From: Archangiaceae bacterium
Lineage (GTDB): Bacteria > Myxococcota > Myxococcia > Myxococcales > Myxococcaceae
Assembly (NCBI GenBank): GCA_016879935.1
Contig: JAACJQ010000420.1
Span: 1-64,000, forward strand
Direction of reading: 5' to 3'
DNA: 64,000 nt
Under the pieces are notes generated by a model, which ran no database searches, was not told the origin of the DNA, and was given only the letters and a program-made list of their open reading frames with translations. The translations under genes and the position numbers were made by a program. Of this stretch, positions 1 through 64,000 are shown in pieces. Every line of letters starts with the position of its first letter. Within the stretch, counting starts at the first letter, position 1.

Positions 1-118
1 CATCGAGCTCGGCCCCTGCGTCGACCTCGCTGGCGCCCGCGTCGTTCGGTTCGTCAGGAGGCACGACGGGAACGGCGGAGCACCCGATCAGCATCAGCGC
101 GAACAGTCGCAGCTTCAT
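1..118 (-). CDS. Lipoprotein, N-terminal part only (cut by window edge)
   Basis: The reading frame begins with ATG at 118 and runs off the left edge. The visible residues start MKLRLFALMLIGCSAV: a short positively charged, hydrophobic stretch ending in the lipobox LIGC, so the protein should be exported and lipid-anchored at the Cys. What follows is rich in Pro, Asp, Glu and Ala, typical of the flexible linker after a lipobox. It lies 35 bp downstream of the kinase-ATPase gene on the same strand, so it may end that operon. Function cannot be judged from 39 residues. Confidence 0.7.
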   Translation of the reverse strand, partial: MKLRLFALMLIGCSAVPVVPPDEPNDAGASEVDAGAELD

Positions 119-153
119 GGGCGCGACTTCGCATCAGCCGCCCGCTTCGTCCA

Positions 154-3100
154 TCACGGCAGCGTGGCGGGCAGGTAGACGCGCCGAAACTTCTCGAGGT
201 CGTTCACCCCGAGGCCGCGCGCGCGCTGGTGCGCCTGCTCGACCGCGGTCGTGTCGCGTCGCAGGTGCCCGAGCACCAGCCGGCAACACGTGGCGTAGAG
301 CGCCAGCTCGGCGTGGTCTGCGAGCGTCGCGGCGCGGTCGAGCAGCTGCTGCGCGCCTGGTCGATCGCCTTCGAGCACCTGCGCTCCGGCCCGGAGCCCG
401 AGCGCCAGGGCGTAACCCCAGGTGCGTCGCTTCTTCTCGATGGCGTTGGCCTGCGCGAGCACCCGCCCGTGCCGCTTCGTCGCGAGCAGCGCGCGCCCCA
501 CCATCCACGGCCGGTAGATGGCGATCCACTCCGAGCGCGAGAGCAGCGATCGATCGAGCAGCGGCAGGCTCTCGTCGAGCACCTCGAGGGGCTTGCCGTT
601 CGTGTAGAGCTCGATGTTCAAGCGCGCCATGAACTCGAAGAAGTGCTGCACCGAATAGCTGACGGCGTTGAGCCCGGGCTGGGCCGCCAGAACCTCGTCA
701 CGCGCGCGTCGCTCGTCGTCGAGCGCCAGCCAGGACAAGTTCGGGAGCCCGGTGCGCAGGGTCGCCTCGACGTACCGATCGCCACGCTCCCTCGCGGCGG
801 GGAGCGCCGAGTGGAGTCGACGGTTCACCTCGCCGAGGTCGCCGGCGTGGCCCAGCGCCACCATCGCGAAGAGCTCACTCGTGAACGTCTCCTTCACGGC
901 GCCCGGGCACTTCGCGAAGCGTTGCGCGGCCTGCTCGCAGAGCTTTTGCGCCTCCGCGAGTCTTCCGAGGTGGAACGAGGCGATGCCGGCGCCGCCGAAC
1001 GTGCACGCGTGGGCGTAGGCGTCGTCGATGGTCGAGGTGACGGCCTCACAGCGGGCGAGCACCTCGCGCGTGCGTGCTTCTCCGGCGCCACCGGCGTTCG
1101 CCGAGAAGGCCGTCTCGTAGCCCAGGCAGACGGCGATGCGGGTCGGCTCTCCGGCGTCGAGCGCGCGGAGCAGGGCCTGGCTCATCAGGTCTGACGCTCG
1201 CAGCGAGTCGAGGGCCGCCAGCCCGATGGAGGTCGAAGTCAGCGTGTCGATGCGCGCCAGCTCGGCCCGGTCGATCGCCGAGGCTGGCCTGCGAACGAAC
1301 TCGTACCCACGCAGCTTCAGCCTGGCCCTCGTCCATACCATCGAGGCGAAGGCGCCCTGCGGCGAGCGCGCGAGCGAGAGGCCGCGGGCCTTCAGCGCCG
1401 TGCGCGTCAGGTCGAGGCCGCGCTCGACGTGACCGGCCCGGAGCAACTGCGCACCAGCGCGGGTCTTCAGCTCGAGCGCCTCGGTGGCGGGAGCCGCGCG
1501 CGCTGCGACGAGCAGGACTTCTGCAGCGTCGGCGCCCCGGCCGGCGTTCGAGAGCGCGGTGCCGAGCGCCAGCCGAACCGCGTGCGCGTCGGCCCGACCC
1601 GGAGCCCAGGCCAGCACCTTCGAGAAGAGATCGGCCGCGTGGTTGTACGCGAGGGTCGACATCGCGCGGTGAGCGCCCCGAAGGGCCTGGTCGGCCGCGG
1701 CGTCGAGCTGATTCGAGGCGTGCAGGTGCGCGGCGAGAAGTTCGGGGTCGCCGTCGAACCGCGCCAGCGCGTCGGCGATCGACGCGTGCCGGGCGAGAGC
1801 CTCTGTCGGCCCGATGGTGCGCTCCACCGCCCGGCGCAGGGTGTCGTGGTACGGCTCGATCGTTCCGTCGCCTCGCACCAGCACGAGCCGCCCTGCACGC
1901 AGATGACCGAGCGCGAGCGCCTCGGCCTGCGTGAGGTTGGCGGCGGTGGCGCAAGCAGCCCGCGGCAGCGGTGCCTTCGCGAGACAGACCGTCTCGAGCA
2001 GGTGCCGAGCGGGCGAGGGCAGGTGCGCGAGTCGGCTCGCCAGGGCGGCGTCGAGATCGTCGTGACCCGCGAGGGCCTGCAACAGAAACGGGTTGCCGTG
2101 CGCGCCAGCCGCCAGGCGTGGCCGCTCGACCGCTTCGGGCTGCAGCGCCGCGAGCAACTCGAGGCTCTCGTCGGCCGACAGCGGGCCCAGTGGAAGATCG
2201 TACCGGGTCGCACAGCCAACTGGCGCTGGCGCTCGCCGCAAGGGCTCGAGCAGCGGGTGCCCCTCGTCGCGCAGCGCCAGCACGAACACCACGGGCGCCG
2301 TCGTGGGCGTGTCGAGCAGCTCTCGGAGGAAGGGAATCGAGTCGGCGTCGGCCCAGTGCAGATCGTCGATGGCGACGACGACGGGCTGCCGTTGCGTGGC
2401 CGCGTGGATGAGGTGGCGCAGGGCGATGGCAGACTCGTGGCGGTGCCGCTCGGGTGGCGAGTCGGAAGGCGCGGCGCGAACGAGCGGCCGCAGCACCGGA
2501 AAGCTGCGGGCCAGGTTCGCGACCTCGGTCTCGAGCGGGGTCGACTCCGTCGCCAGCCAGCGGGCGAGCCCATCGACCAGTCCATCGACCGTCCTGAAGG
2601 GCGTGCTCTCGTGCTCGAAGCAACGCGACGTCAGCACGAGGGCGCCTTCGTCTCGACGTTGCCTCACGAAGTGACGGAGCACCGACGACTTCCCCATTCC
2701 AGGCGGGCCATGCAGCCACATCGCGGCAGGTCCCTGTGCGCGCTCCAGCCTCGTGAGCACCTCTCGGCGCCCGATGAGCGGAACGTCGGGTCGCTGCTCG
2801 AGCAACGGCGCCAGGGCCGGCTCGAGCGTGCGCACCACCTCTGCCGCCGTCGGGCGATCGGCTGGCGTTCGGGCGAGGAGCCGCTGGCACAGCGACGCTT
2901 CGACCCCTGGAAGCGGGAGCACGACGTCGGTGGAGCGTTTCGCTGCGAGCACCTCGAGGGCCGCACCGACGAACGGTCGACGTCCGGTGAGGGCCTCGAA
3001 CAACATCACGCCCAGGGCATAGAGATCGGACGCGGCCGAGGCCGGCGCACCACTCGCCTGCTCGGGTGACAGCCACGCGGCTGCGCCGACCATGCCCTCC

Positions 3101-3594
3101 GCTTCGTCTGGCGCCTCGTCGACTGCCAACCCGAAGTCGAGCACCACCGCGTCGCCCTGCGGCGTGACGCGCACGTTCGAGGGCTTGAGATCGCGGTGCA
3201 GGCGGCCGCTCGAGTGCAGGAACGCGAGGCCGAGGGCGATCTGCGCGAACACCTGGCGAAGCAGATGCGGGCTGGCGCGCAGGGCGTCGAGCAGATCGAG
3301 CCCGTCGATGGGCTCCATCACCAGAAACCAGGTGTCGCCTTCGCGCCCGAGCTCGTGGAGCGGAACGAGGTGCGCGTGCGCGAGATCGGCCAACGCCCGG
3401 AACTCGCGCTTGAAGGCCTGAAGGGCGTGCAGGCGATCGGCGCGGAGCACCTTGACCGCCACCCTGGCTCCTCGCGCGCGGTCGGTCGCTTCGAAGACGG
3501 TGCCGAAGCTGCCCCGGCCCAACTGACGATGCGGAGTGAAGCGCGCGTTCAGCGCCTCGGGCCACGCCTCGGGAATGGGCTCCACCGCCGTCAT
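154..3594 (-). CDS. Ser/Thr protein kinase fused to a large AAA-type ATPase/TPR-like regulator
   Basis: This 1146-residue cytoplasmic protein starts with a Hanks-type kinase domain (about residues 20-265). The Gly loop GRGSFGTV, the lysine in VAVKVL, the catalytic loop HRDLKPSN and DFG are all intact, so it should phosphorylate Ser/Thr. A second module follows with Walker A GPPGMGKSS (near residue 297) and Walker B VVVAIDDLHWAD (near 408), as in STAND/PknK-like ATPases. The C-terminal half is Ala/Leu/Arg-rich and helical, probably TPR-like. No membrane segment is evident. The ATG at 3594 lies 14 bp after the stop of the sigma54 activator gene, so the two are probably co-transcribed. The natural inference is that the kinase acts on, or with, that activator; substrate and signal are unknown. 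Confidence 0.9.
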   Translation of the reverse strand: MTAVEPIPEAWPEALNARFTPHRQLGRGSFGTVFEATDRARGARVAVKVLRADRLHALQAFKREFRALADLAHAHLVPLHELGREGDTWFLVMEPIDGLDLLDALRASPHLLRQVFAQIALGLAFLHSSGRLHRDLKPSNVRVTPQGDAVVLDFGLAVDEAPDEAEGMVGAAAWLSPEQASGAPASAASDLYALGVMLFEALTGRRPFVGAALEVLAAKRSTDVVLPLPGVEASLCQRLLARTPADRPTAAEVVRTLEPALAPLLEQRPDVPLIGRREVLTRLERAQGPAAMWLHGPPGMGKSSVLRHFVRQRRDEGALVLTSRCFEHESTPFRTVDGLVDGLARWLATESTPLETEVANLARSFPVLRPLVRAAPSDSPPERHRHESAIALRHLIHAATQRQPVVVAIDDLHWADADSIPFLRELLDTPTTAPVVFVLALRDEGHPLLEPLRRAPAPVGCATRYDLPLGPLSADESLELLAALQPEAVERPRLAAGAHGNPFLLQALAGHDDLDAALASRLAHLPSPARHLLETVCLAKAPLPRAACATAANLTQAEALALGHLRAGRLVLVRGDGTIEPYHDTLRRAVERTIGPTEALARHASIADALARFDGDPELLAAHLHASNQLDAAADQALRGAHRAMSTLAYNHAADLFSKVLAWAPGRADAHAVRLALGTALSNAGRGADAAEVLLVAARAAPATEALELKTRAGAQLLRAGHVERGLDLTRTALKARGLSLARSPQGAFASMVWTRARLKLRGYEFVRRPASAIDRAELARIDTLTSTSIGLAALDSLRASDLMSQALLRALDAGEPTRIAVCLGYETAFSANAGGAGEARTREVLARCEAVTSTIDDAYAHACTFGGAGIASFHLGRLAEAQKLCEQAAQRFAKCPGAVKETFTSELFAMVALGHAGDLGEVNRRLHSALPAARERGDRYVEATLRTGLPNLSWLALDDERRARDEVLAAQPGLNAVSYSVQHFFEFMARLNIELYTNGKPLEVLDESLPLLDRSLLSRSEWIAIYRPWMVGRALLATKRHGRVLAQANAIEKKRRTWGYALALGLRAGAQVLEGDRPGAQQLLDRAATLADHAELALYATCCRLVLGHLRRDTTAVEQAHQRARGLGVNDLEKFRRVYLPATLP

Positions 3595-3608
3595 CGAAGG
3601 GCGGCAGC

Positions 3609-5189
3609 CTACTCTCTGGGAAGGCCGAGCGACGCCAGTCGGCTCAGCAGGCTCGTGCGCGGCAGCCCGAGGGCGCGAGCGGCTTTCGAGACGTTTCCGC
3701 CGGCGGTCGTGAGCGCCGCGGCAATCACCTCGCGCTCGCGGGCATCGAGCGCGTCACGTTGCCGCTGCAGCTCGGACCAGTCGGGCGAAGGCGCGGCGAC
3801 CGGGTCTTCTGCACGCCGCTGCTCGATGGGCCTGCCGGGCTCGGCCTCGACGTGGGTGACCGCGAGCCGCTCGGCGTCGGGGTCTTCGAGCAGGGCGAGA
3901 TCGATCGCGCGCCGCAACGTCGACTCGAGCTGGCGGAAGTTGCCCGGCCACCCGTGCGCCTCGGAGGCGAACCACCGGCTGAGCGCCGCATCGAGCTTCC
4001 ACGGCCGGGAGGGATCGAGGCGGCCCAGACACTCGCGGGCCAGCGCTGGAATCTCGTCGCGGCGCGCGCGCAGGGGAGGCAGCTGCACCCGGTGGCCGGC
4101 GACGCGGAAGTAGAGGTCTTGCCGGAAGCGCCCGTCGGCGACGGCTGCGTCGAGATCGCCGTTGGTGGCGCAGATCAGCCGCGCCTTGCTGCGCCGCGCA
4201 TCGGCTCTCGCCCAGCCCAGCGGCCGGTAGGTGCCGAACTGGGTGAAGTCGAGCAGCAGCTGCTGGGCCGCGCGCGGCAGGTTCAGCACCTCGTCGAAGA
4301 TCAGCGTGCCGCCGTCGGCGTACTCGACCAGCCCCACCCGCCGGGCGAGCGCTCCCGAGAACGAGCCCTTCTCGTGGCCGAACAGCTCCGAGGTGATGGT
4401 GTTGAGGTCGTCGCTGCTCCCGAGCGTGGCGCGAACGATGGGCGCGCGCCCCGAGGCCTCGGCCAGCAACTGCGCGAGCAGCGTCTTGCCGGTGCCCGAC
4501 TCGCCCAGCAGCAGCACCGGCACGTCGGAGTGCACGGCGGCGCGCAGCTGTCTGGCGAGCGGCGCGAACGTGGGCGACCCAAGCAGCTGATCGAGCGTGG
4601 GCCCGACGGTGCGCGAGATCTTCAGCCGCTCGCCACGCAGCGTCTCTCGCGCCTGTTGCAGCCGCTGGTGCTGCGCCACCACCGACGAGAGCAGCGCCGC
4701 GGCCGCCGTGAGGAACTCTGCGAGCCGGGGAGAGGGAATGCGCGTGCGATCGCGGAAGTCGACGTACAGCACCCCCCGTTGCGCCCCGTCGTCACCCCGC
4801 GCCGCCGACAGCACCCCCGGCTCGAGGGGCACCGCGAAGGCCGCGAGACTGCCGAACGCCTGCACGCTCGCGCTGCCGTCCTCTCCATCGAAGGCAGACA
4901 TCGAGACGCAGCGGGCGCTCTGCTCGGCCTCCTTGACGAGCGTTCGGCTCAGCTCGTGCCGTTCGTTCGGGGCCAGCGCGCGCCCCTCCCTGCGCGCGTT
5001 GACCGGCACCGTCTCACCGTCGGCGTACGAGAGCAGCAAGAGCGCCCGGTCGGCACCCGTGACGTCAGCCACCGCGTCGAGGAAGTCGTCGGGCGTCGTT
5101 TCGTCACGGCCGAGCCTCGAGAGCAGGTCCTGAAGACCCGTCCACAGACCCCGCTCATCGAGTGACGCGTCTACCGCCAGCGGTCGCAT
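3609..5189 (-). CDS. Sigma54-dependent transcriptional activator with N-terminal GAF-like domain
   Basis: About 526 residues. The N-terminal 200 residues look like a GAF-type sensor and lack a receiver-domain phospho-Asp. The AAA+ domain has Walker A GESGTGKT and Walker B TLIFDEV, and the C-terminus carries a Fis-type HTH (GGNVSKAARALGLPRTSLLSRL). The sigma54-contacting loop, normally GAFTGA, reads GSFSGA at residues 275-280; the central Phe and final Gly-Ala are kept, but the Thr is Ser. The frame could also begin at a TTG at 5219, ten residues earlier; I prefer the ATG at 5189, though neither has a strong ribosome site. It sits between the LRR gene and the kinase gene in a tight minus-strand run behind a sigma54 promoter, suggesting autoregulation. 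Confidence 0.9.
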   Translation of the reverse strand: MRPLAVDASLDERGLWTGLQDLLSRLGRDETTPDDFLDAVADVTGADRALLLLSYADGETVPVNARREGRALAPNERHELSRTLVKEAEQSARCVSMSAFDGEDGSASVQAFGSLAAFAVPLEPGVLSAARGDDGAQRGVLYVDFRDRTRIPSPRLAEFLTAAAALLSSVVAQHQRLQQARETLRGERLKISRTVGPTLDQLLGSPTFAPLARQLRAAVHSDVPVLLLGESGTGKTLLAQLLAEASGRAPIVRATLGSSDDLNTITSELFGHEKGSFSGALARRVGLVEYADGGTLIFDEVLNLPRAAQQLLLDFTQFGTYRPLGWARADARRSKARLICATNGDLDAAVADGRFRQDLYFRVAGHRVQLPPLRARRDEIPALARECLGRLDPSRPWKLDAALSRWFASEAHGWPGNFRQLESTLRRAIDLALLEDPDAERLAVTHVEAEPGRPIEQRRAEDPVAAPSPDWSELQRQRDALDAREREVIAAALTTAGGNVSKAARALGLPRTSLLSRLASLGLPRE

Positions 5190-5237
5190 GAGGCGGCCCA
5201 AGGTAGCCCACGTCGTCAACGGGTTCTCGCTTTCGCG

Positions 5238-6335
5238 TCAGCGCGTCACTCGCGCCGTCGGCAGCTTCTCGAGCAGCTTCTTCACGCCGTCGTCCGTCAC
5301 GGCCGTCTTGCGCGCGTCGAAGGTCGCGAGGTTCGGAATGGTGACGAGCGAGGCCACGCACTTGTCGGTGATCTTCGTCTCGTCGGCCTTCAGCCACCGC
5401 AGGGTGGGGTGCTTCGCGAACGCGGCCAGGCCCTTGTCGCCAACGGCCGTCCGATCGATCCACAGGTTCTCGAGCGTCTGAATCTTCGCGAGCGACTTCG
5501 CGCCCGCGTCGGTGATGCCCGTGTCGCTGACGTAGATCGTCTTGAGCGGCAGCGTGGCGATGGCGGCCATCGTCTTGTCGGTCGTCTTCGTGCTCCAGAT
5601 GAAGAGGCGCTCGAGCGTCTTCACCTTCGCCAGCTGCACGCCGCCCGCGTCGTCGAGCTTCGAGGACATGAGCGTCAGCTCCTTGAGGTTCTTCGCGTTC
5701 GCGAGCTCGGCCACGTCTTCGTTCACCTTCGCGAACTGCAGCTGCAGCGTCTCGAGGTTCGGCATCGCGGCGATCGCGGCCATGCCAGCCTTCGTCGCCT
5801 TGAGATCGTCGAAGACGAGGGTGGTGAGCGGCAGGTCTTTGATGGTCTGCAGCCCGACCTCGGTCACCTGCGTCTTGGTGAGGTTGAGGCGCGAGAGCTT
5901 CGTCAGCTTCGCCACGTGCACCATCGCCGCGTCGGTCACCTGCGTCTCCGAGAGCGCGAGCTCCTTCAGGTTCGACAGCCTCGCAATGTCGGGGAACGCG
6001 GCGTCAGTCACCTTCGAGAAGTACAGCTTGAGCGCCTGCAGGTTCGGCTGCGCCTTGACGACCTCGCTCACGGCGGCGTCACTGCCCGACGTGCTCGACA
6101 GCACCACCTCACGCAGCGCCGGGAACGCCTTGAGCTTCGAGAGATCGGCGACGACCAGCTTGTTGCCCGTCTGGCCGAAGTCGACCGCGTACGCCTTCGA
6201 GACGAGCTCGGCCGTCGGGGTCTGCGAGTTGACCTTGCCTCCGATGCCCTTGAGCCACTCCGCGAGCTCCGCAGGCGTCTGCGCGACGGCGGTGGAACAG
6301 ATCGACGCAACGAGAACGGTGACGACGCGTGACAT
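5238..6335 (-). CDS. Exported leucine-rich-repeat protein
   Basis: A 365-residue protein. The ATG at 6335 is chosen because it gives a clean signal peptide (MSRVVTVLVASICSTAVAQ) and follows a G-rich ribosome site. The rest is a tandem array of about eleven LRRs of 23-24 residues with the consensus LxxLxxLxLxxTxVTDxGL, continuing to the C-terminus. This is the short bacterial type common in Planctomycetes and Myxococcota. LRR arrays form curved binding surfaces, so a periplasmic or surface sensor or scaffold is plausible, but no partner can be named. It is the first gene of the run leading to the sigma54 activator and the kinase, with a -24/-12 promoter directly upstream. Confidence 0.85.
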   Translation of the reverse strand: MSRVVTVLVASICSTAVAQTPAELAEWLKGIGGKVNSQTPTAELVSKAYAVDFGQTGNKLVVADLSKLKAFPALREVVLSSTSGSDAAVSEVVKAQPNLQALKLYFSKVTDAAFPDIARLSNLKELALSETQVTDAAMVHVAKLTKLSRLNLTKTQVTEVGLQTIKDLPLTTLVFDDLKATKAGMAAIAAMPNLETLQLQFAKVNEDVAELANAKNLKELTLMSSKLDDAGGVQLAKVKTLERLFIWSTKTTDKTMAAIATLPLKTIYVSDTGITDAGAKSLAKIQTLENLWIDRTAVGDKGLAAFAKHPTLRWLKADETKITDKCVASLVTIPNLATFDARKTAVTDDGVKKLLEKLPTARVTR

Positions 6336-6373
6336 GAAGACGACCCCCGGTGAGGTGTGAACCGGGCGGCCCG

Positions 6374-6390
6374 AGCACGTGACGTGCCAC
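6374..6390 (-). promoter_or_regulatory. Sigma54 (-24/-12) promoter for the LRR-activator-kinase run
   Basis: Read on the minus strand the site is TGGCACGtcacGTGCT. The -24 element TGGCACG is a perfect match to consensus, followed by the required GG-N10-GC spacing and a GTGC -12 element (consensus TTGC). The predicted start of transcription is near 6363, about 28 nt before the LRR gene's ATG. Part of the site is also a near-palindrome (GCACGTCACGTGC). A sigma54 activator is encoded second in this transcript, so positive autoregulation is a reasonable inference. Confidence 0.7.
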
Positions 6391-6452
6391 CTCGTCGTCG
6401 AGGGAGCGTCTCGCGCGCATCGCCCACGCACCGTCGAGTCGACGTCAGAACG

Positions 6453-7052
6453 TCAACTCCAGTCCCACCCCGCCACGAGCGCCGCCGCCGCAGGGAACCG
6501 CTCGAGCGGGCCTTTCGCGACGTAGTGGCAGTGCAGGTCCTTGCGCACGAACACCTTTGCGACGAATGGCTCTCCCTCCCACGCGACCTCGAACGAGTGC
6601 GCGATCTTCACCACGAGCTTGCCGCCAGCGAACGACAGCTCGGCGCCGAGCGGCACTTCGGGTGGCTGCAGGTCTTCGGGAATCGGCGCGCCGAGCAGCC
6701 GGGCCACCTTCACCATCATTCGAGCCGCTGCCGCTGCCCGCTGCGTGTAGTCGGGCGGGGCCGTGCCCGACGCGAATTCCGAGGCCCAGCTGCCTTCACG
6801 GAGCCGTCGCTTCACGAGGTCGACGTACAGCTCGTCGCGGTCGAGCTTCACCAACCCCAGCTCGGGAAAGTGCTCGACGATGCGCGCCTGCCGCACGCGC
6901 TCATACGGGTCGAGGCCGTTGCGGTCGCCCCATTGCCTGATGGTGACGAGGTCTCCCTCCTGCGTGACGCTGGTCGCGTTCGTCACCCAGCCCTGCTCGT
7001 CCTTGTCGAAGCCGCCGTCGTCGTAGGAGCAGGTGACGTCGATGAGTGCCAT
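6453..7052 (-). CDS. Unknown 199-aa cytoplasmic protein
   Basis: The frame stays open upstream of 7052, but the ATG at 7052 (MALIDVTCSYDDGG) begins sequence that looks like a real protein start; the stretch before it is Arg/Ser/Thr-rich and noncoding in character. There is no signal peptide or membrane segment. The N-terminal half (DGGFDKDEQGWVTNATSVTQ) is acidic and strand-rich, and the C-terminal half has alternating hydrophobic strands around GKLVVKIAHSFEVAWEGEPF. I do not recognise the family. It ends 117 bp upstream of the LRR gene on the same strand and is divergent from the Tudor-like gene at 7153. Confidence 0.7.
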   Translation of the reverse strand: MALIDVTCSYDDGGFDKDEQGWVTNATSVTQEGDLVTIRQWGDRNGLDPYERVRQARIVEHFPELGLVKLDRDELYVDLVKRRLREGSWASEFASGTAPPDYTQRAAAAARMMVKVARLLGAPIPEDLQPPEVPLGAELSFAGGKLVVKIAHSFEVAWEGEPFVAKVFVRKDLHCHYVAKGPLERFPAAAALVAGWDWS

Positions 7053-7152
7053 GCGCGCAGCGTAGCGCTGTCGAAGTGACGTCAGCGCCCACATGAGGCC
7101 TCGTGGTTCTGCGGAGATCTCGGTCGGCCCACAGCTTGCTGAGCGGCGGCTC

Positions 7153-8652
7153 ATGACGAAACCGCTCGTGGTGGTGCTCTCGTTGTTGGCCGCTCCCTCG
7201 TTCGCTGCGCCATGCATGGCCTTTCGCCGTGAGCAGCGCGTCGAGGCGCAGAAAGAAGGGCAGTGGGCGAAGTCGACGGTCGTGAGGTGTGACGCCCGGA
7301 AGGGCTACCTCGTGCACTTCGACGGCTTTGCCTCGTCGAACGACGCGTGGCTCGCAGAAGACGCCATTCGACTCCCGCCCGGCGTCGCCGAAGCCGCACA
7401 GAAGCAGAGAGAGGCCGAGGCCGCGGCAGCAGCGGCTGGCTACAAATCGAACGACTACGTCCACATTCAGCGCGCGAGCGACAAGGAGTCGTTCGTCGCG
7501 AAGCTCTGGAACGCGGGCCCCACGACGTACAGCTACATGAGCGGAGGCGTCGAGACGCGCATCGAGCTCGCAGACATCAAGGGCAGGTGGGACCCGAGCA
7601 AGATGAAATACAAGGTCGGCGACAAGGTTCGCTACGTGATGAGCGGCTTCCTTCCCGCCACCATCACCGCCATCGAAGCGGGTGGCTACAAGGCCACCAT
7701 CACGGGCGCGACCGACCCCAACGTGCTCAACGAGAAGTGGTTCGTCGACGAGTGGACGTACGACGAGTTCGAAGCGGCCATCGCGCCGGTGAAGAAGCTG
7801 AAGGACTTTCGCCTCGCGACGCTCGCCGAGATCGACAAGGACCACACCACCCAGCCCTCGCTGCCCAGAGAGGCGAGCGAAGACAGCGTCGCCGAGTTCG
7901 AGAAGATCGTTCGCGTCTACGAGGCGGTCGACGCCGACCTGAAGGCGAAGTTCCCGAAGCTGCCGCCACTGGAGCGCCCTGACTGCTCGTTCTGCCCCGT
8001 CACCGTCGCCGACACCATCGCGCGGCACAAAGAGATCCTCCGCTTTGCCGTGCCGCTCGACCCCTCGCGCGTCGTCGAAGAGTTCGAGCGCCTGACGAAG
8101 GCCGACGAGAACTCGTACAACAACGACTTTCGCCCCGATGACGCGGCCGACATCTTCGCCGCGAAAGATGGCGTCGCAGCGGCGCAGAAGAAGATCGCCA
8201 AACGCCTGCGCAAGTACACCGCGTACGGCGAGCTGCTCGGCGTGAAGGTCGACCCGAACCTGCCGAAGATCAACGCCAACATCGCCGCCGAGGCCGCGAA
8301 GTTCCGCAAGTACCTCAAGAAGTCGCCGCCGCTCCTCGACAGCTTCGCCAAAGAAGGAACGGCCATCGCCGTCTCTGACAAGAACCTCGAGAGCGTGGCG
8401 AAGGCGCGGGTCGCGTACCTGTACCCGAAGTCGAAGTGCCGGCTGCTCGGCACCGAGAAGCACGACTGGCGGCCTGAAGGGAGCGGCGACTCCTACGAAG
8501 GCCGGTACAAGTACGTCGTCTTCGACTGCACCGACCCCGAGTACGAGTTTCCGTTCGCGCTGGCCATCTCTGCGTTCCAGCCGCACCTCGGGTTCGGCAA
8601 ACACGGACCGACCGAGGGCCGTTGGCCGATCTACTCGTACTACCGGAAGTGA
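7153..8652 (+). CDS. Exported protein with three SH3/Tudor-like barrel repeats
   Basis: A 499-residue protein starting at the ATG at 7153, which gives a good signal peptide (MTKPLVVVLSLLAAPSFAAP). Three consecutive small-barrel modules follow. The first (about residues 25-75) has the Tudor-knot/chromo-barrel look: VEAQKEGQWAKSTVV, then YLVHFDGFASSNDAWL. The second starts around YKSNDYVHIQ and the third around YKVGDKVRYVMSGF, ending in WFVDEWTYDEF. The C-terminal 300 residues are helical and Lys/Glu-rich, with a CSFCPV motif and a last segment rich in Tyr and Phe. Tudor folds are best known from nuclear proteins; an exported version is unusual, and its ligand is unknown. The next gene begins 4 bp after its stop. 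Confidence 0.8.
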   Translation: MTKPLVVVLSLLAAPSFAAPCMAFRREQRVEAQKEGQWAKSTVVRCDARKGYLVHFDGFASSNDAWLAEDAIRLPPGVAEAAQKQREAEAAAAAAGYKSNDYVHIQRASDKESFVAKLWNAGPTTYSYMSGGVETRIELADIKGRWDPSKMKYKVGDKVRYVMSGFLPATITAIEAGGYKATITGATDPNVLNEKWFVDEWTYDEFEAAIAPVKKLKDFRLATLAEIDKDHTTQPSLPREASEDSVAEFEKIVRVYEAVDADLKAKFPKLPPLERPDCSFCPVTVADTIARHKEILRFAVPLDPSRVVEEFERLTKADENSYNNDFRPDDAADIFAAKDGVAAAQKKIAKRLRKYTAYGELLGVKVDPNLPKINANIAAEAAKFRKYLKKSPPLLDSFAKEGTAIAVSDKNLESVAKARVAYLYPKSKCRLLGTEKHDWRPEGSGDSYEGRYKYVVFDCTDPEYEFPFALAISAFQPHLGFGKHGPTEGRWPIYSYYRK

Positions 8653-8656
8653 GCCG

Positions 8657-9220
8657 ATGCTCCACGCGCTGCTGTTGTCGGTACTGGCCCAGCTGCCCGT
8701 CGCGAAACAACCAGACCCTGCGGTGATGGCGTCGACCCTCGCCGAAGCCCGGGCGAAGCGACCCGTCGACGCGAAGGCCCTGCTCGCGCTCACCCAGGGG
8801 CCGATCGACCCCTCGCTCGAGAAGGACCTGATCGAGCGCGACTGGTTGATCGCGGGCGCGTGGGGCTTCGCGTCGAAGGCGTTCAGCCCGAGCTACCTCG
8901 ACGCCGAGCCGACCCAGTTCGTCTTCGAGCGCTACCTCGATCACGGGCGCGGGCTGAACTTCCTCTTCGTTTCGTCTCAGGTGCAGCACACGAACTTCGA
9001 CGCCGCGCCCGCGTGGAGCGTGAGCCTGAAGCGCGTCGGCAAGCAGACCTACTTCGCGATCACCAGCTCGGGCAACACCGAGCTGCACCGGGTCGTGCAG
9101 TACGCGAACGGCGTGCTCGTGCTCGACGTCAGCGCCGACGGCAAGCCGCGCTCGAAGCGCATCGACTTTCGCCAGGTGCGCGTGGCGATGCCGCGGCAGT
9201 TCGAGTCGACGGGCAGGTGA
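8657..9220 (+). CDS. Exported protein of unknown function (187 aa)
   Basis: Starts MLHALLLSVLAQLPVA, a short likely signal peptide, 4 bp after the preceding gene, so the two are probably one transcript. The mature part is about 165 residues with alternating strands (TQFVFERYLDHGRGLNFLF, AWSVSLKRVGKQTYFAIT, GVLVLDVSADGKPRS) suggesting a beta-rich fold. I do not recognise the family. Its TGA directly abuts the stop of the convergent DUF3592 gene, making the shared sequence TGATCA at 9218-9223. Confidence 0.75.
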   Translation: MLHALLLSVLAQLPVAKQPDPAVMASTLAEARAKRPVDAKALLALTQGPIDPSLEKDLIERDWLIAGAWGFASKAFSPSYLDAEPTQFVFERYLDHGRGLNFLFVSSQVQHTNFDAAPAWSVSLKRVGKQTYFAITSSGNTELHRVVQYANGVLVLDVSADGKPRSKRIDFRQVRVAMPRQFESTGR

Positions 9221-9613
9221 TCACCTGACGTACTGCGCGAGCCCGAGCCACGAGAGGAACAGGCCGAAGGCGAAGAGCAGCGCGGGGCGCCACCACGTGC
9301 CGAACCAGTGCAGCACCAGCACCTGGTCGGGCGTCTCGGCGCGCCAGAACACCGTCAGCGTCGTGCCCTCGGGCCAGGCGCGGTGCACCTCGCCTTCGGC
9401 CTGTCGCTCGACGTCACCAGCGCGCAGCCGCACCCGCACCCACTGCTGATGGCCTCGCACCAGCCGCCTGCGAAAGCTCGAGACGACGGTGCCTTCGGCG
9501 CGCACGCCGCGTGTGAGGAAACGAACGGTCGTCCACGTGAAGCGCGCCGCGAAGGCGAGGAGCGTGAGGCCGGCGAGCCCCACCACGGTGAACATCGCGC
9601 GCAGCACGAGCAT
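9221..9613 (-). CDS. DUF3592-like small membrane protein
   Basis: 130 residues with a hydrophobic N-terminal helix (MFTVVGLAGLTLLAFAARF), a central strand-rich soluble part (VRAEGTVVSSFRRRL to GTTLTVFWRAETPDQVLV) and a C-terminal helix (RPALLFAFGLFLSWLGL). This helix-barrel-helix plan matches DUF3592 proteins, whose role is not established. The ATG at 9613 is 3 bp after the thrC stop, so it is translated at the tail of the thr operon. Confidence 0.75.
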   Translation of the reverse strand: MLVLRAMFTVVGLAGLTLLAFAARFTWTTVRFLTRGVRAEGTVVSSFRRRLVRGHQQWVRVRLRAGDVERQAEGEVHRAWPEGTTLTVFWRAETPDQVLVLHWFGTWWRPALLFAFGLFLSWLGLAQYVR

Positions 9614-9616
9614 CGC

Positions 9617-10885
9617 TCAGGCTCTGCGCACCAACGCCGCCGTCAGGGCCGCGAGCGTGGGCTCGAGTGGGTTCGCGATGGCCGGCTTCTGCAGCAACGC
9701 CGCGAGCGGGTCGGGCGGTTCGACCGTCTGGCCGATGAGCGGCTCGACGACCGTCTCGAACTTCGCCGGGTGCGCGGTGGCGGCGATGAGCAGGGGCTTC
9801 GTGTGGCCCTTCGCGCGAAGGCGATCGCGCACCGCCACGCCACACGCCGTGTGAGGGCAGATGGCGGTTCTCGTCGCGCGCCACACGGTGCCGATGGTGC
9901 GCCGAATCGTCTCGTCGTCGACCCAGTCGGCGCTGATCTCGCGACGCAGCGCCGCCTCGTCGGGCCACCAATGCCGAAGGCGCTCGAGGTTGCTTGGCGC
10001 TCCGACGTCCATCGCGTTGGCGAGCGTCGCGACGCTGGGCTTCGGAGCGTAGGTCCCCGTCGAGAAGAAGTCGGGCACCACGCGGTTCGCGTTCGTCGCG
10101 AGGGTGACGTGGCCAATCGGCAGGCCCAGGCGCTTCGCCATCAGGCACGCGAGCGCGTTGCCGAGGTTGCCCGTGGGCACGATGACGTCGATTGGCCCCA
10201 GACCGCGCTGCTGCAGCACGAGCGAGGCGTGCGCGTAGTACGCCATCTGCGGCAACAACCGGCCGAGCGAGATGCTGTTGGCCGACGAGAGCCCGTGCGC
10301 CGCGACCAGCGCCTTGTCGGCGAAGGCCTCCTTCACCACGCGTTGGCAGTCGTCGAACGAGCCACGCACCTTGAAGGTGCGCACGTTGTCGCCGAACGCG
10401 CCGAGCTGATGCGCCTGTCGCGCCGAGACGCGGCCGTCGGGGTAGAGGATGACGACGCGAAAGCCGGGTCTTCGATGAAAGGCCGCAGCGACGGCAGCGC
10501 CCGTGTCTCCCGAGGTCGCCACCAGAATCGTCGTCGGTGGAAGCCCGAGCCGTGAGAGCGCCTCGGCGAGAAAGCGCGCGCCGAAGTCCTTGAAGGCGGC
10601 CGTGGGCCCGTGGAACAGCTCGAGCAGAAACGAGTCGTCGTCGATGGGCAGCAGCGGCGCGTCGAAGGTGAACGCCGCGTGGCAGAGCGCCTGCGCATCG
10701 AGCGTCTCGTGCTGGAAGAGTGGGGTGAGCAGCGTGGTGGCGGTCTCGGCCAACGTCGTGCCCAGCGTCACCGCCGGCCGCGCGTCGAGCGGGATCACGT
10801 ACAGCCCGCCATCGGGCGCCAGCCCTTCGGCGAGCGCCTTCGCCAACGACACCGGCCCTGCGCCTCGCGTGCTCGTGCACTGCAT
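9617..10885 (-). CDS. thrC: Threonine synthase
   Basis: Catalyses the last step of threonine synthesis, O-phosphohomoserine to threonine, using pyridoxal phosphate. The 422-residue protein begins MQCTSTRGAG at the ATG at 10885, chosen because it follows an AGGTGA ribosome site and lies 2 bp after the thrB stop; longer upstream frames overlap thrB. The PLP lysine is in AAFKDFGAR, and the phosphate-binding motifs TSGDTGAAVAAAF and VPTGNLGNALA are present. The length is normal for the family. It is the third gene of thrA-thrB-thrC. Confidence 0.95.
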   Translation of the reverse strand: MQCTSTRGAGPVSLAKALAEGLAPDGGLYVIPLDARPAVTLGTTLAETATTLLTPLFQHETLDAQALCHAAFTFDAPLLPIDDDSFLLELFHGPTAAFKDFGARFLAEALSRLGLPPTTILVATSGDTGAAVAAAFHRRPGFRVVILYPDGRVSARQAHQLGAFGDNVRTFKVRGSFDDCQRVVKEAFADKALVAAHGLSSANSISLGRLLPQMAYYAHASLVLQQRGLGPIDVIVPTGNLGNALACLMAKRLGLPIGHVTLATNANRVVPDFFSTGTYAPKPSVATLANAMDVGAPSNLERLRHWWPDEAALRREISADWVDDETIRRTIGTVWRATRTAICPHTACGVAVRDRLRAKGHTKPLLIAATAHPAKFETVVEPLIGQTVEPPDPLAALLQKPAIANPLEPTLAALTAALVRRA

Positions 10886-10887
10886 CG

Positions 10888-11811
10888 TCAGATCACCTTC
10901 GCTGCGGGCCCGTCGACCTTCGACACCAGCACGTCGGCCTCGAGCTTCACGCTCTTGAAGGCCTCGGCCATCGCGGCGCCAGCCCTGGTCGCCTTCGCCT
11001 TCGACTCGAACCACGCGAACACGCTCGGGCCTGCGCCCGAGATCGACGAGCCCAGCGCGCCGCAGTCGAGCGCTGCTTCTTTCACGCGCTGAAAGCCGGG
11101 AATGAGCTTCGCGCGCCTCGGCTCGACCAACACGTCACGAAACCCACGGCGAATGAGGTCGACGTTCTTCGTCCAGCAGCCGGCGAGCAACAGCGCGAGG
11201 CCTTCGCTCTGCACCACGAAGTCGTGGAGCTCGTACGCGCCCTTCAACGCCGCGCGGGCCTTTCGCGTCTCGAGCACGAAGTGGGGGTGCACGAGCGCGC
11301 AGTGCAGCCCCTTCGGCACCGGCACCTTCACCGGAGCGCCCTTCGCCGGTGCAATCACCAACCCACCCAGCAGCATCGGCGCGACGTTGTCGCCGTGACG
11401 CGAGCCGCTCGCCGCCGCCTCGCCATCCATCGCGAGATCGTAGAGCGTCTCGAGCGACACCGGCTTCTCGAGCACCGCGTTCGCCGCGACGAGCGCCGCC
11501 ACCGCCGACGCTGCAGAGCCGCCCATGCCGCTGCCCAGGGGAATGCCCTTGTCGAGCTCGACCTCGAAGCCGACACCCGGGCGCAGCTTCGCGAGGCCCA
11601 GCAGCGCGCGCCCAGCAGTGTTCGCCTTCGCGTCTCTGGGGAGCTCGGTGACCAGCCCGCGAATCGCCGTGACCCGCACACGGCCGTCGGTCGTTCGTCG
11701 AACGGTCGCGGTGTCGCCGTAGCCCGAGAGCGAATGCCCGAGCATGTCGAAGCCGACCGCCACGTTCCCGATCGACGCCGGCGCGAACGCTCTCGCCTCT
11801 TTCGACGTCAC
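10888..11811 (-). CDS. thrB: Homoserine kinase
   Basis: GHMP-family kinase phosphorylating homoserine with ATP to feed ThrC. The 307-residue protein starts at GTG 11811, overlapping the thrA stop in a GTGA tetranucleotide, an arrangement that usually couples translation. The N-terminus AFAPASIGNVAVGFDMLG is the substrate-side GHMP motif, and GIPLGSGMGGSAASAVAA is the ATP-binding glycine-serine loop. SISGAGPSVFAW near the C-terminus is the third conserved GHMP motif. Normal length, no anomalies. Confidence 0.96.
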   Translation of the reverse strand: MTSKEARAFAPASIGNVAVGFDMLGHSLSGYGDTATVRRTTDGRVRVTAIRGLVTELPRDAKANTAGRALLGLAKLRPGVGFEVELDKGIPLGSGMGGSAASAVAALVAANAVLEKPVSLETLYDLAMDGEAAASGSRHGDNVAPMLLGGLVIAPAKGAPVKVPVPKGLHCALVHPHFVLETRKARAALKGAYELHDFVVQSEGLALLLAGCWTKNVDLIRRGFRDVLVEPRRAKLIPGFQRVKEAALDCGALGSSISGAGPSVFAWFESKAKATRAGAAMAEAFKSVKLEADVLVSKVDGPAAKVI

Positions 11812-14246
11812 AGCCTGGCCCCGAGCGAGGCGGCGATGCGCAGCACGTCGGCGAAGATGCCCGCAGCCGTCACTTCGGGCCCTGCGCCGGGGCCCTGCAC
11901 CACCAGCGGGTTGTTGCGGTACCGCGCCGTCGTGAACTGCACGACGTTGTCGGTGAGCTTGATGTGCGCGAACGCGTGCGTGGTGGGCAGCTCCATGAGG
12001 CCGACCTGCGCCGAGCCCGCGCCTTCGAGCTTCGCCACGTACCGCAGCACGTTGCCGTTCTTCTTCGCCGCCGCGAGCCGGGCCTGCATCGGTGCGTCGA
12101 GCTCCGACAATCGCGTGAGGAACTCGGCCGGCGTCACGCCCTGCAGCGACGCGGGCACCAGCGACTCGACCTTCACGGTGTCGAGCGTCGTCTTCCAGCC
12201 GCTCTCGCGCGCGAGGATCACGAGCTTTCGCGCGACGTCCATACCCGAGAGATCGTCTCGTGGGTCGGGCTCGGTGTACCCCAACTGCCGCGCCTGACCG
12301 ACGAGGGCAGAGAAGGGCGTGATGCCGTCCCAGGTGTTGAAGAGCCACGCGAGCGTGCCCGAGAAGATGCCCTCGATGGCGAGCACCTGATCGCCCGTGT
12401 CGAGCAGATCGCGCAGGGTGGTGATGACCGGCAGCCCGGCGCCGACCGTCGACTCCGCGCGGAAGCGGCCACGCGTCGAGGCCTTCTTGATCGCCTCGTA
12501 GCGCGCGAGCGGCCCCGAGCCTGCGTGCTTGTTGGGCGTCGCGATGTGAATGCCCTTCGCCAACCAGTCGGCGTACCGGCTCGCGACGGCGTCACTCGCA
12601 CTGCAGTCGACGATGAGGGCGTGCGGCAGGTGCTCGGCCTGCACGTGGCTCGCGAACCGATCGAGATCGGCTGGCTGGTCGAGCGGCGCGCCTTCTCCGA
12701 GATGCGTCTCCGACAACGCCATCGACTTGCTGGTGGAGATCGCGCGCACCCGCAGGTCGAGCCCGTTGTTCGCGAGCAGCCGCTCCCGTGCTGCCGAGAG
12801 CTGCTTCAAGAACGTCTTACCCACGTTGCCCGGCCCGATGACGCCGACCGAGATGGTGAGCGCCGAGAGATAGAAGCCCGCGTGCACCGTCTTGAGCGCG
12901 CGCGTCGCGTCGGCGGCGGCGATGGCGACCGAGATGTTCCGCTCCGAGCTGCCCTGGGCGATGGCGCGAACGTTGATGCCGGCCCGGGCGAGCGCGTTGA
13001 AGAGCCGCGCCGCGACGCCGGGAGTGCCGGCCATGCCGTCGCCGACGACCGCGAGCACCGAGATGCCGTGCGTGACCGAGATCGCTTCGACCAGCTTCGA
13101 GTCGAGCTCGCGCCGGAACGCTTCCTGCAGCGCCTTCTTCGCCGCGTCGGCTTCTTTCTCCTGCACCACGGAGCAGATGGAGTGCTCGCTCGAACCCTGG
13201 CTGATCATCACCACCGACACGCCCGCCTGCTTCAGGGCGCCGAACGCGCGCTCCGCCGTGCCGGGCACGCCCATCATGCCGGCGCCCTCGACGTTCACGA
13301 GCGCGAGGCCCGAGAACGCGGTGATGCCCTTCACCGGCACCGAGGCGTCGGTGGTCTTCTCGATGCGCGTGCCAGGCTTCTCGGGCGCGAACGTGTTGCG
13401 AATGATCAGCGGCAGCCCACGCGCGAAGGCCGGCGCCATCGTCTGCGGGTGAATCACCTTCGCGCCGAAGTACGCGAGCTCGCACGCCTCGGAGTACGAC
13501 ATGCGATCGAGCAGCACCGCCTCGGGCACCAGCCGCGGGTCGGCCGAGAGCACGCCGTCGACGTCGGTCCAGATGTGAATCTCTTCGGCGTCGAAGAGCG
13601 CTCCGAAGATCGCACCCGAGTAGTCGCTGCCGTTGCGGCCCAGCGTGGTGATGCGGCCGTTGCGATCGCGCGTGACGAAGCCCGTGATGATGACGCGGTC
13701 GAGCTGCCGGCCCGCCTTCCACGCCTCGAGCTTCTGCCGTGAGATGTTCCAGTCGACCATGGCGCCCAGCGGCGTCTTGTCGACCACCAGCACTTCGCGC
13801 GCGTCGAGCCACGCCGTCTTCTCGCCACGCTCCGCGAGGTGGGCGTCGAGCAGAATCGAGCTGACGACCTCGCCGAGGCCCTGAATCACGTCGAGCAGAT
13901 CGTCCGAGAGCGACCCGAGAAAGGCCTGCGCACTCAAGAGCTCGGTCATGCCGTGCAGCTCTCGATCGAGCTTCGCGATGACGGGGGCGGCCTTGTCTCC
14001 GAGCAGATCGCGCGCCACCTGCCGGTGCTTCTTGGCGAGCGCCTGCGCATCGGCCATCCACGATTGGTCCTTCGCGGCGGCCTTCTTCGTCACGTTGATC
14101 AGCGCGTCGGTCACCTTCGACATCGCCGACACGACGACGGCCTGTCGCTCGTTCTTTCGCGCGACGAGAATGTCGGCCACGGAGCGAATGCGCTCCGACG
14201 TGCCCATGCTGGTTCCACCGAACTTGTGTGCGACGACGCGGCTCAC
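11808..14246 (-). CDS. thrA: Bifunctional aspartokinase / homoserine dehydrogenase
   Basis: An 812-residue fused enzyme for the first and third steps of the aspartate pathway. The aspartokinase domain begins at residue 8 with KFGGTSMG and contains the GRNGSDYSG aspartate/ATP site. Two ACT regulatory domains follow (about 310-460), where feedback inhibition by threonine is expected by analogy with the family. The homoserine dehydrogenase domain starts near residue 463 with the NAD(P) motif VGVIGPGNVGK. The start is GTG 14246 behind GGAGGGG. thrB overlaps its stop, and the cupredoxin gene ends 21 bp upstream. Confidence 0.96.
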   Translation of the reverse strand: MSRVVAHKFGGTSMGTSERIRSVADILVARKNERQAVVVSAMSKVTDALINVTKKAAAKDQSWMADAQALAKKHRQVARDLLGDKAAPVIAKLDRELHGMTELLSAQAFLGSLSDDLLDVIQGLGEVVSSILLDAHLAERGEKTAWLDAREVLVVDKTPLGAMVDWNISRQKLEAWKAGRQLDRVIITGFVTRDRNGRITTLGRNGSDYSGAIFGALFDAEEIHIWTDVDGVLSADPRLVPEAVLLDRMSYSEACELAYFGAKVIHPQTMAPAFARGLPLIIRNTFAPEKPGTRIEKTTDASVPVKGITAFSGLALVNVEGAGMMGVPGTAERAFGALKQAGVSVVMISQGSSEHSICSVVQEKEADAAKKALQEAFRRELDSKLVEAISVTHGISVLAVVGDGMAGTPGVAARLFNALARAGINVRAIAQGSSERNISVAIAAADATRALKTVHAGFYLSALTISVGVIGPGNVGKTFLKQLSAARERLLANNGLDLRVRAISTSKSMALSETHLGEGAPLDQPADLDRFASHVQAEHLPHALIVDCSASDAVASRYADWLAKGIHIATPNKHAGSGPLARYEAIKKASTRGRFRAESTVGAGLPVITTLRDLLDTGDQVLAIEGIFSGTLAWLFNTWDGITPFSALVGQARQLGYTEPDPRDDLSGMDVARKLVILARESGWKTTLDTVKVESLVPASLQGVTPAEFLTRLSELDAPMQARLAAAKKNGNVLRYVAKLEGAGSAQVGLMELPTTHAFAHIKLTDNVVQFTTARYRNNPLVVQGPGAGPEVTAAGIFADVLRIAASLGARL

Positions 14247-14267
14247 GAGACCCCTCCGGCGAAAGAC

Positions 14268-14684
14268 TCACTCCACGAGCAGCATGCCGCTCACCATCAT
14301 GTCCATCGCGCACCCGAACTTGACCTGACCGGCCTTCGTCGGCGTCCACGCGATCTCGACCGGCTTGTTCAGCGGCAGCTCGGCCTTGATGTCGGTGCCC
14401 GAGATGAGCAGCTCGGTCGCGCACGTCGCGTCGGTCGTGCGCGTGACGATGAACTTCACCGGCTCGTTGTTCTTGAGCGTCACGTTGCCGGGCACGAAGC
14501 CGTCCTCCGTCACCTTCAGCTCGACGACCCGCGCGCCTGCTGCAGGCTTCGCGTCGGCCACCGCGGGCTTCACTTCGACGGCCTTCGGAGCCTCGACTGC
14601 CTTCACGGGCTCGGGCGCCTTTGCTTCGTCCTTCTTGCAGGCGGTGATGGTGATGACGGCGATGAGGGCAATGAACGTGCGCAT
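14268..14684 (-). CDS. Cupredoxin-like lipoprotein
   Basis: 138 residues. The start MRTFIALIAVITITAC is a lipoprotein signal with lipobox ITAC, behind AGGAG six bases upstream. A Lys/Pro/Ala/Glu-rich spacer leads to a roughly 90-residue domain resembling Cupredoxin_1 (plastocyanin/EfeO-like). It keeps a Cys in DATCATEL and a Cys-x-Met pattern in KFGCAMDMMVSGML where copper ligands occur in that family; no His ligand is obvious, so copper binding is uncertain. It sits 21 bp before thrA on the same strand and may be first in that operon, though it has no evident link to threonine synthesis. Confidence 0.8.
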   Translation of the reverse strand: MRTFIALIAVITITACKKDEAKAPEPVKAVEAPKAVEVKPAVADAKPAAGARVVELKVTEDGFVPGNVTLKNNEPVKFIVTRTTDATCATELLISGTDIKAELPLNKPVEIAWTPTKAGQVKFGCAMDMMVSGMLLVE

Positions 14685-14792
14685 GTCGGCTCCTGTGGGG
14701 CCTGTGTACCGCCGTGCTGAACGACCTGCATCAGCGGTGATCGTTGTGCCTTCGAGTTGCTAGAGTGCCGGGGCTCCTTCACGAGGTGACGC

Positions 14793-16028
14793 ATGTTGTG
14801 GACAGCCTGGGCCGTCGAGACGCGCAACGCGGAGCAGCGGGAAGGTCACATTCTCGTCCAGGCCAAGGGCGCTGAAGACGAGCCCCGCGCGCCGGTGATG
14901 GTGAACCTCGTGCTCGATCGTTCGGGCTCGATGAAGGGGGCTCCGCTGGCGGCGGCCGTCGAGGCGGCGCAGTCGTTCATCGATCTCGCGGGCCCCGAAG
15001 ACTTCATCGGCCTCGTGTTGTTCGACGGCGTGGCCGAGCAGCGCGTGCCCGTGATGGCGATGGACGTGCGTGGCAAGCAGGCGATGACCGACGCGTTCTC
15101 GCACGTGACGACGGGCCGCGGCACCGCGCTGCACCAGGCCATCGAGGTGGCGACGCGTGGGCTCCAGCGCACGCTCGTTCCCGGCCGCCGCCCACGCCTG
15201 CTGCTGCTCACCGACGGTGAGCCCTCGGTCGGGCCCGACACGCAAGACGCGTTCGACGAGCTCGGCTTGCGGCTCGCCAGGCAGAACGTCGCCGTGCACG
15301 CGCTCGGGCTCGCGCGGCACTACGTCGCCGAGGTGCTCGAGGCGCTCACCCGGCCCTCGGGCAACGGGTTCGAACATGTCGATGGGCCCGAGGGCCTCAA
15401 CGAAGCGATGGGCGCGATCGTCTCGCACCTCTTCGGTCAGGTCGCCGCCGAGGTGCAGGTGCGCGTGCAGCCCGAGGGGCTTGGCGCCATCTCGTGCCGT
15501 CACGGCTTTCCCACCGCGCTCGAGGCCGACGCCCTCGTCATCACGCTCGGAGACGTCTCGCGCGGCTACTCACGGCGCGTGCTCCTCTCGGGGCCGATTC
15601 GCGGCGAGACCTGGAGCGCCATCATCCACGGCTCGTCCCGTGAGCGCGGTGACGTGAAGCACCAGAAGCTCGAGCTCGAGTTCTCGACCCCGGAGTCGTC
15701 GCGCGGTCGCCTCATCGTCGGCCTCAGTCACGAGCTGAACCTCGTCGGAGAAGAGACGGCGGCGTGGCTCTCGCTCGCTCGCCGCGACACCCAGCGCGCC
15801 GAGACCCAGCTCGAGGCGGCAGAGACGGCGCTGCGGGCCATCGTCGCCATGGCGCCAGAAGGACGTCCCGTGCGTCGTCACCTCGAGCGGCTCGCCGATC
15901 TCCGCTCGGCCGTCGAGCGTGGCGAAGGTGACATTCCGCTGCTCATTCGTCGCGCGCAGGCCGCTCGCGCCGGCACGAACGTGAGCCAGGTGATTCCGAT
16001 TCAGAACTACCGCGGCCAGAAGCGCTGA
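14793..16028 (+). CDS. von Willebrand factor A (VWA) domain protein
   Basis: A 411-residue protein with no signal peptide or membrane helix. The VWA domain covers about residues 35-215, with an intact metal-ion adhesion site: DRSGSM, the downstream Thr of TGRGTAL, and LLTDGEPS. This chloride-channel/YfbK-like VWA architecture normally binds Mg2+ and mediates protein contacts. The C-terminal part is a beta-sandwich-like stretch followed by a helical tail (ETAAWLSLARRDTQRAETQLEAAE). The ribosome site GAGGTGA precedes the ATG. It stands alone between divergent and convergent neighbours, so no partner is suggested. Confidence 0.88.
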   Translation: MLWTAWAVETRNAEQREGHILVQAKGAEDEPRAPVMVNLVLDRSGSMKGAPLAAAVEAAQSFIDLAGPEDFIGLVLFDGVAEQRVPVMAMDVRGKQAMTDAFSHVTTGRGTALHQAIEVATRGLQRTLVPGRRPRLLLLTDGEPSVGPDTQDAFDELGLRLARQNVAVHALGLARHYVAEVLEALTRPSGNGFEHVDGPEGLNEAMGAIVSHLFGQVAAEVQVRVQPEGLGAISCRHGFPTALEADALVITLGDVSRGYSRRVLLSGPIRGETWSAIIHGSSRERGDVKHQKLELEFSTPESSRGRLIVGLSHELNLVGEETAAWLSLARRDTQRAETQLEAAETALRAIVAMAPEGRPVRRHLERLADLRSAVERGEGDIPLLIRRAQAARAGTNVSQVIPIQNYRGQKR

Positions 16029-16052
16029 ACAGCGGCTCGATGAACGAGCTCG

Positions 16053-17150
16053 TCAGGCGCCGGGCGCCCAGCTCAACATCGCGTGCAGTGGAATGAAGAG
16101 CGGCGTCGCCGCCTCTCCCAGCAGCACGTCGAAGGGGCCGACGGCGATCAGCGGCTGCGTCAGCGTGATTCCATTGCGGAGCACGAGCTTGATCGGCTTG
16201 CCCACGAGATCGAGCAGCGGCCGGGGGTCGCTCACGGGCCGGCGAGACGGTTGGCGCGCGACGGGAGTGGGCTTCTGCGACAACTTCGGGTCTCGCTCCA
16301 CCTGCGTGCCCAGCGCTTCCCAGGTCTGTCGGGTCGCCATCACCACGACCTGCAGCTTCTCGACGCGGCCCGAGCGCTCGCACTCGAAGGCCACCGGCTG
16401 AACCGCCGTGATCAGATCGAGCACCGTGCGCTCGCCCAGCACCAGGCTCAGCTCGGTCTTGTTCTCGATGAGTGACGCGATGAAGGCGTCGATGGGGGCG
16501 CCGTCGACCGACGCGCGAGCCTTCTTCACCTCGTCACGCCGCTTCGCCCGAGCGCGCCGCGCCAGAAAGTCCTCGACCGACAGCCCGCTCTGCACCACGC
16601 CGAAGGCCTCCGTCAGCTCGAGGTTCGGGTTCTTGTCCATCAGCGTGAAGGCCTGGTCGAAGCGCTTCGCCTCTTCGGCGTGCAGCTTCTTCCAGATGCG
16701 GCACTTCATCTTGCCTTCGAGATCGCCGCGCGCGATTCGGTACGGCACGCGCTCCTTCTTGGCGAGCGCGGCGATCGCCTCGGGCGTCGGTGGCGGGCGC
16801 GGCGTCGAAGGGCCACGAAAACCACCACTGCGCGGCGGGCCCCGGCCAGGCGGTCTCGGGCCCGAAGCGCGTGCAGGCGGAAACCCCGCAGCGACGGGGG
16901 CCACCGAGCTGGTGGGGTGAATCGAAGCGCGGCTCACGGCAGGTGCAGCGGTCGGGCTCACGGGGCGCGGCGCAACTGGCACCACCGCGGGCGTCGACGT
17001 CGCGCTCGTCGTTCGCGGCGCGACCGGCCGCGGCGCAGGGGCAGGGGAGACGGGCCGCGGCGCCACGGGCACCACGCCCGACGCGGGGCCCTTGCGAATC
17101 ACTTCGACCCGCGGCGCAGGCTTCTTGGTCTTGTCGTTCGTGTCGGTCAC
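16053..17150 (-). CDS. Proline-rich protein with C-terminal Hfq/LSm-like domain
   Basis: A 365-residue protein starting at GTG 17150, overlapping the upstream lipoprotein's stop (GTGA). Residues 1-120 are low-complexity Pro/Ala/Val/Arg. Residues 125-210 are a basic helical region (KERVPYRIARGDLEGKMKCR, then a Lys/Arg-rich helix), and 215-290 an alpha/beta segment (LSLVLGERTVLDLITAVQPV). The last 50 residues read like an Sm fold: PIKLVLRNGITLTQPLIAVG and FDVLL as the Sm1 strands, then LFIPLHAMLSW matching the Sm2 position of Hfq's YKHAIST. Hfq proteins bind RNA; RNA binding here is inference from this resemblance. The tail and basic middle may both contact nucleic acid. Confidence 0.75.
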   Translation of the reverse strand: MTDTNDKTKKPAPRVEVIRKGPASGVVPVAPRPVSPAPAPRPVAPRTTSATSTPAVVPVAPRPVSPTAAPAVSRASIHPTSSVAPVAAGFPPARASGPRPPGRGPPRSGGFRGPSTPRPPPTPEAIAALAKKERVPYRIARGDLEGKMKCRIWKKLHAEEAKRFDQAFTLMDKNPNLELTEAFGVVQSGLSVEDFLARRARAKRRDEVKKARASVDGAPIDAFIASLIENKTELSLVLGERTVLDLITAVQPVAFECERSGRVEKLQVVVMATRQTWEALGTQVERDPKLSQKPTPVARQPSRRPVSDPRPLLDLVGKPIKLVLRNGITLTQPLIAVGPFDVLLGEAATPLFIPLHAMLSWAPGA

Positions 17151-17584
17151 GGCGTCACCAGCTCGGGCAACTCGACGGCCCAGCGCTGTGCTTCTTTCAC
17201 CATCGTCACGCGTTCTTGCACGTCTGCTCCCGTGGGGCACGCGCCGCCCGCGTCGAGGGGCTGGCTGCACAGCTTCACGTCGAGCTCGGCCTTCTTCTCA
17301 TCGGCCTTCGCCACGGCGATCGAGACGAGGGGCGACGCTCGCCGCGGCGAGAAGAACGCCAGCAGCGCGGGCTCCTCCTTGATGGTGCCCTTCGACGCCG
17401 CCGAGATCGCCTTCGAGCGCTCGGTCAACAACGCGCGGCTCTTCTCGCTCAGCATCGTGAAGGCCGTCTTCGCGTCCTGCTTGCGCACGGTGTCGCTGAA
17501 GACGCGGAAGGTGCCGTCGGGCGTGGTCGGCGGAGCCTTCTGACAGGCGGTCACCAGAACGAAGAGGAGCAGCGAAGAACGCAT
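17147..17584 (-). CDS. Small lipoprotein, possible NTF2-like fold
   Basis: 145 residues starting MRSSLLLFVLVTACQK, with lipobox VTAC. The mature part begins with a helix containing TFRVFSDTVRKQDAKTAFTM, then a segment with SPRRASPLVSIAVAKADEKK and a C-terminal RVTMVKEAQRWAVELPEL. This helix then curved-sheet pattern is like DUF4878/NTF2-type lipoproteins, but the resemblance is weak. Two cysteines (LCSQ and GACPTG) could form a disulfide. Its TGA overlaps the GTG of the Hfq-like protein, so the two are translationally coupled despite different predicted locations. Confidence 0.8.
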   Translation of the reverse strand: MRSSLLLFVLVTACQKAPPTTPDGTFRVFSDTVRKQDAKTAFTMLSEKSRALLTERSKAISAASKGTIKEEPALLAFFSPRRASPLVSIAVAKADEKKAELDVKLCSQPLDAGGACPTGADVQERVTMVKEAQRWAVELPELVTP

Positions 17585-17653
17585 GGGCCGTCACTTCATA
17601 TACCTGGGAGGGCCGCGCGCGCGCTGCTCCGTTTTCCGACCAGGTGGGGTGGG

Positions 17654-18685
17654 TCACTCCGCTTGCCGCACCTGATTCCGCCCGCCCTGTTTGGCGTCGT
17701 AGAGACATTCGTCCGCGAGCTGAACGAGCTGCTCCGGCGTCTCGATCACCGACGATGGGGCCGTCGAGACCCCGATGCTGGCCGTGCAGCGCACCGTCTC
17801 GGGCGGCTCCACGGTACGGCAGGTCAACCGCATCGCCTCGACGCCCATGCGCACCCGCTCGGCCGCGCGCCAGGCCTCTTCGGGTGACGTCTCGGGCAGC
17901 AGCGCGATCAGCTCTTCACCGCCGTAGCGCGCCAGCACGTCGACGTCGCGCAGCGCCCGCCGCGCCACCGCCGCGACCTCCTTGAGCACCACGTCACCGA
18001 AGGGGTGCCCCCAGGTGTCGTTCACCTTCTTGAAGTGATCGATGTCGAGCAGCATGCACGACAAGGGCGCGCGGTACCGCAGGCTGCGCGCCCACTCCGC
18101 CTGGAGCCGCTCCTCGAAGTGGCGCCGGTTGATGAGGCCCGTGAGGCCATCGGTGCGCGAAAGATGTTCGAGCGCCGCGCGCTTCTCTTCGAGCTCCCGG
18201 TTGATGCGATCGAGCTCTTTGTTCTTCTCGACCAGCGTGTCTTGCAGGGCCTTCAGCCGCAGCATCGACTTCACGCGCGCCGACAGCTCGTGCATGTCGA
18301 ACGGTTTGACGAGGTAGTCGTCGGCGCCCAGCTCGAGCCCTTCGACTTTTCCGGCGCTGCGCCCGGCCGTCATCAGAATCACCGGCGTGAACGCGAAGCC
18401 CGCGCCCTGGTTCGCCTTCACGATGCGGCAGACCTCGACGCCGCCGAGCCCGGGCATCTCGACGTCCATCAGGATCAGGTCTGGGTGGTGCTTGCGAATC
18501 GCAGTGAGCGCCTGCGTGCCGTCTTCGGCTTCGACGAAGCGGTAGCCCTGCGGCTCGAGCCCGCGCCGAAGCAGCTCGAGCACCGCGCGATCGTCGTCGA
18601 CGAGCAGCACCAGCCGGCCCTCGAGCCTGATCGCCGTGTCGTCGCGGCGCGCGACCTCGAGTGTCTTTCGGCGGGCCTGGGGCAT
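17654..18685 (-). CDS. Response regulator with diguanylate cyclase (GGDEF) output
   Basis: A 343-residue soluble protein that should make cyclic di-GMP when phosphorylated. An N-terminal receiver domain (about 22-140) has the acidic pocket VDDD, the phospho-acceptor Asp in LILMDVEMPG, and Lys in DYLVKPFD. A coiled coil (VEKNKELDRINRELEEKRAA) links it to a GGDEF domain whose active site is GGEEL, with the DIDHFKKVND motif intact. An RDVD sequence five residues before GGEEL is a full inhibitory I-site (RxxD), implying product feedback. It starts 7 bp after trmB. Its closeness to pilB, whose N-terminus resembles c-di-GMP-binding MshEN domains, is suggestive only. Confidence 0.93.
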   Translation of the reverse strand: MPQARRKTLEVARRDDTAIRLEGRLVLLVDDDRAVLELLRRGLEPQGYRFVEAEDGTQALTAIRKHHPDLILMDVEMPGLGGVEVCRIVKANQGAGFAFTPVILMTAGRSAGKVEGLELGADDYLVKPFDMHELSARVKSMLRLKALQDTLVEKNKELDRINRELEEKRAALEHLSRTDGLTGLINRRHFEERLQAEWARSLRYRAPLSCMLLDIDHFKKVNDTWGHPFGDVVLKEVAAVARRALRDVDVLARYGGEELIALLPETSPEEAWRAAERVRMGVEAMRLTCRTVEPPETVRCTASIGVSTAPSSVIETPEQLVQLADECLYDAKQGGRNQVRQAE

Positions 18686-18692
18686 TGAGCGG

Positions 18693-19337
18693 TCAGGAGC
18701 CTACCGCATTGTGGCCCGGCGCCAGCTTCACCAGCCGCGCGCGGTACACCGGCTGCCCGGTGACGAGGTAGCGCCGCTCGCGCGTCGAAGGCGCCTCTTC
18801 GGGGTCGTACGGGTGGAAGACGCCGGGCCCGAGCGGGTTGTGAAAGCCCGCCTTCTCGAGCACCGCCAGCCCCTGCTTCGCCCGATCTTCGACATCGGTG
18901 CGGAAGTCGAAACGGCCTCCGACCTTGAGCAGCCCCAGCAGGAGCTTCGTGAAGTCGGGCAGCAGGATGGCGCGCTTGAAGTGGGCCCGCTTCCACCACG
19001 GGTCGGGGAACTGCAGGTGAATCACGTCGAGCGAGTTGGGCGCGAAGATCTTCGGCACCACGATGCGCGCGTCGCCTTCGATCACCTTCAAGCGCGTCAG
19101 GCCGTGTTTCTCGGCGCGGTGAGCGACTTCGCGCGCGTACTTCTTGCGCCACTCGAACGCGAGGTAGCGAATGGTGGGGTCGCGACGGCAGTGCTCGAGG
19201 GCGAAGCCTCCAGCACCGCAGCCAATCTCGAGCTCGAGGGAGCCATCACCACCGAAGATCGCCGACCAGTCGGGCGGCTTCTCCATCGTGGCGATGTCTT
19301 CGCCGGCCTTCTCGGGGCGGAGCGGAATGCGGGACAT
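18693..19337 (-). CDS. trmB: tRNA (guanine-46-N7)-methyltransferase
   Basis: 214 residues, starting MSRIPLRPEK at ATG 19337. S-adenosylmethionine-binding Rossmann fold with motif I EIGCGAGGFALE. The family signature FPDPWWKRAHFKR matches the FPDPWPKxRHxKR pattern of TrmB, including the residues that contact the target guanine. It methylates G46 in the tRNA variable loop. The diguanylate cyclase gene follows 7 bp downstream, and ribF is divergent 75 bp upstream. Confidence 0.95.
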   Translation of the reverse strand: MSRIPLRPEKAGEDIATMEKPPDWSAIFGGDGSLELEIGCGAGGFALEHCRRDPTIRYLAFEWRKKYAREVAHRAEKHGLTRLKVIEGDARIVVPKIFAPNSLDVIHLQFPDPWWKRAHFKRAILLPDFTKLLLGLLKVGGRFDFRTDVEDRAKQGLAVLEKAGFHNPLGPGVFHPYDPEEAPSTRERRYLVTGQPVYRARLVKLAPGHNAVGS

Positions 19338-19412
19338 GAACGGGGGCCGCAAACCACAACTCGCGTCGCTTCGACAGTGAACAACGCCAGCTTCGGCTAT
19401 AGCGCTCTCCCG

Positions 19413-20336
19413 ATGCTGACGTTCCCGTCTCTGACTGCTGCCGCCGACGCGCACGCCCTGAAGGGGTTCGCGGTGTGCCTCGGCAACTTCGACGGTGTGC
19501 ATCTCGGGCACCAGGCGCTCTTCCAGGCCGCCGCCGCGCTCGGGCCCGGGGGGGTCGTCACCTTCGACCCGCACCCGGGCAAGGTGCTCCAGCCCGAACT
19601 CGCCCCGCGTCTCATCGCCACGCCTCAGCGCAAGCTCGAGCTGCTGGAGAAGGCCGGCGTCGTCGCGTGCGTCGTGCAGCCGTTCACCCGTGACTTCGCG
19701 CGCACCACCCCGCAGGCGTTCGAGGCGCTGCTCTTCGATGCGCTCGGCGTGAAGGCCGTCGTCGTGGGCGCGGACTTCACGTACGGCACGAAGCGCTCGG
19801 GCTCGGTCGAGACGCTCCGGAGCGCCGCGCAGGCGAGGGGCGCGCACGTCGCCATCGTCACGCCCGTCTCCATCGAAGGCGTCGTCGTCTCCTCGACGAA
19901 GGTGCGGGAGTACGTGCTCGAAGGCCGGGTCGAAGCCGCTGCGCGGTTGCTCGGCCGCCCGTTCGATCTCGAAGGCGTCGTCGTCACCGGCGCTCAACGC
20001 GGTCGCACCATCGGGTTTCCGACCGCGAACGTCGACTCGCTCAACGAGCTGCGCCCGGCCGCCGGCGTCTATGCCGTCTCGGTCACGCTGCCCGGCGGGG
20101 CGGTGCATGGCGGCGCATGCAACCTCGGCGTGAAGCCCACCTTCGAAGGTCAGAACGTCACCATCGAGTGCAACCTGTTCGACTTCAGCGGTGATCTCTA
20201 CGGCCAGAAGCTGCGCGTGGCCTTCCTCGAACGGCTGAGGGCCGAGCAGCGCTTCTCGGGGCTCGAGGCGCTCAAGGCGCAGATCGAACGTGATGTCGTC
20301 GCCGCTCGCGCCGTCATCAATCGTGGCCGCGGCTGA
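19413..20336 (+). CDS. ribF: Bifunctional riboflavin kinase / FAD synthetase
   Basis: 307 residues that convert riboflavin to FMN and then FAD. The start MLTFPSLTAAA at ATG 19413 leads into the nucleotidyltransferase domain with GNFDGVHLGHQ (the HxGH-type motif). The C-terminal flavokinase domain has RGRTIGFPTANV, with the conserved Pro-Thr-Ala-Asn that binds Mg-ATP. The length is normal. It precedes pilB on the same strand with a 114-bp gap, so independent transcription of pilB is likely. Confidence 0.95.
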   Translation: MLTFPSLTAAADAHALKGFAVCLGNFDGVHLGHQALFQAAAALGPGGVVTFDPHPGKVLQPELAPRLIATPQRKLELLEKAGVVACVVQPFTRDFARTTPQAFEALLFDALGVKAVVVGADFTYGTKRSGSVETLRSAAQARGAHVAIVTPVSIEGVVVSSTKVREYVLEGRVEAAARLLGRPFDLEGVVVTGAQRGRTIGFPTANVDSLNELRPAAGVYAVSVTLPGGAVHGGACNLGVKPTFEGQNVTIECNLFDFSGDLYGQKLRVAFLERLRAEQRFSGLEALKAQIERDVVAARAVINRGRG

Positions 20337-20450
20337 ACCGCCCACACGAGCGCACACCGTCGTGAAGCTTGACTCGTGTGGACGCAGGTACTTCCATTTC
20401 GCGGCTCGTCGTCGACCTCACTTCGCAGCATTCGCGAGAGGCAATCAAAC

Positions 20451-22157
20451 ATGTCTGGCCGTCTGGGTGAGCTGCTCGTCCGGGAAAATCTGATCTCGGT
20501 GCAGCAACTGCGCAAGGCGCAGGAAGAACAGCAGAAGAACGGAACGCGCATCAGCACCGCCCTCATCAAGGTCGGCGCGATCGAGGAGTCGAAGCTCACC
20601 GACTTCCTCTCGAAGCAGTACGGCGTTCCGGCGATCAACCTCAAAGAGTTCGACGTCGACCCCGAGATCATCAAGCTCGTGCCGAAGGACGTGGCCGAGA
20701 AGCACCTGGTGATTCCGGTGAACCGCGCCGGCAGCTCGCTCATCGTCGCCATGTGCGACCCGTCGAACATCTACGCCGTCGACGATCTCAAGTTCCTCAC
20801 TGGCTACAACATCGAGCCGGTGGTCACGAGCGAGCCCGCGCTCCGGGAGGCGATCGAGAAGTACTACGCCGAGAAGGGGCCGAACCTCGAAGACATCATC
20901 AACACGATGGAGGACGACGTCGAGGTCGCCGAAGACGGCGACGAGGGCGGCAACGTCGAAGAGATGGCGAAGGCCGCCGACGACGCGCCCGTCATCAAGC
21001 TCGTCAACCTCATCTTGAAGGACGCCATCGGCAAGCGCGCCTCCGACATTCACGTCGAGCCCTACGAGAAGGACTTCCGCGTTCGGTTCCGCATCGACGG
21101 CGTGATGTACGAGGTGATGAAGCCGCCCATGAAGCTGCGCAACGCGATCACCTCGCGTCTGAAGATCATGGCGCAGCTCGACATCTCCGAACGACGGCTG
21201 CCGCAAGACGGTCGCATCAAGATCAAGCTCGGCGGCGGCAAAGAGATGGACTTCCGCGTGAGCGTCTGCCCGACGCTCTTCGGCGAGAAGATCGTCATGC
21301 GTCTGCTCGACAAGTCGAACCTGCAGCTCGACATGACGAAGCTGGGCTTCGAGCCCGAGCCCCTGAAGTGGTTCAAGGAGCAGATCGATCGCCCGTACGG
21401 CATGGTGCTCGTCACCGGGCCCACGGGCTCGGGCAAGACCACCACGCTCTACTCGGCGCTGGCGGCCCTCAACGACCCGACCACCAACGTGTCGACCGCC
21501 GAAGACCCCGTCGAGTTCAACTTCGCCGGAATCAACCAGGTGCAGGTGAGCGAGTCGATCGGCCTGACCTTCGCGTCGGCGCTCCGCAGCTTCCTGCGAC
21601 AAGACCCCGACACGATCATGATCGGTGAGATTCGAGACTTCGAGACGGCCGAAATCGCCGTGAAGGCCGCGCTCACGGGCCACCTCGTGCTCTCGACGCT
21701 CCACACCAACGACGCGCCCTCGACGGTCACGCGCCTGTTGAACATGGGCATCGAGCCCTTCAACGTGACCGCGTCGCTCAACCTGATTCTCGCCCAGCGT
21801 CTGTGCCGCAAGCTCTGTCAGAACTGCAAGCGGCCGGTGCAGGAGTTCGACGAGAAGGCGTACACCGACGCCGGCATTCCGCAGGAGAAGATCGGCACCT
21901 TCACGCCCTACGAGAAGGTCGGCTGCAAGGAGTGCAACGACCGTGGCTACCGCGGCCGCGTCGCCGTCTACGAGGTCATGCCCTTCTGGGACGGCCTCAA
22001 GGAGATCGTCATCAACGGCGCCTCTGCTGCCGAGATCAAACAAGAGGCGATTCGCCTGGGCATGCAGACGCTGCGCATGTCGGCCCTCAACAAGGTGATG
22101 CAGGGCACCAGCACCCTCGAAGAGGCCGTCGGCAACACCGCTCCCGACCGCTTCTGA
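20451..22157 (+). CDS. pilB: Type IV pilus extension ATPase PilB
   Basis: A 568-residue GspE/PilB-family hexameric ATPase that drives pilin polymerisation at the inner-membrane base. ATG 20451 follows GAGAGG. Residues 3-65 contain two MshEN-type repeats (RLGELLVRENLISVQQL, then a second around RISTALIKVGAIEESKL), known in some PilB/MshE proteins to bind c-di-GMP. Walker A GPTGSGKTT is at about 323. The Asp box and Walker B region DTIMIGEIRD, and a zinc tetracysteine (CRKLCQNC plus CKEC), identify an extension rather than retraction motor. The preceding gap holds TTGACT at 20379 but no convincing -10. Confidence 0.97.
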   Translation: MSGRLGELLVRENLISVQQLRKAQEEQQKNGTRISTALIKVGAIEESKLTDFLSKQYGVPAINLKEFDVDPEIIKLVPKDVAEKHLVIPVNRAGSSLIVAMCDPSNIYAVDDLKFLTGYNIEPVVTSEPALREAIEKYYAEKGPNLEDIINTMEDDVEVAEDGDEGGNVEEMAKAADDAPVIKLVNLILKDAIGKRASDIHVEPYEKDFRVRFRIDGVMYEVMKPPMKLRNAITSRLKIMAQLDISERRLPQDGRIKIKLGGGKEMDFRVSVCPTLFGEKIVMRLLDKSNLQLDMTKLGFEPEPLKWFKEQIDRPYGMVLVTGPTGSGKTTTLYSALAALNDPTTNVSTAEDPVEFNFAGINQVQVSESIGLTFASALRSFLRQDPDTIMIGEIRDFETAEIAVKAALTGHLVLSTLHTNDAPSTVTRLLNMGIEPFNVTASLNLILAQRLCRKLCQNCKRPVQEFDEKAYTDAGIPQEKIGTFTPYEKVGCKECNDRGYRGRVAVYEVMPFWDGLKEIVINGASAAEIKQEAIRLGMQTLRMSALNKVMQGTSTLEEAVGNTAPDRF

Positions 22158-22191
22158 TTCGTCACCTCTTCGAACAAAGGACGTCAACGCC

Positions 22192-23328
22192 GTGGCCAAC
22201 CTGCATCAGCTGCTCAAAGCGATGGTCGAGAAGGGCGCGAGCGATCTGCACATCACCACCGGCTCGCCGCCGCAGCTGCGGGTCGACGGTGATCTCGTGC
22301 CGCTCAAGATGGCGCCGCTCACGCCCGTCGAGACCAAGCAGATCTGCTACTCGATTCTCACCGACGCCCAGAAGCACGCGTTCGAAGAGAACAACGAGCT
22401 CGACCTCTCGTTCGGCGTCAAAGGCCTCTCGCGGTTTCGCGCGAACATCTTCATGCAGCGCGGGGCCGTCGCTGGTGCCTTCCGCACCATTCCGTTCAAG
22501 ATCCTCACCTTCCAGGAGCTCGGCCTGCCGCCCGTCGTCGCCGATCTCTCGAAGAAACCGCGCGGCCTCATTCTCGTGACGGGCCCTACCGGGTCGGGCA
22601 AGTCGACGACGCTGGCGTCGATCATCGACAAGATCAACACCGAGCGTCACGAGCACATCATGACGATCGAAGACCCGATCGAGTACCTGCACCCCCACAA
22701 GAACTGCCTCGTGAACCAGCGCGAGGTCGGCGCCGACACGAAGTCGTTCAAGACGGCGCTCAAGTACATCTTGCGGCAAGACCCCGACGTGGTGCTCGTC
22801 GGTGAGATGCGAGACCTCGAGACCATCGAAGCCGCGCTCGTCATCGCCGAGACGGGTCACATCGCGTTCGCCACCCTGCACACCAACAGCGCGGTGCAGA
22901 CCATCAACCGCATTCTCGACGTGTTCCCGCCGTACCAGCAGCCGCAGGTGCGCGCGCAGCTCTCGTTCGTGCTCGAAGGCATCATGTCGCAGTCGCTGTT
23001 GTCGAAGGCGACCGGCAACGGGCGCGTGCTCGCGCTCGAGGTCATGATCCCCAACCCCGCCATCAGAAACCTGATCCGTGAAGACAAGGTTCACCAGATC
23101 TACTCGTCGATGCAGGTCGGCCAGTCGAAGTTCGGCATGCAGACCTTCAATCAGGCGCTGGGCCAGCTGCTCTCGCGAAAGCTCATCTCGATGGAAGAGG
23201 CGTTCGCTCGAACCAGCGACGCCGACGAGCTGAAGAACATCCTCGCGACGGGTGGCGGCGGCGGCATGCAGCTGCCGGGTCACGCCGCGCAGGGCGCGCT
23301 CCCGACTCGGGGCCCTCCAGGCAGGTAG
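22192..23328 (+). CDS. pilT: Type IV pilus retraction ATPase PilT
   Basis: 378 residues, GTG start at 22192 behind AAAGGA. PilT disassembles the pilus and powers twitching (S-) motility. Diagnostic features are Walker A GPTGSGKST, the Walker B region DVVLVGEMRD, the His box LHTNSA, and AIRNLIRE near the C-terminus, a PilT signature. The zinc tetracysteine of PilB is absent, as expected. The C-terminal tail is Gly/Pro-rich. It follows pilB by 34 bp. Confidence 0.97.
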   Translation: MANLHQLLKAMVEKGASDLHITTGSPPQLRVDGDLVPLKMAPLTPVETKQICYSILTDAQKHAFEENNELDLSFGVKGLSRFRANIFMQRGAVAGAFRTIPFKILTFQELGLPPVVADLSKKPRGLILVTGPTGSGKSTTLASIIDKINTERHEHIMTIEDPIEYLHPHKNCLVNQREVGADTKSFKTALKYILRQDPDVVLVGEMRDLETIEAALVIAETGHIAFATLHTNSAVQTINRILDVFPPYQQPQVRAQLSFVLEGIMSQSLLSKATGNGRVLALEVMIPNPAIRNLIREDKVHQIYSSMQVGQSKFGMQTFNQALGQLLSRKLISMEEAFARTSDADELKNILATGGGGGMQLPGHAAQGALPTRGPPGR

Positions 23329-23363
23329 GTCGGAGTAGGTGGGCCGGTTCCTTCGGGACAAGG

Positions 23364-23373
23364 CTCAATTGAG
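23364..23373. repeat. 10-bp perfect palindrome before pilC
   Basis: CTCAATTGAG lies in the 76-bp gap between pilT and pilC, 32 bp before the pilC start. It stands out as AT-rich against the surrounding GC-rich DNA. It could be a protein-binding site for internal control of pilC, but one short palindrome is weak evidence. Confidence 0.3.
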
Positions 23374-23404
23374 TTAGGCTTCGCGTCGTCCGGAGGTCGT
23401 TTCC

Positions 23405-24670
23405 ATGCCCGCAGCAACCGCTCGAACCCAACCCGCCGCTCCCAAGACCAAGCGCTCCGCGGTTCCCATCTTCCTGTGGGAAGCCAAGACGAAGAGCGGC
23501 GAAGTGAAGAAGGGCGAGATGGAGGCGAACGACGCGGCTGCCGTCGACGCCCGCCTCAAGTCGCTCGGCCTCACCCCGAGCAAGGTGCGCAAGAAGACCT
23601 TCCTCGACGCGGGTATCACCCTGCCCGGTACGGGCGGCGTGAACGGCAAAGACCTGCTCATCTTCGTGCGCCAGTTCGCGACGATGATCGACGCCGGTCT
23701 TCCCCTCGTTCAGTGTCTCGACATTCTCGGCTCTCAGACGCCGAACCTCGCCTTCCGCAAGGTCATCTTCGCGATCAAGACCCGCGTCGAAGGCGGCTCG
23801 ACGTTCTCCGACGCCCTCAAAGATCACCCGAAGGTGTTCGACGACCTCTTCGTGCAGCTCTGCGCAGCAGGTGAGGTCGGCGGTATTCTCGACACCATCT
23901 TGAACCGCCTCGCGGTCTACCGTGAGAAGGCCGAGAAGCTGAAAGGCAAGATCAAGGGCGCCCTCACGTACCCGCTCATCGTCTTGACGGTCGGTATCGG
24001 CGTCACGGCGCTCCTGCTCCTCAAGGTCACCCCCGTCTTCGAGAAGATGTTCTCTGACTTCGGGTCGTCGCTCCCCGCGCCGACTCAGTTCATCGTCGAT
24101 CTCTCGAAGTGGCTGCAGGCGTACATCGGCTACATCTTCCTGGGCATCATCGGGGCCGCGGCAGCGTTCACTGCCTTCTACCGCAACCCGCGAGGCCGGC
24201 AGCTCTTCGACAAGGGCATTCTCTACGTGCCCCTCGTCGGCTCGTTGCTCACGAAGGTCGCTGTCGCGCGCTTCACCCGTACCCTCGGCACCATGATCAG
24301 CTCGGGTGTTCCCATTCTCGACGCGCTCGACGTGACCGCGAAGACGGCTGGCAATCGCACCATCGAAGGTGCGATTCAGTTCGTCCGCACCAAGATCTCC
24401 GAAGGTAAGAACATCGCGGGGCCCCTCTCCGAGACGAAGGTCTTCCCGTCGATGGTCGTGCAGATGATCGGCGTCGGTGAAGCGACGGGCGCGATGGATC
24501 AGATGTTGACCAAGATCGCCGACTTCTACGACGACGAGGTCGACACCGCGGTCGGAAGCCTCACCGCCATGATCGAACCCCTCATGATGGTGTTCCTCGG
24601 CGGCGTGGTCGGCGGCTTCCTCATCGCCATGTACTTGCCGATCTTCACCATCGCCAGTGCCATCAAGTAG
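23405..24670 (+). CDS. pilC: Type IV pilus inner-membrane platform protein PilC
   Basis: 421 residues starting MPAATARTQP behind a strong GGAGGT site. It has the two tandem T2SSF domains of the GspF/PilC family, the first around LIFVRQFATMIDAGLPLVQC and the second around RTLGTMISSGVPILDALDV. Three membrane helices are visible (LTYPLIVLTVGIGVTALLLL; YIFLGIIGAAAAF; a C-terminal one). PilC couples PilB and PilT rotation to pilin insertion and removal. Its last codons overlap the pilS start by 14 bp. Confidence 0.97.
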   Translation: MPAATARTQPAAPKTKRSAVPIFLWEAKTKSGEVKKGEMEANDAAAVDARLKSLGLTPSKVRKKTFLDAGITLPGTGGVNGKDLLIFVRQFATMIDAGLPLVQCLDILGSQTPNLAFRKVIFAIKTRVEGGSTFSDALKDHPKVFDDLFVQLCAAGEVGGILDTILNRLAVYREKAEKLKGKIKGALTYPLIVLTVGIGVTALLLLKVTPVFEKMFSDFGSSLPAPTQFIVDLSKWLQAYIGYIFLGIIGAAAAFTAFYRNPRGRQLFDKGILYVPLVGSLLTKVAVARFTRTLGTMISSGVPILDALDVTAKTAGNRTIEGAIQFVRTKISEGKNIAGPLSETKVFPSMVVQMIGVGEATGAMDQMLTKIADFYDDEVDTAVGSLTAMIEPLMMVFLGGVVGGFLIAMYLPIFTIASAIK

Positions 24671-26264
24671 TGCCCCGGCCGACGCGCCCGTCGTTCTCCA
24701 ACGACCCGACAGCCCGGAAGATCTCAGCGGCCGGCTGACGGCGCTCGTCTTCTTCCGCACCGTCGCCACCACCCTGATTCTCGTGGTGGCGGGCGTTCAG
24801 ATCAGCGGCCGCCGCCCCCTCGAGAGCATCTCTGCCGCCGACTTCGGGTGGTTCGGCGTCGTCGCAGTCGACTACCTGCTCACCCTCGTCTCCGCGCTGT
24901 TGCTGCGGCGTGGCTCTGCTGGGCGGTGGCTGGCCTGGGTTCAGGTGCTGGGCGCGGTCGCCTTCGCGACCTCGATCGTGCTCCTCACCGACCGCCGCGA
25001 TTCGCCGTTCTGGTTCACCTACCTGCTCGCCATCATCGGTGGCGCCGTCGTGCTCGGCATGCGCGGCGCCCTCGGCGGCGCGACGGTGGCGGCGCTCTCG
25101 TCGATCGTGCTCACCCTCTGGTCGGCCGTGGTGAACGACGGCCCCGCCCGCCCCGTCGAGCTGGCGACGCAGGTGTTGGCCCAGTTCCTCGTGGCGGCGC
25201 TCAGTGGCTACCTCGCCGAGCAGCTCATTCGCACCCGCGGCCGCCTGGTCGAGAGCGAAGAAGATCTGGCCCGCACGAAGGAGCTGCGAGACCGCATCGT
25301 GACGGCGATTCCCTCTGGGCTCGCGGTCGTCGAGACGCCTTCGGGCCGGCTTCGCTACGTCAACCCCGCGGGGCTCGCGATTCTCGGCTTCGACGACGAC
25401 ACCTTGCCCCCGGTCGAGCAGGTGTTTCCCGGGGTGCTCGCGGTCGCCGTTGGCCGACGCTGGGAGCTGCTCTCGACCACCCCTCGCGGGGAGCGCATTC
25501 TGGGCGTGTCGACGAGCTCGCTCGACGCCGAGACCGTGCTGCTGGTCTTCCAGGATCTGACCGACGTGCGCCGCAAAGAAGACGAGATGGCGCGGCTCGA
25601 CGAGCTGGCCGAACTCGGCAAGGTCTCGGCGACGCTGGCCCACGAGGTGCGAAACCCGCTCGCCTCGATGCGTGGCTCGGCCCAGATGCTGCTGTCCGAA
25701 GCGACCGATGGCTCTTCTCAGCAGCGCCTCAGCCGCATCATCGTGCGTGAAGCCGATCGCCTCGCGTACCTCGTCGATCACTACCTCGAGCTCGCGCGGC
25801 CGAAGGCGCCTCAACGCACGCAGGTGCGGGTCGACACCCTCGTGTCCGAGACGATCGAGGTGCTGCGCGCAGACCCTGCGGCGCGTGGCATCGCCATCGA
25901 CGAGCAGCTCTCGACGCGCGAGGAGTCGCTCGATGGCGCGCAGGTCAAGCAGGTGCTCATCAACCTGCTGCGCAACGCGTTTCGAGCCGCAGGCCCGCGA
26001 GGCCGGGTTCGCGTGCGGGTGTTCGCCGCGCCGGCTCCGACGCTCTTCGAGGTCTGGGACAGCGCGGGGGCCGTGAAGCCCGACGAGCTGCCGCATCTCT
26101 TCGAGCCGTTCTACAGCCGCGAACCCGACGGAACCGGGCTGGGGTTGTCGACGGCGCAGTCGATCGCGCACGCGCACGGCGCGAAGTTGAGTGTCGAGTC
26201 GAGCCCCGAGCAGGGCACGACCTTTCGATTCGTCTTGCAGCCCGAGAGGAGCGCTCATGTCTGA
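24657..26264 (+). CDS. pilS: Sensor histidine kinase PilS
   Basis: 535 residues, GTG start at 24657 inside the end of pilC. About six hydrophobic helices (residues 28-175) form the membrane sensor, which in other bacteria monitors pilin in the inner membrane. A PAS domain follows (VTAIPSGLAVVETPSGRLRY). The phospho-accepting His is in LAHEVRNPLASMRG near residue 328, followed by a HATPase domain (QVLINLLRNAFRAA; GTGLGLSTAQSI). It should phosphorylate PilR, whose gene overlaps by 8 bp. Confidence 0.95.
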   Translation: MPSSSAPADAPVVLQRPDSPEDLSGRLTALVFFRTVATTLILVVAGVQISGRRPLESISAADFGWFGVVAVDYLLTLVSALLLRRGSAGRWLAWVQVLGAVAFATSIVLLTDRRDSPFWFTYLLAIIGGAVVLGMRGALGGATVAALSSIVLTLWSAVVNDGPARPVELATQVLAQFLVAALSGYLAEQLIRTRGRLVESEEDLARTKELRDRIVTAIPSGLAVVETPSGRLRYVNPAGLAILGFDDDTLPPVEQVFPGVLAVAVGRRWELLSTTPRGERILGVSTSSLDAETVLLVFQDLTDVRRKEDEMARLDELAELGKVSATLAHEVRNPLASMRGSAQMLLSEATDGSSQQRLSRIIVREADRLAYLVDHYLELARPKAPQRTQVRVDTLVSETIEVLRADPAARGIAIDEQLSTREESLDGAQVKQVLINLLRNAFRAAGPRGRVRVRVFAAPAPTLFEVWDSAGAVKPDELPHLFEPFYSREPDGTGLGLSTAQSIAHAHGAKLSVESSPEQGTTFRFVLQPERSAHV

Positions 26265-27621
26265 GGTTCTGGTGGTCGACGACGAGCCCTCGATTCTCGA
26301 GTTCCTCGAGGTGCTGCTGTCGAAGCACGGGCATCAGGTTCGAACCGCGCCCTCGGTCGAAGCCGCGACGAAGGCGCTCACGGCGTCGGTGCCCGATCTC
26401 GTCATCACCGACTTCCGCATCGGCAAGCAGTCGGGCCTCGACGTGGTGAAGGCCGCGCGGGCGCTCAGCATGCCGCCAGAGGTGATCGTGGTGACGGCGT
26501 ACGGAACGCCCGCGTCGGCCGTCGAGGCGATGCGACAGGGCGCCTACGACTACGTCACCAAGCCGTTCGACAACGACGAGCTGATGCTGCTCGTCGAGCG
26601 CGCGATCGAGAAGCGCTCCCTGCGCGTCGAGAACCGGCGGCTGCGCGCGACCTCGGGCATCTTCATGGGGCAGAGCCCCGCGATGCAGGAGGTGTGGTCG
26701 TTGGTGCAGAAGGTCGCGCCCACGCGCGCGACGGTGCTGATCTCGGGCGAGAGCGGCACCGGCAAAGAGGTCGTCGCCCGCGCCATTCACCAGCAGAGCC
26801 CGCGCGCCAGTCAGCCCTTCGTGCCCGTCAACTGCGGAGCGCTCGCCGAAGGGGTGCTCGAGAGCGAGCTCTTCGGCCACGTGAAGGGGGCCTTCACCGG
26901 CGCCTCCTCCGATCGGCAGGGCATTCTGGCGGCGGCGGGTGAGGGCACCGTGTTGCTCGACGAGGTGGGCGAGTTGCCGCTGGGCACCCAGGTGAAGCTG
27001 CTCCGCGTGCTGCAGGAGCGAAAGGTGAAGCCCGTCGGCAGCAGCCGCGAGGTTCCATTCGAGGCCCGCATTCTCGCCGCCACCAACCGCAAGCTCGAAG
27101 ACGAAGTGAAGGCGGGGCGGTTTCGCGAAGACTTGTGGTTTCGGCTCAACGTCATCGTCATCGAGGTGCCGCCCCTTCGACGTCGCCGAGAAGACACGCC
27201 CGCGCTCGCGGAGTTCTTCCTCGGGCGCGTCGCCAACGAGCTTGGCCGACCGGGCCTGCACTTCACGCCCGAAGCCATTGCGGTGCTCCAGGACTATGCG
27301 TTTCCGGGAAACGTGCGGCAGATGCAGAACGTCATCGAGCGGGCGGCCACGTTGAGCGACTTCGACGAGCTCGACGTCTCGTCGCTCCCGCCCATGGTCC
27401 GCGGCGCACCTGGAGAGCCCGAAGCGGCCAGCCCCGAGGTCACGCTCGCTCCCGGCTTCTCACTCGAGCTGCACCTCGACACGCTCGAGCGCAACTACCT
27501 CCACGAGGCCTTGCGCCGGGCAGGCGGCGCGAAGACGAAGGCCGCCAAGATGCTGGGCCTGTCGTTTCGCTCCTTTCGCTATCGCCTCGCGAAGCACGGC
27601 ATGCCCACCGAAGACGTCTGA
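26257..27621 (+). CDS. pilR: Sigma54-dependent response regulator PilR
   Basis: 454 residues, ATG 26257 overlapping the pilS stop. The receiver domain has phospho-Asp in LVITDFRIG. The AAA+ domain has Walker A GESGTGKE near residue 164 and an intact sigma54-contact loop GAFTGA near 211. A C-terminal Fis-type HTH (KTKAAKMLGLSFRSFRYRL) binds DNA. PilR activates pilA with sigma54 polymerase in M. xanthus and Pseudomonas; a -24/-12 promoter in front of pilA here fits that. Unlike M. xanthus, pilA is not the next gene; a 3.2-kb antisense gene intervenes. Confidence 0.96.
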   Translation: MSEVLVVDDEPSILEFLEVLLSKHGHQVRTAPSVEAATKALTASVPDLVITDFRIGKQSGLDVVKAARALSMPPEVIVVTAYGTPASAVEAMRQGAYDYVTKPFDNDELMLLVERAIEKRSLRVENRRLRATSGIFMGQSPAMQEVWSLVQKVAPTRATVLISGESGTGKEVVARAIHQQSPRASQPFVPVNCGALAEGVLESELFGHVKGAFTGASSDRQGILAAAGEGTVLLDEVGELPLGTQVKLLRVLQERKVKPVGSSREVPFEARILAATNRKLEDEVKAGRFREDLWFRLNVIVIEVPPLRRRREDTPALAEFFLGRVANELGRPGLHFTPEAIAVLQDYAFPGNVRQMQNVIERAATLSDFDELDVSSLPPMVRGAPGEPEAASPEVTLAPGFSLELHLDTLERNYLHEALRRAGGAKTKAAKMLGLSFRSFRYRLAKHGMPTEDV

Positions 27622-27635
27622 TTCAGCTCGCGCCC

Positions 27636-30600
27636 TCAGGGCGTCGGCTTGCCGGCTTCTCTTTGGTTGTCGGCGCGCAGGCGGGCCTCGATGCCGTCGA
27701 CCGTGCCTCGCTCCAGCCCACGCATCAGCAGCATGTCTTTCGCCTGCGCGACCGCGCCCGCATCGCCGATGCGCAGCGCGGCCTGCAGGAGCGTTCGAAC
27801 CTGTGGCTCGCGAAGGGGCGCCAGTCGATCGGCCTCGAGGAGCAGCCGCACCGCTTCGGGGTAGCGCTCCCTGGCGCCTGCCTCGAGTGCGCGCCTGACG
27901 ATGACGACGCTGGCCGCGCGCTCCATGTCGAGCACCAGCGAGTCGGCCCACGTCGCGCTCGCCGTCCACCCCGCGTCGGCGAAGAGCTTCCGCTCCTTTC
28001 GGGCGAGGGCCGGGCTCTCGAATGCAGCCACCCGCTGGGTCAGCGTGCGGGTGATTCGAGCGCGAGCTTCTCCATCGGAGATCTCTTGCAGCGTCGCGGG
28101 GGCGACGAAGAGCCAGCCGATCGGGTCATCATCGAGGCCTGGCGCGGGCGTCGGCTCTCCTTCGTCGACCTCACCGAGCGACAGCCGCAGCGCGCGCACG
28201 TCGGCCCGCGCGGTGAAGGACTGGAGGGCTGCGAGCCTTGCCGCAGGTTCCCGCTCCGTGGTGCCGAGAATCACCTTCGCGCGCGCCAGCAAGAGGGGTT
28301 CGGTGATCTTCTCGGCCAGCGTGACGGCCTCGGCGCGTTTGCCCTGGGCCATCGCCACGCGGAACGCTCCGTACGCGCCCAGCGCAGAGGCGGGGTCGAG
28401 CGCGGAGATTGCCCGCAGCGTCGTTGCGGCGTCTGCGCTCATGAAGGGAAGCTGGCAGCCCGGCGTGCCCATGGCGTTCTCGAGCACGTCGAGGGCGAAG
28501 GCCTGTGGGTTCGGCGCGTCGATCATCATCGACGCCGGCAGCGCGCGAAGCGGCAGGTAGGGCAGTGCGGTCAGCACACTGGCGGTGCGGGGCCGTTGTG
28601 CCGCGAACTCGATGAGCCCGTTGTCGTCGGTGCTGATGCGCTTCGCGGTCGAGGGCCGCTCCGGCGTGGTGACGCCGGTGACCCGGCTGGCCATGAAGAC
28701 CGCACGCGCTTCGGCACGGGGGCGGCCGATCATGACGGGGTGACCGAGCAGCCCTTCGGCCTTCGCCACGTCGAACGTGAGCGGCTGGTTCGAGCCCACC
28801 AGGTAGAAGGCGCCGGCTTCGGGCACCCAATAGGTAAGGGTGTGGGGGAAGACGGCGGTGAACGCGCCGAACAGCCCCTCGATCGACTCATCGGGCATCT
28901 CGGCCGGCCCGAACCACGTCGAGAAGACGCCGCCCTCGGCGAGGTTCTCTTTCGCGAGCTCGAAGAACTCGCGGGTGAACAGCGCCGCCGCGACCCAGGG
29001 GTGCGCCGGCATCGAGCTGATGACGTCGTACGAGCCCTGCGCGCGCCGCCCCGTCGTGAGCAGGTGATGCCGAGCGTCGTTGTTCACGAGGGTGAGGCGC
29101 GGGTCCTTCAGTGGAGAGGCGTCGCCCCACATCTCCTCGACGGCGGTGATCACTCCCCGCTCGAGCTCGGCGACCTCGAGGTGTTCGACACCAAGCTTCA
29201 AGAAGACGTCAGCGGTGCCACCTGCGCCCAGGCCGATGAGCAGCGCGCGTCGCGTCTGTCTCGCGTGGAGCCAGGGCGTCGTCGCCACCAGCAACGACTC
29301 TCGCGCCGTCACCGGAGGAACGTCGGAGTGCGAGCCCTGACCGAGCCCGTTGAGCGCAAGCCCGGTGCTGGTCGGGTACTTCGACACGGTGACGGTCGCG
29401 ATGTCGCCTTCGTAGAACGAGGTGATGCTGGAGAGCTGCGCGCGCTGGCTGTTCATGAACGAGAAGTAGTCGTTCGTGTTCGGGCGCGGCGACAGCAGCC
29501 GGGGCTCGGTCTCGGGGAAGAAGGCGGCGATGCCGAGCGCGACGATGGTGGCCACGACGATGACGGGCTTGCGGTCGGAACAGGTCGCGATCGCGAAGAT
29601 CACCGCCGTCACCGCGAGCAGGAGCGACATCAGGTAGATGGTCGCCGAGGAGCCCGTCGACGGCAGCAGGACGAACCCGGTGACGAGCGACCCGACGATG
29701 CAGCCCAGCGTGTTGGCCGAGTAGAGCTGGGCGAGTGTCTTTCCCGCGTTGCGCGCGGCGCCTTCTGCAACGGCGACGAGCGACGGCAACACGGCTCCCG
29801 CCGCGATGGTGGGCAAGCCCAGGAAGATGGCGACGAACACCAGCTCGACGAGGTGCCGCCTCGTTCCGACGAAGCCGGCGTTCGCGAGCGTGCCGACTGC
29901 CCAGTTCATCGCCGGCATCGTGAGCACGAACGCAACGAGCCCGACGAGGACCAGCAGCTGGAAGGTGACGGCGGCGGTGGCGACGTGTCGGGCCCGACGC
30001 GTGACGGCCGAGGCGATCAGACTGCCGATGGCGATGCCCACCAACACCACGACGAGCACCGAGCCGATGCCAAACGAGGTTCCGCGCAGAGAGATGGTGA
30101 ACACCCGCGCCCACACGACCTGCGCCCCCGTCGCGACGAGGCCACCCAGGCCGGCCGCGAAGACGAGCGCGAGCCGCTTTCGGGGGTCGGCGGGCGCGAC
30201 TTCGGCCTGTGGAGCAGGCGCCGCCGCGCCGTCGCCGTCAGCTCGCCGACTGCGCGCGAAGGCGATCGCGGCCACGGTGAGGTTGATCGCTGCCGTCACC
30301 ATCGTCGAGGCGAAGACGCCCAGATATGGCAGCATCAGAAAGGTGACGCAGAACGCTCCGAGGCAGGCGCCGAGGGTGTTGAGCCCGTAGATGAGGGCCG
30401 TGCCCGGGCCGCTCTCGTCGTCACGCTCGATGGTTCCGACCGAAATGAAGGGCAGTGTCGCACCCATCAAGAACGTCGGAGGCAGCAGCAGCACGGCCGA
30501 GACGACGACACGAACTGCCATTCCTCCGACGCCGGTGCCGGGGTCGACGGTGGCGATGACGACCCCAAGGTGCTTGAGCACCGGGTAGAGACCCACGCCC

Positions 30601-30842
30601 AGAAGCCCCGTCATGGCCTCGAGGGCGGCGTAGGTCGCGAGTGGTCGCTTCGCCCCCACGCTCCGGTTGCCTGCCCAGCGCGCGCCCAGCGCGAGGCCGC
30701 CGAAGAACACCGCGAGCACGATGGAGAAAGACGCGGTGGTGGTTCCCAGACTCAGGGTCAGCAGGCGAACCCACAACAGTTCGTACGCGAGGCCCGAGAA
30801 CCCAGAGAAGAGCAGCAGCGGCAGCACCCAGACTCGACGCAC
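27636..30842 (-). CDS. Multi-pass membrane protein with spermidine-synthase-like domain
   Basis: About 1068 residues. The start GTG 30842 is chosen because GGAGGT lies just upstream; a TTG at 30908 would add 22 poorly conserved residues. The N-terminal half has about 12-14 membrane helices (LLLFSGFSGLAYELLWVRLL is the first). A Rossmann domain follows with ALLIGLGAGGTADVFLKLG and YDVISSMPAHPW, the pattern of MFS-fused polyamine-synthase-like proteins. The catalytic Asp of true spermidine synthases (YDVIxxDxxDP) is missing, so aminopropyl transfer is unlikely. The last 300 residues are helical and Ala-rich, perhaps TPR-like. It lies antisense between pilR and pilA and is divergent from pilA. 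Confidence 0.88.
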   Translation of the reverse strand: MRRVWVLPLLLFSGFSGLAYELLWVRLLTLSLGTTTASFSIVLAVFFGGLALGARWAGNRSVGAKRPLATYAALEAMTGLLGVGLYPVLKHLGVVIATVDPGTGVGGMAVRVVVSAVLLLPPTFLMGATLPFISVGTIERDDESGPGTALIYGLNTLGACLGAFCVTFLMLPYLGVFASTMVTAAINLTVAAIAFARSRRADGDGAAAPAPQAEVAPADPRKRLALVFAAGLGGLVATGAQVVWARVFTISLRGTSFGIGSVLVVVLVGIAIGSLIASAVTRRARHVATAAVTFQLLVLVGLVAFVLTMPAMNWAVGTLANAGFVGTRRHLVELVFVAIFLGLPTIAAGAVLPSLVAVAEGAARNAGKTLAQLYSANTLGCIVGSLVTGFVLLPSTGSSATIYLMSLLLAVTAVIFAIATCSDRKPVIVVATIVALGIAAFFPETEPRLLSPRPNTNDYFSFMNSQRAQLSSITSFYEGDIATVTVSKYPTSTGLALNGLGQGSHSDVPPVTARESLLVATTPWLHARQTRRALLIGLGAGGTADVFLKLGVEHLEVAELERGVITAVEEMWGDASPLKDPRLTLVNNDARHHLLTTGRRAQGSYDVISSMPAHPWVAAALFTREFFELAKENLAEGGVFSTWFGPAEMPDESIEGLFGAFTAVFPHTLTYWVPEAGAFYLVGSNQPLTFDVAKAEGLLGHPVMIGRPRAEARAVFMASRVTGVTTPERPSTAKRISTDDNGLIEFAAQRPRTASVLTALPYLPLRALPASMMIDAPNPQAFALDVLENAMGTPGCQLPFMSADAATTLRAISALDPASALGAYGAFRVAMAQGKRAEAVTLAEKITEPLLLARAKVILGTTEREPAARLAALQSFTARADVRALRLSLGEVDEGEPTPAPGLDDDPIGWLFVAPATLQEISDGEARARITRTLTQRVAAFESPALARKERKLFADAGWTASATWADSLVLDMERAASVVIVRRALEAGARERYPEAVRLLLEADRLAPLREPQVRTLLQAALRIGDAGAVAQAKDMLLMRGLERGTVDGIEARLRADNQREAGKPTP

Positions 30843-30845
30843 GCG

Positions 30846-30851
30846 ACCTCC
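30846..30851 (-). promoter_or_regulatory. Ribosome-binding site GGAGGT deciding the start at 30842
   Basis: Read on the minus strand, GGAGGT lies 3 bases before GTG 30842. It is the only strong Shine-Dalgarno near the N-terminus of the membrane/spermidine-synthase-like protein. Spacing is short but workable, which favours this start over the in-frame TTG at 30908. Confidence 0.45.
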
Positions 30852-30899
30852 AGAAGAACGGGCACCGTGCCAGAGAACGCTGGCTGCGCGACTGACAAA

Positions 30900-30918
30900 T
30901 TTCGTCAACGAAAGTGTC
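30900..30918. promoter_or_regulatory. Candidate upstream activator (PilR) site for pilA
   Basis: The palindrome TTTCGTcaACGAAA (30900-30913) runs directly into AGTGTC, so GTGTC ends at 30918. The centre is about 86 bp before the -24 element and about 113 bp before the predicted start of transcription, the usual distance for an NtrC-type activator. Pseudomonas PilR is reported to bind (C/G)TGTC preceded by AT-rich bases, and GAAAGTGTC resembles that. PilR binding here is inference. Confidence 0.4.
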
Positions 30919-30992
30919 GGAGTTCGTCACTCGCAAGAAACTGGGCAGCCCCGTTTCCTTCAGTTACCCTCTGAGCGGGGCGCTACCGCCTC

Positions 30993-31009
30993 TTGGCGCC
31001 GTTCGTGCA
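30993..31009 (+). promoter_or_regulatory. Sigma54 (-24/-12) promoter of pilA
   Basis: TTGGCGCcgttcgTGCA has the invariant GG (30995-30996), ten bases, then GC (31007-31008). The -24 half TTGGCGC and the -12 half GTGCA each differ from consensus (TGGCAC, TTGCA) by about one base. Predicted transcription start is near 31020, giving a 37-nt leader to the pilA ATG. In M. xanthus pilA is known to be sigma54-dependent and PilR-controlled. Confidence 0.75.
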
Positions 31010-31056
31010 CAGAGAACGCGCGGCGAACTTCCTCGTCCACCTCTGACGGAGCAAGC

Positions 31057-31764
31057 ATGACCAACAAGAAGAAGGGCTTCACGCTGATCGAACTCATGAT
31101 CGTCGTCGCGATCATCGGAATCCTCGCTGCCATCGCCATTCCGAACTTCGTCAAGTTCCAGGCGAAGGGAAAGCAGTCGGAGGTCAACGCGAACCTCAAG
31201 GCGATTTTCTCTGCGCAGAAGGCGAACTTCCCCCAGCTCAACGGCTACTGGTCGGACATCGGTGGCATCGGCTTCGCGCCTGAGCGTGGTAACCGCTACC
31301 GCTACGACCTCGGCGCGACTGCCGCGACCGTCGCCGCCGGCACCATCGGCGCCTGCGCTGGCGCCAACCTCCAAGATCGTACTGCCGCCCTCGGCGCTGC
31401 TGCCGCCGGCACCTGCGGCGTCATGGCCGACATCGCCCGTCACGGCGACCAGGTCAACGAGGCCATGCTGGCCGCCCTCGGTGGTTTCGCTGCTGTTCCC
31501 GCCGCGTACGTTCCGGAAGGCACGAACGCCGCTCTGACGGGTCAGGGCGTCAACGGCGCCGTTTGCCCCCAGTGTGACTTCGCCGCTCGCGCGCAGTCGA
31601 ACATCGACAACGACGACCGCGCTGACGTGTGGTGGGTGTCGTCGCAGACCCTCGAGACGGCCGCGGTCACGGGCTGCCCCGGCGCCATGACGATCGCGCT
31701 GATGAACGCGTTCACCTCGGGTACGCCGGCCGTCGTTCAGGACGACGTCTGCAACGAGCAGTAA
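31057..31764 (+). CDS. pilA: Major type IV pilin PilA
   Basis: 235 residues. ATG 31057 (behind GGAG) gives the short class III leader MTNKKKG, cut before FTLIELMIVVAIIGIL, with the conserved Glu at mature position 5. The hydrophobic alpha-1 helix is standard; the rest is an Ala/Gly-rich globular domain. Six cysteines occur, two near the C-terminus (VTGCPG and DVCNEQ) that could form the D-region disulfide. It is the pilus subunit for S-motility. The upstream in-frame region is noncoding. pilG follows after 10 bp with no terminator seen. The leader requires a PilD peptidase, not encoded in this window. Confidence 0.97.
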   Translation: MTNKKKGFTLIELMIVVAIIGILAAIAIPNFVKFQAKGKQSEVNANLKAIFSAQKANFPQLNGYWSDIGGIGFAPERGNRYRYDLGATAATVAAGTIGACAGANLQDRTAALGAAAAGTCGVMADIARHGDQVNEAMLAALGGFAAVPAAYVPEGTNAALTGQGVNGAVCPQCDFAARAQSNIDNDDRADVWWVSSQTLETAAVTGCPGAMTIALMNAFTSGTPAVVQDDVCNEQ

Positions 31765-31774
31765 CCCAACGCGC

Positions 31775-32647
31775 ATGTTGCAGTGGGGTCGCAAGAATCT
31801 CTCGTGGCTCCTTGGAGCGGTCTCGGTTCTCGTTCTCGTCCTGACTCGCGCGGCGCCGTACCCGCTCGAGGCCAGGCACGAGGGAGAGCTGAGGCCGCTC
31901 TTGCTTCGTGGGTCAGTGGCGTCGTCAGTGTCGAAGGCGCACCTGCCCCTGTTGATTGATCTCTACTGGCTCCGGACGCTCATCGGCATGGCCGAGCCCG
32001 AGACCGAGCAGCGAAACAAGAACCTGTACGCGTACGGTGATTTCCTCACCGATCTCGATCCCCGGTTCTTCCACGCCTACTACTTCACCGCGTTGGTGAC
32101 GCCTTACTCGTTGGGCGGCGACAAGTTCGTCAACGGCGATCTCGCGCTGAAGATGGTTCGCAAGGCGCTGGCGCGGTTCCCCGATGATCAGCGGCTGCAC
32201 ATGCAGCACGCGTTTCTGCTGACCTACATCGAGCACGACTCGCGCGCGGCGGTCGAGGTCTTCCTCAAGATGGCCAAGCTGCCCAACGCTCCGGCTGCGG
32301 CCATTGCGTCGGCGACCGCGATATTCATCGAACAGAACGACTTCGACGCCGCGATCGCGCTGGTCTCGGAGGCGATGGGCGAGGGCGGTCACGGCAGCAC
32401 GACGTTGTTGGCCGATCGCAAGAAGCAGCTCGAGATCGAGCGGCAGCTGCGAAGGCTCGACGAGGCGATCAAGGCAGCGGCCGTGAAACTCGGCCATACA
32501 CCCGAGAGCCTCGACGAGGTGATTCAGGCAGGCGAATGGTCTGCTGACGAGACACACGACCAGGAGGGCGGCGAGCTCTCGGTCGAAGCAGGCCGCGGAC
32601 GTTCTTCGTGGTTGGTTGGGCGAATGGAGGGAATTCGGAAGTGGTGA
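31775..32647 (+). CDS. pilG: PilG-like pilus accessory protein
   Basis: 290 residues with one N-terminal membrane anchor (LLGAVSVLVLVLTRAAPYPL) and a helical, TPR-like exported domain (HAYYFTALVTPYSLGGDKF; MQHAFLLTYIEHDSRAAVE). Identification rests mainly on position: directly after pilA and overlapping the ABC ATPase pilH, the M. xanthus order, where pilG, pilH and pilI are described as an ABC transporter system needed for pilus assembly. Its last bases overlap the pilH start. The C-terminal 40 residues are acidic then Gly/Arg-rich and look unstructured. Confidence 0.8.
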   Translation: MLQWGRKNLSWLLGAVSVLVLVLTRAAPYPLEARHEGELRPLLLRGSVASSVSKAHLPLLIDLYWLRTLIGMAEPETEQRNKNLYAYGDFLTDLDPRFFHAYYFTALVTPYSLGGDKFVNGDLALKMVRKALARFPDDQRLHMQHAFLLTYIEHDSRAAVEVFLKMAKLPNAPAAAIASATAIFIEQNDFDAAIALVSEAMGEGGHGSTTLLADRKKQLEIERQLRRLDEAIKAAAVKLGHTPESLDEVIQAGEWSADETHDQEGGELSVEAGRGRSSWLVGRMEGIRKW

Positions 32648-33591
32648 CGGCCGCGGTCTCGACTGAGAATCTCACCAAGATCTACACGCTCGACCTCTTG
32701 AAGGGCCGCAAGCGTGTGGTGGCCCTCGACGGGCTCAACCTGACGATCGGTGAAGGTCACGTGATGGGCGTGCTGGGGCCGAACGGCGCCGGCAAGTCGA
32801 CCACCATCAAGCTGCTGCTGAACCTGATCACGCCGACGTCGGGCAAGGCGCGCCTCTTCGGGCTCGACCCCAGCGACGCGGAGGCACGCCGCAACGTCGG
32901 CTACCTGCCCGAGAACCCGTCTCCGTACGAGTACCTCACCGGAGAAGAGTTCGTTCGGTTCGCGGGTTCGCTCTCGGGCCTGCGAGGCGCAGAGCTGACC
33001 GCGCGCGTGCGCACGGTGCTGGAGCAGGTGCAGATGGACCGGTTCACGGGCGTGCAGATTCGCCGCTACTCCAAGGGCATGACGCAGCGAATCGCGTTGG
33101 CTCAGGCGCTGGTCTCGAGCCCGCGCCTGTTGATTCTCGACGAGCCGACGTCGGGCCTCGACGTGCTCGGTCGCCAGCTCATTCGAGACATCATCCTCGC
33201 CGAGAAGAAGAAGGGCACCAGCGTGCTCCTCTGCAGCCACATCATTCCCGACGTCGAGGCGCTCGCAGAAGACGTGGCGATTCTCATCGGCGGCAAGCTC
33301 GTTCGGTCGGGCCCCGTGAGCGAGATGCTCTCGGACGAGGGCTCGCGCGTCGAGTTGACCTTCGAAGGCGTCGACGCACAGCGCCTCTCGCCGCTGAACC
33401 CCGAGGTGATTCAAGACGGGCGCCGGCTGATCGTTCGCACGGCGGCCGCGTCGTCACGCGCGCTGATCGAGGCCGCCCATCAGGCCGAGGGTCGGCTCAT
33501 CTCGATGCAGCCCATTCGCAACTCCCTCGAAGACGCGTTCCTCGAGGCGCTGCGCAATTCCCAGAACAAGGTCGGGAGTACGATCGAGTGA
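32641..33591 (+). CDS. pilH: ABC transporter ATP-binding protein PilH
   Basis: 316 residues. The start is one of two consecutive GTG codons (32641, 32644) after GGAGG; the second overlaps the pilG stop as GTGA. All ABC motifs are present: Walker A GPNGAGKST, a Q-loop region, signature YSKGMTQRIALAQAL, Walker B LLILDEPTSGLD, and the switch His in LLCSHI. A 90-residue C-terminal extension follows. It should energise the permease PilI. The transported substrate of PilGHI is unknown. Confidence 0.93.
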   Translation: MVTAAVSTENLTKIYTLDLLKGRKRVVALDGLNLTIGEGHVMGVLGPNGAGKSTTIKLLLNLITPTSGKARLFGLDPSDAEARRNVGYLPENPSPYEYLTGEEFVRFAGSLSGLRGAELTARVRTVLEQVQMDRFTGVQIRRYSKGMTQRIALAQALVSSPRLLILDEPTSGLDVLGRQLIRDIILAEKKKGTSVLLCSHIIPDVEALAEDVAILIGGKLVRSGPVSEMLSDEGSRVELTFEGVDAQRLSPLNPEVIQDGRRLIVRTAAASSRALIEAAHQAEGRLISMQPIRNSLEDAFLEALRNSQNKVGSTIE

Positions 33592-34373
33592 ACGGCGTCG
33601 TCAGCATTGCACTCAATGGGTTTCGCGAAGCGCGACGCAACCGCGTCACGTCGGTGCTCTTCGTCTTCGCGTTCATCATGGTCTTCTCGACCACCGTCTC
33701 GGTCGAGTTCACGGTGGCGACGTTCGATCGGGTGATGACCGACTTTGGCCTTGGCGTGATCGGCCTGCTCTCACCGGCGCTCACCCTGTTCCTCGGTACG
33801 GCGCTCATTCCCCGCGAGATCGAGCGGCGCACCATCTTCATGGTGGTGGCGAGGCCGGTCAGCCGCTCTGCCTTCCTGGTCGGCCGGTACATCGGCAACG
33901 TCATCACCGTCGCGTTCCTCGTGCTGGTGATGGGGGCCTTGTTCCTGCTCCAGATGCAGTTCGCCGGCGCGACGTCGACCTACAGCTCCGGAATTCACCG
34001 CGAGCACCTCATCGCGCTCTACGGACTCCTGCTCGAGGTGGTGCTGTTGACGGCGGTGAGCTTTCTCTTCGCAGCGGCGTCGTCGCAGTACGTCTCGGCC
34101 CTGTCGGTCACCTGTCTCTACTTCATCGGCCACATGTCGGAGGACCTGTACACGCTCGCTGGCCGCTCGAAGAGCGACGTGATTCGCGTCGTCGGGCGCG
34201 CGATCTACTACCTGCTGCCGAACTTCGACCGGCTCGACTTCAAGGCGAGGGCGACCTACTTCGACCCGACCTCGAACGCAGAGCTGCTGTCGACGACCGG
34301 CTACGCGCTCGCCTACACGGTGCTGGTGCTCATCGTCGCGACGCGGATCTTCGAGCGCCGGGACTTCAAGTAG
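33588..34373 (+). CDS. pilI: ABC transporter permease PilI
   Basis: 261 residues with about six membrane helices (SVLFVFAFIMVFSTTVSV; LGVIGLLSPALTLFLGTAL; VITVAFLVLVMGALFLL; and others), the ABC-2 type permease plan. It begins at GTG 33588, overlapping pilH by GTGA. In M. xanthus pilD (prepilin peptidase) follows; here pilS2 follows after 32 bp, so pilD is absent or moved. Confidence 0.9.
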   Translation: MNGVVSIALNGFREARRNRVTSVLFVFAFIMVFSTTVSVEFTVATFDRVMTDFGLGVIGLLSPALTLFLGTALIPREIERRTIFMVVARPVSRSAFLVGRYIGNVITVAFLVLVMGALFLLQMQFAGATSTYSSGIHREHLIALYGLLLEVVLLTAVSFLFAAASSQYVSALSVTCLYFIGHMSEDLYTLAGRSKSDVIRVVGRAIYYLLPNFDRLDFKARATYFDPTSNAELLSTTGYALAYTVLVLIVATRIFERRDFK

Positions 34374-34405
34374 TCATCACCACGTTCTGAGGCGACAATC
34401 GCAGC

Positions 34406-35512
34406 ATGCGAGCGCGTCTCATTGCGATTGCGCTGGTTCTCGCGACGCTGAGCGCCGGCGGCACGTGGCTGAGCATTCACCCCATCGTCACCTCGCAGGC
34501 CGAAGCCGAGCACGCCCTCACCGGAGACCTGCAGCGCGCCACCCGCATCGAGGTGATGGTGACGCTGCTGGGGTTGCTCGACGTGACGCTGTCGATCGTG
34601 CTCGCGTTCGTCGTGCTGACGCTGTTGGTGGGGCGGCCGCTGGGCGAGGCCGAACGGCGCGCGGCGAGCGTGCTCGATCGTGAAGGTCGGCGGCTCGCGC
34701 TGGGAGGGCCACCGGGCGCCGCGCTGGCCCAGGCGGTCTCGCAGCTGCACGACGCCCTCGAGCAGGAGCGCGCCACCAGCCGACGTCGGCTCGATGAGCT
34801 GACGCTGAATGCAGAGCAGAAGGCACGGCTTCAGTCGGAGCTCGTGGCGGCCGACCGCCTGGCCACGGTGGGAAAGCTCGCGGCCGGCGTCGCGCACGAG
34901 GTGGGCAACCCGCTCTCGGGCATTCTCGGCTACCTCTCGGTGCTTCGCCTGCGCGCGCCCCAGAACGACCCGGCGCTCGAGGTCGTCGATCGCATCGAGG
35001 CCGAGGTCAAACGCATCGACTCCATCGTCCGTGGGTTGCTCGAGATGGGCAGGCCCTCGCGTGGCAAGGCGCAGCCGATCGATCTGCGGCCCATCATCGA
35101 TGGCTGCGTGAAGATGGTCTCGTCGATGAAAGAGAACGCCCAGGTGCGCATCGACGTCGACTGCCCCGAGACCGCGTGGGTTCGAGCCGAAGCCGGCCCG
35201 CTCGCGCAGGTGCTCGTGAACTTGTTGCTCAATGCCTGCCAGTCACAAGCAGGGCAGGGGGCCGTGCGCCTCTCGCTCGCGCCCGAGAAGGGTGAGAGCC
35301 GACTCTTCGTCGACGACGATGGTCCGGGCATACCTGCTGACGTGTTGCCGAGGCTCTTCACGCCGTTCTTCACCACCAAGGCCCCGGGCCAGGGCACGGG
35401 GCTGGGGCTGGCCGTCTCGCGGCATCTGCTGAGCCAGTTCGATGGCAAGCTCACCGCGTCGAATCGGGAACAGGGCGGGGCGCGCTTCACGATCACGTTG
35501 CCGTCGCTCTGA
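34406..35512 (+). CDS. pilS2: Sensor histidine kinase PilS2
   Basis: 368 residues. Two membrane helices (LIAIALVLATLSAGGTWL and LLDVTLSIVLAFVVLTLLV) bracket a short periplasmic loop of about 30 residues. A coiled-coil/HAMP-like stretch leads to HisKA with the phospho-His in VAHEVGNPLSGILGYL, then a HATPase domain (VLVNLLLNACQSQ; GTGLGLAVSRHLL). It is paired with the adjacent pilR2, as in the M. xanthus cluster. The signal is unknown. Confidence 0.88.
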   Translation: MRARLIAIALVLATLSAGGTWLSIHPIVTSQAEAEHALTGDLQRATRIEVMVTLLGLLDVTLSIVLAFVVLTLLVGRPLGEAERRAASVLDREGRRLALGGPPGAALAQAVSQLHDALEQERATSRRRLDELTLNAEQKARLQSELVAADRLATVGKLAAGVAHEVGNPLSGILGYLSVLRLRAPQNDPALEVVDRIEAEVKRIDSIVRGLLEMGRPSRGKAQPIDLRPIIDGCVKMVSSMKENAQVRIDVDCPETAWVRAEAGPLAQVLVNLLLNACQSQAGQGAVRLSLAPEKGESRLFVDDDGPGIPADVLPRLFTPFFTTKAPGQGTGLGLAVSRHLLSQFDGKLTASNREQGGARFTITLPSL

Positions 35513-35562
35513 CGGCGACACGGGCGAGTGAAAGCGCGGGCGCAATTGCGTATGTCATCGCC

Positions 35563-36984
<1,422 letters not shown>

Positions 36985-37069
36985 AATCGTGCCCGCTCTG
37001 ATCGCCGGCTGACCCCTAGGGCTGGGGGTGCGCCGTCGACCACACACTGTTCGAGGTATAGGTTCATAT

Positions 37070-37115
37070 CTTTGACATATAATTATGGGGTCAAAGAAAG
37101 ATCAGTTCGTTTGAC
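37070..37115. promoter_or_regulatory. Three TTTGAC-type boxes: probable operator of the small HTH regulator
   Basis: In an AT-rich patch three copies of one box occur: CTTTGAC (37070-37076), its exact inverse GTCAAAG (37090-37096), and GTTTGAC (37109-37115). Their centres are spaced about 20 and 19 bp apart, two helical turns, so all lie on one face of the DNA. The third overlaps the -35 of the predicted promoter. The HTH gene starts 34 bp downstream, so autoregulation is likely, perhaps with control of pilM-Q. Confidence 0.55.
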
Positions 37116-37139
37116 AAGGCGACTCTCGGCCGCCAGACT
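37111..37139 (+). promoter_or_regulatory. Candidate sigma70-type promoter of the HTH gene
   Basis: A perfect -35 TTGACA (37111-37116) is followed after 17 bp by CAGACT (37134-37139), a half-match to TATAAT. Transcription would start close to the ATG at 37149, giving almost no leader. Confidence 0.35.
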
Positions 37140-37148
37140 TCTGATCCG

Positions 37149-37373
37149 ATGAGCTCGAACGAGGACGAAGAAAACGCTCGCAAGAACAACGTTCAGCACC
37201 TGCGCGAGGAGCGGCTGCTCTCGAAGGCCGAGCTGGCGCGCCGTGCTGGCGTCTCGGTGCTTACCATCGATCGCGTCGAGCGCGGCGCCTCGTGTCGGCT
37301 CGACACCAAGCGGAAGATCATTCTCGCGCTGGGCCTGAAGGTCACCGACAAGGATCAGGTGTTCGAAGACTGA
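37149..37373 (+). CDS. Small XRE-type helix-turn-helix regulator
   Basis: 74 residues, starting MSSNEDEENARKNN. The whole protein is one Cro/CI-type HTH domain: LREERLLSKAELARRAGVSV is the scaffold plus helix 2, then LTIDRVERG is the recognition helix. The acidic N-terminus and a short tail (KVTDKDQVFED) leave no sensory or dimerisation domain. It lies between pilR2 and pilM on the same strand, with repeat boxes directly upstream that look like its binding site. It is therefore a candidate regulator of the pilMNOPQ genes, 78 bp downstream. Confidence 0.85.
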   Translation: MSSNEDEENARKNNVQHLREERLLSKAELARRAGVSVLTIDRVERGASCRLDTKRKIILALGLKVTDKDQVFED

Positions 37374-37451
37374 TCAGCGGGTTTTTTGGAGGGGCCGCAT
37401 TCCGGCCCTAGTCTCTCGCAGCACGCAGTACGGCGAAGGAGCCACGACGCG

Positions 37452-38534
37452 ATGGCCAAAGGGAAGCTGGCACTGGGGCTCGACATCGGATCATCCGGGG
37501 TCAAGCTCATCTCGCTGAAAGAGAACCGCCGTCGCGGTGAAGTCGTCTACGCGCTGCAGAGCTTCGGAATGAAGCCGCTGCCGCCCGAGGCGATCGTCGA
37601 CGGCGCGCTCATGAACTCGACGGCCATCGTCCAGGCGGTGCAGGAGCTCGTCGGTGAGCTCAAGCTGCGCCACAAGGAAGTCGCCATCGGCGTCGGCGGG
37701 CACTCGGTGATCATCAAGAAGATCTCGATGCCCCGCATGTCGCAGGACGAGCTGGAGGAGGCCATTCAGTGGGAGGCCGAACAGCACATTCCCTTCGACA
37801 TCAAAGACGTCAACATCGACACCCAGATCCTCAAGGCCGACGCGAATGATCAGACCGGCCAGATGGACGTGCTCCTGGTCGCCGCCAAGAAGGACATGAT
37901 CAACGACTACACGCAGGTCGTGACCGAAGCTGGTCTCACGCCCGTGGTCGTCGACGTCGATGCCTTCGCAGTGCAGAACTCGTTCTCGGCCAACTACGAC
38001 GTGCCGGCGAGCGAGACGGTGGTGTTGATCAACGCGGGCGCCGCGGTGGTGAACATCAACATTCTCTCGGGTGGCGTCACCGTCTTCACCCGCGACGTCA
38101 CCATCGGCGGCAACCAGTTCACCGAAGAGATCCAGAAGCAGCTCAACGTCTCGTACGAAGAGGCCGAGGCGCTGAAGGTCGGTGGTGGCCGCGGTGACGC
38201 CGACGCGGTCGTTCCGCAAGAGGTCGAGAAGGTGATGAGCCAGGTCGCCGAGCAGGTCGCCGGCGAAATTCAGCGCAGCCTCGACTTCTACGCAGGCACC
38301 GCAGCCGACGCGACCTTCTCGAAGGTGTTCCTCTCGGGCGGCACGGCGAAGGTGCCGGCGCTCTTCAAGACCATCGAGTCACGGGTCGGCGTGCCCGTGG
38401 AGATTCTGCAGCCCTTCAAGCGCATCGAGATCGACAACCGGAAGTTCGACCCGGCGTTCATCATGGACGTCGCACCCCAGGCCGCCGTTGCCGTGGGACT
38501 CGCCCTGCGCAAGCCGGGCGACAAGCTGGGCTGA
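37452..38534 (+). CDS. pilM: Type IV pilus assembly ATPase-like protein PilM
   Basis: 360 residues, FtsA/actin-like fold; ATG 37452 follows AAGGAG. Phosphate-1 motif GLDIGSSGVKL at the N-terminus, and C-terminal VFLSGGTAKVPAL as the adenosine motif. PilM is cytoplasmic and binds the N-terminus of PilN, linking the inner-membrane alignment complex to PilB/PilC. It is the first gene of the pilM-N-O-P-Q run. A short hairpin (37392-37408) precedes it. Confidence 0.96.
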   Translation: MAKGKLALGLDIGSSGVKLISLKENRRRGEVVYALQSFGMKPLPPEAIVDGALMNSTAIVQAVQELVGELKLRHKEVAIGVGGHSVIIKKISMPRMSQDELEEAIQWEAEQHIPFDIKDVNIDTQILKADANDQTGQMDVLLVAAKKDMINDYTQVVTEAGLTPVVVDVDAFAVQNSFSANYDVPASETVVLINAGAAVVNINILSGGVTVFTRDVTIGGNQFTEEIQKQLNVSYEEAEALKVGGGRGDADAVVPQEVEKVMSQVAEQVAGEIQRSLDFYAGTAADATFSKVFLSGGTAKVPALFKTIESRVGVPVEILQPFKRIEIDNRKFDPAFIMDVAPQAAVAVGLALRKPGDKLG

Positions 38535-38550
38535 AAGGAGGCCGACACCG

Positions 38551-39228
38551 ATGACAGCGATCAGAATCAACCTCCTGCCGGTTCGGCAGGTCAAGAAGCG
38601 GGAGATGGGGCGGCAGTTCCTCGTGTTGGTCGCGGGGTCCGTCATCATCGCGGCCGCGGGCAACTACTACTGGTTCTCCACGCGAGAGGCCGAGCGCAGC
38701 CGTCTGGCTGATCAGGTCTCCGAGACCCAGCGCCGCATCGACGCCCTCGAGAAGCAGATCGGTGAAGTGAACGATCTGAAGAAGCGCAAGAAAGAGGTCG
38801 AAGACAAGCTGGCCGTCCTCGACAAGCTCAAGAAGCAGCGCAGCGGCCCCGTGAAGCTGCTCGACGCGTTGACCTGGGCGATTCCCAAGAAGGTCTTCGT
38901 CGGCGACTTCGACGAGAAGTCGAACGCGGTGAAGGTGACCGGCGTCGGCGAGAGCCACGAAGACGTCTCGGAGTTCATGCGCGGGCTCGCCAACATCGTG
39001 TGGACGCCCAAGGGCATCGGCCGCGTCGTCGAGCGCCGGCGTGACGCGAAGAACGTTCGTGTCGAGCTGCTCGCCTCGGAAGGCTCGATCGAAGACTTCG
39101 ACGTGAAAGACCTCTCGAATTTCTTCACGGGCGTCGAGCTGAAATCGAGCCTGCAGGAGACCAACTCGACCACCGGCAAAGCGGCGGTGAAGTTCGAGCT
39201 CTCGATGACCGCCAACTACGCGACGTGA
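38551..39228 (+). CDS. pilN: Type IV pilus alignment protein PilN
   Basis: 225 residues. The cytoplasmic N-terminus carries INLLP, the motif that docks into PilM, followed by one membrane helix (FLVLVAGSVIIAAAGNYYW), a periplasmic coiled coil (ETQRRIDALEKQIGEVNDLK) and a small ferredoxin-like domain. It forms heterodimers with PilO. AAGGAGG stands 10 bp before the ATG. Confidence 0.95.
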   Translation: MTAIRINLLPVRQVKKREMGRQFLVLVAGSVIIAAAGNYYWFSTREAERSRLADQVSETQRRIDALEKQIGEVNDLKKRKKEVEDKLAVLDKLKKQRSGPVKLLDALTWAIPKKVFVGDFDEKSNAVKVTGVGESHEDVSEFMRGLANIVWTPKGIGRVVERRRDAKNVRVELLASEGSIEDFDVKDLSNFFTGVELKSSLQETNSTTGKAAVKFELSMTANYAT

Positions 39229-39231
39229 CCC

Positions 39232-39828
39232 ATGGAACAACTCCTCGAACGCGTCAACAAGTTGCCCCTCGCCGCCAAGGCGGGCGTGATCATCGGTCTG
39301 ATCATCCTCGTCACGGCTGGTACCTGGTTCCTCGTCATTCAGGACACCGAAGCCACGATCGAATCGCTGCGCAGCCAGCAGGTCACCCTCGACCAGACTT
39401 ACGCTGAGAAGAAGGAGATCGCTGACAACCTGATCGAGCGGCGGCGCGAGATGGACCAGCTCGAGCAGCGCCTGCAAGACGCGCTCACCGAGCTGCCGAC
39501 CGAGAAGAACATCGACGAGCTGCTCGCGGCGCTGAACGACCTCGGCAAGAAGGCCGGCCTCGAGATCACGAAGGTGGTGCCGGGGAATGAGGCGAACGAA
39601 GCGTTCTTCGCCCGCATTCCCATCGTGATGGCGGTGAAGGGCAACTACCACGAGATCGCCGTCTTCCTGCAGGAGATCTCCCAGATGAAGCGCATCGTGA
39701 ACGTCAACAACCTGAAGCTCGGAACGCCCGTGCTGAAGAACGAGAAGGTGACGCTCACCTCCGACTTCCTCGCGACGACGTTTCGCTTCGTGAACGCGAA
39801 GCCGGGCCCGGGAGGGGTGAAGAAGTGA
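39232..39828 (+). CDS. pilO: Type IV pilus alignment protein PilO
   Basis: 198 residues, 3 bp after pilN. One membrane helix (AGVIIGLIILVTAGTWFLVI), then a periplasmic coiled coil (IADNLIERRREMDQLEQRL) and a ferredoxin-like domain (VMAVKGNYHEIAVFLQEIS). Partner of PilN and PilP in the periplasmic ring that aligns the motor with the secretin. It ends in the GTGA shared with pilP. Confidence 0.95.
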   Translation: MEQLLERVNKLPLAAKAGVIIGLIILVTAGTWFLVIQDTEATIESLRSQQVTLDQTYAEKKEIADNLIERRREMDQLEQRLQDALTELPTEKNIDELLAALNDLGKKAGLEITKVVPGNEANEAFFARIPIVMAVKGNYHEIAVFLQEISQMKRIVNVNNLKLGTPVLKNEKVTLTSDFLATTFRFVNAKPGPGGVKK

Positions 39829-40394
39829 GAACTCTTCTCGTCATCAGCGCCGCCTCGGTCGCTTTGCTGGCCGTCGCCTGCGGAGAGCAGGGCACCACGA
39901 CTCCGACCGCTGCGGTCGTCGTCAAGCGGCCCGTCGCCGACGCAGGCGTCGCCACGGTCTCTTCAGCCGAGCCGTACCAGTACACCTACGTCGCCATGGG
40001 CAAGCGTGACCCGTTCCGCGCTTCGACGATCGCGCAGGAGCCCGGACCCGAGAACAGCGGCAGGGACAAGAACGGAATCGGCGCCTGCGACGAGCCCCTC
40101 TGCCTGGTCGATCTCGACGAGCTCAAGCTGGTCGCCGTGGTGAGCGGCGACGCGAACCCCGTGGCGATGGTCGAAGATCGCTCCGGCGTCGGCCATGTGA
40201 TCAGGCGGAACACGAAGGTCGGCAAGCAGGCAGGAAAAGTGACAGCCATCCTTCGTGACTGCATCGTAGTGACGTCCTTCGTGGTTGGGCCCGATGGTCG
40301 CTCTCAACCAAATCGGCAGAACCTCTGCGTGAGCACCGAGGGACAGGCGCCGAGTCAGATTCTCGACCTCATGAACGGAAAGACGCGAGAGTGA
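39825..40394 (+). CDS. pilP: Type IV pilus lipoprotein PilP
   Basis: 189 residues from GTG 39825 (GGAGG upstream, GTGA overlap with pilO). Signal ends at lipobox LAVAC, so it is an inner-membrane lipoprotein. The PilP signature MGKRDPF is followed by a beta-domain (LDELKLVAVVSGDANPVAMV), which contacts the PilQ N-domains. Its stop overlaps a possible pilQ GTG. Confidence 0.95.
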   Translation: MRTLLVISAASVALLAVACGEQGTTTPTAAVVVKRPVADAGVATVSSAEPYQYTYVAMGKRDPFRASTIAQEPGPENSGRDKNGIGACDEPLCLVDLDELKLVAVVSGDANPVAMVEDRSGVGHVIRRNTKVGKQAGKVTAILRDCIVVTSFVVGPDGRSQPNRQNLCVSTEGQAPSQILDLMNGKTRE

Positions 40395-40426
40395 TCATGC
40401 GTGCATTTGCAATGGAGACCCGGTCG

Positions 40427-43006
40427 ATGACTCGACTTGTCTGTGCCGTGCTGGGCGTCGTCTCGGCAGTGTCGTTCGCCGCCGAGCGCACCGAACTCTC
40501 TTCTCTGCGCCTGGCGCCGACCGCCAGCGGCGTTTCGATTCGAGTCGACGCCTCGGCTGCGCCCGTGTTCACCGTCTTCCGGCTGCAGGAGCCCGACCGT
40601 CTCGTCGTCGACGTGTCGAACGCGCTGCGGGGCTCGCTGGCCGGGCACTACGACGGCGTCGGGCCCGTGTCGGGCGTCGTCGTCTCTCAGTTCGTCGACG
40701 GGCAGCGCGAAGTGGCGCGCCTGCTGATCGGACTCGACCACGCCTCGAAGTACGACGTTCGCGCCGAGGGCTCGACCCTGCTGATCGTGGTCGACTCCGA
40801 GTCGCAGCCCGCGACTCCGGCGGTCATCGAGCAGCCTTCGCCGGCGCCCGAGAAGCAGGCCGCGCCCGCCGCTCCCGAGCCCGTCACCACTTCCGCCGAG
40901 CCCACGCCCGTGGTCGACGAGGTCGCCGTCGCGCGCCGCGGCTCGAAGGTCACCTCGGTGACCTACGCGAAGCACACCGTGATGCTGAAGACCGACGGCC
41001 CCGTCGCCCGCATCGAGACCACCGAGCTCAAGAGCCCCGATCGTGTCGCCATCGACCTGATCGGCTTCTCGGGCCCGGTTCGTGGCCCGCGCGTCTCGGA
41101 CAGCCTCGTTCGTGAGCTGCGGGTTGGCTCGAGCGACCGTCACTATCGCCTCGTGATCGAAGGGGCAGGGCGCCTTCCGGGCTACGCCGTCAAGCGCGTC
41201 GCCCAGGGCGTGTCGGTTGCCCTCCGTGAAGGTCGTGCGAACCCGGTCACTGAGACCGCAGAGATCGTGATCGACGGGAAGGCCGTTGGAGCCGAAGAGG
41301 CCGAGGTCGCGACCGTCGAGAACCTCACCTTCAAGGAGAACGGCGCCGGTGGCACGGTCGAAGTCGCGTTGTCGGGCCGCTGCGCGTGGAAGGTCGAGCG
41401 CCCCGACCCGCAGAGCGCCGTCTTGACGCTCGAGGGTGCACGGCTGCCCCGCAAGTTCGAGCGCAGCCTCGACACCGCCGATCTGCAGACCTCGGTGAAG
41501 CTCGTGAGCGCGTTCTCGGTCCCCGGCGGTGAAGGCAAGGTTCGCATCGTGGTCGCTTCGGGCGAGCCCCTTGCCGACGCAGTTTCGACGAAGCCCGGCC
41601 TGTTGAGCTGGGGCTTCAAGGCGAAGACGGCCAACGAGACGGTGAGCACCGAAGGTCGGGGAACCTCTGGCGTCTCGGTCGAGTCGTCGACGTTCGCCGT
41701 CGAGGGTGGCGCGCAGCGTGCTCGCTACGTCGGCAAGAAGGTCTCGTTCGAGTTCAAGGACATCGAGATTCACAACCTGCTGCGAATCATCGCGGAGATC
41801 TCGAAGAAGAACATCGTCGTGGCTGACGACGTGATCGGCAAGGTCACGATTCGCCTCCGCAATGTTCCATGGGATCAGGCGCTCGAGCTCATCCTCCGGT
41901 CGAAGTCGCTGGGCATGGAAGACCTGGGCAACATCATTCGTGTCGCGCCGCTTCAGAAGCTCGAAGACGAGGCGCGGTCGCGTGCCGAGCGCAAGAAGGC
42001 GGAGCGGACGCAGCGTGAACTCTCGGTTCAGCTCGTTCCCGTGAACTACGCGACGGCCGACGAAATGTCGCAGCGCGTGAAGGAGATCCTCTCGGAGCGC
42101 GGCAACGTCACGGTCGACACCCGCACCAACACGCTGATCGTTCGAGACCTGCCTGAGAACATGCAGCGCGTGCGGTCGCTGGTGGCCAGCCTCGACCTGC
42201 AGACACCGCAGGTGCTCATCGAAGCGCGCATCGTCGAAGCCAACATTCGGCAGCAGCGTGAAATCGGTATTCAGTGGGGCGGTCAGTCGGTCATGAGCCA
42301 GGCCAGCGGCAACCCGACGGGTCTCCAGTTCCCCAACAACGTGGCCGTCACGGGCGGTATCCCGACCGGTGCGAACGCTGGTGTCTCCACGACTCCGAAC
42401 TACGCCGTCAGCTTGCCAGTCGGTGCCCAGGACGGCTCCGGTGGTGCTCTCGGTCTCGTGTTCGGCAGCGCGGGCTCGGCTGCCACGCTCAACCTCCGCT
42501 TGTCTGCGCTCGAGTCGCAGGGCTCGGTGAAGACGCTCTCGGCTCCCCGCATCACGACGCTCGACAACCGCCAGGCCCGCATCGCTCAGGGTACGTCGAT
42601 TCCGTTCAGCCAGGTGTCTGCGGCAGGCGCCAACACGGTGTTCGTCGACGCCATTCTGCAGCTCTCGGTCACCCCGCACATCACGCAGGACGGCTCGGTG
42701 CTGATGAACATCGCCGCGAGCAACAACCAGCCCGACCCCGCCAACGCCGGCGCCAACGGTCAGCCTGCCATCAGCCGCAAGGAAGCGCAGACCAACGTGC
42801 TCGTGAAGGACGGCGACACGACGGTCATCGGTGGCATCTACGTTCGCCGTGGTTCGTCGTCCACGTCGGGCCTGCCGCTCCTCAGCAAGATTCCAATCAT
42901 CGGCTTCTTCTTCCGTAACTACCGCGAGCTGGACTCGAAGGACGAGCTGCTGATCTTCATCTCGCCCCGAATCCTCAACCGTCAGGCCGTCGCTCAGAAT
43001 CTGTGA
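40427..43006 (+). CDS. pilQ: Type IV pilus secretin PilQ
   Basis: About 859 residues forming the outer-membrane pore. Several in-frame starts exist (GTG 40391 overlapping pilP, ATG 40397, 40412, 40427). I chose 40427 because GGAG lies nine bases upstream and it gives a textbook signal peptide (MTRLVCAVLGVVSAVSFA). Three AMIN domains (about 25-110, 160-255, 290-390) for peptidoglycan binding precede the secretin N-domains (VSFEFKDIEIHNLLRIIAEI; VPVNYATADEMSQRVKEIL) and the beta-barrel secretin domain. Three AMIN domains match M. xanthus PilQ. Confidence 0.95.
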   Translation: MTRLVCAVLGVVSAVSFAAERTELSSLRLAPTASGVSIRVDASAAPVFTVFRLQEPDRLVVDVSNALRGSLAGHYDGVGPVSGVVVSQFVDGQREVARLLIGLDHASKYDVRAEGSTLLIVVDSESQPATPAVIEQPSPAPEKQAAPAAPEPVTTSAEPTPVVDEVAVARRGSKVTSVTYAKHTVMLKTDGPVARIETTELKSPDRVAIDLIGFSGPVRGPRVSDSLVRELRVGSSDRHYRLVIEGAGRLPGYAVKRVAQGVSVALREGRANPVTETAEIVIDGKAVGAEEAEVATVENLTFKENGAGGTVEVALSGRCAWKVERPDPQSAVLTLEGARLPRKFERSLDTADLQTSVKLVSAFSVPGGEGKVRIVVASGEPLADAVSTKPGLLSWGFKAKTANETVSTEGRGTSGVSVESSTFAVEGGAQRARYVGKKVSFEFKDIEIHNLLRIIAEISKKNIVVADDVIGKVTIRLRNVPWDQALELILRSKSLGMEDLGNIIRVAPLQKLEDEARSRAERKKAERTQRELSVQLVPVNYATADEMSQRVKEILSERGNVTVDTRTNTLIVRDLPENMQRVRSLVASLDLQTPQVLIEARIVEANIRQQREIGIQWGGQSVMSQASGNPTGLQFPNNVAVTGGIPTGANAGVSTTPNYAVSLPVGAQDGSGGALGLVFGSAGSAATLNLRLSALESQGSVKTLSAPRITTLDNRQARIAQGTSIPFSQVSAAGANTVFVDAILQLSVTPHITQDGSVLMNIAASNNQPDPANAGANGQPAISRKEAQTNVLVKDGDTTVIGGIYVRRGSSSTSGLPLLSKIPIIGFFFRNYRELDSKDELLIFISPRILNRQAVAQNL

Positions 43007-43020
43007 AAGGGACCCGTCTC

Positions 43021-43776
43021 ATGCGTCAGTTCAGCATTCTTCTGAGTCTGCTCACGGTCGTCGGCTGCACCAGCGGAACCTCGCCGATCTACGTCAGCAG
43101 GCTCCGCGCGCTCGACCCGCAAACCTGCGCTCCGCTCGCCGAAGAGTTCATCACCCCTGGCTTCGACCTCATCGACGTGGCGGCTGACCCGCAGGCGAGC
43201 GTCTTCGCCGTTCTGTCGGGTGGGGCCGACTTCTTCAGCAACCAGCCCGCGCAGACGGTTGGCACCCGCACCATCGCGCCCACGGGCCGAGACGGCGTGA
43301 TGGTTCAGCGAATCGTGCTCCGGTACACCTCGAAGCCCCCAATTCCGGGTCTGGCCGCCTCGGTGACCGACACCATCTTCAAGACGGTCACCATCACCAA
43401 GGAGTCCGAAGAGGCCATCATCACCGTGCCGCTCTTCGGGCCGAACGCCCGTGCCAAGCTTCGCAGCCTCGGCGCGAGCAACACCGACACGTATCAGTTC
43501 GTCTCGACCTTCGAGTTCCAGGGCGTGACGACGCAGAGCAACTTCGAGTTCAAGACGGGAGCCATTCCGGTTCCGATGACGCTCGTGAAGTCCGAGGTGA
43601 CGTGCAGCCCTGAAGATCCCCGCCTCAAGCGCTTCACCACGCCTCAGACGTGCTTCTCGGCTGGCGTGAACAACCGCCTCGTCGGCAACACCGCCCTGTG
43701 CTGCAACGCCGGCATCGACCCTGCCACGGGCCAACCAAGGATCACGGCCGAGGCTGGTTGTGACATTCTTCCCTAA
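43021..43776 (+). CDS. Lipoprotein of unknown function following pilQ
   Basis: 251 residues from ATG 43021 (a GTG at 43003 is possible), with lipobox VVGC and AAAGGGA upstream. The mature protein has a mixed strand-rich domain (GVMVQRIVLRYTSKPPIPGL; DTYQFVSTFEFQGVTTQSN) and a cysteine-rich end (VTCSPED, QTCFSAG, LCCNAG, AGCD). It is located between pilQ and the roadblock gene, suggesting a role at the pilus pore, but I do not recognise the family. It ends in TAATG, overlapping the next start. Confidence 0.8.
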   Translation: MRQFSILLSLLTVVGCTSGTSPIYVSRLRALDPQTCAPLAEEFITPGFDLIDVAADPQASVFAVLSGGADFFSNQPAQTVGTRTIAPTGRDGVMVQRIVLRYTSKPPIPGLAASVTDTIFKTVTITKESEEAIITVPLFGPNARAKLRSLGASNTDTYQFVSTFEFQGVTTQSNFEFKTGAIPVPMTLVKSEVTCSPEDPRLKRFTTPQTCFSAGVNNRLVGNTALCCNAGIDPATGQPRITAEAGCDILP

Positions 43777-44144
43777 TGTTCACTGAACACCTCAAGGCGA
43801 TCGTCGAAGGCGTCGAAGGGGCCATCGCGTGCAGCGTGATGGGCTTCGATGGAATCTCGGTCGAGACGCTCCCGAAGGACATGCCCGAAGCCGCCCTCGA
43901 GATGGACATGCAGGCGGCGTGGGTCGAGTTCGCGAACCTGATGTCGCAGGCGAAGCAGACGGCCGAGACCCTGAAGACGGGGAAGGTCGCCGAGCTGTCG
44001 ATCAACTCCGAGAAGGTGATCACGCTGCTGCGCATGGTGAACCAGGACTACTTCCTGGTGCTCGGCATGTTGCCCACCGGCAACTACGGCAAGGCGCGCT
44101 ATGTGATGCGCATCACCGCGCCCAAGGTTGCCAAAGAGCTCTGA
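43776..44144 (+). CDS. Roadblock/LC7 domain protein (MglB-like)
   Basis: 122 residues, a single Roadblock/LC7 fold: helix (FTEHLKAIVEGVEGAIACSV), strand pair (GFDGISVETL), helix (MQAAWVEFANLMSQAKQTAE), strands (VITLLRMVNQDYFLVLGM), helix. In myxobacteria such proteins (MglB, RomY partners) regulate the polarity GTPase MglA. It follows pilQ and the lipoprotein, in a block that also leads to an SgmX-like protein. The ATG overlaps the preceding TAA. Confidence 0.88.
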   Translation: MFTEHLKAIVEGVEGAIACSVMGFDGISVETLPKDMPEAALEMDMQAAWVEFANLMSQAKQTAETLKTGKVAELSINSEKVITLLRMVNQDYFLVLGMLPTGNYGKARYVMRITAPKVAKEL

Positions 44145-44189
44145 CGCACGGGGCGTCAGCCCGAAAAGCCATTGCTTGCCCGGTCTGAG

Positions 44190-44219
44190 AGGTGGCGGTA
44201 TGAGCCCGCCACCTTTTTT
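44190..44219 (+). terminator. Strong rho-independent terminator after the roadblock gene
   Basis: A 9-bp GC-rich stem (AGGTGGCGG at 44190-44198 with CCGCCACCT at 44206-44214) closes a 7-nt loop and runs into TTTTTT. It ends the pilM-to-roadblock transcript and separates it from efp, 18 bp beyond. Confidence 0.85.
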
Positions 44220-44236
44220 CTTTTCCCGAGGCGCAC

Positions 44237-44812
44237 ATGGCTGGAGTGATTGACACGTCGGATTTCCGCAAGGGTCTCAAGATCGAGATCGACGGCGAAC
44301 CGTTCGAGATCGTTGAGTTTCAGCACGTGAAGCCCGGCAAGGGCTCGGCGTTCTGCCGCACCGTCTACCGCAGCCTCGTGTCTGGGCGTCAGCTCGAGAA
44401 GAACTTCAAGAGCGGTGACAAGGTCGGTCGCCCCGACATCGAAGAGAAGGACATGCAGTACCTCTACAAGCAGGGCGACGAGTACCACTTCATGGAGAAC
44501 AAGACGTTCGAGCAGACGTTCGTGCTCGACAGCGTCATCGGCGAGGCCCGCAACTACCTGAAGGAGAACCTGCCCACGCAGGTGCTCTTCTTCAACGGCA
44601 AGGCGATCGGCATCACGCTGCCCAACTCGGTCGAGCTCAAGGTCGTCAAGTGCGACCCCGGCGTGCGGGGCGACACGGTCTCTGGCGCGATGAAGCCTGC
44701 GACGCTCGAGTCGGGCTACGAGGTGAACGTGCCCCTCTTCATCAACGAGGGCGACGTGCTGAAGATCGACACGCGCGACGGCAAGTACCTCACCCGCACT
44801 GCCACTGCCTGA
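44237..44812 (+). CDS. efp: Translation elongation factor P
   Basis: 191 residues in three beta-barrel domains. EF-P rescues ribosomes stalled at polyproline. The loop that reaches the peptidyl-transferase centre reads [10 protein letters not shown], with Lys at the usual modification position (E. coli Lys34). C-terminal signature region is [16 protein letters not shown]. Length is normal. It is directly before accB (10 bp). Confidence 0.97.
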
Positions 44813-44822
44813 GTTCACTGCC

Positions 44823-45392
<570 letters not shown>

Positions 45393-45412
45393 GCACGTCA
45401 GCGGTTTGAACG

Positions 45413-45456
45413 GAGGAGCCGGCGCGCTGCAAAGCCCCGGCTCCTCGTCCATTTTT
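45413..45456 (+). terminator. Hairpin between accB and accC (attenuator-like)
   Basis: A perfect 10-bp stem (GAGGAGCCGG at 45413-45422, CCGGCTCCTC at 45437-45446) with a 14-nt loop, then five bases and TTTTT. The gap between stem and T-run is longer than ideal, so partial termination or RNA processing tuning accB versus accC is as likely as a full stop. Confidence 0.5.
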
Positions 45457-45470
45457 CGAGGGAGGCTCCT

Positions 45471-46856
45471 GTGTTCAAGAAGGTCCTGATCGCGAACCGA
45501 GGCGAGATCGCGCTGCGCATCATTCGTGCGTGCCGCGAGCTCGGCATTGCCACCGTCGCCGTTCACTCCACGGCCGACGCGAACTCGCTGCACGTGCGCT
45601 TCGCCGACGAGGCCGTGTGCATCGGGCCGCCGCCCTCGAAGGACAGCTACCTGAACGTGCCGGCGCTGCTCTCGGCCGCCGAGATCACCCGCGCCGACGC
45701 CATTCACCCGGGCTACGGCTTTCTGTCGGAGAACGCCGAGTTCGCCGAGGTCTGCGCGAAGTGCAGCATCGGCTTCATCGGCCCCAAGCCAGACGTCATT
45801 CGCCTCATGGGCAACAAGGTGCGCGCGAAGGAGGCGGCCCGCGAGGCAGGCCTGCCGCTGCTGCCGGGTTCGCCCGGCGTGCTGAAGAGCGCGGACGAGG
45901 CCGTCGAGGTCGCCAACGAGATCGGCTACCCGGTCATCTTGAAGGCTGCCGCGGGTGGTGGTGGCCGCGGCATGAAGATCGTTCGTGACGCGAAGTCGAT
46001 CGCCAGCGCCTTCGCCACGGCCTCCGCCGAAGCGGTGGCGGCGTTCTCGAATGGCGACATGTACCTCGAGCGCTACGTCGAGAAGCCGCGCCACATCGAG
46101 ATTCAGATCGTCGCCGACGTGTATGGCAACGTCGTGCACCTCGGAGAGCGTGAGTGCTCGGTGCAGCGCCGCCACCAGAAGCTCATCGAAGAGAGCCCGT
46201 CGCCCGGCGTGAGCCCTGCGTTGCGCGCCGAGATGGGCCGGGTCTCGGTCGAAGCGATGAAGCGCATCAACTACTCCAACGTGGGAACGATCGAGTTCCT
46301 CATGGACGAGAACGGGCGCTTCTATTTCATGGAGATGAACACCCGCATTCAGGTCGAGCACCCGGTGACCGAGCAGGTGACGGGCATCGATCTGCTCCGC
46401 ACGCAGATCATGCTCGCGGCGGGTGAGAAGCTGCCCTTCACGCAAGAGCAGATCGTCATGAAGGGCGCCGCGATCGAGTGCCGCGTGAACGCCGAAGACC
46501 CGAGCACCTTTGCGCCCTGGCCGGGCAAGATCACCGCCTACAGCGCGCCGGGTGGCCTGGGCGTTCGCGTCGACTCGCTCGCCTACGAGAACTACGTCGT
46601 GCAGCCTCACTACGACTCGCTGGTCGCCAAGCTCATCGTCACGGCCGAAGATCGCCCCACGGCCATTCGCCGCATGAAGCGCGCGCTCGCCGAGTACGTG
46701 GTGCAGGGCATTCGCACGAACATTCCGTTCCACCGGGCCGCCCTCGACGAAGACGCCTTCGTGCAGGGCGTCTACGACACCCGTTTTGTCGAGCAGATGC
46801 AGGCCTCTGAAGCGGGTACCGCCCGACTGAAACGGGCCATCGAAGAGAGCCCGTAA
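45471..46856 (+). CDS. accC: Acetyl-CoA carboxylase, biotin carboxylase subunit
   Basis: 461 residues from GTG 45471 behind GGGAGG. ATP-grasp fold with the Gly-rich loop [13 protein letters not shown], the N-terminal [14 protein letters not shown], and the catalytic [14 protein letters not shown]. It carboxylates the biotin on AccB. Length and motifs are normal. Confidence 0.97.
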
Positions 46857-46873
46857 CATTCTTGGAGGGTTCG

Positions 46874-46917
46874 ATCGGCTCTGGTAGCGTTCTCGGCCGA
46901 TAGTCTGTTGTTTTTCT
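46874..46917 (+). terminator. Weak hairpin plus U-rich stretch after accC
   Basis: ATCGGC (46874-46879) pairs with GCCGAT (46896-46901) and TTTTT follows at about 46911. Loop is large and the T-run 8-9 nt away, so it is a doubtful terminator upstream of the SgmX-like gene. Confidence 0.3.
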
Positions 46918-46945
46918 TCGCGAAACCCGATTCCCCAAGAGCTTC

Positions 46946-49900
46946 TTGGACAAGAACAAGATCATCGAGGCCGCCGGCAAGCTCGTCGCCAAAGGCGCCT
47001 ACGACAAAGCGATCAAGGAGTACCAAAAGATCCTGGAGGTCGATCCGAAGGACGTTCGGATTCTCCAGAAGATGGGAGAGCTGTACCAGAAGAAGAACGA
47101 CAACGCGCAGGCCGCCACGTTCATCATGAAGGTGGCCGAGAGCTACGCGAAAGACGGCTTCTTCCTGAAGGCGGTCGCTCAGTACAAGCAGGTGCTCAAG
47201 CTCGACCCCACGCTCATCGACATCAACGTGCAGCTCGCCGAACTGCATCAGCAGTTGCAGCTGATGGGCGAGGCGATGGCGTACTACCAGATCGTCGCCA
47301 ACCACTACGACAAGCAGGGCGACGTGAAGAAGTCGCTCGACGTCTTGCGCAAGATGGTCGACCTCGACCCCGACAACGTGCAGTCGAGGGTGAAGCTCGC
47401 TGATCTCTACATTCGCGAGCGCATGAACGACGAGGCGAGCGGCGAGCTGCAGCGCGCGGCCGAGCACCTCAAGCGGCAGAACCGCATCGACGACTACCTG
47501 CGCGTCGCCGAGAAGATTAGCGCACTCAAGCCCGACGATCTGCAGTTGGCGCGTGAGCTCGCCGAGATCTACCTGCAGCGCAACGATCAGAAGCGCGCGC
47601 TCGCGAAGCTGCAGGTCTGCTTCAAGGCCGACCCGCGCGACATCGACACGCTGCGCCTGCTTGCCGTCGCGTTTCAGGGGCTGGGCCAGACCTCGAAGAC
47701 GATCAGCGTCTACAAAGAGCTCGCGCGCGCCTACGCCGACCGCGGCCAGACGCAGGAGTCGGAAGACACCTGGAACCAGGTCGCGCAGCTCGACCCGAAC
47801 GACCCTGACGTGCAGGCGCGGGCGCCGCAGCAGGCCGAGCCGGTCGCGACGATTCCGATGCCGGTGGCAGCGCCAGCTCGCACGGGCAACACGGGAGCGG
47901 CACAGGCGTACGTTCCTGCGGCGACGGCGGCGATGCCAGCGCACCAGCCGCGCCCCCAGACCGCGCAGCAGCCGGTCTACGCGCCAGCCGCCACCACCAC
48001 CACGCCCGCCGCGAAGCCGCGCGCCGACTCACTCGGCAAGCTGCTGACCGAGACCGACGTCTACGTGAAGTACGGGCTGCACGACAAAGCGCTCGAGCAC
48101 CTGCGCAAGATCTTCGGGGTCGAGCCCGAGAACATCGACGCGCACGAGAAGGCCTACGCGATCTACGTCGCGTCGAACAACCACGCGCAGGCGGCCGAGC
48201 AGCTGCTCAACGTGCTGCGTCTGCACACGCGCATCGGTGACAAGGAGCGCGCCCAGCCGTACCTCACGACGATTCTGCAGCAGAACCCGGGGCACCCAGA
48301 GGTTCCGGTGTTCCTCCAGGCGCTGCGACTCGAGGGCGGCACTGCGGCGGTCGAGGAGCACGCGCCGCAGGGTGAAGTTCCGGAAGACGCGATTCTGGTC
48401 GATTCGAGCGACGACGAAGTGATCGTCGCCGACGAGACGGGTGACGAGCCCATCAGCGCCGAGGTGGCGATCTCGTCGGAAGAGCCGATCGAGGCGCCCG
48501 AGTTCGTGCCCGACGAGATGGCGATCGCGCCCGATGACGCAGCGGCTGCGGCGTCGGTCGAGGTCGATCCTCCGCCTGTCGCAGACGAGTACATCGAGTC
48601 GGCGCCCGTGGTGGCCGACGACGAGGGCTTCGAGCCGCCCACCAGCTCGATGTCGTTCGACGAGGAGCCGCGCACCGGCGAGTTCGAGGCCGTCAACGCG
48701 CAGCAGCTCGAACAGGCGGACCCCTTCGCCGAGCCCGGCCCCGACCCGTTCGCCGAGCCTGCTCCTGACCCGTTCGCGCAGAACGATCAGGAAGACGAAG
48801 GCCCGACCGCAGGCACGGGCATCAAGGTGCAGCAGCCCGTGACGCAGCCGACGCAGGCCGCACTCACCGCCGCGACCCGCCAGACGGCCGCCTTCGTTCC
48901 GCCTGCCGCGCTTGGCGACGACGAGCACGAAGCGCCGACGCGCGCGATGAAGGCGATCGACCCGTCGTTGCTCAAGACGGCCAGCGGCTACCGCTCCCCG
49001 GTCGCAGCGCGCCCGGCGCTGGAGGTCGAAGACGTACCCGCGCCGGCGCCCAGCTCGACGATGGCGGAAGAAGAGTTCGCGCCGCTCACGCCTGCGCCCG
49101 CCGCAGAGGAGTTCGTCGAGCCTCCACCCGAAGACGAACCCGCGTCGGAGGAGTGCGACGAAGCGACGTTCTTCATCGAGCAGGGCTTGTACGACGAGGC
49201 CCGCGAGATTCTCGAGACGGTGCTCATCGCATACCCCGAGCACCAGCGCGCCGCGCAGCTGCTGGCGCAGGTCGATGCTGGCCAGAACGGCGGCGCCGTG
49301 CAGATGTCGGAGCCCGCGACCGGCGAGTCGGAGTCGTCGCCCGCGAACGGTGAGTCGCGTGACGCGTTCGATCTCGCGCAGGAGCTGGCCGACGAGCTCG
49401 GCGACTTCGGCGGCGAGCAGGAAGCGCCCGCGGCTCCCTCGAGCGGCGATGACGACTACCAGGTGTCGGTCGAAGAGGTCTTCGCCGAGTTCAAGAAGGG
49501 GCTCGAGAAGGTCGTCAAACCCGAAGACGTCGACACGCACTACGACCTGGGCATCGCCTACAAGGAGATGGGCCTGATGGACGACGCGATCAGCGAGTTC
49601 ACGATCGCGCGCAAGGGCTGCATCGGGAAGAAGAAGGAGATCGACTGCCTGACCATGGCGGGCCTGCTTCAGGTGATGAAGGGCGACTTCCCCATGGCCA
49701 TCGACGCGTTCCTGCAGGCGCTCACCAGCGAGCACGCGACGGGCGAGGTCGAGAAGGCCACGCGCTTCGAGCTGGCCGCGGCCTACGAAGGCAGCGGGCA
49801 GGCGGGGCGCGCCCTCAACCAGTACCTCAAGGTGCAGGCGAGCGACCCGTCGTACCGCGACGTCGGAGCGATCGTCGATCGGCTCTCGGCCATCGCGGTG

Positions 49901-49996
49901 CCCGAAGAAGATCCTCCGTCGGGTGGTGGGGCGCCGCCGCCGAAGAAGGGCGGGCCGTCGGGTGCAGGGCCTTCACGCAAGGTTGGCTACGTCTGA
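46946..49996 (+). CDS. sgmX: Large TPR protein resembling SgmX (pilus polarity)
   Basis: A 1016-residue soluble protein from TTG 46946 (no other start gives MDKNKIIEAAGKLVAKGAYD). An N-terminal block of TPRs (1-275), a Pro/Gln/Ala linker, more TPRs (360-465), a long acidic disordered stretch (480-725) and C-terminal TPRs (735-980). In M. xanthus the gene two places after accB is SgmX, which links MglA-GTP to Tgl and PilQ at the leading pole. Same order and TPR plan here support the name; the exact repeat count is uncertain. Confidence 0.68.
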   Translation: MDKNKIIEAAGKLVAKGAYDKAIKEYQKILEVDPKDVRILQKMGELYQKKNDNAQAATFIMKVAESYAKDGFFLKAVAQYKQVLKLDPTLIDINVQLAELHQQLQLMGEAMAYYQIVANHYDKQGDVKKSLDVLRKMVDLDPDNVQSRVKLADLYIRERMNDEASGELQRAAEHLKRQNRIDDYLRVAEKISALKPDDLQLARELAEIYLQRNDQKRALAKLQVCFKADPRDIDTLRLLAVAFQGLGQTSKTISVYKELARAYADRGQTQESEDTWNQVAQLDPNDPDVQARAPQQAEPVATIPMPVAAPARTGNTGAAQAYVPAATAAMPAHQPRPQTAQQPVYAPAATTTTPAAKPRADSLGKLLTETDVYVKYGLHDKALEHLRKIFGVEPENIDAHEKAYAIYVASNNHAQAAEQLLNVLRLHTRIGDKERAQPYLTTILQQNPGHPEVPVFLQALRLEGGTAAVEEHAPQGEVPEDAILVDSSDDEVIVADETGDEPISAEVAISSEEPIEAPEFVPDEMAIAPDDAAAAASVEVDPPPVADEYIESAPVVADDEGFEPPTSSMSFDEEPRTGEFEAVNAQQLEQADPFAEPGPDPFAEPAPDPFAQNDQEDEGPTAGTGIKVQQPVTQPTQAALTAATRQTAAFVPPAALGDDEHEAPTRAMKAIDPSLLKTASGYRSPVAARPALEVEDVPAPAPSSTMAEEEFAPLTPAPAAEEFVEPPPEDEPASEECDEATFFIEQGLYDEAREILETVLIAYPEHQRAAQLLAQVDAGQNGGAVQMSEPATGESESSPANGESRDAFDLAQELADELGDFGGEQEAPAAPSSGDDDYQVSVEEVFAEFKKGLEKVVKPEDVDTHYDLGIAYKEMGLMDDAISEFTIARKGCIGKKKEIDCLTMAGLLQVMKGDFPMAIDAFLQALTSEHATGEVEKATRFELAAAYEGSGQAGRALNQYLKVQASDPSYRDVGAIVDRLSAIAVPEEDPPSGGGAPPPKKGGPSGAGPSRKVGYV

Positions 49997-50005
49997 GGCG
50001 GGCAC

Positions 50006-51349
50006 ATGAGCTACCTCGACCACTTCGGATTGACGGCTGAACCCTTCAGCAACGCGCCCGTCAGCCGCTTCTATTTCAACGCGCCCCAGCATCAGCAGGC
50101 GCTGACGCGACTGCTCTACGCCGTCAGCTCGATGAAGGGCCTCGCGGTGCTCGTCGGTGACATCGGCGCGGGCAAGACGACGCTCGCCCGGCGCATGCTC
50201 GATTCGCTGCCCGAGGAGGAATACGAGGCTGCGCTGCTGGTCATCATCCACTCCGGCATCACCGCGAGCTGGATTCTGCGTCGCATCGCCCTGCAACTCG
50301 GCGTCGAGAACCCCGCGCAAGAGAAGCTCGCCCTGCTCAGCCAGCTCTACCAGCGGCTGTTGCAGATCTACGAGCAGGGCCGCAAGGCCGTGGTGCTGAT
50401 CGACGAAGCGCAGATGCTCGAGACGCGTGAGCTGATGGAGGAGTTCCGCGGTCTGCTCAACCTCGAGGTGCCCGAGCGCAAGCTGATCAGCTTCGTCTTC
50501 TTCGGCCTGCCCGAGATCGAGAAGAACCTGAAGCTCGACCCGCCGCTCGCCCAGCGCGTGGCCATGCGCTACCGCCTCGAGCCCTTCAACGCCGAGTCGA
50601 CCGAGGCGTACATCAAGCACCGCATGCGGCTCGCGGGCAGCCCGCGGTCTCCGTTCACGAGCGATGCGATGGAGGCCGTGCACCGCCGCGCCTCGGGCAC
50701 GCCGCGTGTCATCAACACGCTCTGCGACAACGCGCTGTTCGAGGCGTTTCTGGCCCGAAGCCAGGAGATCAAGGCGAGCCTCATCGAGCAGATCGCCGAC
50801 AACCTCGGGCTCGAGACGGGCAAGAACGTGGCTGTCGAAGCGACCGCGCCTGCAGCCGGGAGCACCGTGGCTGCCGCGCCTGCGCCCGCCTCGTTTCAGC
50901 CGTCGCCGGGTATTCCCAGCGCCATTCGGCGTGACCCCGAAGCTGCCGTCGAGGGCGGCATGACGGTGACCGCGACGGTGCAGGGGGGCTCGGTGGCCGT
51001 CGTCGCGCCGAAGCCGAACCCGGTGATCGCTTCGCCGCCCACGAGCACCCAGAGCTTCGTGCCCCGAACCAGCGCCTCTGGTGTGGCAGCCGCCCCGGCC
51101 ATTCAGCCGGTGGTGCCGCGCGCCTCGAGCCCTTCGAACGTGACCCCACCGATGCCGCCCACGGTAGCTCCGGTGGTCGCCGTCGAGCCGGCAGGGCACA
51201 TCGAAGACGCGGTGATCGTTCCACCGACGCCCCCGCCTCCGCCTGCACCGACAGAAACGAACACCAGCGTGCCGCCTGCGTCGAAGCCGCGCACGGGAGT
51301 CGATCTCGCGGAGATCGATCGCTACCTCGAGGGACTCGGCAAGCTGTAG
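50006..51349 (+). CDS. ExeA/GspA-type AAA ATPase
   Basis: 447 residues. Residues 1-260 form an AAA_22-type ATPase: MSYLDHFGLTAEPFSNAPVS start, Walker A GDIGAGKTT, Walker B AVVLIDEAQML, and sensor RVINTLCDNA. The remaining 180 residues are low-complexity Pro/Ala/Val without a clear membrane helix. Relatives (ExeA, GspA) help secretins pass peptidoglycan; near the pilus locus a secretin-related role is plausible. It starts 9 bp after the SgmX-like gene. Confidence 0.85.
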   Translation: MSYLDHFGLTAEPFSNAPVSRFYFNAPQHQQALTRLLYAVSSMKGLAVLVGDIGAGKTTLARRMLDSLPEEEYEAALLVIIHSGITASWILRRIALQLGVENPAQEKLALLSQLYQRLLQIYEQGRKAVVLIDEAQMLETRELMEEFRGLLNLEVPERKLISFVFFGLPEIEKNLKLDPPLAQRVAMRYRLEPFNAESTEAYIKHRMRLAGSPRSPFTSDAMEAVHRRASGTPRVINTLCDNALFEAFLARSQEIKASLIEQIADNLGLETGKNVAVEATAPAAGSTVAAAPAPASFQPSPGIPSAIRRDPEAAVEGGMTVTATVQGGSVAVVAPKPNPVIASPPTSTQSFVPRTSASGVAAAPAIQPVVPRASSPSNVTPPMPPTVAPVVAVEPAGHIEDAVIVPPTPPPPPAPTETNTSVPPASKPRTGVDLAEIDRYLEGLGKL

Positions 51350-51376
51350 CCGGGGTTATTTCGAAGGGTGAAGCCG

Positions 51377-54300
51377 ATGATCCGTTGGCGACGAGGACGG
51401 CTGGTGCTCGCCATCGTGGCGCTGTGCCTGTTCGTGCTCGCGCTGGTGTTGCGGTCGGAACGGGCGGGCGCCTGGGTCTGCGGGCAGGTTCGTGAGCGGG
51501 CGCCCGAAGCCATCGGCATGGGTGTGCGCATCGATCGCTGCGTCATCGACCCGCTGACGGCTTCGGTGGAGCTGCACGACGTGGCGGTGGGCCCCGAGTC
51601 GAAGCCGCTCCTCACCGCCGAGCTCGCATCGGTCTCGCTCGCCGGCTTCTTCCCAGGAGGCGTCTCGCTGCAGGACGTGACGGTGATTCGGCCGAACGTC
51701 GAGGTCGACGTTCCGGAACAGCAGGGCCCTTCAGGTGGTGGTTGCCCGCTCGACGTGCTGGCGAAGGTGCGGGTCGGCAAGCTCGAGCTGCAGGACGGCA
51801 CGGTGACGCTGCGGCTCCCCGCTGGCCGCTCGCTGCACGTCGATGGGCTCGAGGTGCACGCGAAGGTGGGCCGGCGGAACAGCGAGGTCGAGGCGTCGCT
51901 GCGGCATGGCGTGGTGACGCTCGACGAGACGCACCGGCTCACCATCGGCCGTGTCAGCGCCGAAGCGACGCTCGACGCCGAGGAGCAGGTGCTCGAGCTG
52001 CAGAAGACCGAGCTCTCGCTCGAGGGCATCAACTTCAGCGGCTCGGGTGAGCTTCGCGAACTCTGCAAGCCCACCCCCGAGCTCGACGCGAATGGGCAGC
52101 TCTTCGTTCCGCTCACGGCGCTCACCAGGCTGGGGCTGCCGCTCCCGACGCCGTCTGGGCAGGTGTGGGCGCGCGTGTCGGCCGCGGGGCCGGTGACGGC
52201 GCCGTCGATTCGAGCCGAGCTGCGCGCGAGTCAGGTCGTGCTCGGTGAGTTCACGCCCGGCGACTTCTCGGCGCAGCTCACGTTCGCTGACGGCGTCGCG
52301 CACCTCGACGACTTCACGACGGCGGCGGGCGATGGCGAGATTCGGGTCTCGGGTGAGGTGAAGCTGAGCGAGGGCTTCCCCGTGAAGGCGAAGATCGTCA
52401 CGCGTGAGGCGTCGCTGGCGCGGGTGCTCGCGCGGGCCAGCGTCACGGGGGCGTGGGTCGATTTTCCCGCGACGATCACGGGAGAGGTGACAGGGCACCT
52501 CCTGCCAACCGTCTCGCTCTCGGGGCCCATCGACTTCGCTGCCGGCAAGTTCTTGCTCGCGTCACGCGCGTACGACGCTCCGAAGGCGAGCGGCACCGAC
52601 ATTCTCGCGTTCTCGGGAGCGCGCGGCACGTTCACCCTCGGCGTCACGCCCAGCGCCGTCACCTTCGAAGACATCGCGCTCGCGGTGGGCGCTCAGGGGC
52701 ACACGAAGGTGGGCGGGCTGGTGAAGCTCGGCATCACCGATCACGGCCTCGACCTCGACATCACGGCCAACGCGTCGGCGATCGATCTCTCCGACTTCGG
52801 ACACATCTCGGAGCTGCCCTGGTCGGGCACGGGCAGCGCGACGGTGACGGTGAAGGGCCCCTCGGGGAAGGTGGTGATCGCGGGCCAGACCTCGCTGCGC
52901 GACTTCAAGTTCGCGGGCTATTCGCTGGGCGTGGTGCAGAGCCCGGTTCGCTACGAGGGCGACACGCTGAGCTTCGACGGCCTCGTCGCGCAGAAGGGGC
53001 GAACCCAGCTCTTCGGAGACATCGGCCTCGACTTCCTCGACTCGGGGCTCCACACACGCGCGTCGGTGCAGCTGCCAGACGGCCGCGTGGAGGACATCGT
53101 CGATCTCCTCGTCGACCTCTCGCCCTCGATGCAGAACCTGCAGGAGGTGCTCGTCGGGCGCGTCTCGATGGTGGCGGCCATCGACTCTCCGGCGAAGCAG
53201 CTGGCGGGCGTGCTCGCGGTTCGCGTCGGTGACGTCGCGTACTTCGATCGCCGCTTCGGTGGCGCCAGCCTGATTCTGCGCTTCGAAGACGGAGATCGCC
53301 TGGTGCTCGAGCCGACGATCTTCGAAGGGCCAGCCGGGCGGCTCGCGGTCGACGGCACGTGGGACTTCGACGGGCCGCTCGACTACCGCATCGCCTGGGA
53401 CGAGGGCTCGCTCGCCGAGGCGGTCGACCCTGCGGGCAAGAAGGGCCTTGCCTTGACGGCGCCGCTGACCGGCCGCTTCGTGGTGGGAGGGACGACCGAC
53501 CTCTACCAGGTGAAGGGCACGCTGCGCTCCGACGAGGTGAAGTGGAAGGGGCAGCGGCTTGGGCCGATGGACCTCGGCCTCACGCTGCTCGGGCGCGATC
53601 TCACCGTGACGGGGCAGGTGGTGACGGGGGTGACGGGCCGGCTCGCGCTCGCGATGCGCAACGAGTGGCCATACGACTCGACGTTCCAGGTCGACCTGCC
53701 CGATCTCTCTCCGTTCCTGCCGGCGTCGGCGAAGGGCCTCTCGGTCGGTTTGGCAGGGGCCGTGACGGCGGTGGGGCCGATGCGCGACTTCGGGCAGACG
53801 AAGGCTGTCGCCTACCTCGAGCGCCTGGCGGTCGCGCGGGGAGACGTCTCGGCGACGAACGTGGGGCCGGCCGAGCTCGGCTGGAACGCGGGCGCGATTC
53901 AGGTGAAGGCGCTGGCGATGAAGGGCGCGACGACCGAGGTCAGCGCCGAGGGCTCGTGGGGCCCGTCGCGCATCGATCTGCGTACGCGCGGCGCTGTCGA
54001 CCTGCGGCTGCTCAGCACCTTCGTGCCCGACATCGAGCGCACGTCAGGGCGAATCGACTTCACGGCTGCCTTCGGTGGGCTCGTGTCTGCGCCCACCGTC
54101 ATCGGGAGCGCCGATCTCGTCGACGCCCGCCTCGCCCTCAAAGGGCAGGACCTCGCCATTCGTTCGCTCTCGGGCCACGCCGACTTCTCAGAGTCGCGCA
54201 TCGTCATCCAGGACGTGAATGGCTTCTTGAACGACGGGCGGCTCAAGGCCCGCGGTGACGTGCGCGTCGACAAGCTCTCGCTGGGGGCCATGGAGCTGCA

Positions 54301-55264
54301 GTTCGATCTCGAAGACGTGACGGTGCAGGTGCGGCCGCAGGTGCCAGCGACGCTGTCGGGGGCGCTGCTGTTCTCGTCACGGGGAGGCAGCTCGCCGTAC
54401 CAGCTCTCGGGCGCCATCGACGTGGTGAAGCTGCGCTACACCGAACCGCTGTCACTCGAGACGTTGCTCGAGAGCGCGCGCAAGCGGCCAGTGCCCTCCG
54501 ACGAACAACCCTCGGAGTGGCTGCGGCTCGACGTCGACATCGCGGCGGGCAACGACGTGCGCATCGAGAACAACCTCGCGCGCGCACGCTTCCTCGGGAA
54601 GTTGAAGCTCGCGGGCACCAACGTGAAGCCGGTGCTCGTCGGCTCGGTCGAAGCGGCGCAGGGCGCCCAGGCCTTCTTCCGCAACAACGTCTTCACCGTC
54701 GGCCGCGCGGTGCTCCAGTTCAACGGCCTGTGGCCCACCTTCGACTTCTCGGCGCAGACGGTGGTGCGCGAGTTCCTCGTGAACGTGAAGGCGTTCGGGC
54801 GCTTCGAAGACCCCCGGGTGTCGCTCACCGCCGAGCCCGCGCTCTCGGAGGCCGACGTCGTCTCGTTGCTCACCCTCGGCGTGACGACGCGCGAACGCTT
54901 CGCCGGTGAAGCAGGCGCAGGGCTCGCGGCAGAGGCGCTGCTCTCTGCCACCGGGCTCGATCGCCAGGTGCAGAAGTTCCTCTCGCAGAACGTGGGCCTC
55001 AAGGATCAACAGGTGCGGCTCACCACCACCTTCAACGAAGCCACCGGCATCGCCGAGCCGTCGGTGACGTGGGAGTCGAAGGTGGTGACCGACAACCTGA
55101 AGGTAGGCGTCACGCAGCCGGTGACGGGCAAGGGCACGAAGGCGCAGGCGGAGTATCGCTTCAACCAGAGCGTCTCGGCCCGCGCGCAGTGGGACAACCA
55201 GAACCAGAACACCACCGTCGGCAACCCCGGCGTCGACTTGCGGTTCCGCTTCGAATGGGAATGA
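51377..55264 (+). CDS. tamB: TamB/DUF490-like translocation or lipid-transfer protein
   Basis: 1295 residues from ATG 51377 (AAGGG upstream; a GTG at 51368 is possible). One N-terminal membrane anchor (LVLAIVALCLFVLALVL), then a very long array of beta strands and a DUF490 C-terminus (AQTVVREFLVNVKAFGRFED; VSLLTLGVTTRERF). TamB proteins span the periplasm and work with an Omp85 partner; recent work favours phospholipid transport. The partner gene overlaps its stop. Confidence 0.9.
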   Translation: MIRWRRGRLVLAIVALCLFVLALVLRSERAGAWVCGQVRERAPEAIGMGVRIDRCVIDPLTASVELHDVAVGPESKPLLTAELASVSLAGFFPGGVSLQDVTVIRPNVEVDVPEQQGPSGGGCPLDVLAKVRVGKLELQDGTVTLRLPAGRSLHVDGLEVHAKVGRRNSEVEASLRHGVVTLDETHRLTIGRVSAEATLDAEEQVLELQKTELSLEGINFSGSGELRELCKPTPELDANGQLFVPLTALTRLGLPLPTPSGQVWARVSAAGPVTAPSIRAELRASQVVLGEFTPGDFSAQLTFADGVAHLDDFTTAAGDGEIRVSGEVKLSEGFPVKAKIVTREASLARVLARASVTGAWVDFPATITGEVTGHLLPTVSLSGPIDFAAGKFLLASRAYDAPKASGTDILAFSGARGTFTLGVTPSAVTFEDIALAVGAQGHTKVGGLVKLGITDHGLDLDITANASAIDLSDFGHISELPWSGTGSATVTVKGPSGKVVIAGQTSLRDFKFAGYSLGVVQSPVRYEGDTLSFDGLVAQKGRTQLFGDIGLDFLDSGLHTRASVQLPDGRVEDIVDLLVDLSPSMQNLQEVLVGRVSMVAAIDSPAKQLAGVLAVRVGDVAYFDRRFGGASLILRFEDGDRLVLEPTIFEGPAGRLAVDGTWDFDGPLDYRIAWDEGSLAEAVDPAGKKGLALTAPLTGRFVVGGTTDLYQVKGTLRSDEVKWKGQRLGPMDLGLTLLGRDLTVTGQVVTGVTGRLALAMRNEWPYDSTFQVDLPDLSPFLPASAKGLSVGLAGAVTAVGPMRDFGQTKAVAYLERLAVARGDVSATNVGPAELGWNAGAIQVKALAMKGATTEVSAEGSWGPSRIDLRTRGAVDLRLLSTFVPDIERTSGRIDFTAAFGGLVSAPTVIGSADLVDARLALKGQDLAIRSLSGHADFSESRIVIQDVNGFLNDGRLKARGDVRVDKLSLGAMELQFDLEDVTVQVRPQVPATLSGALLFSSRGGSSPYQLSGAIDVVKLRYTEPLSLETLLESARKRPVPSDEQPSEWLRLDVDIAAGNDVRIENNLARARFLGKLKLAGTNVKPVLVGSVEAAQGAQAFFRNNVFTVGRAVLQFNGLWPTFDFSAQTVVREFLVNVKAFGRFEDPRVSLTAEPALSEADVVSLLTLGVTTRERFAGEAGAGLAAEALLSATGLDRQVQKFLSQNVGLKDQQVRLTTTFNEATGIAEPSVTWESKVVTDNLKVGVTQPVTGKGTKAQAEYRFNQSVSARAQWDNQNQNTTVGNPGVDLRFRFEWE

Positions 55265-58200
55265 CGCTGCTCCTCTGTGCGCTGCTGGCCCAGGCGCCCG
55301 CTCCCGAGACGGAGCGGCCGGAGGTGGTGCGTGTCGAGCTGCGGCTGCCCGTCGGCGTCGACGAGAAGCTGCTCGATCGAATCACCGAGCTGGTGACGGT
55401 GCGACGCGGGCAGCGGCTGTCGAGGCGCGCGGTGAGGCGCTCCATCGAGAGCCTCTTCGAGTCGCGGCGCTTCTCCGACGTGGTGGCGCGCGTCGAAGAC
55501 GACTCGTCAGGGCAGGGCGTCGCCGTCGTGTTCGAGCTCTTCCCGCGAGCGGTGATCGCCGACCTCTTCTTCGAGACGGGCGCCGGGAACGCGCCATTGC
55601 CGCTCCCGCTCCGCACCGATCTGCTCGGCGCCGGCCGCCTGCAGGTTGGCGGAGAGTACTGGCCGGAGCGGGGCGAGCTCGCCGCCGAGGCGATGACCGA
55701 GCTGCTGCGCCGCCGCGGCTTTCGTGACGCGCAGGTGCGGCACACGGCCATCGACCCCGAGCATCAGGGCCTCTCGGTGGGCTTCTTCGTGGCGCTCGGC
55801 CGGCCGACGCTCATTCGCAGCGTGACCCTCGCGGGAGACCCGGGGCTGCCCACCGAGCGGCTGCTCACGGCGATGAACCTGGCGACGGGGCAGGTGCTCG
55901 ATCTCGAGGTCGCGCAGAAGGGGGTCGAGGCGCTGCGCGTGCTGCTGCGAAAAGAGCGCTACTACCGCTCGCGGGTCGAGCTGCCGGTGGTGTTCGACGG
56001 CGGCCGGCTGGTGGTGCCCATCGCCGCGGGCCCACGCTTCGAGCTCGTCTTCTCGGGCAATCGCCGCCTCACCGACGCCACGCTGCAGGCCGTGCTCGCC
56101 TACGACGGCGAAGAGCTGCTCGACGCTCAGCTCGCGGCGCGGCTCGCCAAGCGCCTCGAGCGGTTCTACCGGTTTCGCGGTTTTCACGACGTGCGGGTGA
56201 CGGTGGCCGAAGCGACGGGCGCGGGCTCGACTCGCGCGGCGCTGGGCTTCACCGTCGACGAGGGCGACCCGGTTCGTGTCGTCGACGTCGCCTTCGACGG
56301 CAACAAGGCCATCGGCGCGGTCGAGCTGCGTGACGTGCTCAGCCGGGTCGTCGAGGCCGCGACGCCTTCGCTCATCGAGGCGCACGGCACGGCTGATCCC
56401 CTCGCGCTCGAAGGCCGCACCGGCCCCATCTTCGCGAAGGACTACCCCAGCCCGCCGCCGATCACGGTGCTCGACGAAGACACGTACAGCGAAGCGCTCA
56501 AGGCGATGACGGCGCTCTACCGCGAGCGTGGCTACCTCAAGGCGCAGGTGAACCTCGCGGGCATCGATCGCACCGGCGCGAGCGCGTACGTGCGCTTCAC
56601 CATCACCGAAGGCGCGCAGGTGCGCTTCCGGCTGGTGCAGAGCCGTGGCTTCCCACGAGGGTTCCGCTCCGAGGCGCTCGAGGTGTTGCGCACCAACAGC
56701 GTCTTCACTGCCGCGGCGCTCGAGAGCCTGCGTCAGACCGTGGTGCGTGAGCTCTCTCGTCGCGGGTACTACTACGCCGATGCCGACGCCTCGTTCGTGC
56801 TCGACGCGACGGGCCAGCACGCCGACTGTCTCATCGACACGCGCCCGGGCCCACAGGTGCGGGTGAGAACGGTGCTCGCGGTGGGCGCCGATCGCACCGA
56901 CGGCGAGCTCATCTTGAAGCAGGCGACGATGGTCGAGGGCCAGCCGCTCGACTCCGAGAGCCTCTTCTCGACGCAGAACAACCTGCTCTCGACGGGCGCG
57001 TTCCGCTCGGCCGAGGTCGAGCTGCTCGCACCCGAGCGCGCCGAGCCGCTCAAGACGGTGCTGCTCAAGCTGAAGGAGCGCCCGCGCATCTCGGGTGAGG
57101 TCGGCGTGGGCTACTTCGTCGCCGATGGCCCGCGCGTGGTGCTCGACGCCGCGGCGCCCAACCTCGGCGGCCGGGCGGTGAACCTCGCCTTGCGCGCGCA
57201 GCTCAACTACTTCGGGCTCTCGGTGCCGGCGCGCACGGGCGCGGTGAACATCACCGATCTCGACCCCTTTCAGACCGAGAACCTGAAGGACTTCGTCGAG
57301 CGCTTTCCGTTCCTGATGGCCGGCCGTGGGAACCTGTCGATTCAGAACCGCGGGCTGCTTCCCTTCGACATCGGCTGGCGCATCGACGCCGTCGGTGAGC
57401 GCGTGTTCCGCCCGCAGTTCCGCTTCACGCGATGGGCGGCCGTGCCCAGCCTCGACTGGTCGCGCAGCTTCGAGATTCCCCGCATCGAGAACCGGCTCAA
57501 GGTGACGCTCGCGCTGCAATACGAGCTCGAGTGGGCGCGTGTGCAGGAGACGAGCTCGCCCACCACGTCGGTGCCGCTCACCTTCGTCGACCAGGAGCGC
57601 CTGCGCTTCCTCTTCGGAACGTTCGCGCTGCAGACGGTGCGGTTTCAACCGACGTTCGATCTGCGTGACAGCGCGTTGTCTCCGCGGAAGGGCGTTCTGC
57701 TGCAGGGCTCGGCCGAGGTGACGGGCGCCATCTATGCGGGCACGCCCATCGCGCCGGGCAGCGCCGAAGAGCGCCCCGTGCCGGTCTCGTTCTTCAAGAC
57801 CTCAGCGCTGGCGACGGGCTACATCCCGCTCTCGCAGCGCGTGGTGCTGGCGTTGTCGCTGCGCGGTGGCCGCATCGTGCCGCTCGTCGCCGACGCCGTG
57901 ACGCCGCCCGTGAAGCGCTTCTTCCTCGGTGGCTCCACGTCGATGCGCGGGTTCAACGAAGATCAGCTCATCGCCGAAGATCGCCGCGCGCAGTACCGGA
58001 GCGAGATCGCCGCCTGTCAGGTGCTCGCGGTGAAGAATGGCTGCACGTCGGCCGCGAACACCGTGGGCGCGGGCCGCCAGATTCCCTCGGAAGGCGGCGA
58101 GTTCTTCGGGCTGGCGAAGGTCGAAGCGCGCTTCCCGGGCTTCAGCGTGTTCGATCTCGGCGCGTTCTTCGAGGTGGGCAACCTGTGGCTGGCGATGCCG

Positions 58201-58356
58201 ACCGAGCTGACGCGCCTGCGCTACGTGCTGGGCGGTGGCGTTCGCTACGTCACGCCCATCGGCCCGCTCGCGCTCGATCTCGGCGTGAACCTCGACCCCG
58301 ACCTCATCATCAACGAGCCGCGCGTCGTGGTGCACTTCAACATCGGCGTGTTCTGA
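55261..58356 (+). CDS. Omp85-family outer-membrane protein (TamA-like)
   Basis: 1031 residues, ATG 55261 overlapping the tamB stop. Signal peptide MTLLLCALLAQAPA, then repeated POTRA-type domains (VVFELFPRAVIADLF; LVFSGNRRLTDATLQ; VVDVAFDGNKAIGAVEL; and others) to about residue 590, and a C-terminal beta barrel ending VVVHFNIGVF with terminal Phe, as in Bac_surface_Ag proteins. The number of POTRA domains (five or more) is larger than TamA's three, so it could be a BamA-type relative. Paired with TamB. Confidence 0.88.
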   Translation: MTLLLCALLAQAPAPETERPEVVRVELRLPVGVDEKLLDRITELVTVRRGQRLSRRAVRRSIESLFESRRFSDVVARVEDDSSGQGVAVVFELFPRAVIADLFFETGAGNAPLPLPLRTDLLGAGRLQVGGEYWPERGELAAEAMTELLRRRGFRDAQVRHTAIDPEHQGLSVGFFVALGRPTLIRSVTLAGDPGLPTERLLTAMNLATGQVLDLEVAQKGVEALRVLLRKERYYRSRVELPVVFDGGRLVVPIAAGPRFELVFSGNRRLTDATLQAVLAYDGEELLDAQLAARLAKRLERFYRFRGFHDVRVTVAEATGAGSTRAALGFTVDEGDPVRVVDVAFDGNKAIGAVELRDVLSRVVEAATPSLIEAHGTADPLALEGRTGPIFAKDYPSPPPITVLDEDTYSEALKAMTALYRERGYLKAQVNLAGIDRTGASAYVRFTITEGAQVRFRLVQSRGFPRGFRSEALEVLRTNSVFTAAALESLRQTVVRELSRRGYYYADADASFVLDATGQHADCLIDTRPGPQVRVRTVLAVGADRTDGELILKQATMVEGQPLDSESLFSTQNNLLSTGAFRSAEVELLAPERAEPLKTVLLKLKERPRISGEVGVGYFVADGPRVVLDAAAPNLGGRAVNLALRAQLNYFGLSVPARTGAVNITDLDPFQTENLKDFVERFPFLMAGRGNLSIQNRGLLPFDIGWRIDAVGERVFRPQFRFTRWAAVPSLDWSRSFEIPRIENRLKVTLALQYELEWARVQETSSPTTSVPLTFVDQERLRFLFGTFALQTVRFQPTFDLRDSALSPRKGVLLQGSAEVTGAIYAGTPIAPGSAEERPVPVSFFKTSALATGYIPLSQRVVLALSLRGGRIVPLVADAVTPPVKRFFLGGSTSMRGFNEDQLIAEDRRAQYRSEIAACQVLAVKNGCTSAANTVGAGRQIPSEGGEFFGLAKVEARFPGFSVFDLGAFFEVGNLWLAMPTELTRLRYVLGGGVRYVTPIGPLALDLGVNLDPDLIINEPRVVVHFNIGVF

Positions 58357-58371
58357 GCGCGACGGAGTAAG

Positions 58372-59706
58372 GTGCCGGCCGTGTTCTACCGACTCGTCAG
58401 AGGCATCGTCGCGTTCGCGCTGCGGCTGTTCTACCGGGTCGAGGTCGTGCAGCACACGGGCGACCTCTCGGGCCCGGTGATGTTCGTCGGCAATCACCCG
58501 AACAGCCTCATCGACCCCGCGCTCGTCTTCGTCATCACCAACCGCCAGGTGACGTTCCTCGCGCGCGAGCCGCTCTTTCGCGTGCCGGTGATGGGCTGGC
58601 TGCTGCGCGGCCTGAAGGCGTTGCCCGTGTACCGAAAGCAGGATCACCCGGGCCTGATGGAGAAGAACGAAGGCACGCTCGACACGGCGGCCAGCGCGTT
58701 GAGCTCGGGCCTCGCCATCACCATCTTCCCCGAGGGCAAGTCGCACTCGGCGCCCCAGCTCTCGGAGATCAAGACAGGCTGCGCGCGCATCGCGCTCAAG
58801 GTCGCGAAGGCCGGCAAGGCGATGCGCATCATCCCCATCGGGCTCACCTACGAGCAGAAGCACCGCTTCAAGAGCCGCGTGCACATCGAGGTCGGCCAGG
58901 CGCTGCTCGTCGAGGCCGTGGGCACGCTCACGCCCGAGGCCGAGCAGGAGTGGGTGCGCTCGCTCACCGATCGCGTCGGCGACGCCATGCGCTCGGTGAC
59001 GCTCAACCTCGAGGACTGGGAAGACCTGGGCCTCATCGAGACGGCCGATCAGCTCTTCGCGCTCAAGAATGGATTTCGCGAGAAGGACAACGATCGGCTG
59101 CGGCTCTTCTCGAAGGGCGCCTCGCTCCTGCGCAACGAGCAGCCCGATCGTTTCGACGACATCAAGGAAGACATCCTCTCGTTCCGCGCACGGCTCGAGA
59201 TGATCAACGCGCAGCCGGGTGATCTGCAGGTGCACTATCGCGGGCAGAACGTGGCGATGTTCGTGCTGCGAAACCTCGGCGCGATTCTGCTGGGCTTCCC
59301 GCTCTTCGCGCTCGGGGTCGTGCTCTTCTTCGCGCCGTTCATGTTCCTGCGAATGCTGGCGATGCTCGCGCCAGTGTCGAAGGACCGGGTCGCGACGCTC
59401 AAGTTCGTCTCGGCGCTGCTCATGGTGCCGCTGTGGTGGACGCTGCTGACGGTCGCTGGGTGGTACCTCGCGGGCACGGTGGGGCTCGTGGTCGCGCTCG
59501 CCGGCGCGCTGCCGCTCGCGCTCTTCACGCGCTACTTCCTCGAGCGGCGCAGGGCTGCCATCAATGACGCCATGGCCTTCCTGCGCATGGGAAACCGCTC
59601 ACGGCTCCGCCAGCACCTGTTGTTCCATGGAGAACGGTTGCAGGAAGAGATTCAGGGCCTGGTGCAGGAGATCAAGCCCCGGCTCGACGACGCCGAAGGT
59701 ACCTAG
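58372..59706 (+). CDS. PlsC-type lysophospholipid acyltransferase
   Basis: 444 residues from GTG 58372. Acyltransferase motifs NHPNSLIDP (HxxxxD) and FPEGKSH; further region FLAREPLFRVPVMGWL. The C-terminal third has two or three membrane helices (LGAILLGFPLFALGVVLFF; LMVPLWWTLLTVAGWYLAG). Follows the TamB/Omp85 pair, consistent with a lipid-linked role. Its TAG overlaps the convergent MFS stop in CTAG. Confidence 0.88.
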   Translation: MPAVFYRLVRGIVAFALRLFYRVEVVQHTGDLSGPVMFVGNHPNSLIDPALVFVITNRQVTFLAREPLFRVPVMGWLLRGLKALPVYRKQDHPGLMEKNEGTLDTAASALSSGLAITIFPEGKSHSAPQLSEIKTGCARIALKVAKAGKAMRIIPIGLTYEQKHRFKSRVHIEVGQALLVEAVGTLTPEAEQEWVRSLTDRVGDAMRSVTLNLEDWEDLGLIETADQLFALKNGFREKDNDRLRLFSKGASLLRNEQPDRFDDIKEDILSFRARLEMINAQPGDLQVHYRGQNVAMFVLRNLGAILLGFPLFALGVVLFFAPFMFLRMLAMLAPVSKDRVATLKFVSALLMVPLWWTLLTVAGWYLAGTVGLVVALAGALPLALFTRYFLERRRAAINDAMAFLRMGNRSRLRQHLLFHGERLQEEIQGLVQEIKPRLDDAEGT

Positions 59707-60971
59707 GCAGGCTTCTCGGCGAGGCGCCTCCACCCGAAGATCCAGATCAACCCGCCGAGCGCGAGCGTGACGGGCACGATCACCAGCGCGCCGACGAGGG
59801 TGCCGGTGCGATCGGAGATGCTGCCGATGATCGGCGGAGAGACCGCATCACCCAGCGCGTGAATGCAGAGAATCGAGATGCCGAACGCGCGCGCCCGAAG
59901 GCTCGGCTCCACGCTGTTCACGAGCAGCGCGTTCACCGGCGCGTTGTAGGCCCACACGAAGACCTGTGCGGCGATGACCGAGGCGATCACCCACGTCGGG
60001 TCTTCAAAGACGAAGAGCGCGAGGCAGACGAGCAGGGTGGCGGGCACCATGAAGACACCAGAGACCGCGAGGTACGGCTGACGCGTCACGCCCACGAGCC
60101 GATCGGCCACGAAGCCACCGAGCGAGGTTCCGAGGAGCCCACCGATGATCGCCGAGGCGCCGATCGCGAGCGTCGCCTTCTCGAGCTCCATGCCGCGCAC
60201 CCGATGCAGGAACTCGGCGAACCAGTCTCCGATGCCGCCGGTGGCGAAGGTGACGAGCGTGTAGCCAGCGACGGTCACCAGATAGACGGGGTTCTTCAGC
60301 AGCAGCCGAATCGCCTCGGGGAACGAGACCTGCCGAGGTGGCGCGTCGTCGAACGCACCGCGCACCGGGTCTTTCATGAACAGCGCGACGGCCGCGATCG
60401 CGAGACCGGGAAGACCGACGGCATAGAACGCCGTGCGCCAGCCGTGCGCAGCGCCGAGCGCTCCACCGATGGCGAAGCCGAGCGCCGAGCCGACGGGAAT
60501 CGCGACGTAGAAGATCGTGAAGGCCTTGTTGCGCTTCTCGGGCGGAAAGAAGTCGGCGAGCAGCGACGGCGCCAGCGTCGCGTACGCGGCTTCACCGATG
60601 CCCACGAGGGCACGCGTCACCATGAGCGACCAGAAGCCCACCGAGAGCCCTGCGGCGGCCGTCGCGATCGACCACGCGGCGACGCCGATGGCGATCAGCA
60701 CGCGCCGGTTCTTCGTCTCGGCGAGCGCTCCGAAGATCGGGCTCGCGATCATGTAGACGAAGATGAACGCCGTGAGCGGCCAGCTCGTCTCGGCGTCGGT
60801 GAGCTGCAGGTCTTCTTTGAACAGCGACTTCACCGCCGACGGCACCCAGCGATCGACGTAGTTGAGCAGGTTCATCGCCGTCAGCACGACGAGCGCGAAG
60901 GTGGCTCCAGGCGCGTTGGCGCGAGGCCCACCAGCAGGAGCGGCTGCGGACGACACCGGCGCTCCGCTCAC
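59703..60971 (-). CDS. MFS transporter, Spinster-like
   Basis: 422 residues with about 12 membrane helices (TFALVVLTAMNLLNYVDRWV is the first) and the MFS loop motif GALAETKNRRVL. The start and NYVDRW motif resemble the Spns sphingolipid/lysophospholipid transporter group. Start GTG 60971 overlaps the Ppx/GppA stop (GTGA). Substrate unknown; it lies convergent with a lipid acyltransferase. Confidence 0.85.
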   Translation of the reverse strand: MSGAPVSSAAAPAGGPRANAPGATFALVVLTAMNLLNYVDRWVPSAVKSLFKEDLQLTDAETSWPLTAFIFVYMIASPIFGALAETKNRRVLIAIGVAAWSIATAAAGLSVGFWSLMVTRALVGIGEAAYATLAPSLLADFFPPEKRNKAFTIFYVAIPVGSALGFAIGGALGAAHGWRTAFYAVGLPGLAIAAVALFMKDPVRGAFDDAPPRQVSFPEAIRLLLKNPVYLVTVAGYTLVTFATGGIGDWFAEFLHRVRGMELEKATLAIGASAIIGGLLGTSLGGFVADRLVGVTRQPYLAVSGVFMVPATLLVCLALFVFEDPTWVIASVIAAQVFVWAYNAPVNALLVNSVEPSLRARAFGISILCIHALGDAVSPPIIGSISDRTGTLVGALVIVPVTLALGGLIWIFGWRRLAEKPA

Positions 60972-61888
60972 GGAGCCTTCCCGAACCGATCGGCCAGCAG
61001 GCCCCAGCGCAGCCCGCGATCACTGACCGTCACCGACGAAGCGGCGATGCAATCGACGGCGACTTTCAGAATGAGTCCGCCCGCGACGATGACGTCGGCG
61101 CGTTTCGGCTGAAGGCCCGGCAGCGTGCGACGGAGCGGGAGCGGCAGGTGCGCGAGGCGAGTCACCGTCGCGTCGATCTCGGCGCGGGTCAGCTCGGCGC
61201 CGTGCACGAGCGTCGCGTCGTAGGGCTCGATCTTCTTCGCGACGGCGCAGATGGTCGTCACGGTTCCCGCGACCCCGACGAAGCGAAACCCGGCGGCGGC
61301 CCTCGGGAGTGGCGCGAACGTCTCGCGAAGGAACTTCTCCATCGCCCCCAGCTCGACTTCGGCCGGTGGGTCGGTCTTGATGAACCGCTCGGTCATGCGC
61401 ACCGAGCCGACGTCGAAGCTGTGCCGGTACGAGATGGCGCCGGTCGCGTCTCCGAAGATGAACTCGGTCGAGCCGCCGCCGATGTCGATGGCGACGAGGG
61501 GGCCTGCTCCACCGAAGTCGGCGAACGCAGACGCGAACGACAGCCGCGCCTCTTCGTCTCCCGACAGAATCTCGGCTGGCACGCCCGCACGCTGGAGCAC
61601 ACCGTCGAGAAACACCTTGCCGTTGCTCGCGTCACGCGCTGCCGACGTCGCGCTGATGGCGAGGCCCTTCACCCCGATCGACTTCGCTTCGTTCGCGAAC
61701 CGGCCGACGGCGTCGAGCGTCGTCTCCATGGACTCGGCCGAGAGCGTCTTCGATTGATCGACGCCTTTGCCCAGCCGCGTGATCTCCGCGCGCTCTTCGA
61801 CGGCGCTCCACCTGCCGGCGGGGTCGCGCTCGGCGACGAGGAGAAGCACCGAGTTCGTTCCGATGTCGATGGCGGCGTAGCGGCTCAC
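60968..61888 (-). CDS. Exopolyphosphatase / GppA-family phosphatase
   Basis: 306 residues from GTG 61888. ASKHA-type ATPase fold with AAIDIGTNSVLLLV at the N-terminus and AIDIGGGSTEFIFG around residue 130, the paired phosphate motifs of Ppx/GppA. The shorter form lacks the C-terminal HD domain of E. coli enzymes. It should hydrolyse polyphosphate or pppGpp; which one cannot be told. Confidence 0.9.
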   Translation of the reverse strand: MSRYAAIDIGTNSVLLLVAERDPAGRWSAVEERAEITRLGKGVDQSKTLSAESMETTLDAVGRFANEAKSIGVKGLAISATSAARDASNGKVFLDGVLQRAGVPAEILSGDEEARLSFASAFADFGGAGPLVAIDIGGGSTEFIFGDATGAISYRHSFDVGSVRMTERFIKTDPPAEVELGAMEKFLRETFAPLPRAAAGFRFVGVAGTVTTICAVAKKIEPYDATLVHGAELTRAEIDATVTRLAHLPLPLRRTLPGLQPKRADVIVAGGLILKVAVDCIAASSVTVSDRGLRWGLLADRFGKAP

Positions 61889-61913
61889 GGGCGCGCGACA
61901 CTAACCCACGGCT

Positions 61914-63083
61914 TCACAGAAGCGAGGGCAGCACGGCGGCCAGCTTCTCGGCGTCGGCGAGCGTCGAGTGCAGGTGCGCCGACACGCGCAGGCAGCGTTT
62001 CCCCTCGAAGGTGAAGAGCGGCACCTCGATGCGGTGCTGATGCCAGAGCGCGTCCTGAAGCGGGTCGAGCGCACCCATTCCCGGGAGCGCGCCCTGACCC
62101 GTCGTCGCGTTCGGCAGCGGAATCGTCGCCATCATGCCGAGCAGCGAGTCAGGCACCGCGGGCGTCGCACCGATCGCGCGCAGCACCACGTCGCGCATCT
62201 GCTTCACGAGCGTGCGGTTGCGGGCGCGAACTTCGTCCCACCCGCCAGGCACCAGCTTTCCAATCGTTTCGATCGCGACGGGCACGGAGAGGAACGGCGT
62301 CGGGTCGTGCGTGCCCTGCCAGTCGAACTCCACGCGAAACCGGCTGCGATCGCGTCGCTGGGCGTTGGCGCCGTGGCTGATCGTCGTGGGCCGAATCGAG
62401 GGCTGGCGATCGCGCCGAACGTGCAGAAACGCCGCGCCTTTCGGAGCACACGTCCACTTGTGGAGGTTGCCCGTGAAGTACGAGGCGCCGAGCGTGTCGA
62501 GCGAGAGCGGCTCCTGCCCGGGTGAATGGGCTCCGTCGACGAGCACTTGCACGCCGCGGCCTTCGAGCTCACGCACGAGGCGCTCGATGGGAAAGACGAT
62601 CGCCGTTGGGCTGGTGATGTGATCGATCAACGCGAGCTTCGTCTTTGGCGTCACCGCCTTCGTGATGGCGTCGACGATCTGCTCGGCCGATTGGAGCGGG
62701 AAGGGCACCTGCGCCACCGTGACCCGCGCGCCGCTTCGTTCGGCCACGAAACGCATCACGTTGTTGCAGGCGTTGTAGCCGTGCGAGGTGATGAGCAGCT
62801 CGTCGCCCGGCGTGAACTCGAGGCTGCGGAGCACGGCGTTCACGGCCGTGGTCGCATTGGTGACGAAGGCGAGATCATCTCCGTTGCAGCCGAGGAAGGC
62901 GCCGAGCGAATGCCGGGCCGCATCGAGCAGCGGCTCGTACTCACGCGCGAGGAAGCGCACGGGCTCGGCCTCGAGGCGCTCCCGCAGGCGCTGCTGCTCG
63001 GCCAGCACGACGCGCGGACAGGCGCCAAAGCTGCCGTGGTTCAGGAACGTGACGTCGGGGTCGAGCGCTAAGTGGTGCTTCAC
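61914..63083 (-). CDS. Class V aminotransferase, isopenicillin-N-epimerase-like
   Basis: 389 residues. PLP-dependent fold type I: FLNHGSFGACP at the N-terminus, VLVDGAHSPGQ with the cofactor Asp, and the Schiff-base Lys in GNLHKWTCAPKG. This group includes isopenicillin N epimerase, cysteine desulfurase-like and ergothioneine lyases; substrate cannot be assigned. 26 bp before the Ppx/GppA start. Confidence 0.88.
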   Translation of the reverse strand: MKHHLALDPDVTFLNHGSFGACPRVVLAEQQRLRERLEAEPVRFLAREYEPLLDAARHSLGAFLGCNGDDLAFVTNATTAVNAVLRSLEFTPGDELLITSHGYNACNNVMRFVAERSGARVTVAQVPFPLQSAEQIVDAITKAVTPKTKLALIDHITSPTAIVFPIERLVRELEGRGVQVLVDGAHSPGQEPLSLDTLGASYFTGNLHKWTCAPKGAAFLHVRRDRQPSIRPTTISHGANAQRRDRSRFRVEFDWQGTHDPTPFLSVPVAIETIGKLVPGGWDEVRARNRTLVKQMRDVVLRAIGATPAVPDSLLGMMATIPLPNATTGQGALPGMGALDPLQDALWHQHRIEVPLFTFEGKRCLRVSAHLHSTLADAEKLAAVLPSLL

Positions 63084-63095
63084 GCGTCGGTTTTC

Positions 63096-63509
63096 TCAGA
63101 GCGCCAGATCAAACGCCACGTGCGTGTCTTCGAAGCCGAGCCGCGCGAAGAAGGCGAGGGCAGCGTCGTCACTGCGTGGCAGCCGAATGCGCAGCTTGTT
63201 GCAGCCAGCAATGCGCGCCCGTCGAACCATGTCGCGAATCAGCAACCGGCCCACGCCGCGGTGTCTGGAGTTCGGCTCGGTGACGATGGCGACGATCTCG
63301 GCGTCGGGTGACGCGATTCTCAAGACCGCGACTCCCAGCACGAAGCCCTCTCGCTGAACCACCAGCACCTGCCCGTCACGCACGCTCGCGCCACACAACG
63401 CCAACAACGACTCCGCCTGTGCACTCATGGGGGGCCCGCTCTCTTCGACCGTGGTCTCGACGACTCGCTTCGCCTTCACGAAGCGCTGTGAGTGCAGGTC
63501 GCAGGCCAT
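63096..63509 (-). CDS. GNAT family acetyltransferase
   Basis: 137 residues from ATG 63509 (a GTG at 63566 would add 19 residues). Acetyl-CoA loop motif A in VTEPNSRHRGVGRLLIRDMV, with C-terminal strand-helix LAFFARLGFEDTHVAF. Substrate unknown. Ends 12 bp before the aminotransferase start, so the two are probably co-transcribed. Divergent from fabH. Confidence 0.85.
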   Translation of the reverse strand: MACDLHSQRFVKAKRVVETTVEESGPPMSAQAESLLALCGASVRDGQVLVVQREGFVLGVAVLRIASPDAEIVAIVTEPNSRHRGVGRLLIRDMVRRARIAGCNKLRIRLPRSDDAALAFFARLGFEDTHVAFDLAL

Positions 63510-63608
63510 GGTTCCCAAGCTGACGCGCCGTGTCGTCTCGCGTCCTTGCGCCGTGACGCCCGTCACACCATAAGCCGCGCGGTTTTCACTCTCGGAATCG
63601 AGGTTTGC

Positions 63609-64000
63609 ATGCAGGCGTATTCCCGCATCTATGGCTCCGGCTTCGTGACCGGCGAGGTCACGGTTCCCAACGAGCGCATGGCGAAGGTCTGCGACACGTC
63701 GGACGAGTGGATTCGTGAGCGCTCGGGCATTCAGCAGCGGTACTTCGTCAACGAAGGCACCGGCACCAGCGATCTCGCCGTCGGTGCTGCGAAGAAGGCC
63801 CTCGAGGACGCGGGCACGAAGGCCGAAGAGATCGACTACATCGTCGTCGCCACGATGACGCCCGACTACTACTTCCCGGGCGTCGGCAGCCTCGTGCAGG
63901 CGAAGCTCGGCCTCACCAACATTCCCGCGCTCGACATTCGGCAGCAGTGCTCGGGCTTCGTGTACGGCCTGCAGGTCTGCGACGCGCTCATCCGCTCAGG
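63609..64000 (+). CDS. fabH: 3-oxoacyl-ACP synthase III (5' part, cut by window edge)
   Basis: The first 130 residues are visible, starting MQAYSRIYGSGFV behind GAGG. FabH condenses acetyl-CoA with malonyl-ACP to start fatty acid synthesis. The active-site Cys is in IRQQCSGFVYG, and DTSDEWIRERSGIQQR is the typical N-terminal KAS III motif. The His and Asn of the catalytic triad lie beyond the edge. Confidence 0.93.
   Translation, partial: MQAYSRIYGSGFVTGEVTVPNERMAKVCDTSDEWIRERSGIQQRYFVNEGTGTSDLAVGAAKKALEDAGTKAEEIDYIVVATMTPDYYFPGVGSLVQAKLGLTNIPALDIRQQCSGFVYGLQVCDALIRS

Follow-up and report, generated by a model that had tools for sequence, protein, structure and literature searches.

A predicted kinase-linked sigma54 switch for exported proteins at a myxobacterial locus with a conserved palindrome

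The window, by which we mean the whole stretch of 64,000 nucleotides analysed here, starts with the first base of contig C430 in a 9.5-Mb draft genome (G000). Its first part carries the following features, all on the minus strand:

1-118, minus strand: N-terminus of a lipoprotein, 38 residues, cut at the contig end (open reading frame)
154-3594, minus strand: soluble Ser/Thr kinase of 1146 aa with an AAA_16 (STAND-type) ATPase and a TPR-like C-terminus (Pfam)
3609-5219, minus strand: sigma54 activator (bEBP) of GAF-AAA+-Fis order with a GSFSGA loop, TTG start, alternative ATG at 5189 (Pfam, motif alignment)
5238-6335, minus strand: exported LRR protein of 365 aa, N-terminal signal peptide by inspection (LRR-family Pfam matches)
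6374-6389, minus strand: sigma54 -24/-12 promoter TGGCACGTCACGTGCT, one mismatch versus TGGCACGNNNNTTGCW
6432-6455, minus strand: predicted activator-binding palindrome (UAS) TGACGTTCTGACGTCGACTCGACG, overlapping the stop codon of the upstream gene and kept in relatives
about 6453-7052, minus strand: upstream gene, 117 nt from the LRR ATG

The initial annotation had described a run of four genes behind this promoter. Three of them, for the LRR protein, the activator and the kinase, are complete and close-set, with the domains it had named recovered by Pfam and the GAF domain weak in the window protein. Only 14 nt separate activator and kinase and 18 or 48 nt, depending on the start codon, separate LRR protein and activator; no T-tailed terminator-like site is present in either gap. 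The lipoprotein, a 38-residue stub, was rejected as the fourth member and probably lies outside the module, since the genes found 3′ of the kinase in three relatives (G009, G010 and G012) are different and unrelated.

The activator is clearly recognized by Pfam (Sigma54_activat, PF00158, E=3e-40; HTH_8, 6e-10) and contains Walker A (GESGTGKT) and Walker B (GGTLIFDE) by motif alignment, and the profile of its family aligns with NifA over nearly the full length. The GAF domain (PF01590) falls below threshold in the window activator alone (E=0.059) and is significant at E<=0.01 in 17 of 21 family members, while neither a receiver domain nor an FHA domain was matched by Pfam in the window activator. 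According to the motif alignment, its GSFSGA loop deviates from GAFTGA, with serine in nearly all family members. It combines two single variants, GAFSGA and GSFTGA, each of which has been judged functional in Desulfovibrio (PMC4641369). Translation probably starts at TTG 5219: the in-frame residues between this codon and the ATG are common to the window and G009, with synonymous changes between the two. The kinase matches Pkinase (PF00069, 4e-41) and AAA_16 (3e-22) and has the motifs VAVK (45-48), HRDLKPSN (133) and DFG (153) as well as Walker A and B. Hydropathy revealed no transmembrane segment in either the window kinase or the window activator.

From the -24/-12 element, transcription would be expected to start near 6363, which leaves 28 nt to the LRR ATG. 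The window contains five sigma54 sites with at most two mismatches where shuffles predict 9.6, so the promoter match alone is not significant. What makes it convincing is conservation: the LRR genes of three genomes with differing neighbours (window, G009 and G010) are all preceded by GG-N10-GC. Thus the promoter that the initial annotation had called near-perfect does have a single mismatch, does not exceed chance within the window, and is convincingly real through its relatives.

Activator orthologues occur in 4 of the 95 other genomes of the family (G009, G010, G012 and G052). The LRR protein has orthologues in G009 (65 % identical) and G010 (57 %), both adjoining the activator orthologue; the gene lies upstream of the activator on the same strand in G009 and is divergent in G010, and G012 has no LRR gene. 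Orthologues of the kinase-AAA-TPR protein adjoin the activator in G010 and G012, and also in G009, where the gene is split over two contigs.

A 24-bp palindrome (YGACGNNNTGACGTCRNNNCGWCR, window 6432-6455) connects these loci. In the window, in G009 and in G010 it starts 117-121 nt ahead of the LRR ATG and is followed each time by GG-N10-GC, and the same palindrome is found beside, and upstream of, the activator in G012. The corresponding 21-bp core pattern occurs at 12 places in the four genomes and its reversed control at none; three of these sites served to define the pattern and are therefore no independent support. Four of the 12 places are at activator loci, upstream of the LRR gene (window, G009, G010) or of the activator (G012). 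Overall, the palindrome stands 58-87 nt upstream of GG-N10-GC at eight promoters in four genomes, listed here with the offset from the palindrome start and the mismatches of the promoter:

Window, LRR gene: offset 66, 1 mismatch
G010, LRR gene: offset 65, 3 mismatches
G009, LRR gene: offset 58, 2 mismatches
G009, 160-aa protein gene: offset 80, 2 mismatches
G010, HExxH protein gene: offset 69, 2 mismatches
G010, 160-aa protein gene: offset 68, 3 mismatches
G012, 160-aa protein gene: offset 87, 4 mismatches
G012, lipoprotein gene: offset 67, 2 mismatches

Seven of the eight have at most three mismatches, a quality that 0.65 % of 30-nt background windows reach (3.5 % for at most four). In G010 and G012, the combined search for palindrome and promoter returned nothing but module genes (2/2 in each). 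An exported 497-aa protein on contig C3 of G010 (offset 65, four mismatches) is a possible ninth target. In the window genome, palindrome and promoter occur in full at the window operon only, and contig C208 has a palindrome without promoter. The other palindrome sites of that genome (C18, C208, C368, C305 and C174) were discarded, being mostly intragenic and none having a good sigma54 site at the proper spacing; the perfect TGACG-N6-CGTCA was likewise dropped as a marker, with 11 sites in the window genome and hence no specificity.

Beyond the LRR gene, the palindrome leads to further exported proteins. On contig C26 of G010 it lies between two divergent genes, one for a secreted HExxH protein and the other for a 160-aa exported protein, with a sigma54-like site at 68-69 nt on each side. 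This HExxH protein is 67 % identical to one encoded inside the LRR operon of G009; thus the gene belongs to the LRR operon in one genome and occupies a separate locus with its own palindrome and promoter in the other. Genes for homologues of the 160-aa protein are divergent from the module and face the same palindrome in G009 and G012, so that the gene is found at three loci with the palindrome (G009, G010, G012). On contig C72 of G012 the palindrome precedes a gene for a lipoprotein of at least 1413 aa. The two exported families were located as follows:

L054 3473-4609 (plus strand): secreted HExxH protein with conserved HExxH and downstream Glu region
L177 3364-4530 (minus strand): secreted HExxH protein with conserved HExxH and downstream Glu region
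L054 1693-2172 (minus strand): 160-aa exported protein family
L177 4730-5230 (plus strand): 160-aa exported protein family
L056 8677-9144 (minus strand): 160-aa exported protein family
L197 1314-1784 (plus strand): 160-aa exported protein family

The HExxH protein is a putative zinc metalloprotease. Its profile matches the zinc-protease part of lethal factor weakly (38 positions, E=0.0018), which is only a hint of such a fold, and no named family was found for this protein in Pfam or NCBIfam, nor for the 160-aa protein in Pfam. The 160-aa family has a mean column identity of 75 % and occurs in just four genomes of the family. No palindrome is present within about 1.5 kb of distant HExxH relatives in G000, G009 (C426), G011, G048, G092 and G095, and a 160-aa homologue in G048 is also without it.

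Which protein would read the palindrome is suggested by the activator itself. All four genomes that bear the palindrome encode the same recognition helix in it, LGLPRTSLLSR, and G052, which lacks the palindrome, has a different one (LGLARTTLSSR); this covariation supports the activator as the binder. The features by which a sigma54 activator is recognized, namely a Fis-type HTH together with -24/-12 promoters preceded by a palindrome at the predicted targets, are present, and each of the four palindrome-bearing genomes has an RpoN gene. Besides the full RpoN gene, the sigma54 DNA-binding domain has one more match in G000, which is short and weak (C298, 8129-8350; E=4.6e-6, 193-aa frame). The window has a further activator-type Fis DNA-binding domain at 27475-27612 on the plus strand, inside a 476-aa open frame.

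A collection-wide search for the activator returned more than 20 full-length relatives from Myxococcota. Counting each locus once and leaving out one locus cut by a contig end, a protein kinase gene adjoins the activator gene in 17 of 26 scored relatives, across Myxococcota, in downstream, divergent or convergent position; the remaining nine have no adjacent kinase. At several loci the two genes overlap by a few bases. As a rough estimate from about 200 loose kinase candidates per genome (196 at first look in G000), chance adjacency would be about 5 % for two neighbours. The paired kinases vary greatly in length and in their C-terminal part, as expected if the pair is retained while the sensor part is exchanged. 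Synteny, proposed at the outset as the check on whether these genes belong together, thus bears the association out, both in this kinase adjacency and in the three close LRR genes, all of which adjoin an activator gene.

The domain architecture, the conserved palindrome and promoter, the exported targets and the kinase adjacency can be read from the sequences directly. For the way they work together, we consider it likely that they form a local sigma54 regulon, linked to a kinase and serving exported proteins, in which the activator binds the palindrome and the kinase sets the activity of the activator. The activator would bind the 24-bp palindrome centred on TGACGTCA and, by hydrolysing ATP, would open sigma54-RNA polymerase at the -24/-12 promoter 58-87 nt downstream. 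In the window the predicted target is the LRR protein, to which relatives add the secreted HExxH protein, the 160-aa exported protein and the large lipoprotein. The soluble Ser/Thr kinase, whose ATPase-TPR part is sensor-like, would most likely set the activity of the activator by phosphorylating it, a role that may be likened to that of the histidine kinase for NtrC. The activator and kinase genes of the window are near enough to the LRR gene for co-transcription, and induction would then raise the switch as well. Such feedback would be a variable add-on, outside the core of the proposed switch. In some soil myxobacteria, then, a kinase-paired activator appears to switch on a few secreted or surface proteins via one recurring DNA signal, a reading for which the sequences give strong evidence.

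The initial annotation had suggested instead a self-amplifying sensory module, with the exported LRR protein sensing, the kinase relaying and the activator driving its own operon in a positive loop. In the window and G009 the activator does follow the LRR gene in the same orientation, and the short LRR-activator gap of the window has no terminator-like site; positive feedback is therefore possible in these two, where the activator lies 3′ of the promoter. It is not conserved, however: the LRR gene is divergent in G010 and absent from G012, and in both genomes the palindrome lies near the start of the activator gene, towards which no sigma54 site is directed. The sensing role is not supported either. 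The LRR protein has the signal peptide, and neither kinase nor activator has a membrane segment, so direct contact between them is unlikely. Other genes with the same promoter design also encode exported proteins, as outputs would, and the LRR protein is thus more likely to be an output than a sensor. We regard the self-amplifying module as a whole as improbable. A less remote alternative, still on the unlikely side, is that the activator and its exported targets form the regulon while the kinase is a mere neighbour and the activator answers to a GAF ligand. GAF domains commonly bind small ligands, kinase genes are abundant and about a third of the scored relatives lack an adjacent one; on the other hand, adjacency across Myxococcota, with gene overlap at some loci, is well above the rough expectation.

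The palindrome and the sigma54 promoter could also be real and be served by a different activator, with the local activator and kinase as bystanders. Palindromes are common activator sites and each genome has dozens of Fis-type activators (34 matches to the DNA-binding domain in G000 at a loose threshold), yet the palindrome lies beside the activator in all four genomes that share the recognition helix and is absent where the helix differs, and no paralogue in G000 has a similar DNA-binding domain, the next-best match being 44 % identical. This makes a foreign activator very improbable. Least credible of all, to the point that we give it hardly any weight, is a chance sigma54 match with transcription by read-through from the upstream gene: that gene is on the same strand and close to the LRR ATG, and sigma54-like sites in the window are fewer than chance predicts, but three genomes with different neighbours at this locus all have the same promoter element before their LRR gene.

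The proposed regulon, with its kinase as part of the switch, resembles several known systems in part. NifA/NorR-type activators of GAF-AAA+-Fis order have the domain order and AAA+ motifs of the window activator, whereas the window family mostly has serine for the threonine of GAFTGA and a protein kinase gene as its usual neighbour; neither NifA nor NorR is known to be paired with a Ser/Thr kinase. Like NtrB-NtrC-type systems, the window has a kinase and a sigma54 activator, which are often neighbours, and a -24/-12 promoter that would be switched from upstream sites, but the kinase is of the Hanks Ser/Thr type rather than a histidine kinase and the activator is without a receiver domain. PknK of Mycobacterium tuberculosis is likewise large and soluble, with a C-terminal part of the ATPase type. 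It has been reported to phosphorylate transcription regulators (PMC9045387). Its kinase-ATPase-repeat arrangement is similar to that of the window kinase by Pfam, a likeness of architecture, and PknK is without a sigma54 activator. In Myxococcus xanthus, FHA-type activators connect kinase signalling to sigma54 (Jelsbak et al. 2005, as cited in PMC12288465). The window module would likewise join Ser/Thr kinase signalling to sigma54, with a GAF and not an FHA domain in its activator.

Myxobacteria are rich in both Ser/Thr kinases and sigma54 activators. The present case of a possible connection between these two networks is compact: the DNA site and the targets are predicted and a kinase adjoins, which makes the whole proposed chain, from kinase via promoter to exported protein, accessible to experiment. 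Relatives supply negative controls, namely G052, with a different helix and no palindrome, and the distant HExxH relatives without palindrome. A tie between sigma54 and the cell exterior has been described in general terms (PMC3162934). In the open-access literature we found no report of a kinase-paired GAF sigma54 activator family or of this palindrome.

More tentatively, the locus may exemplify a widespread class of myxobacterial switches, of which the papers searched make no mention and in which Hanks-type kinases are paired gene-by-gene with non-FHA sigma54 activators as a Ser/Thr counterpart of NtrB-NtrC, each pair controlling local exported proteins via its own palindrome; we hold this to be quite possible, at somewhat less than even chances. 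At distant family loci (e.g. L062, L066, L069, L074 and L077), sigma54-like sites preceded by palindromes often stand before genes for exported proteins or lipoproteins. Combinations of palindrome and promoter number 18 in 752 kb of test loci versus 2 in 467 kb of control loci, 5.6 times more per base; the reversed pattern gave 11 combinations in the same test loci, so the excess in the wider family is suggestive only. Near one distant activator-kinase locus (L077, about 5946-6121), divergent sigma54-like sites share a palindrome, CGTCGTCGCTGAACGACGACG, with a lipoprotein gene on one side.
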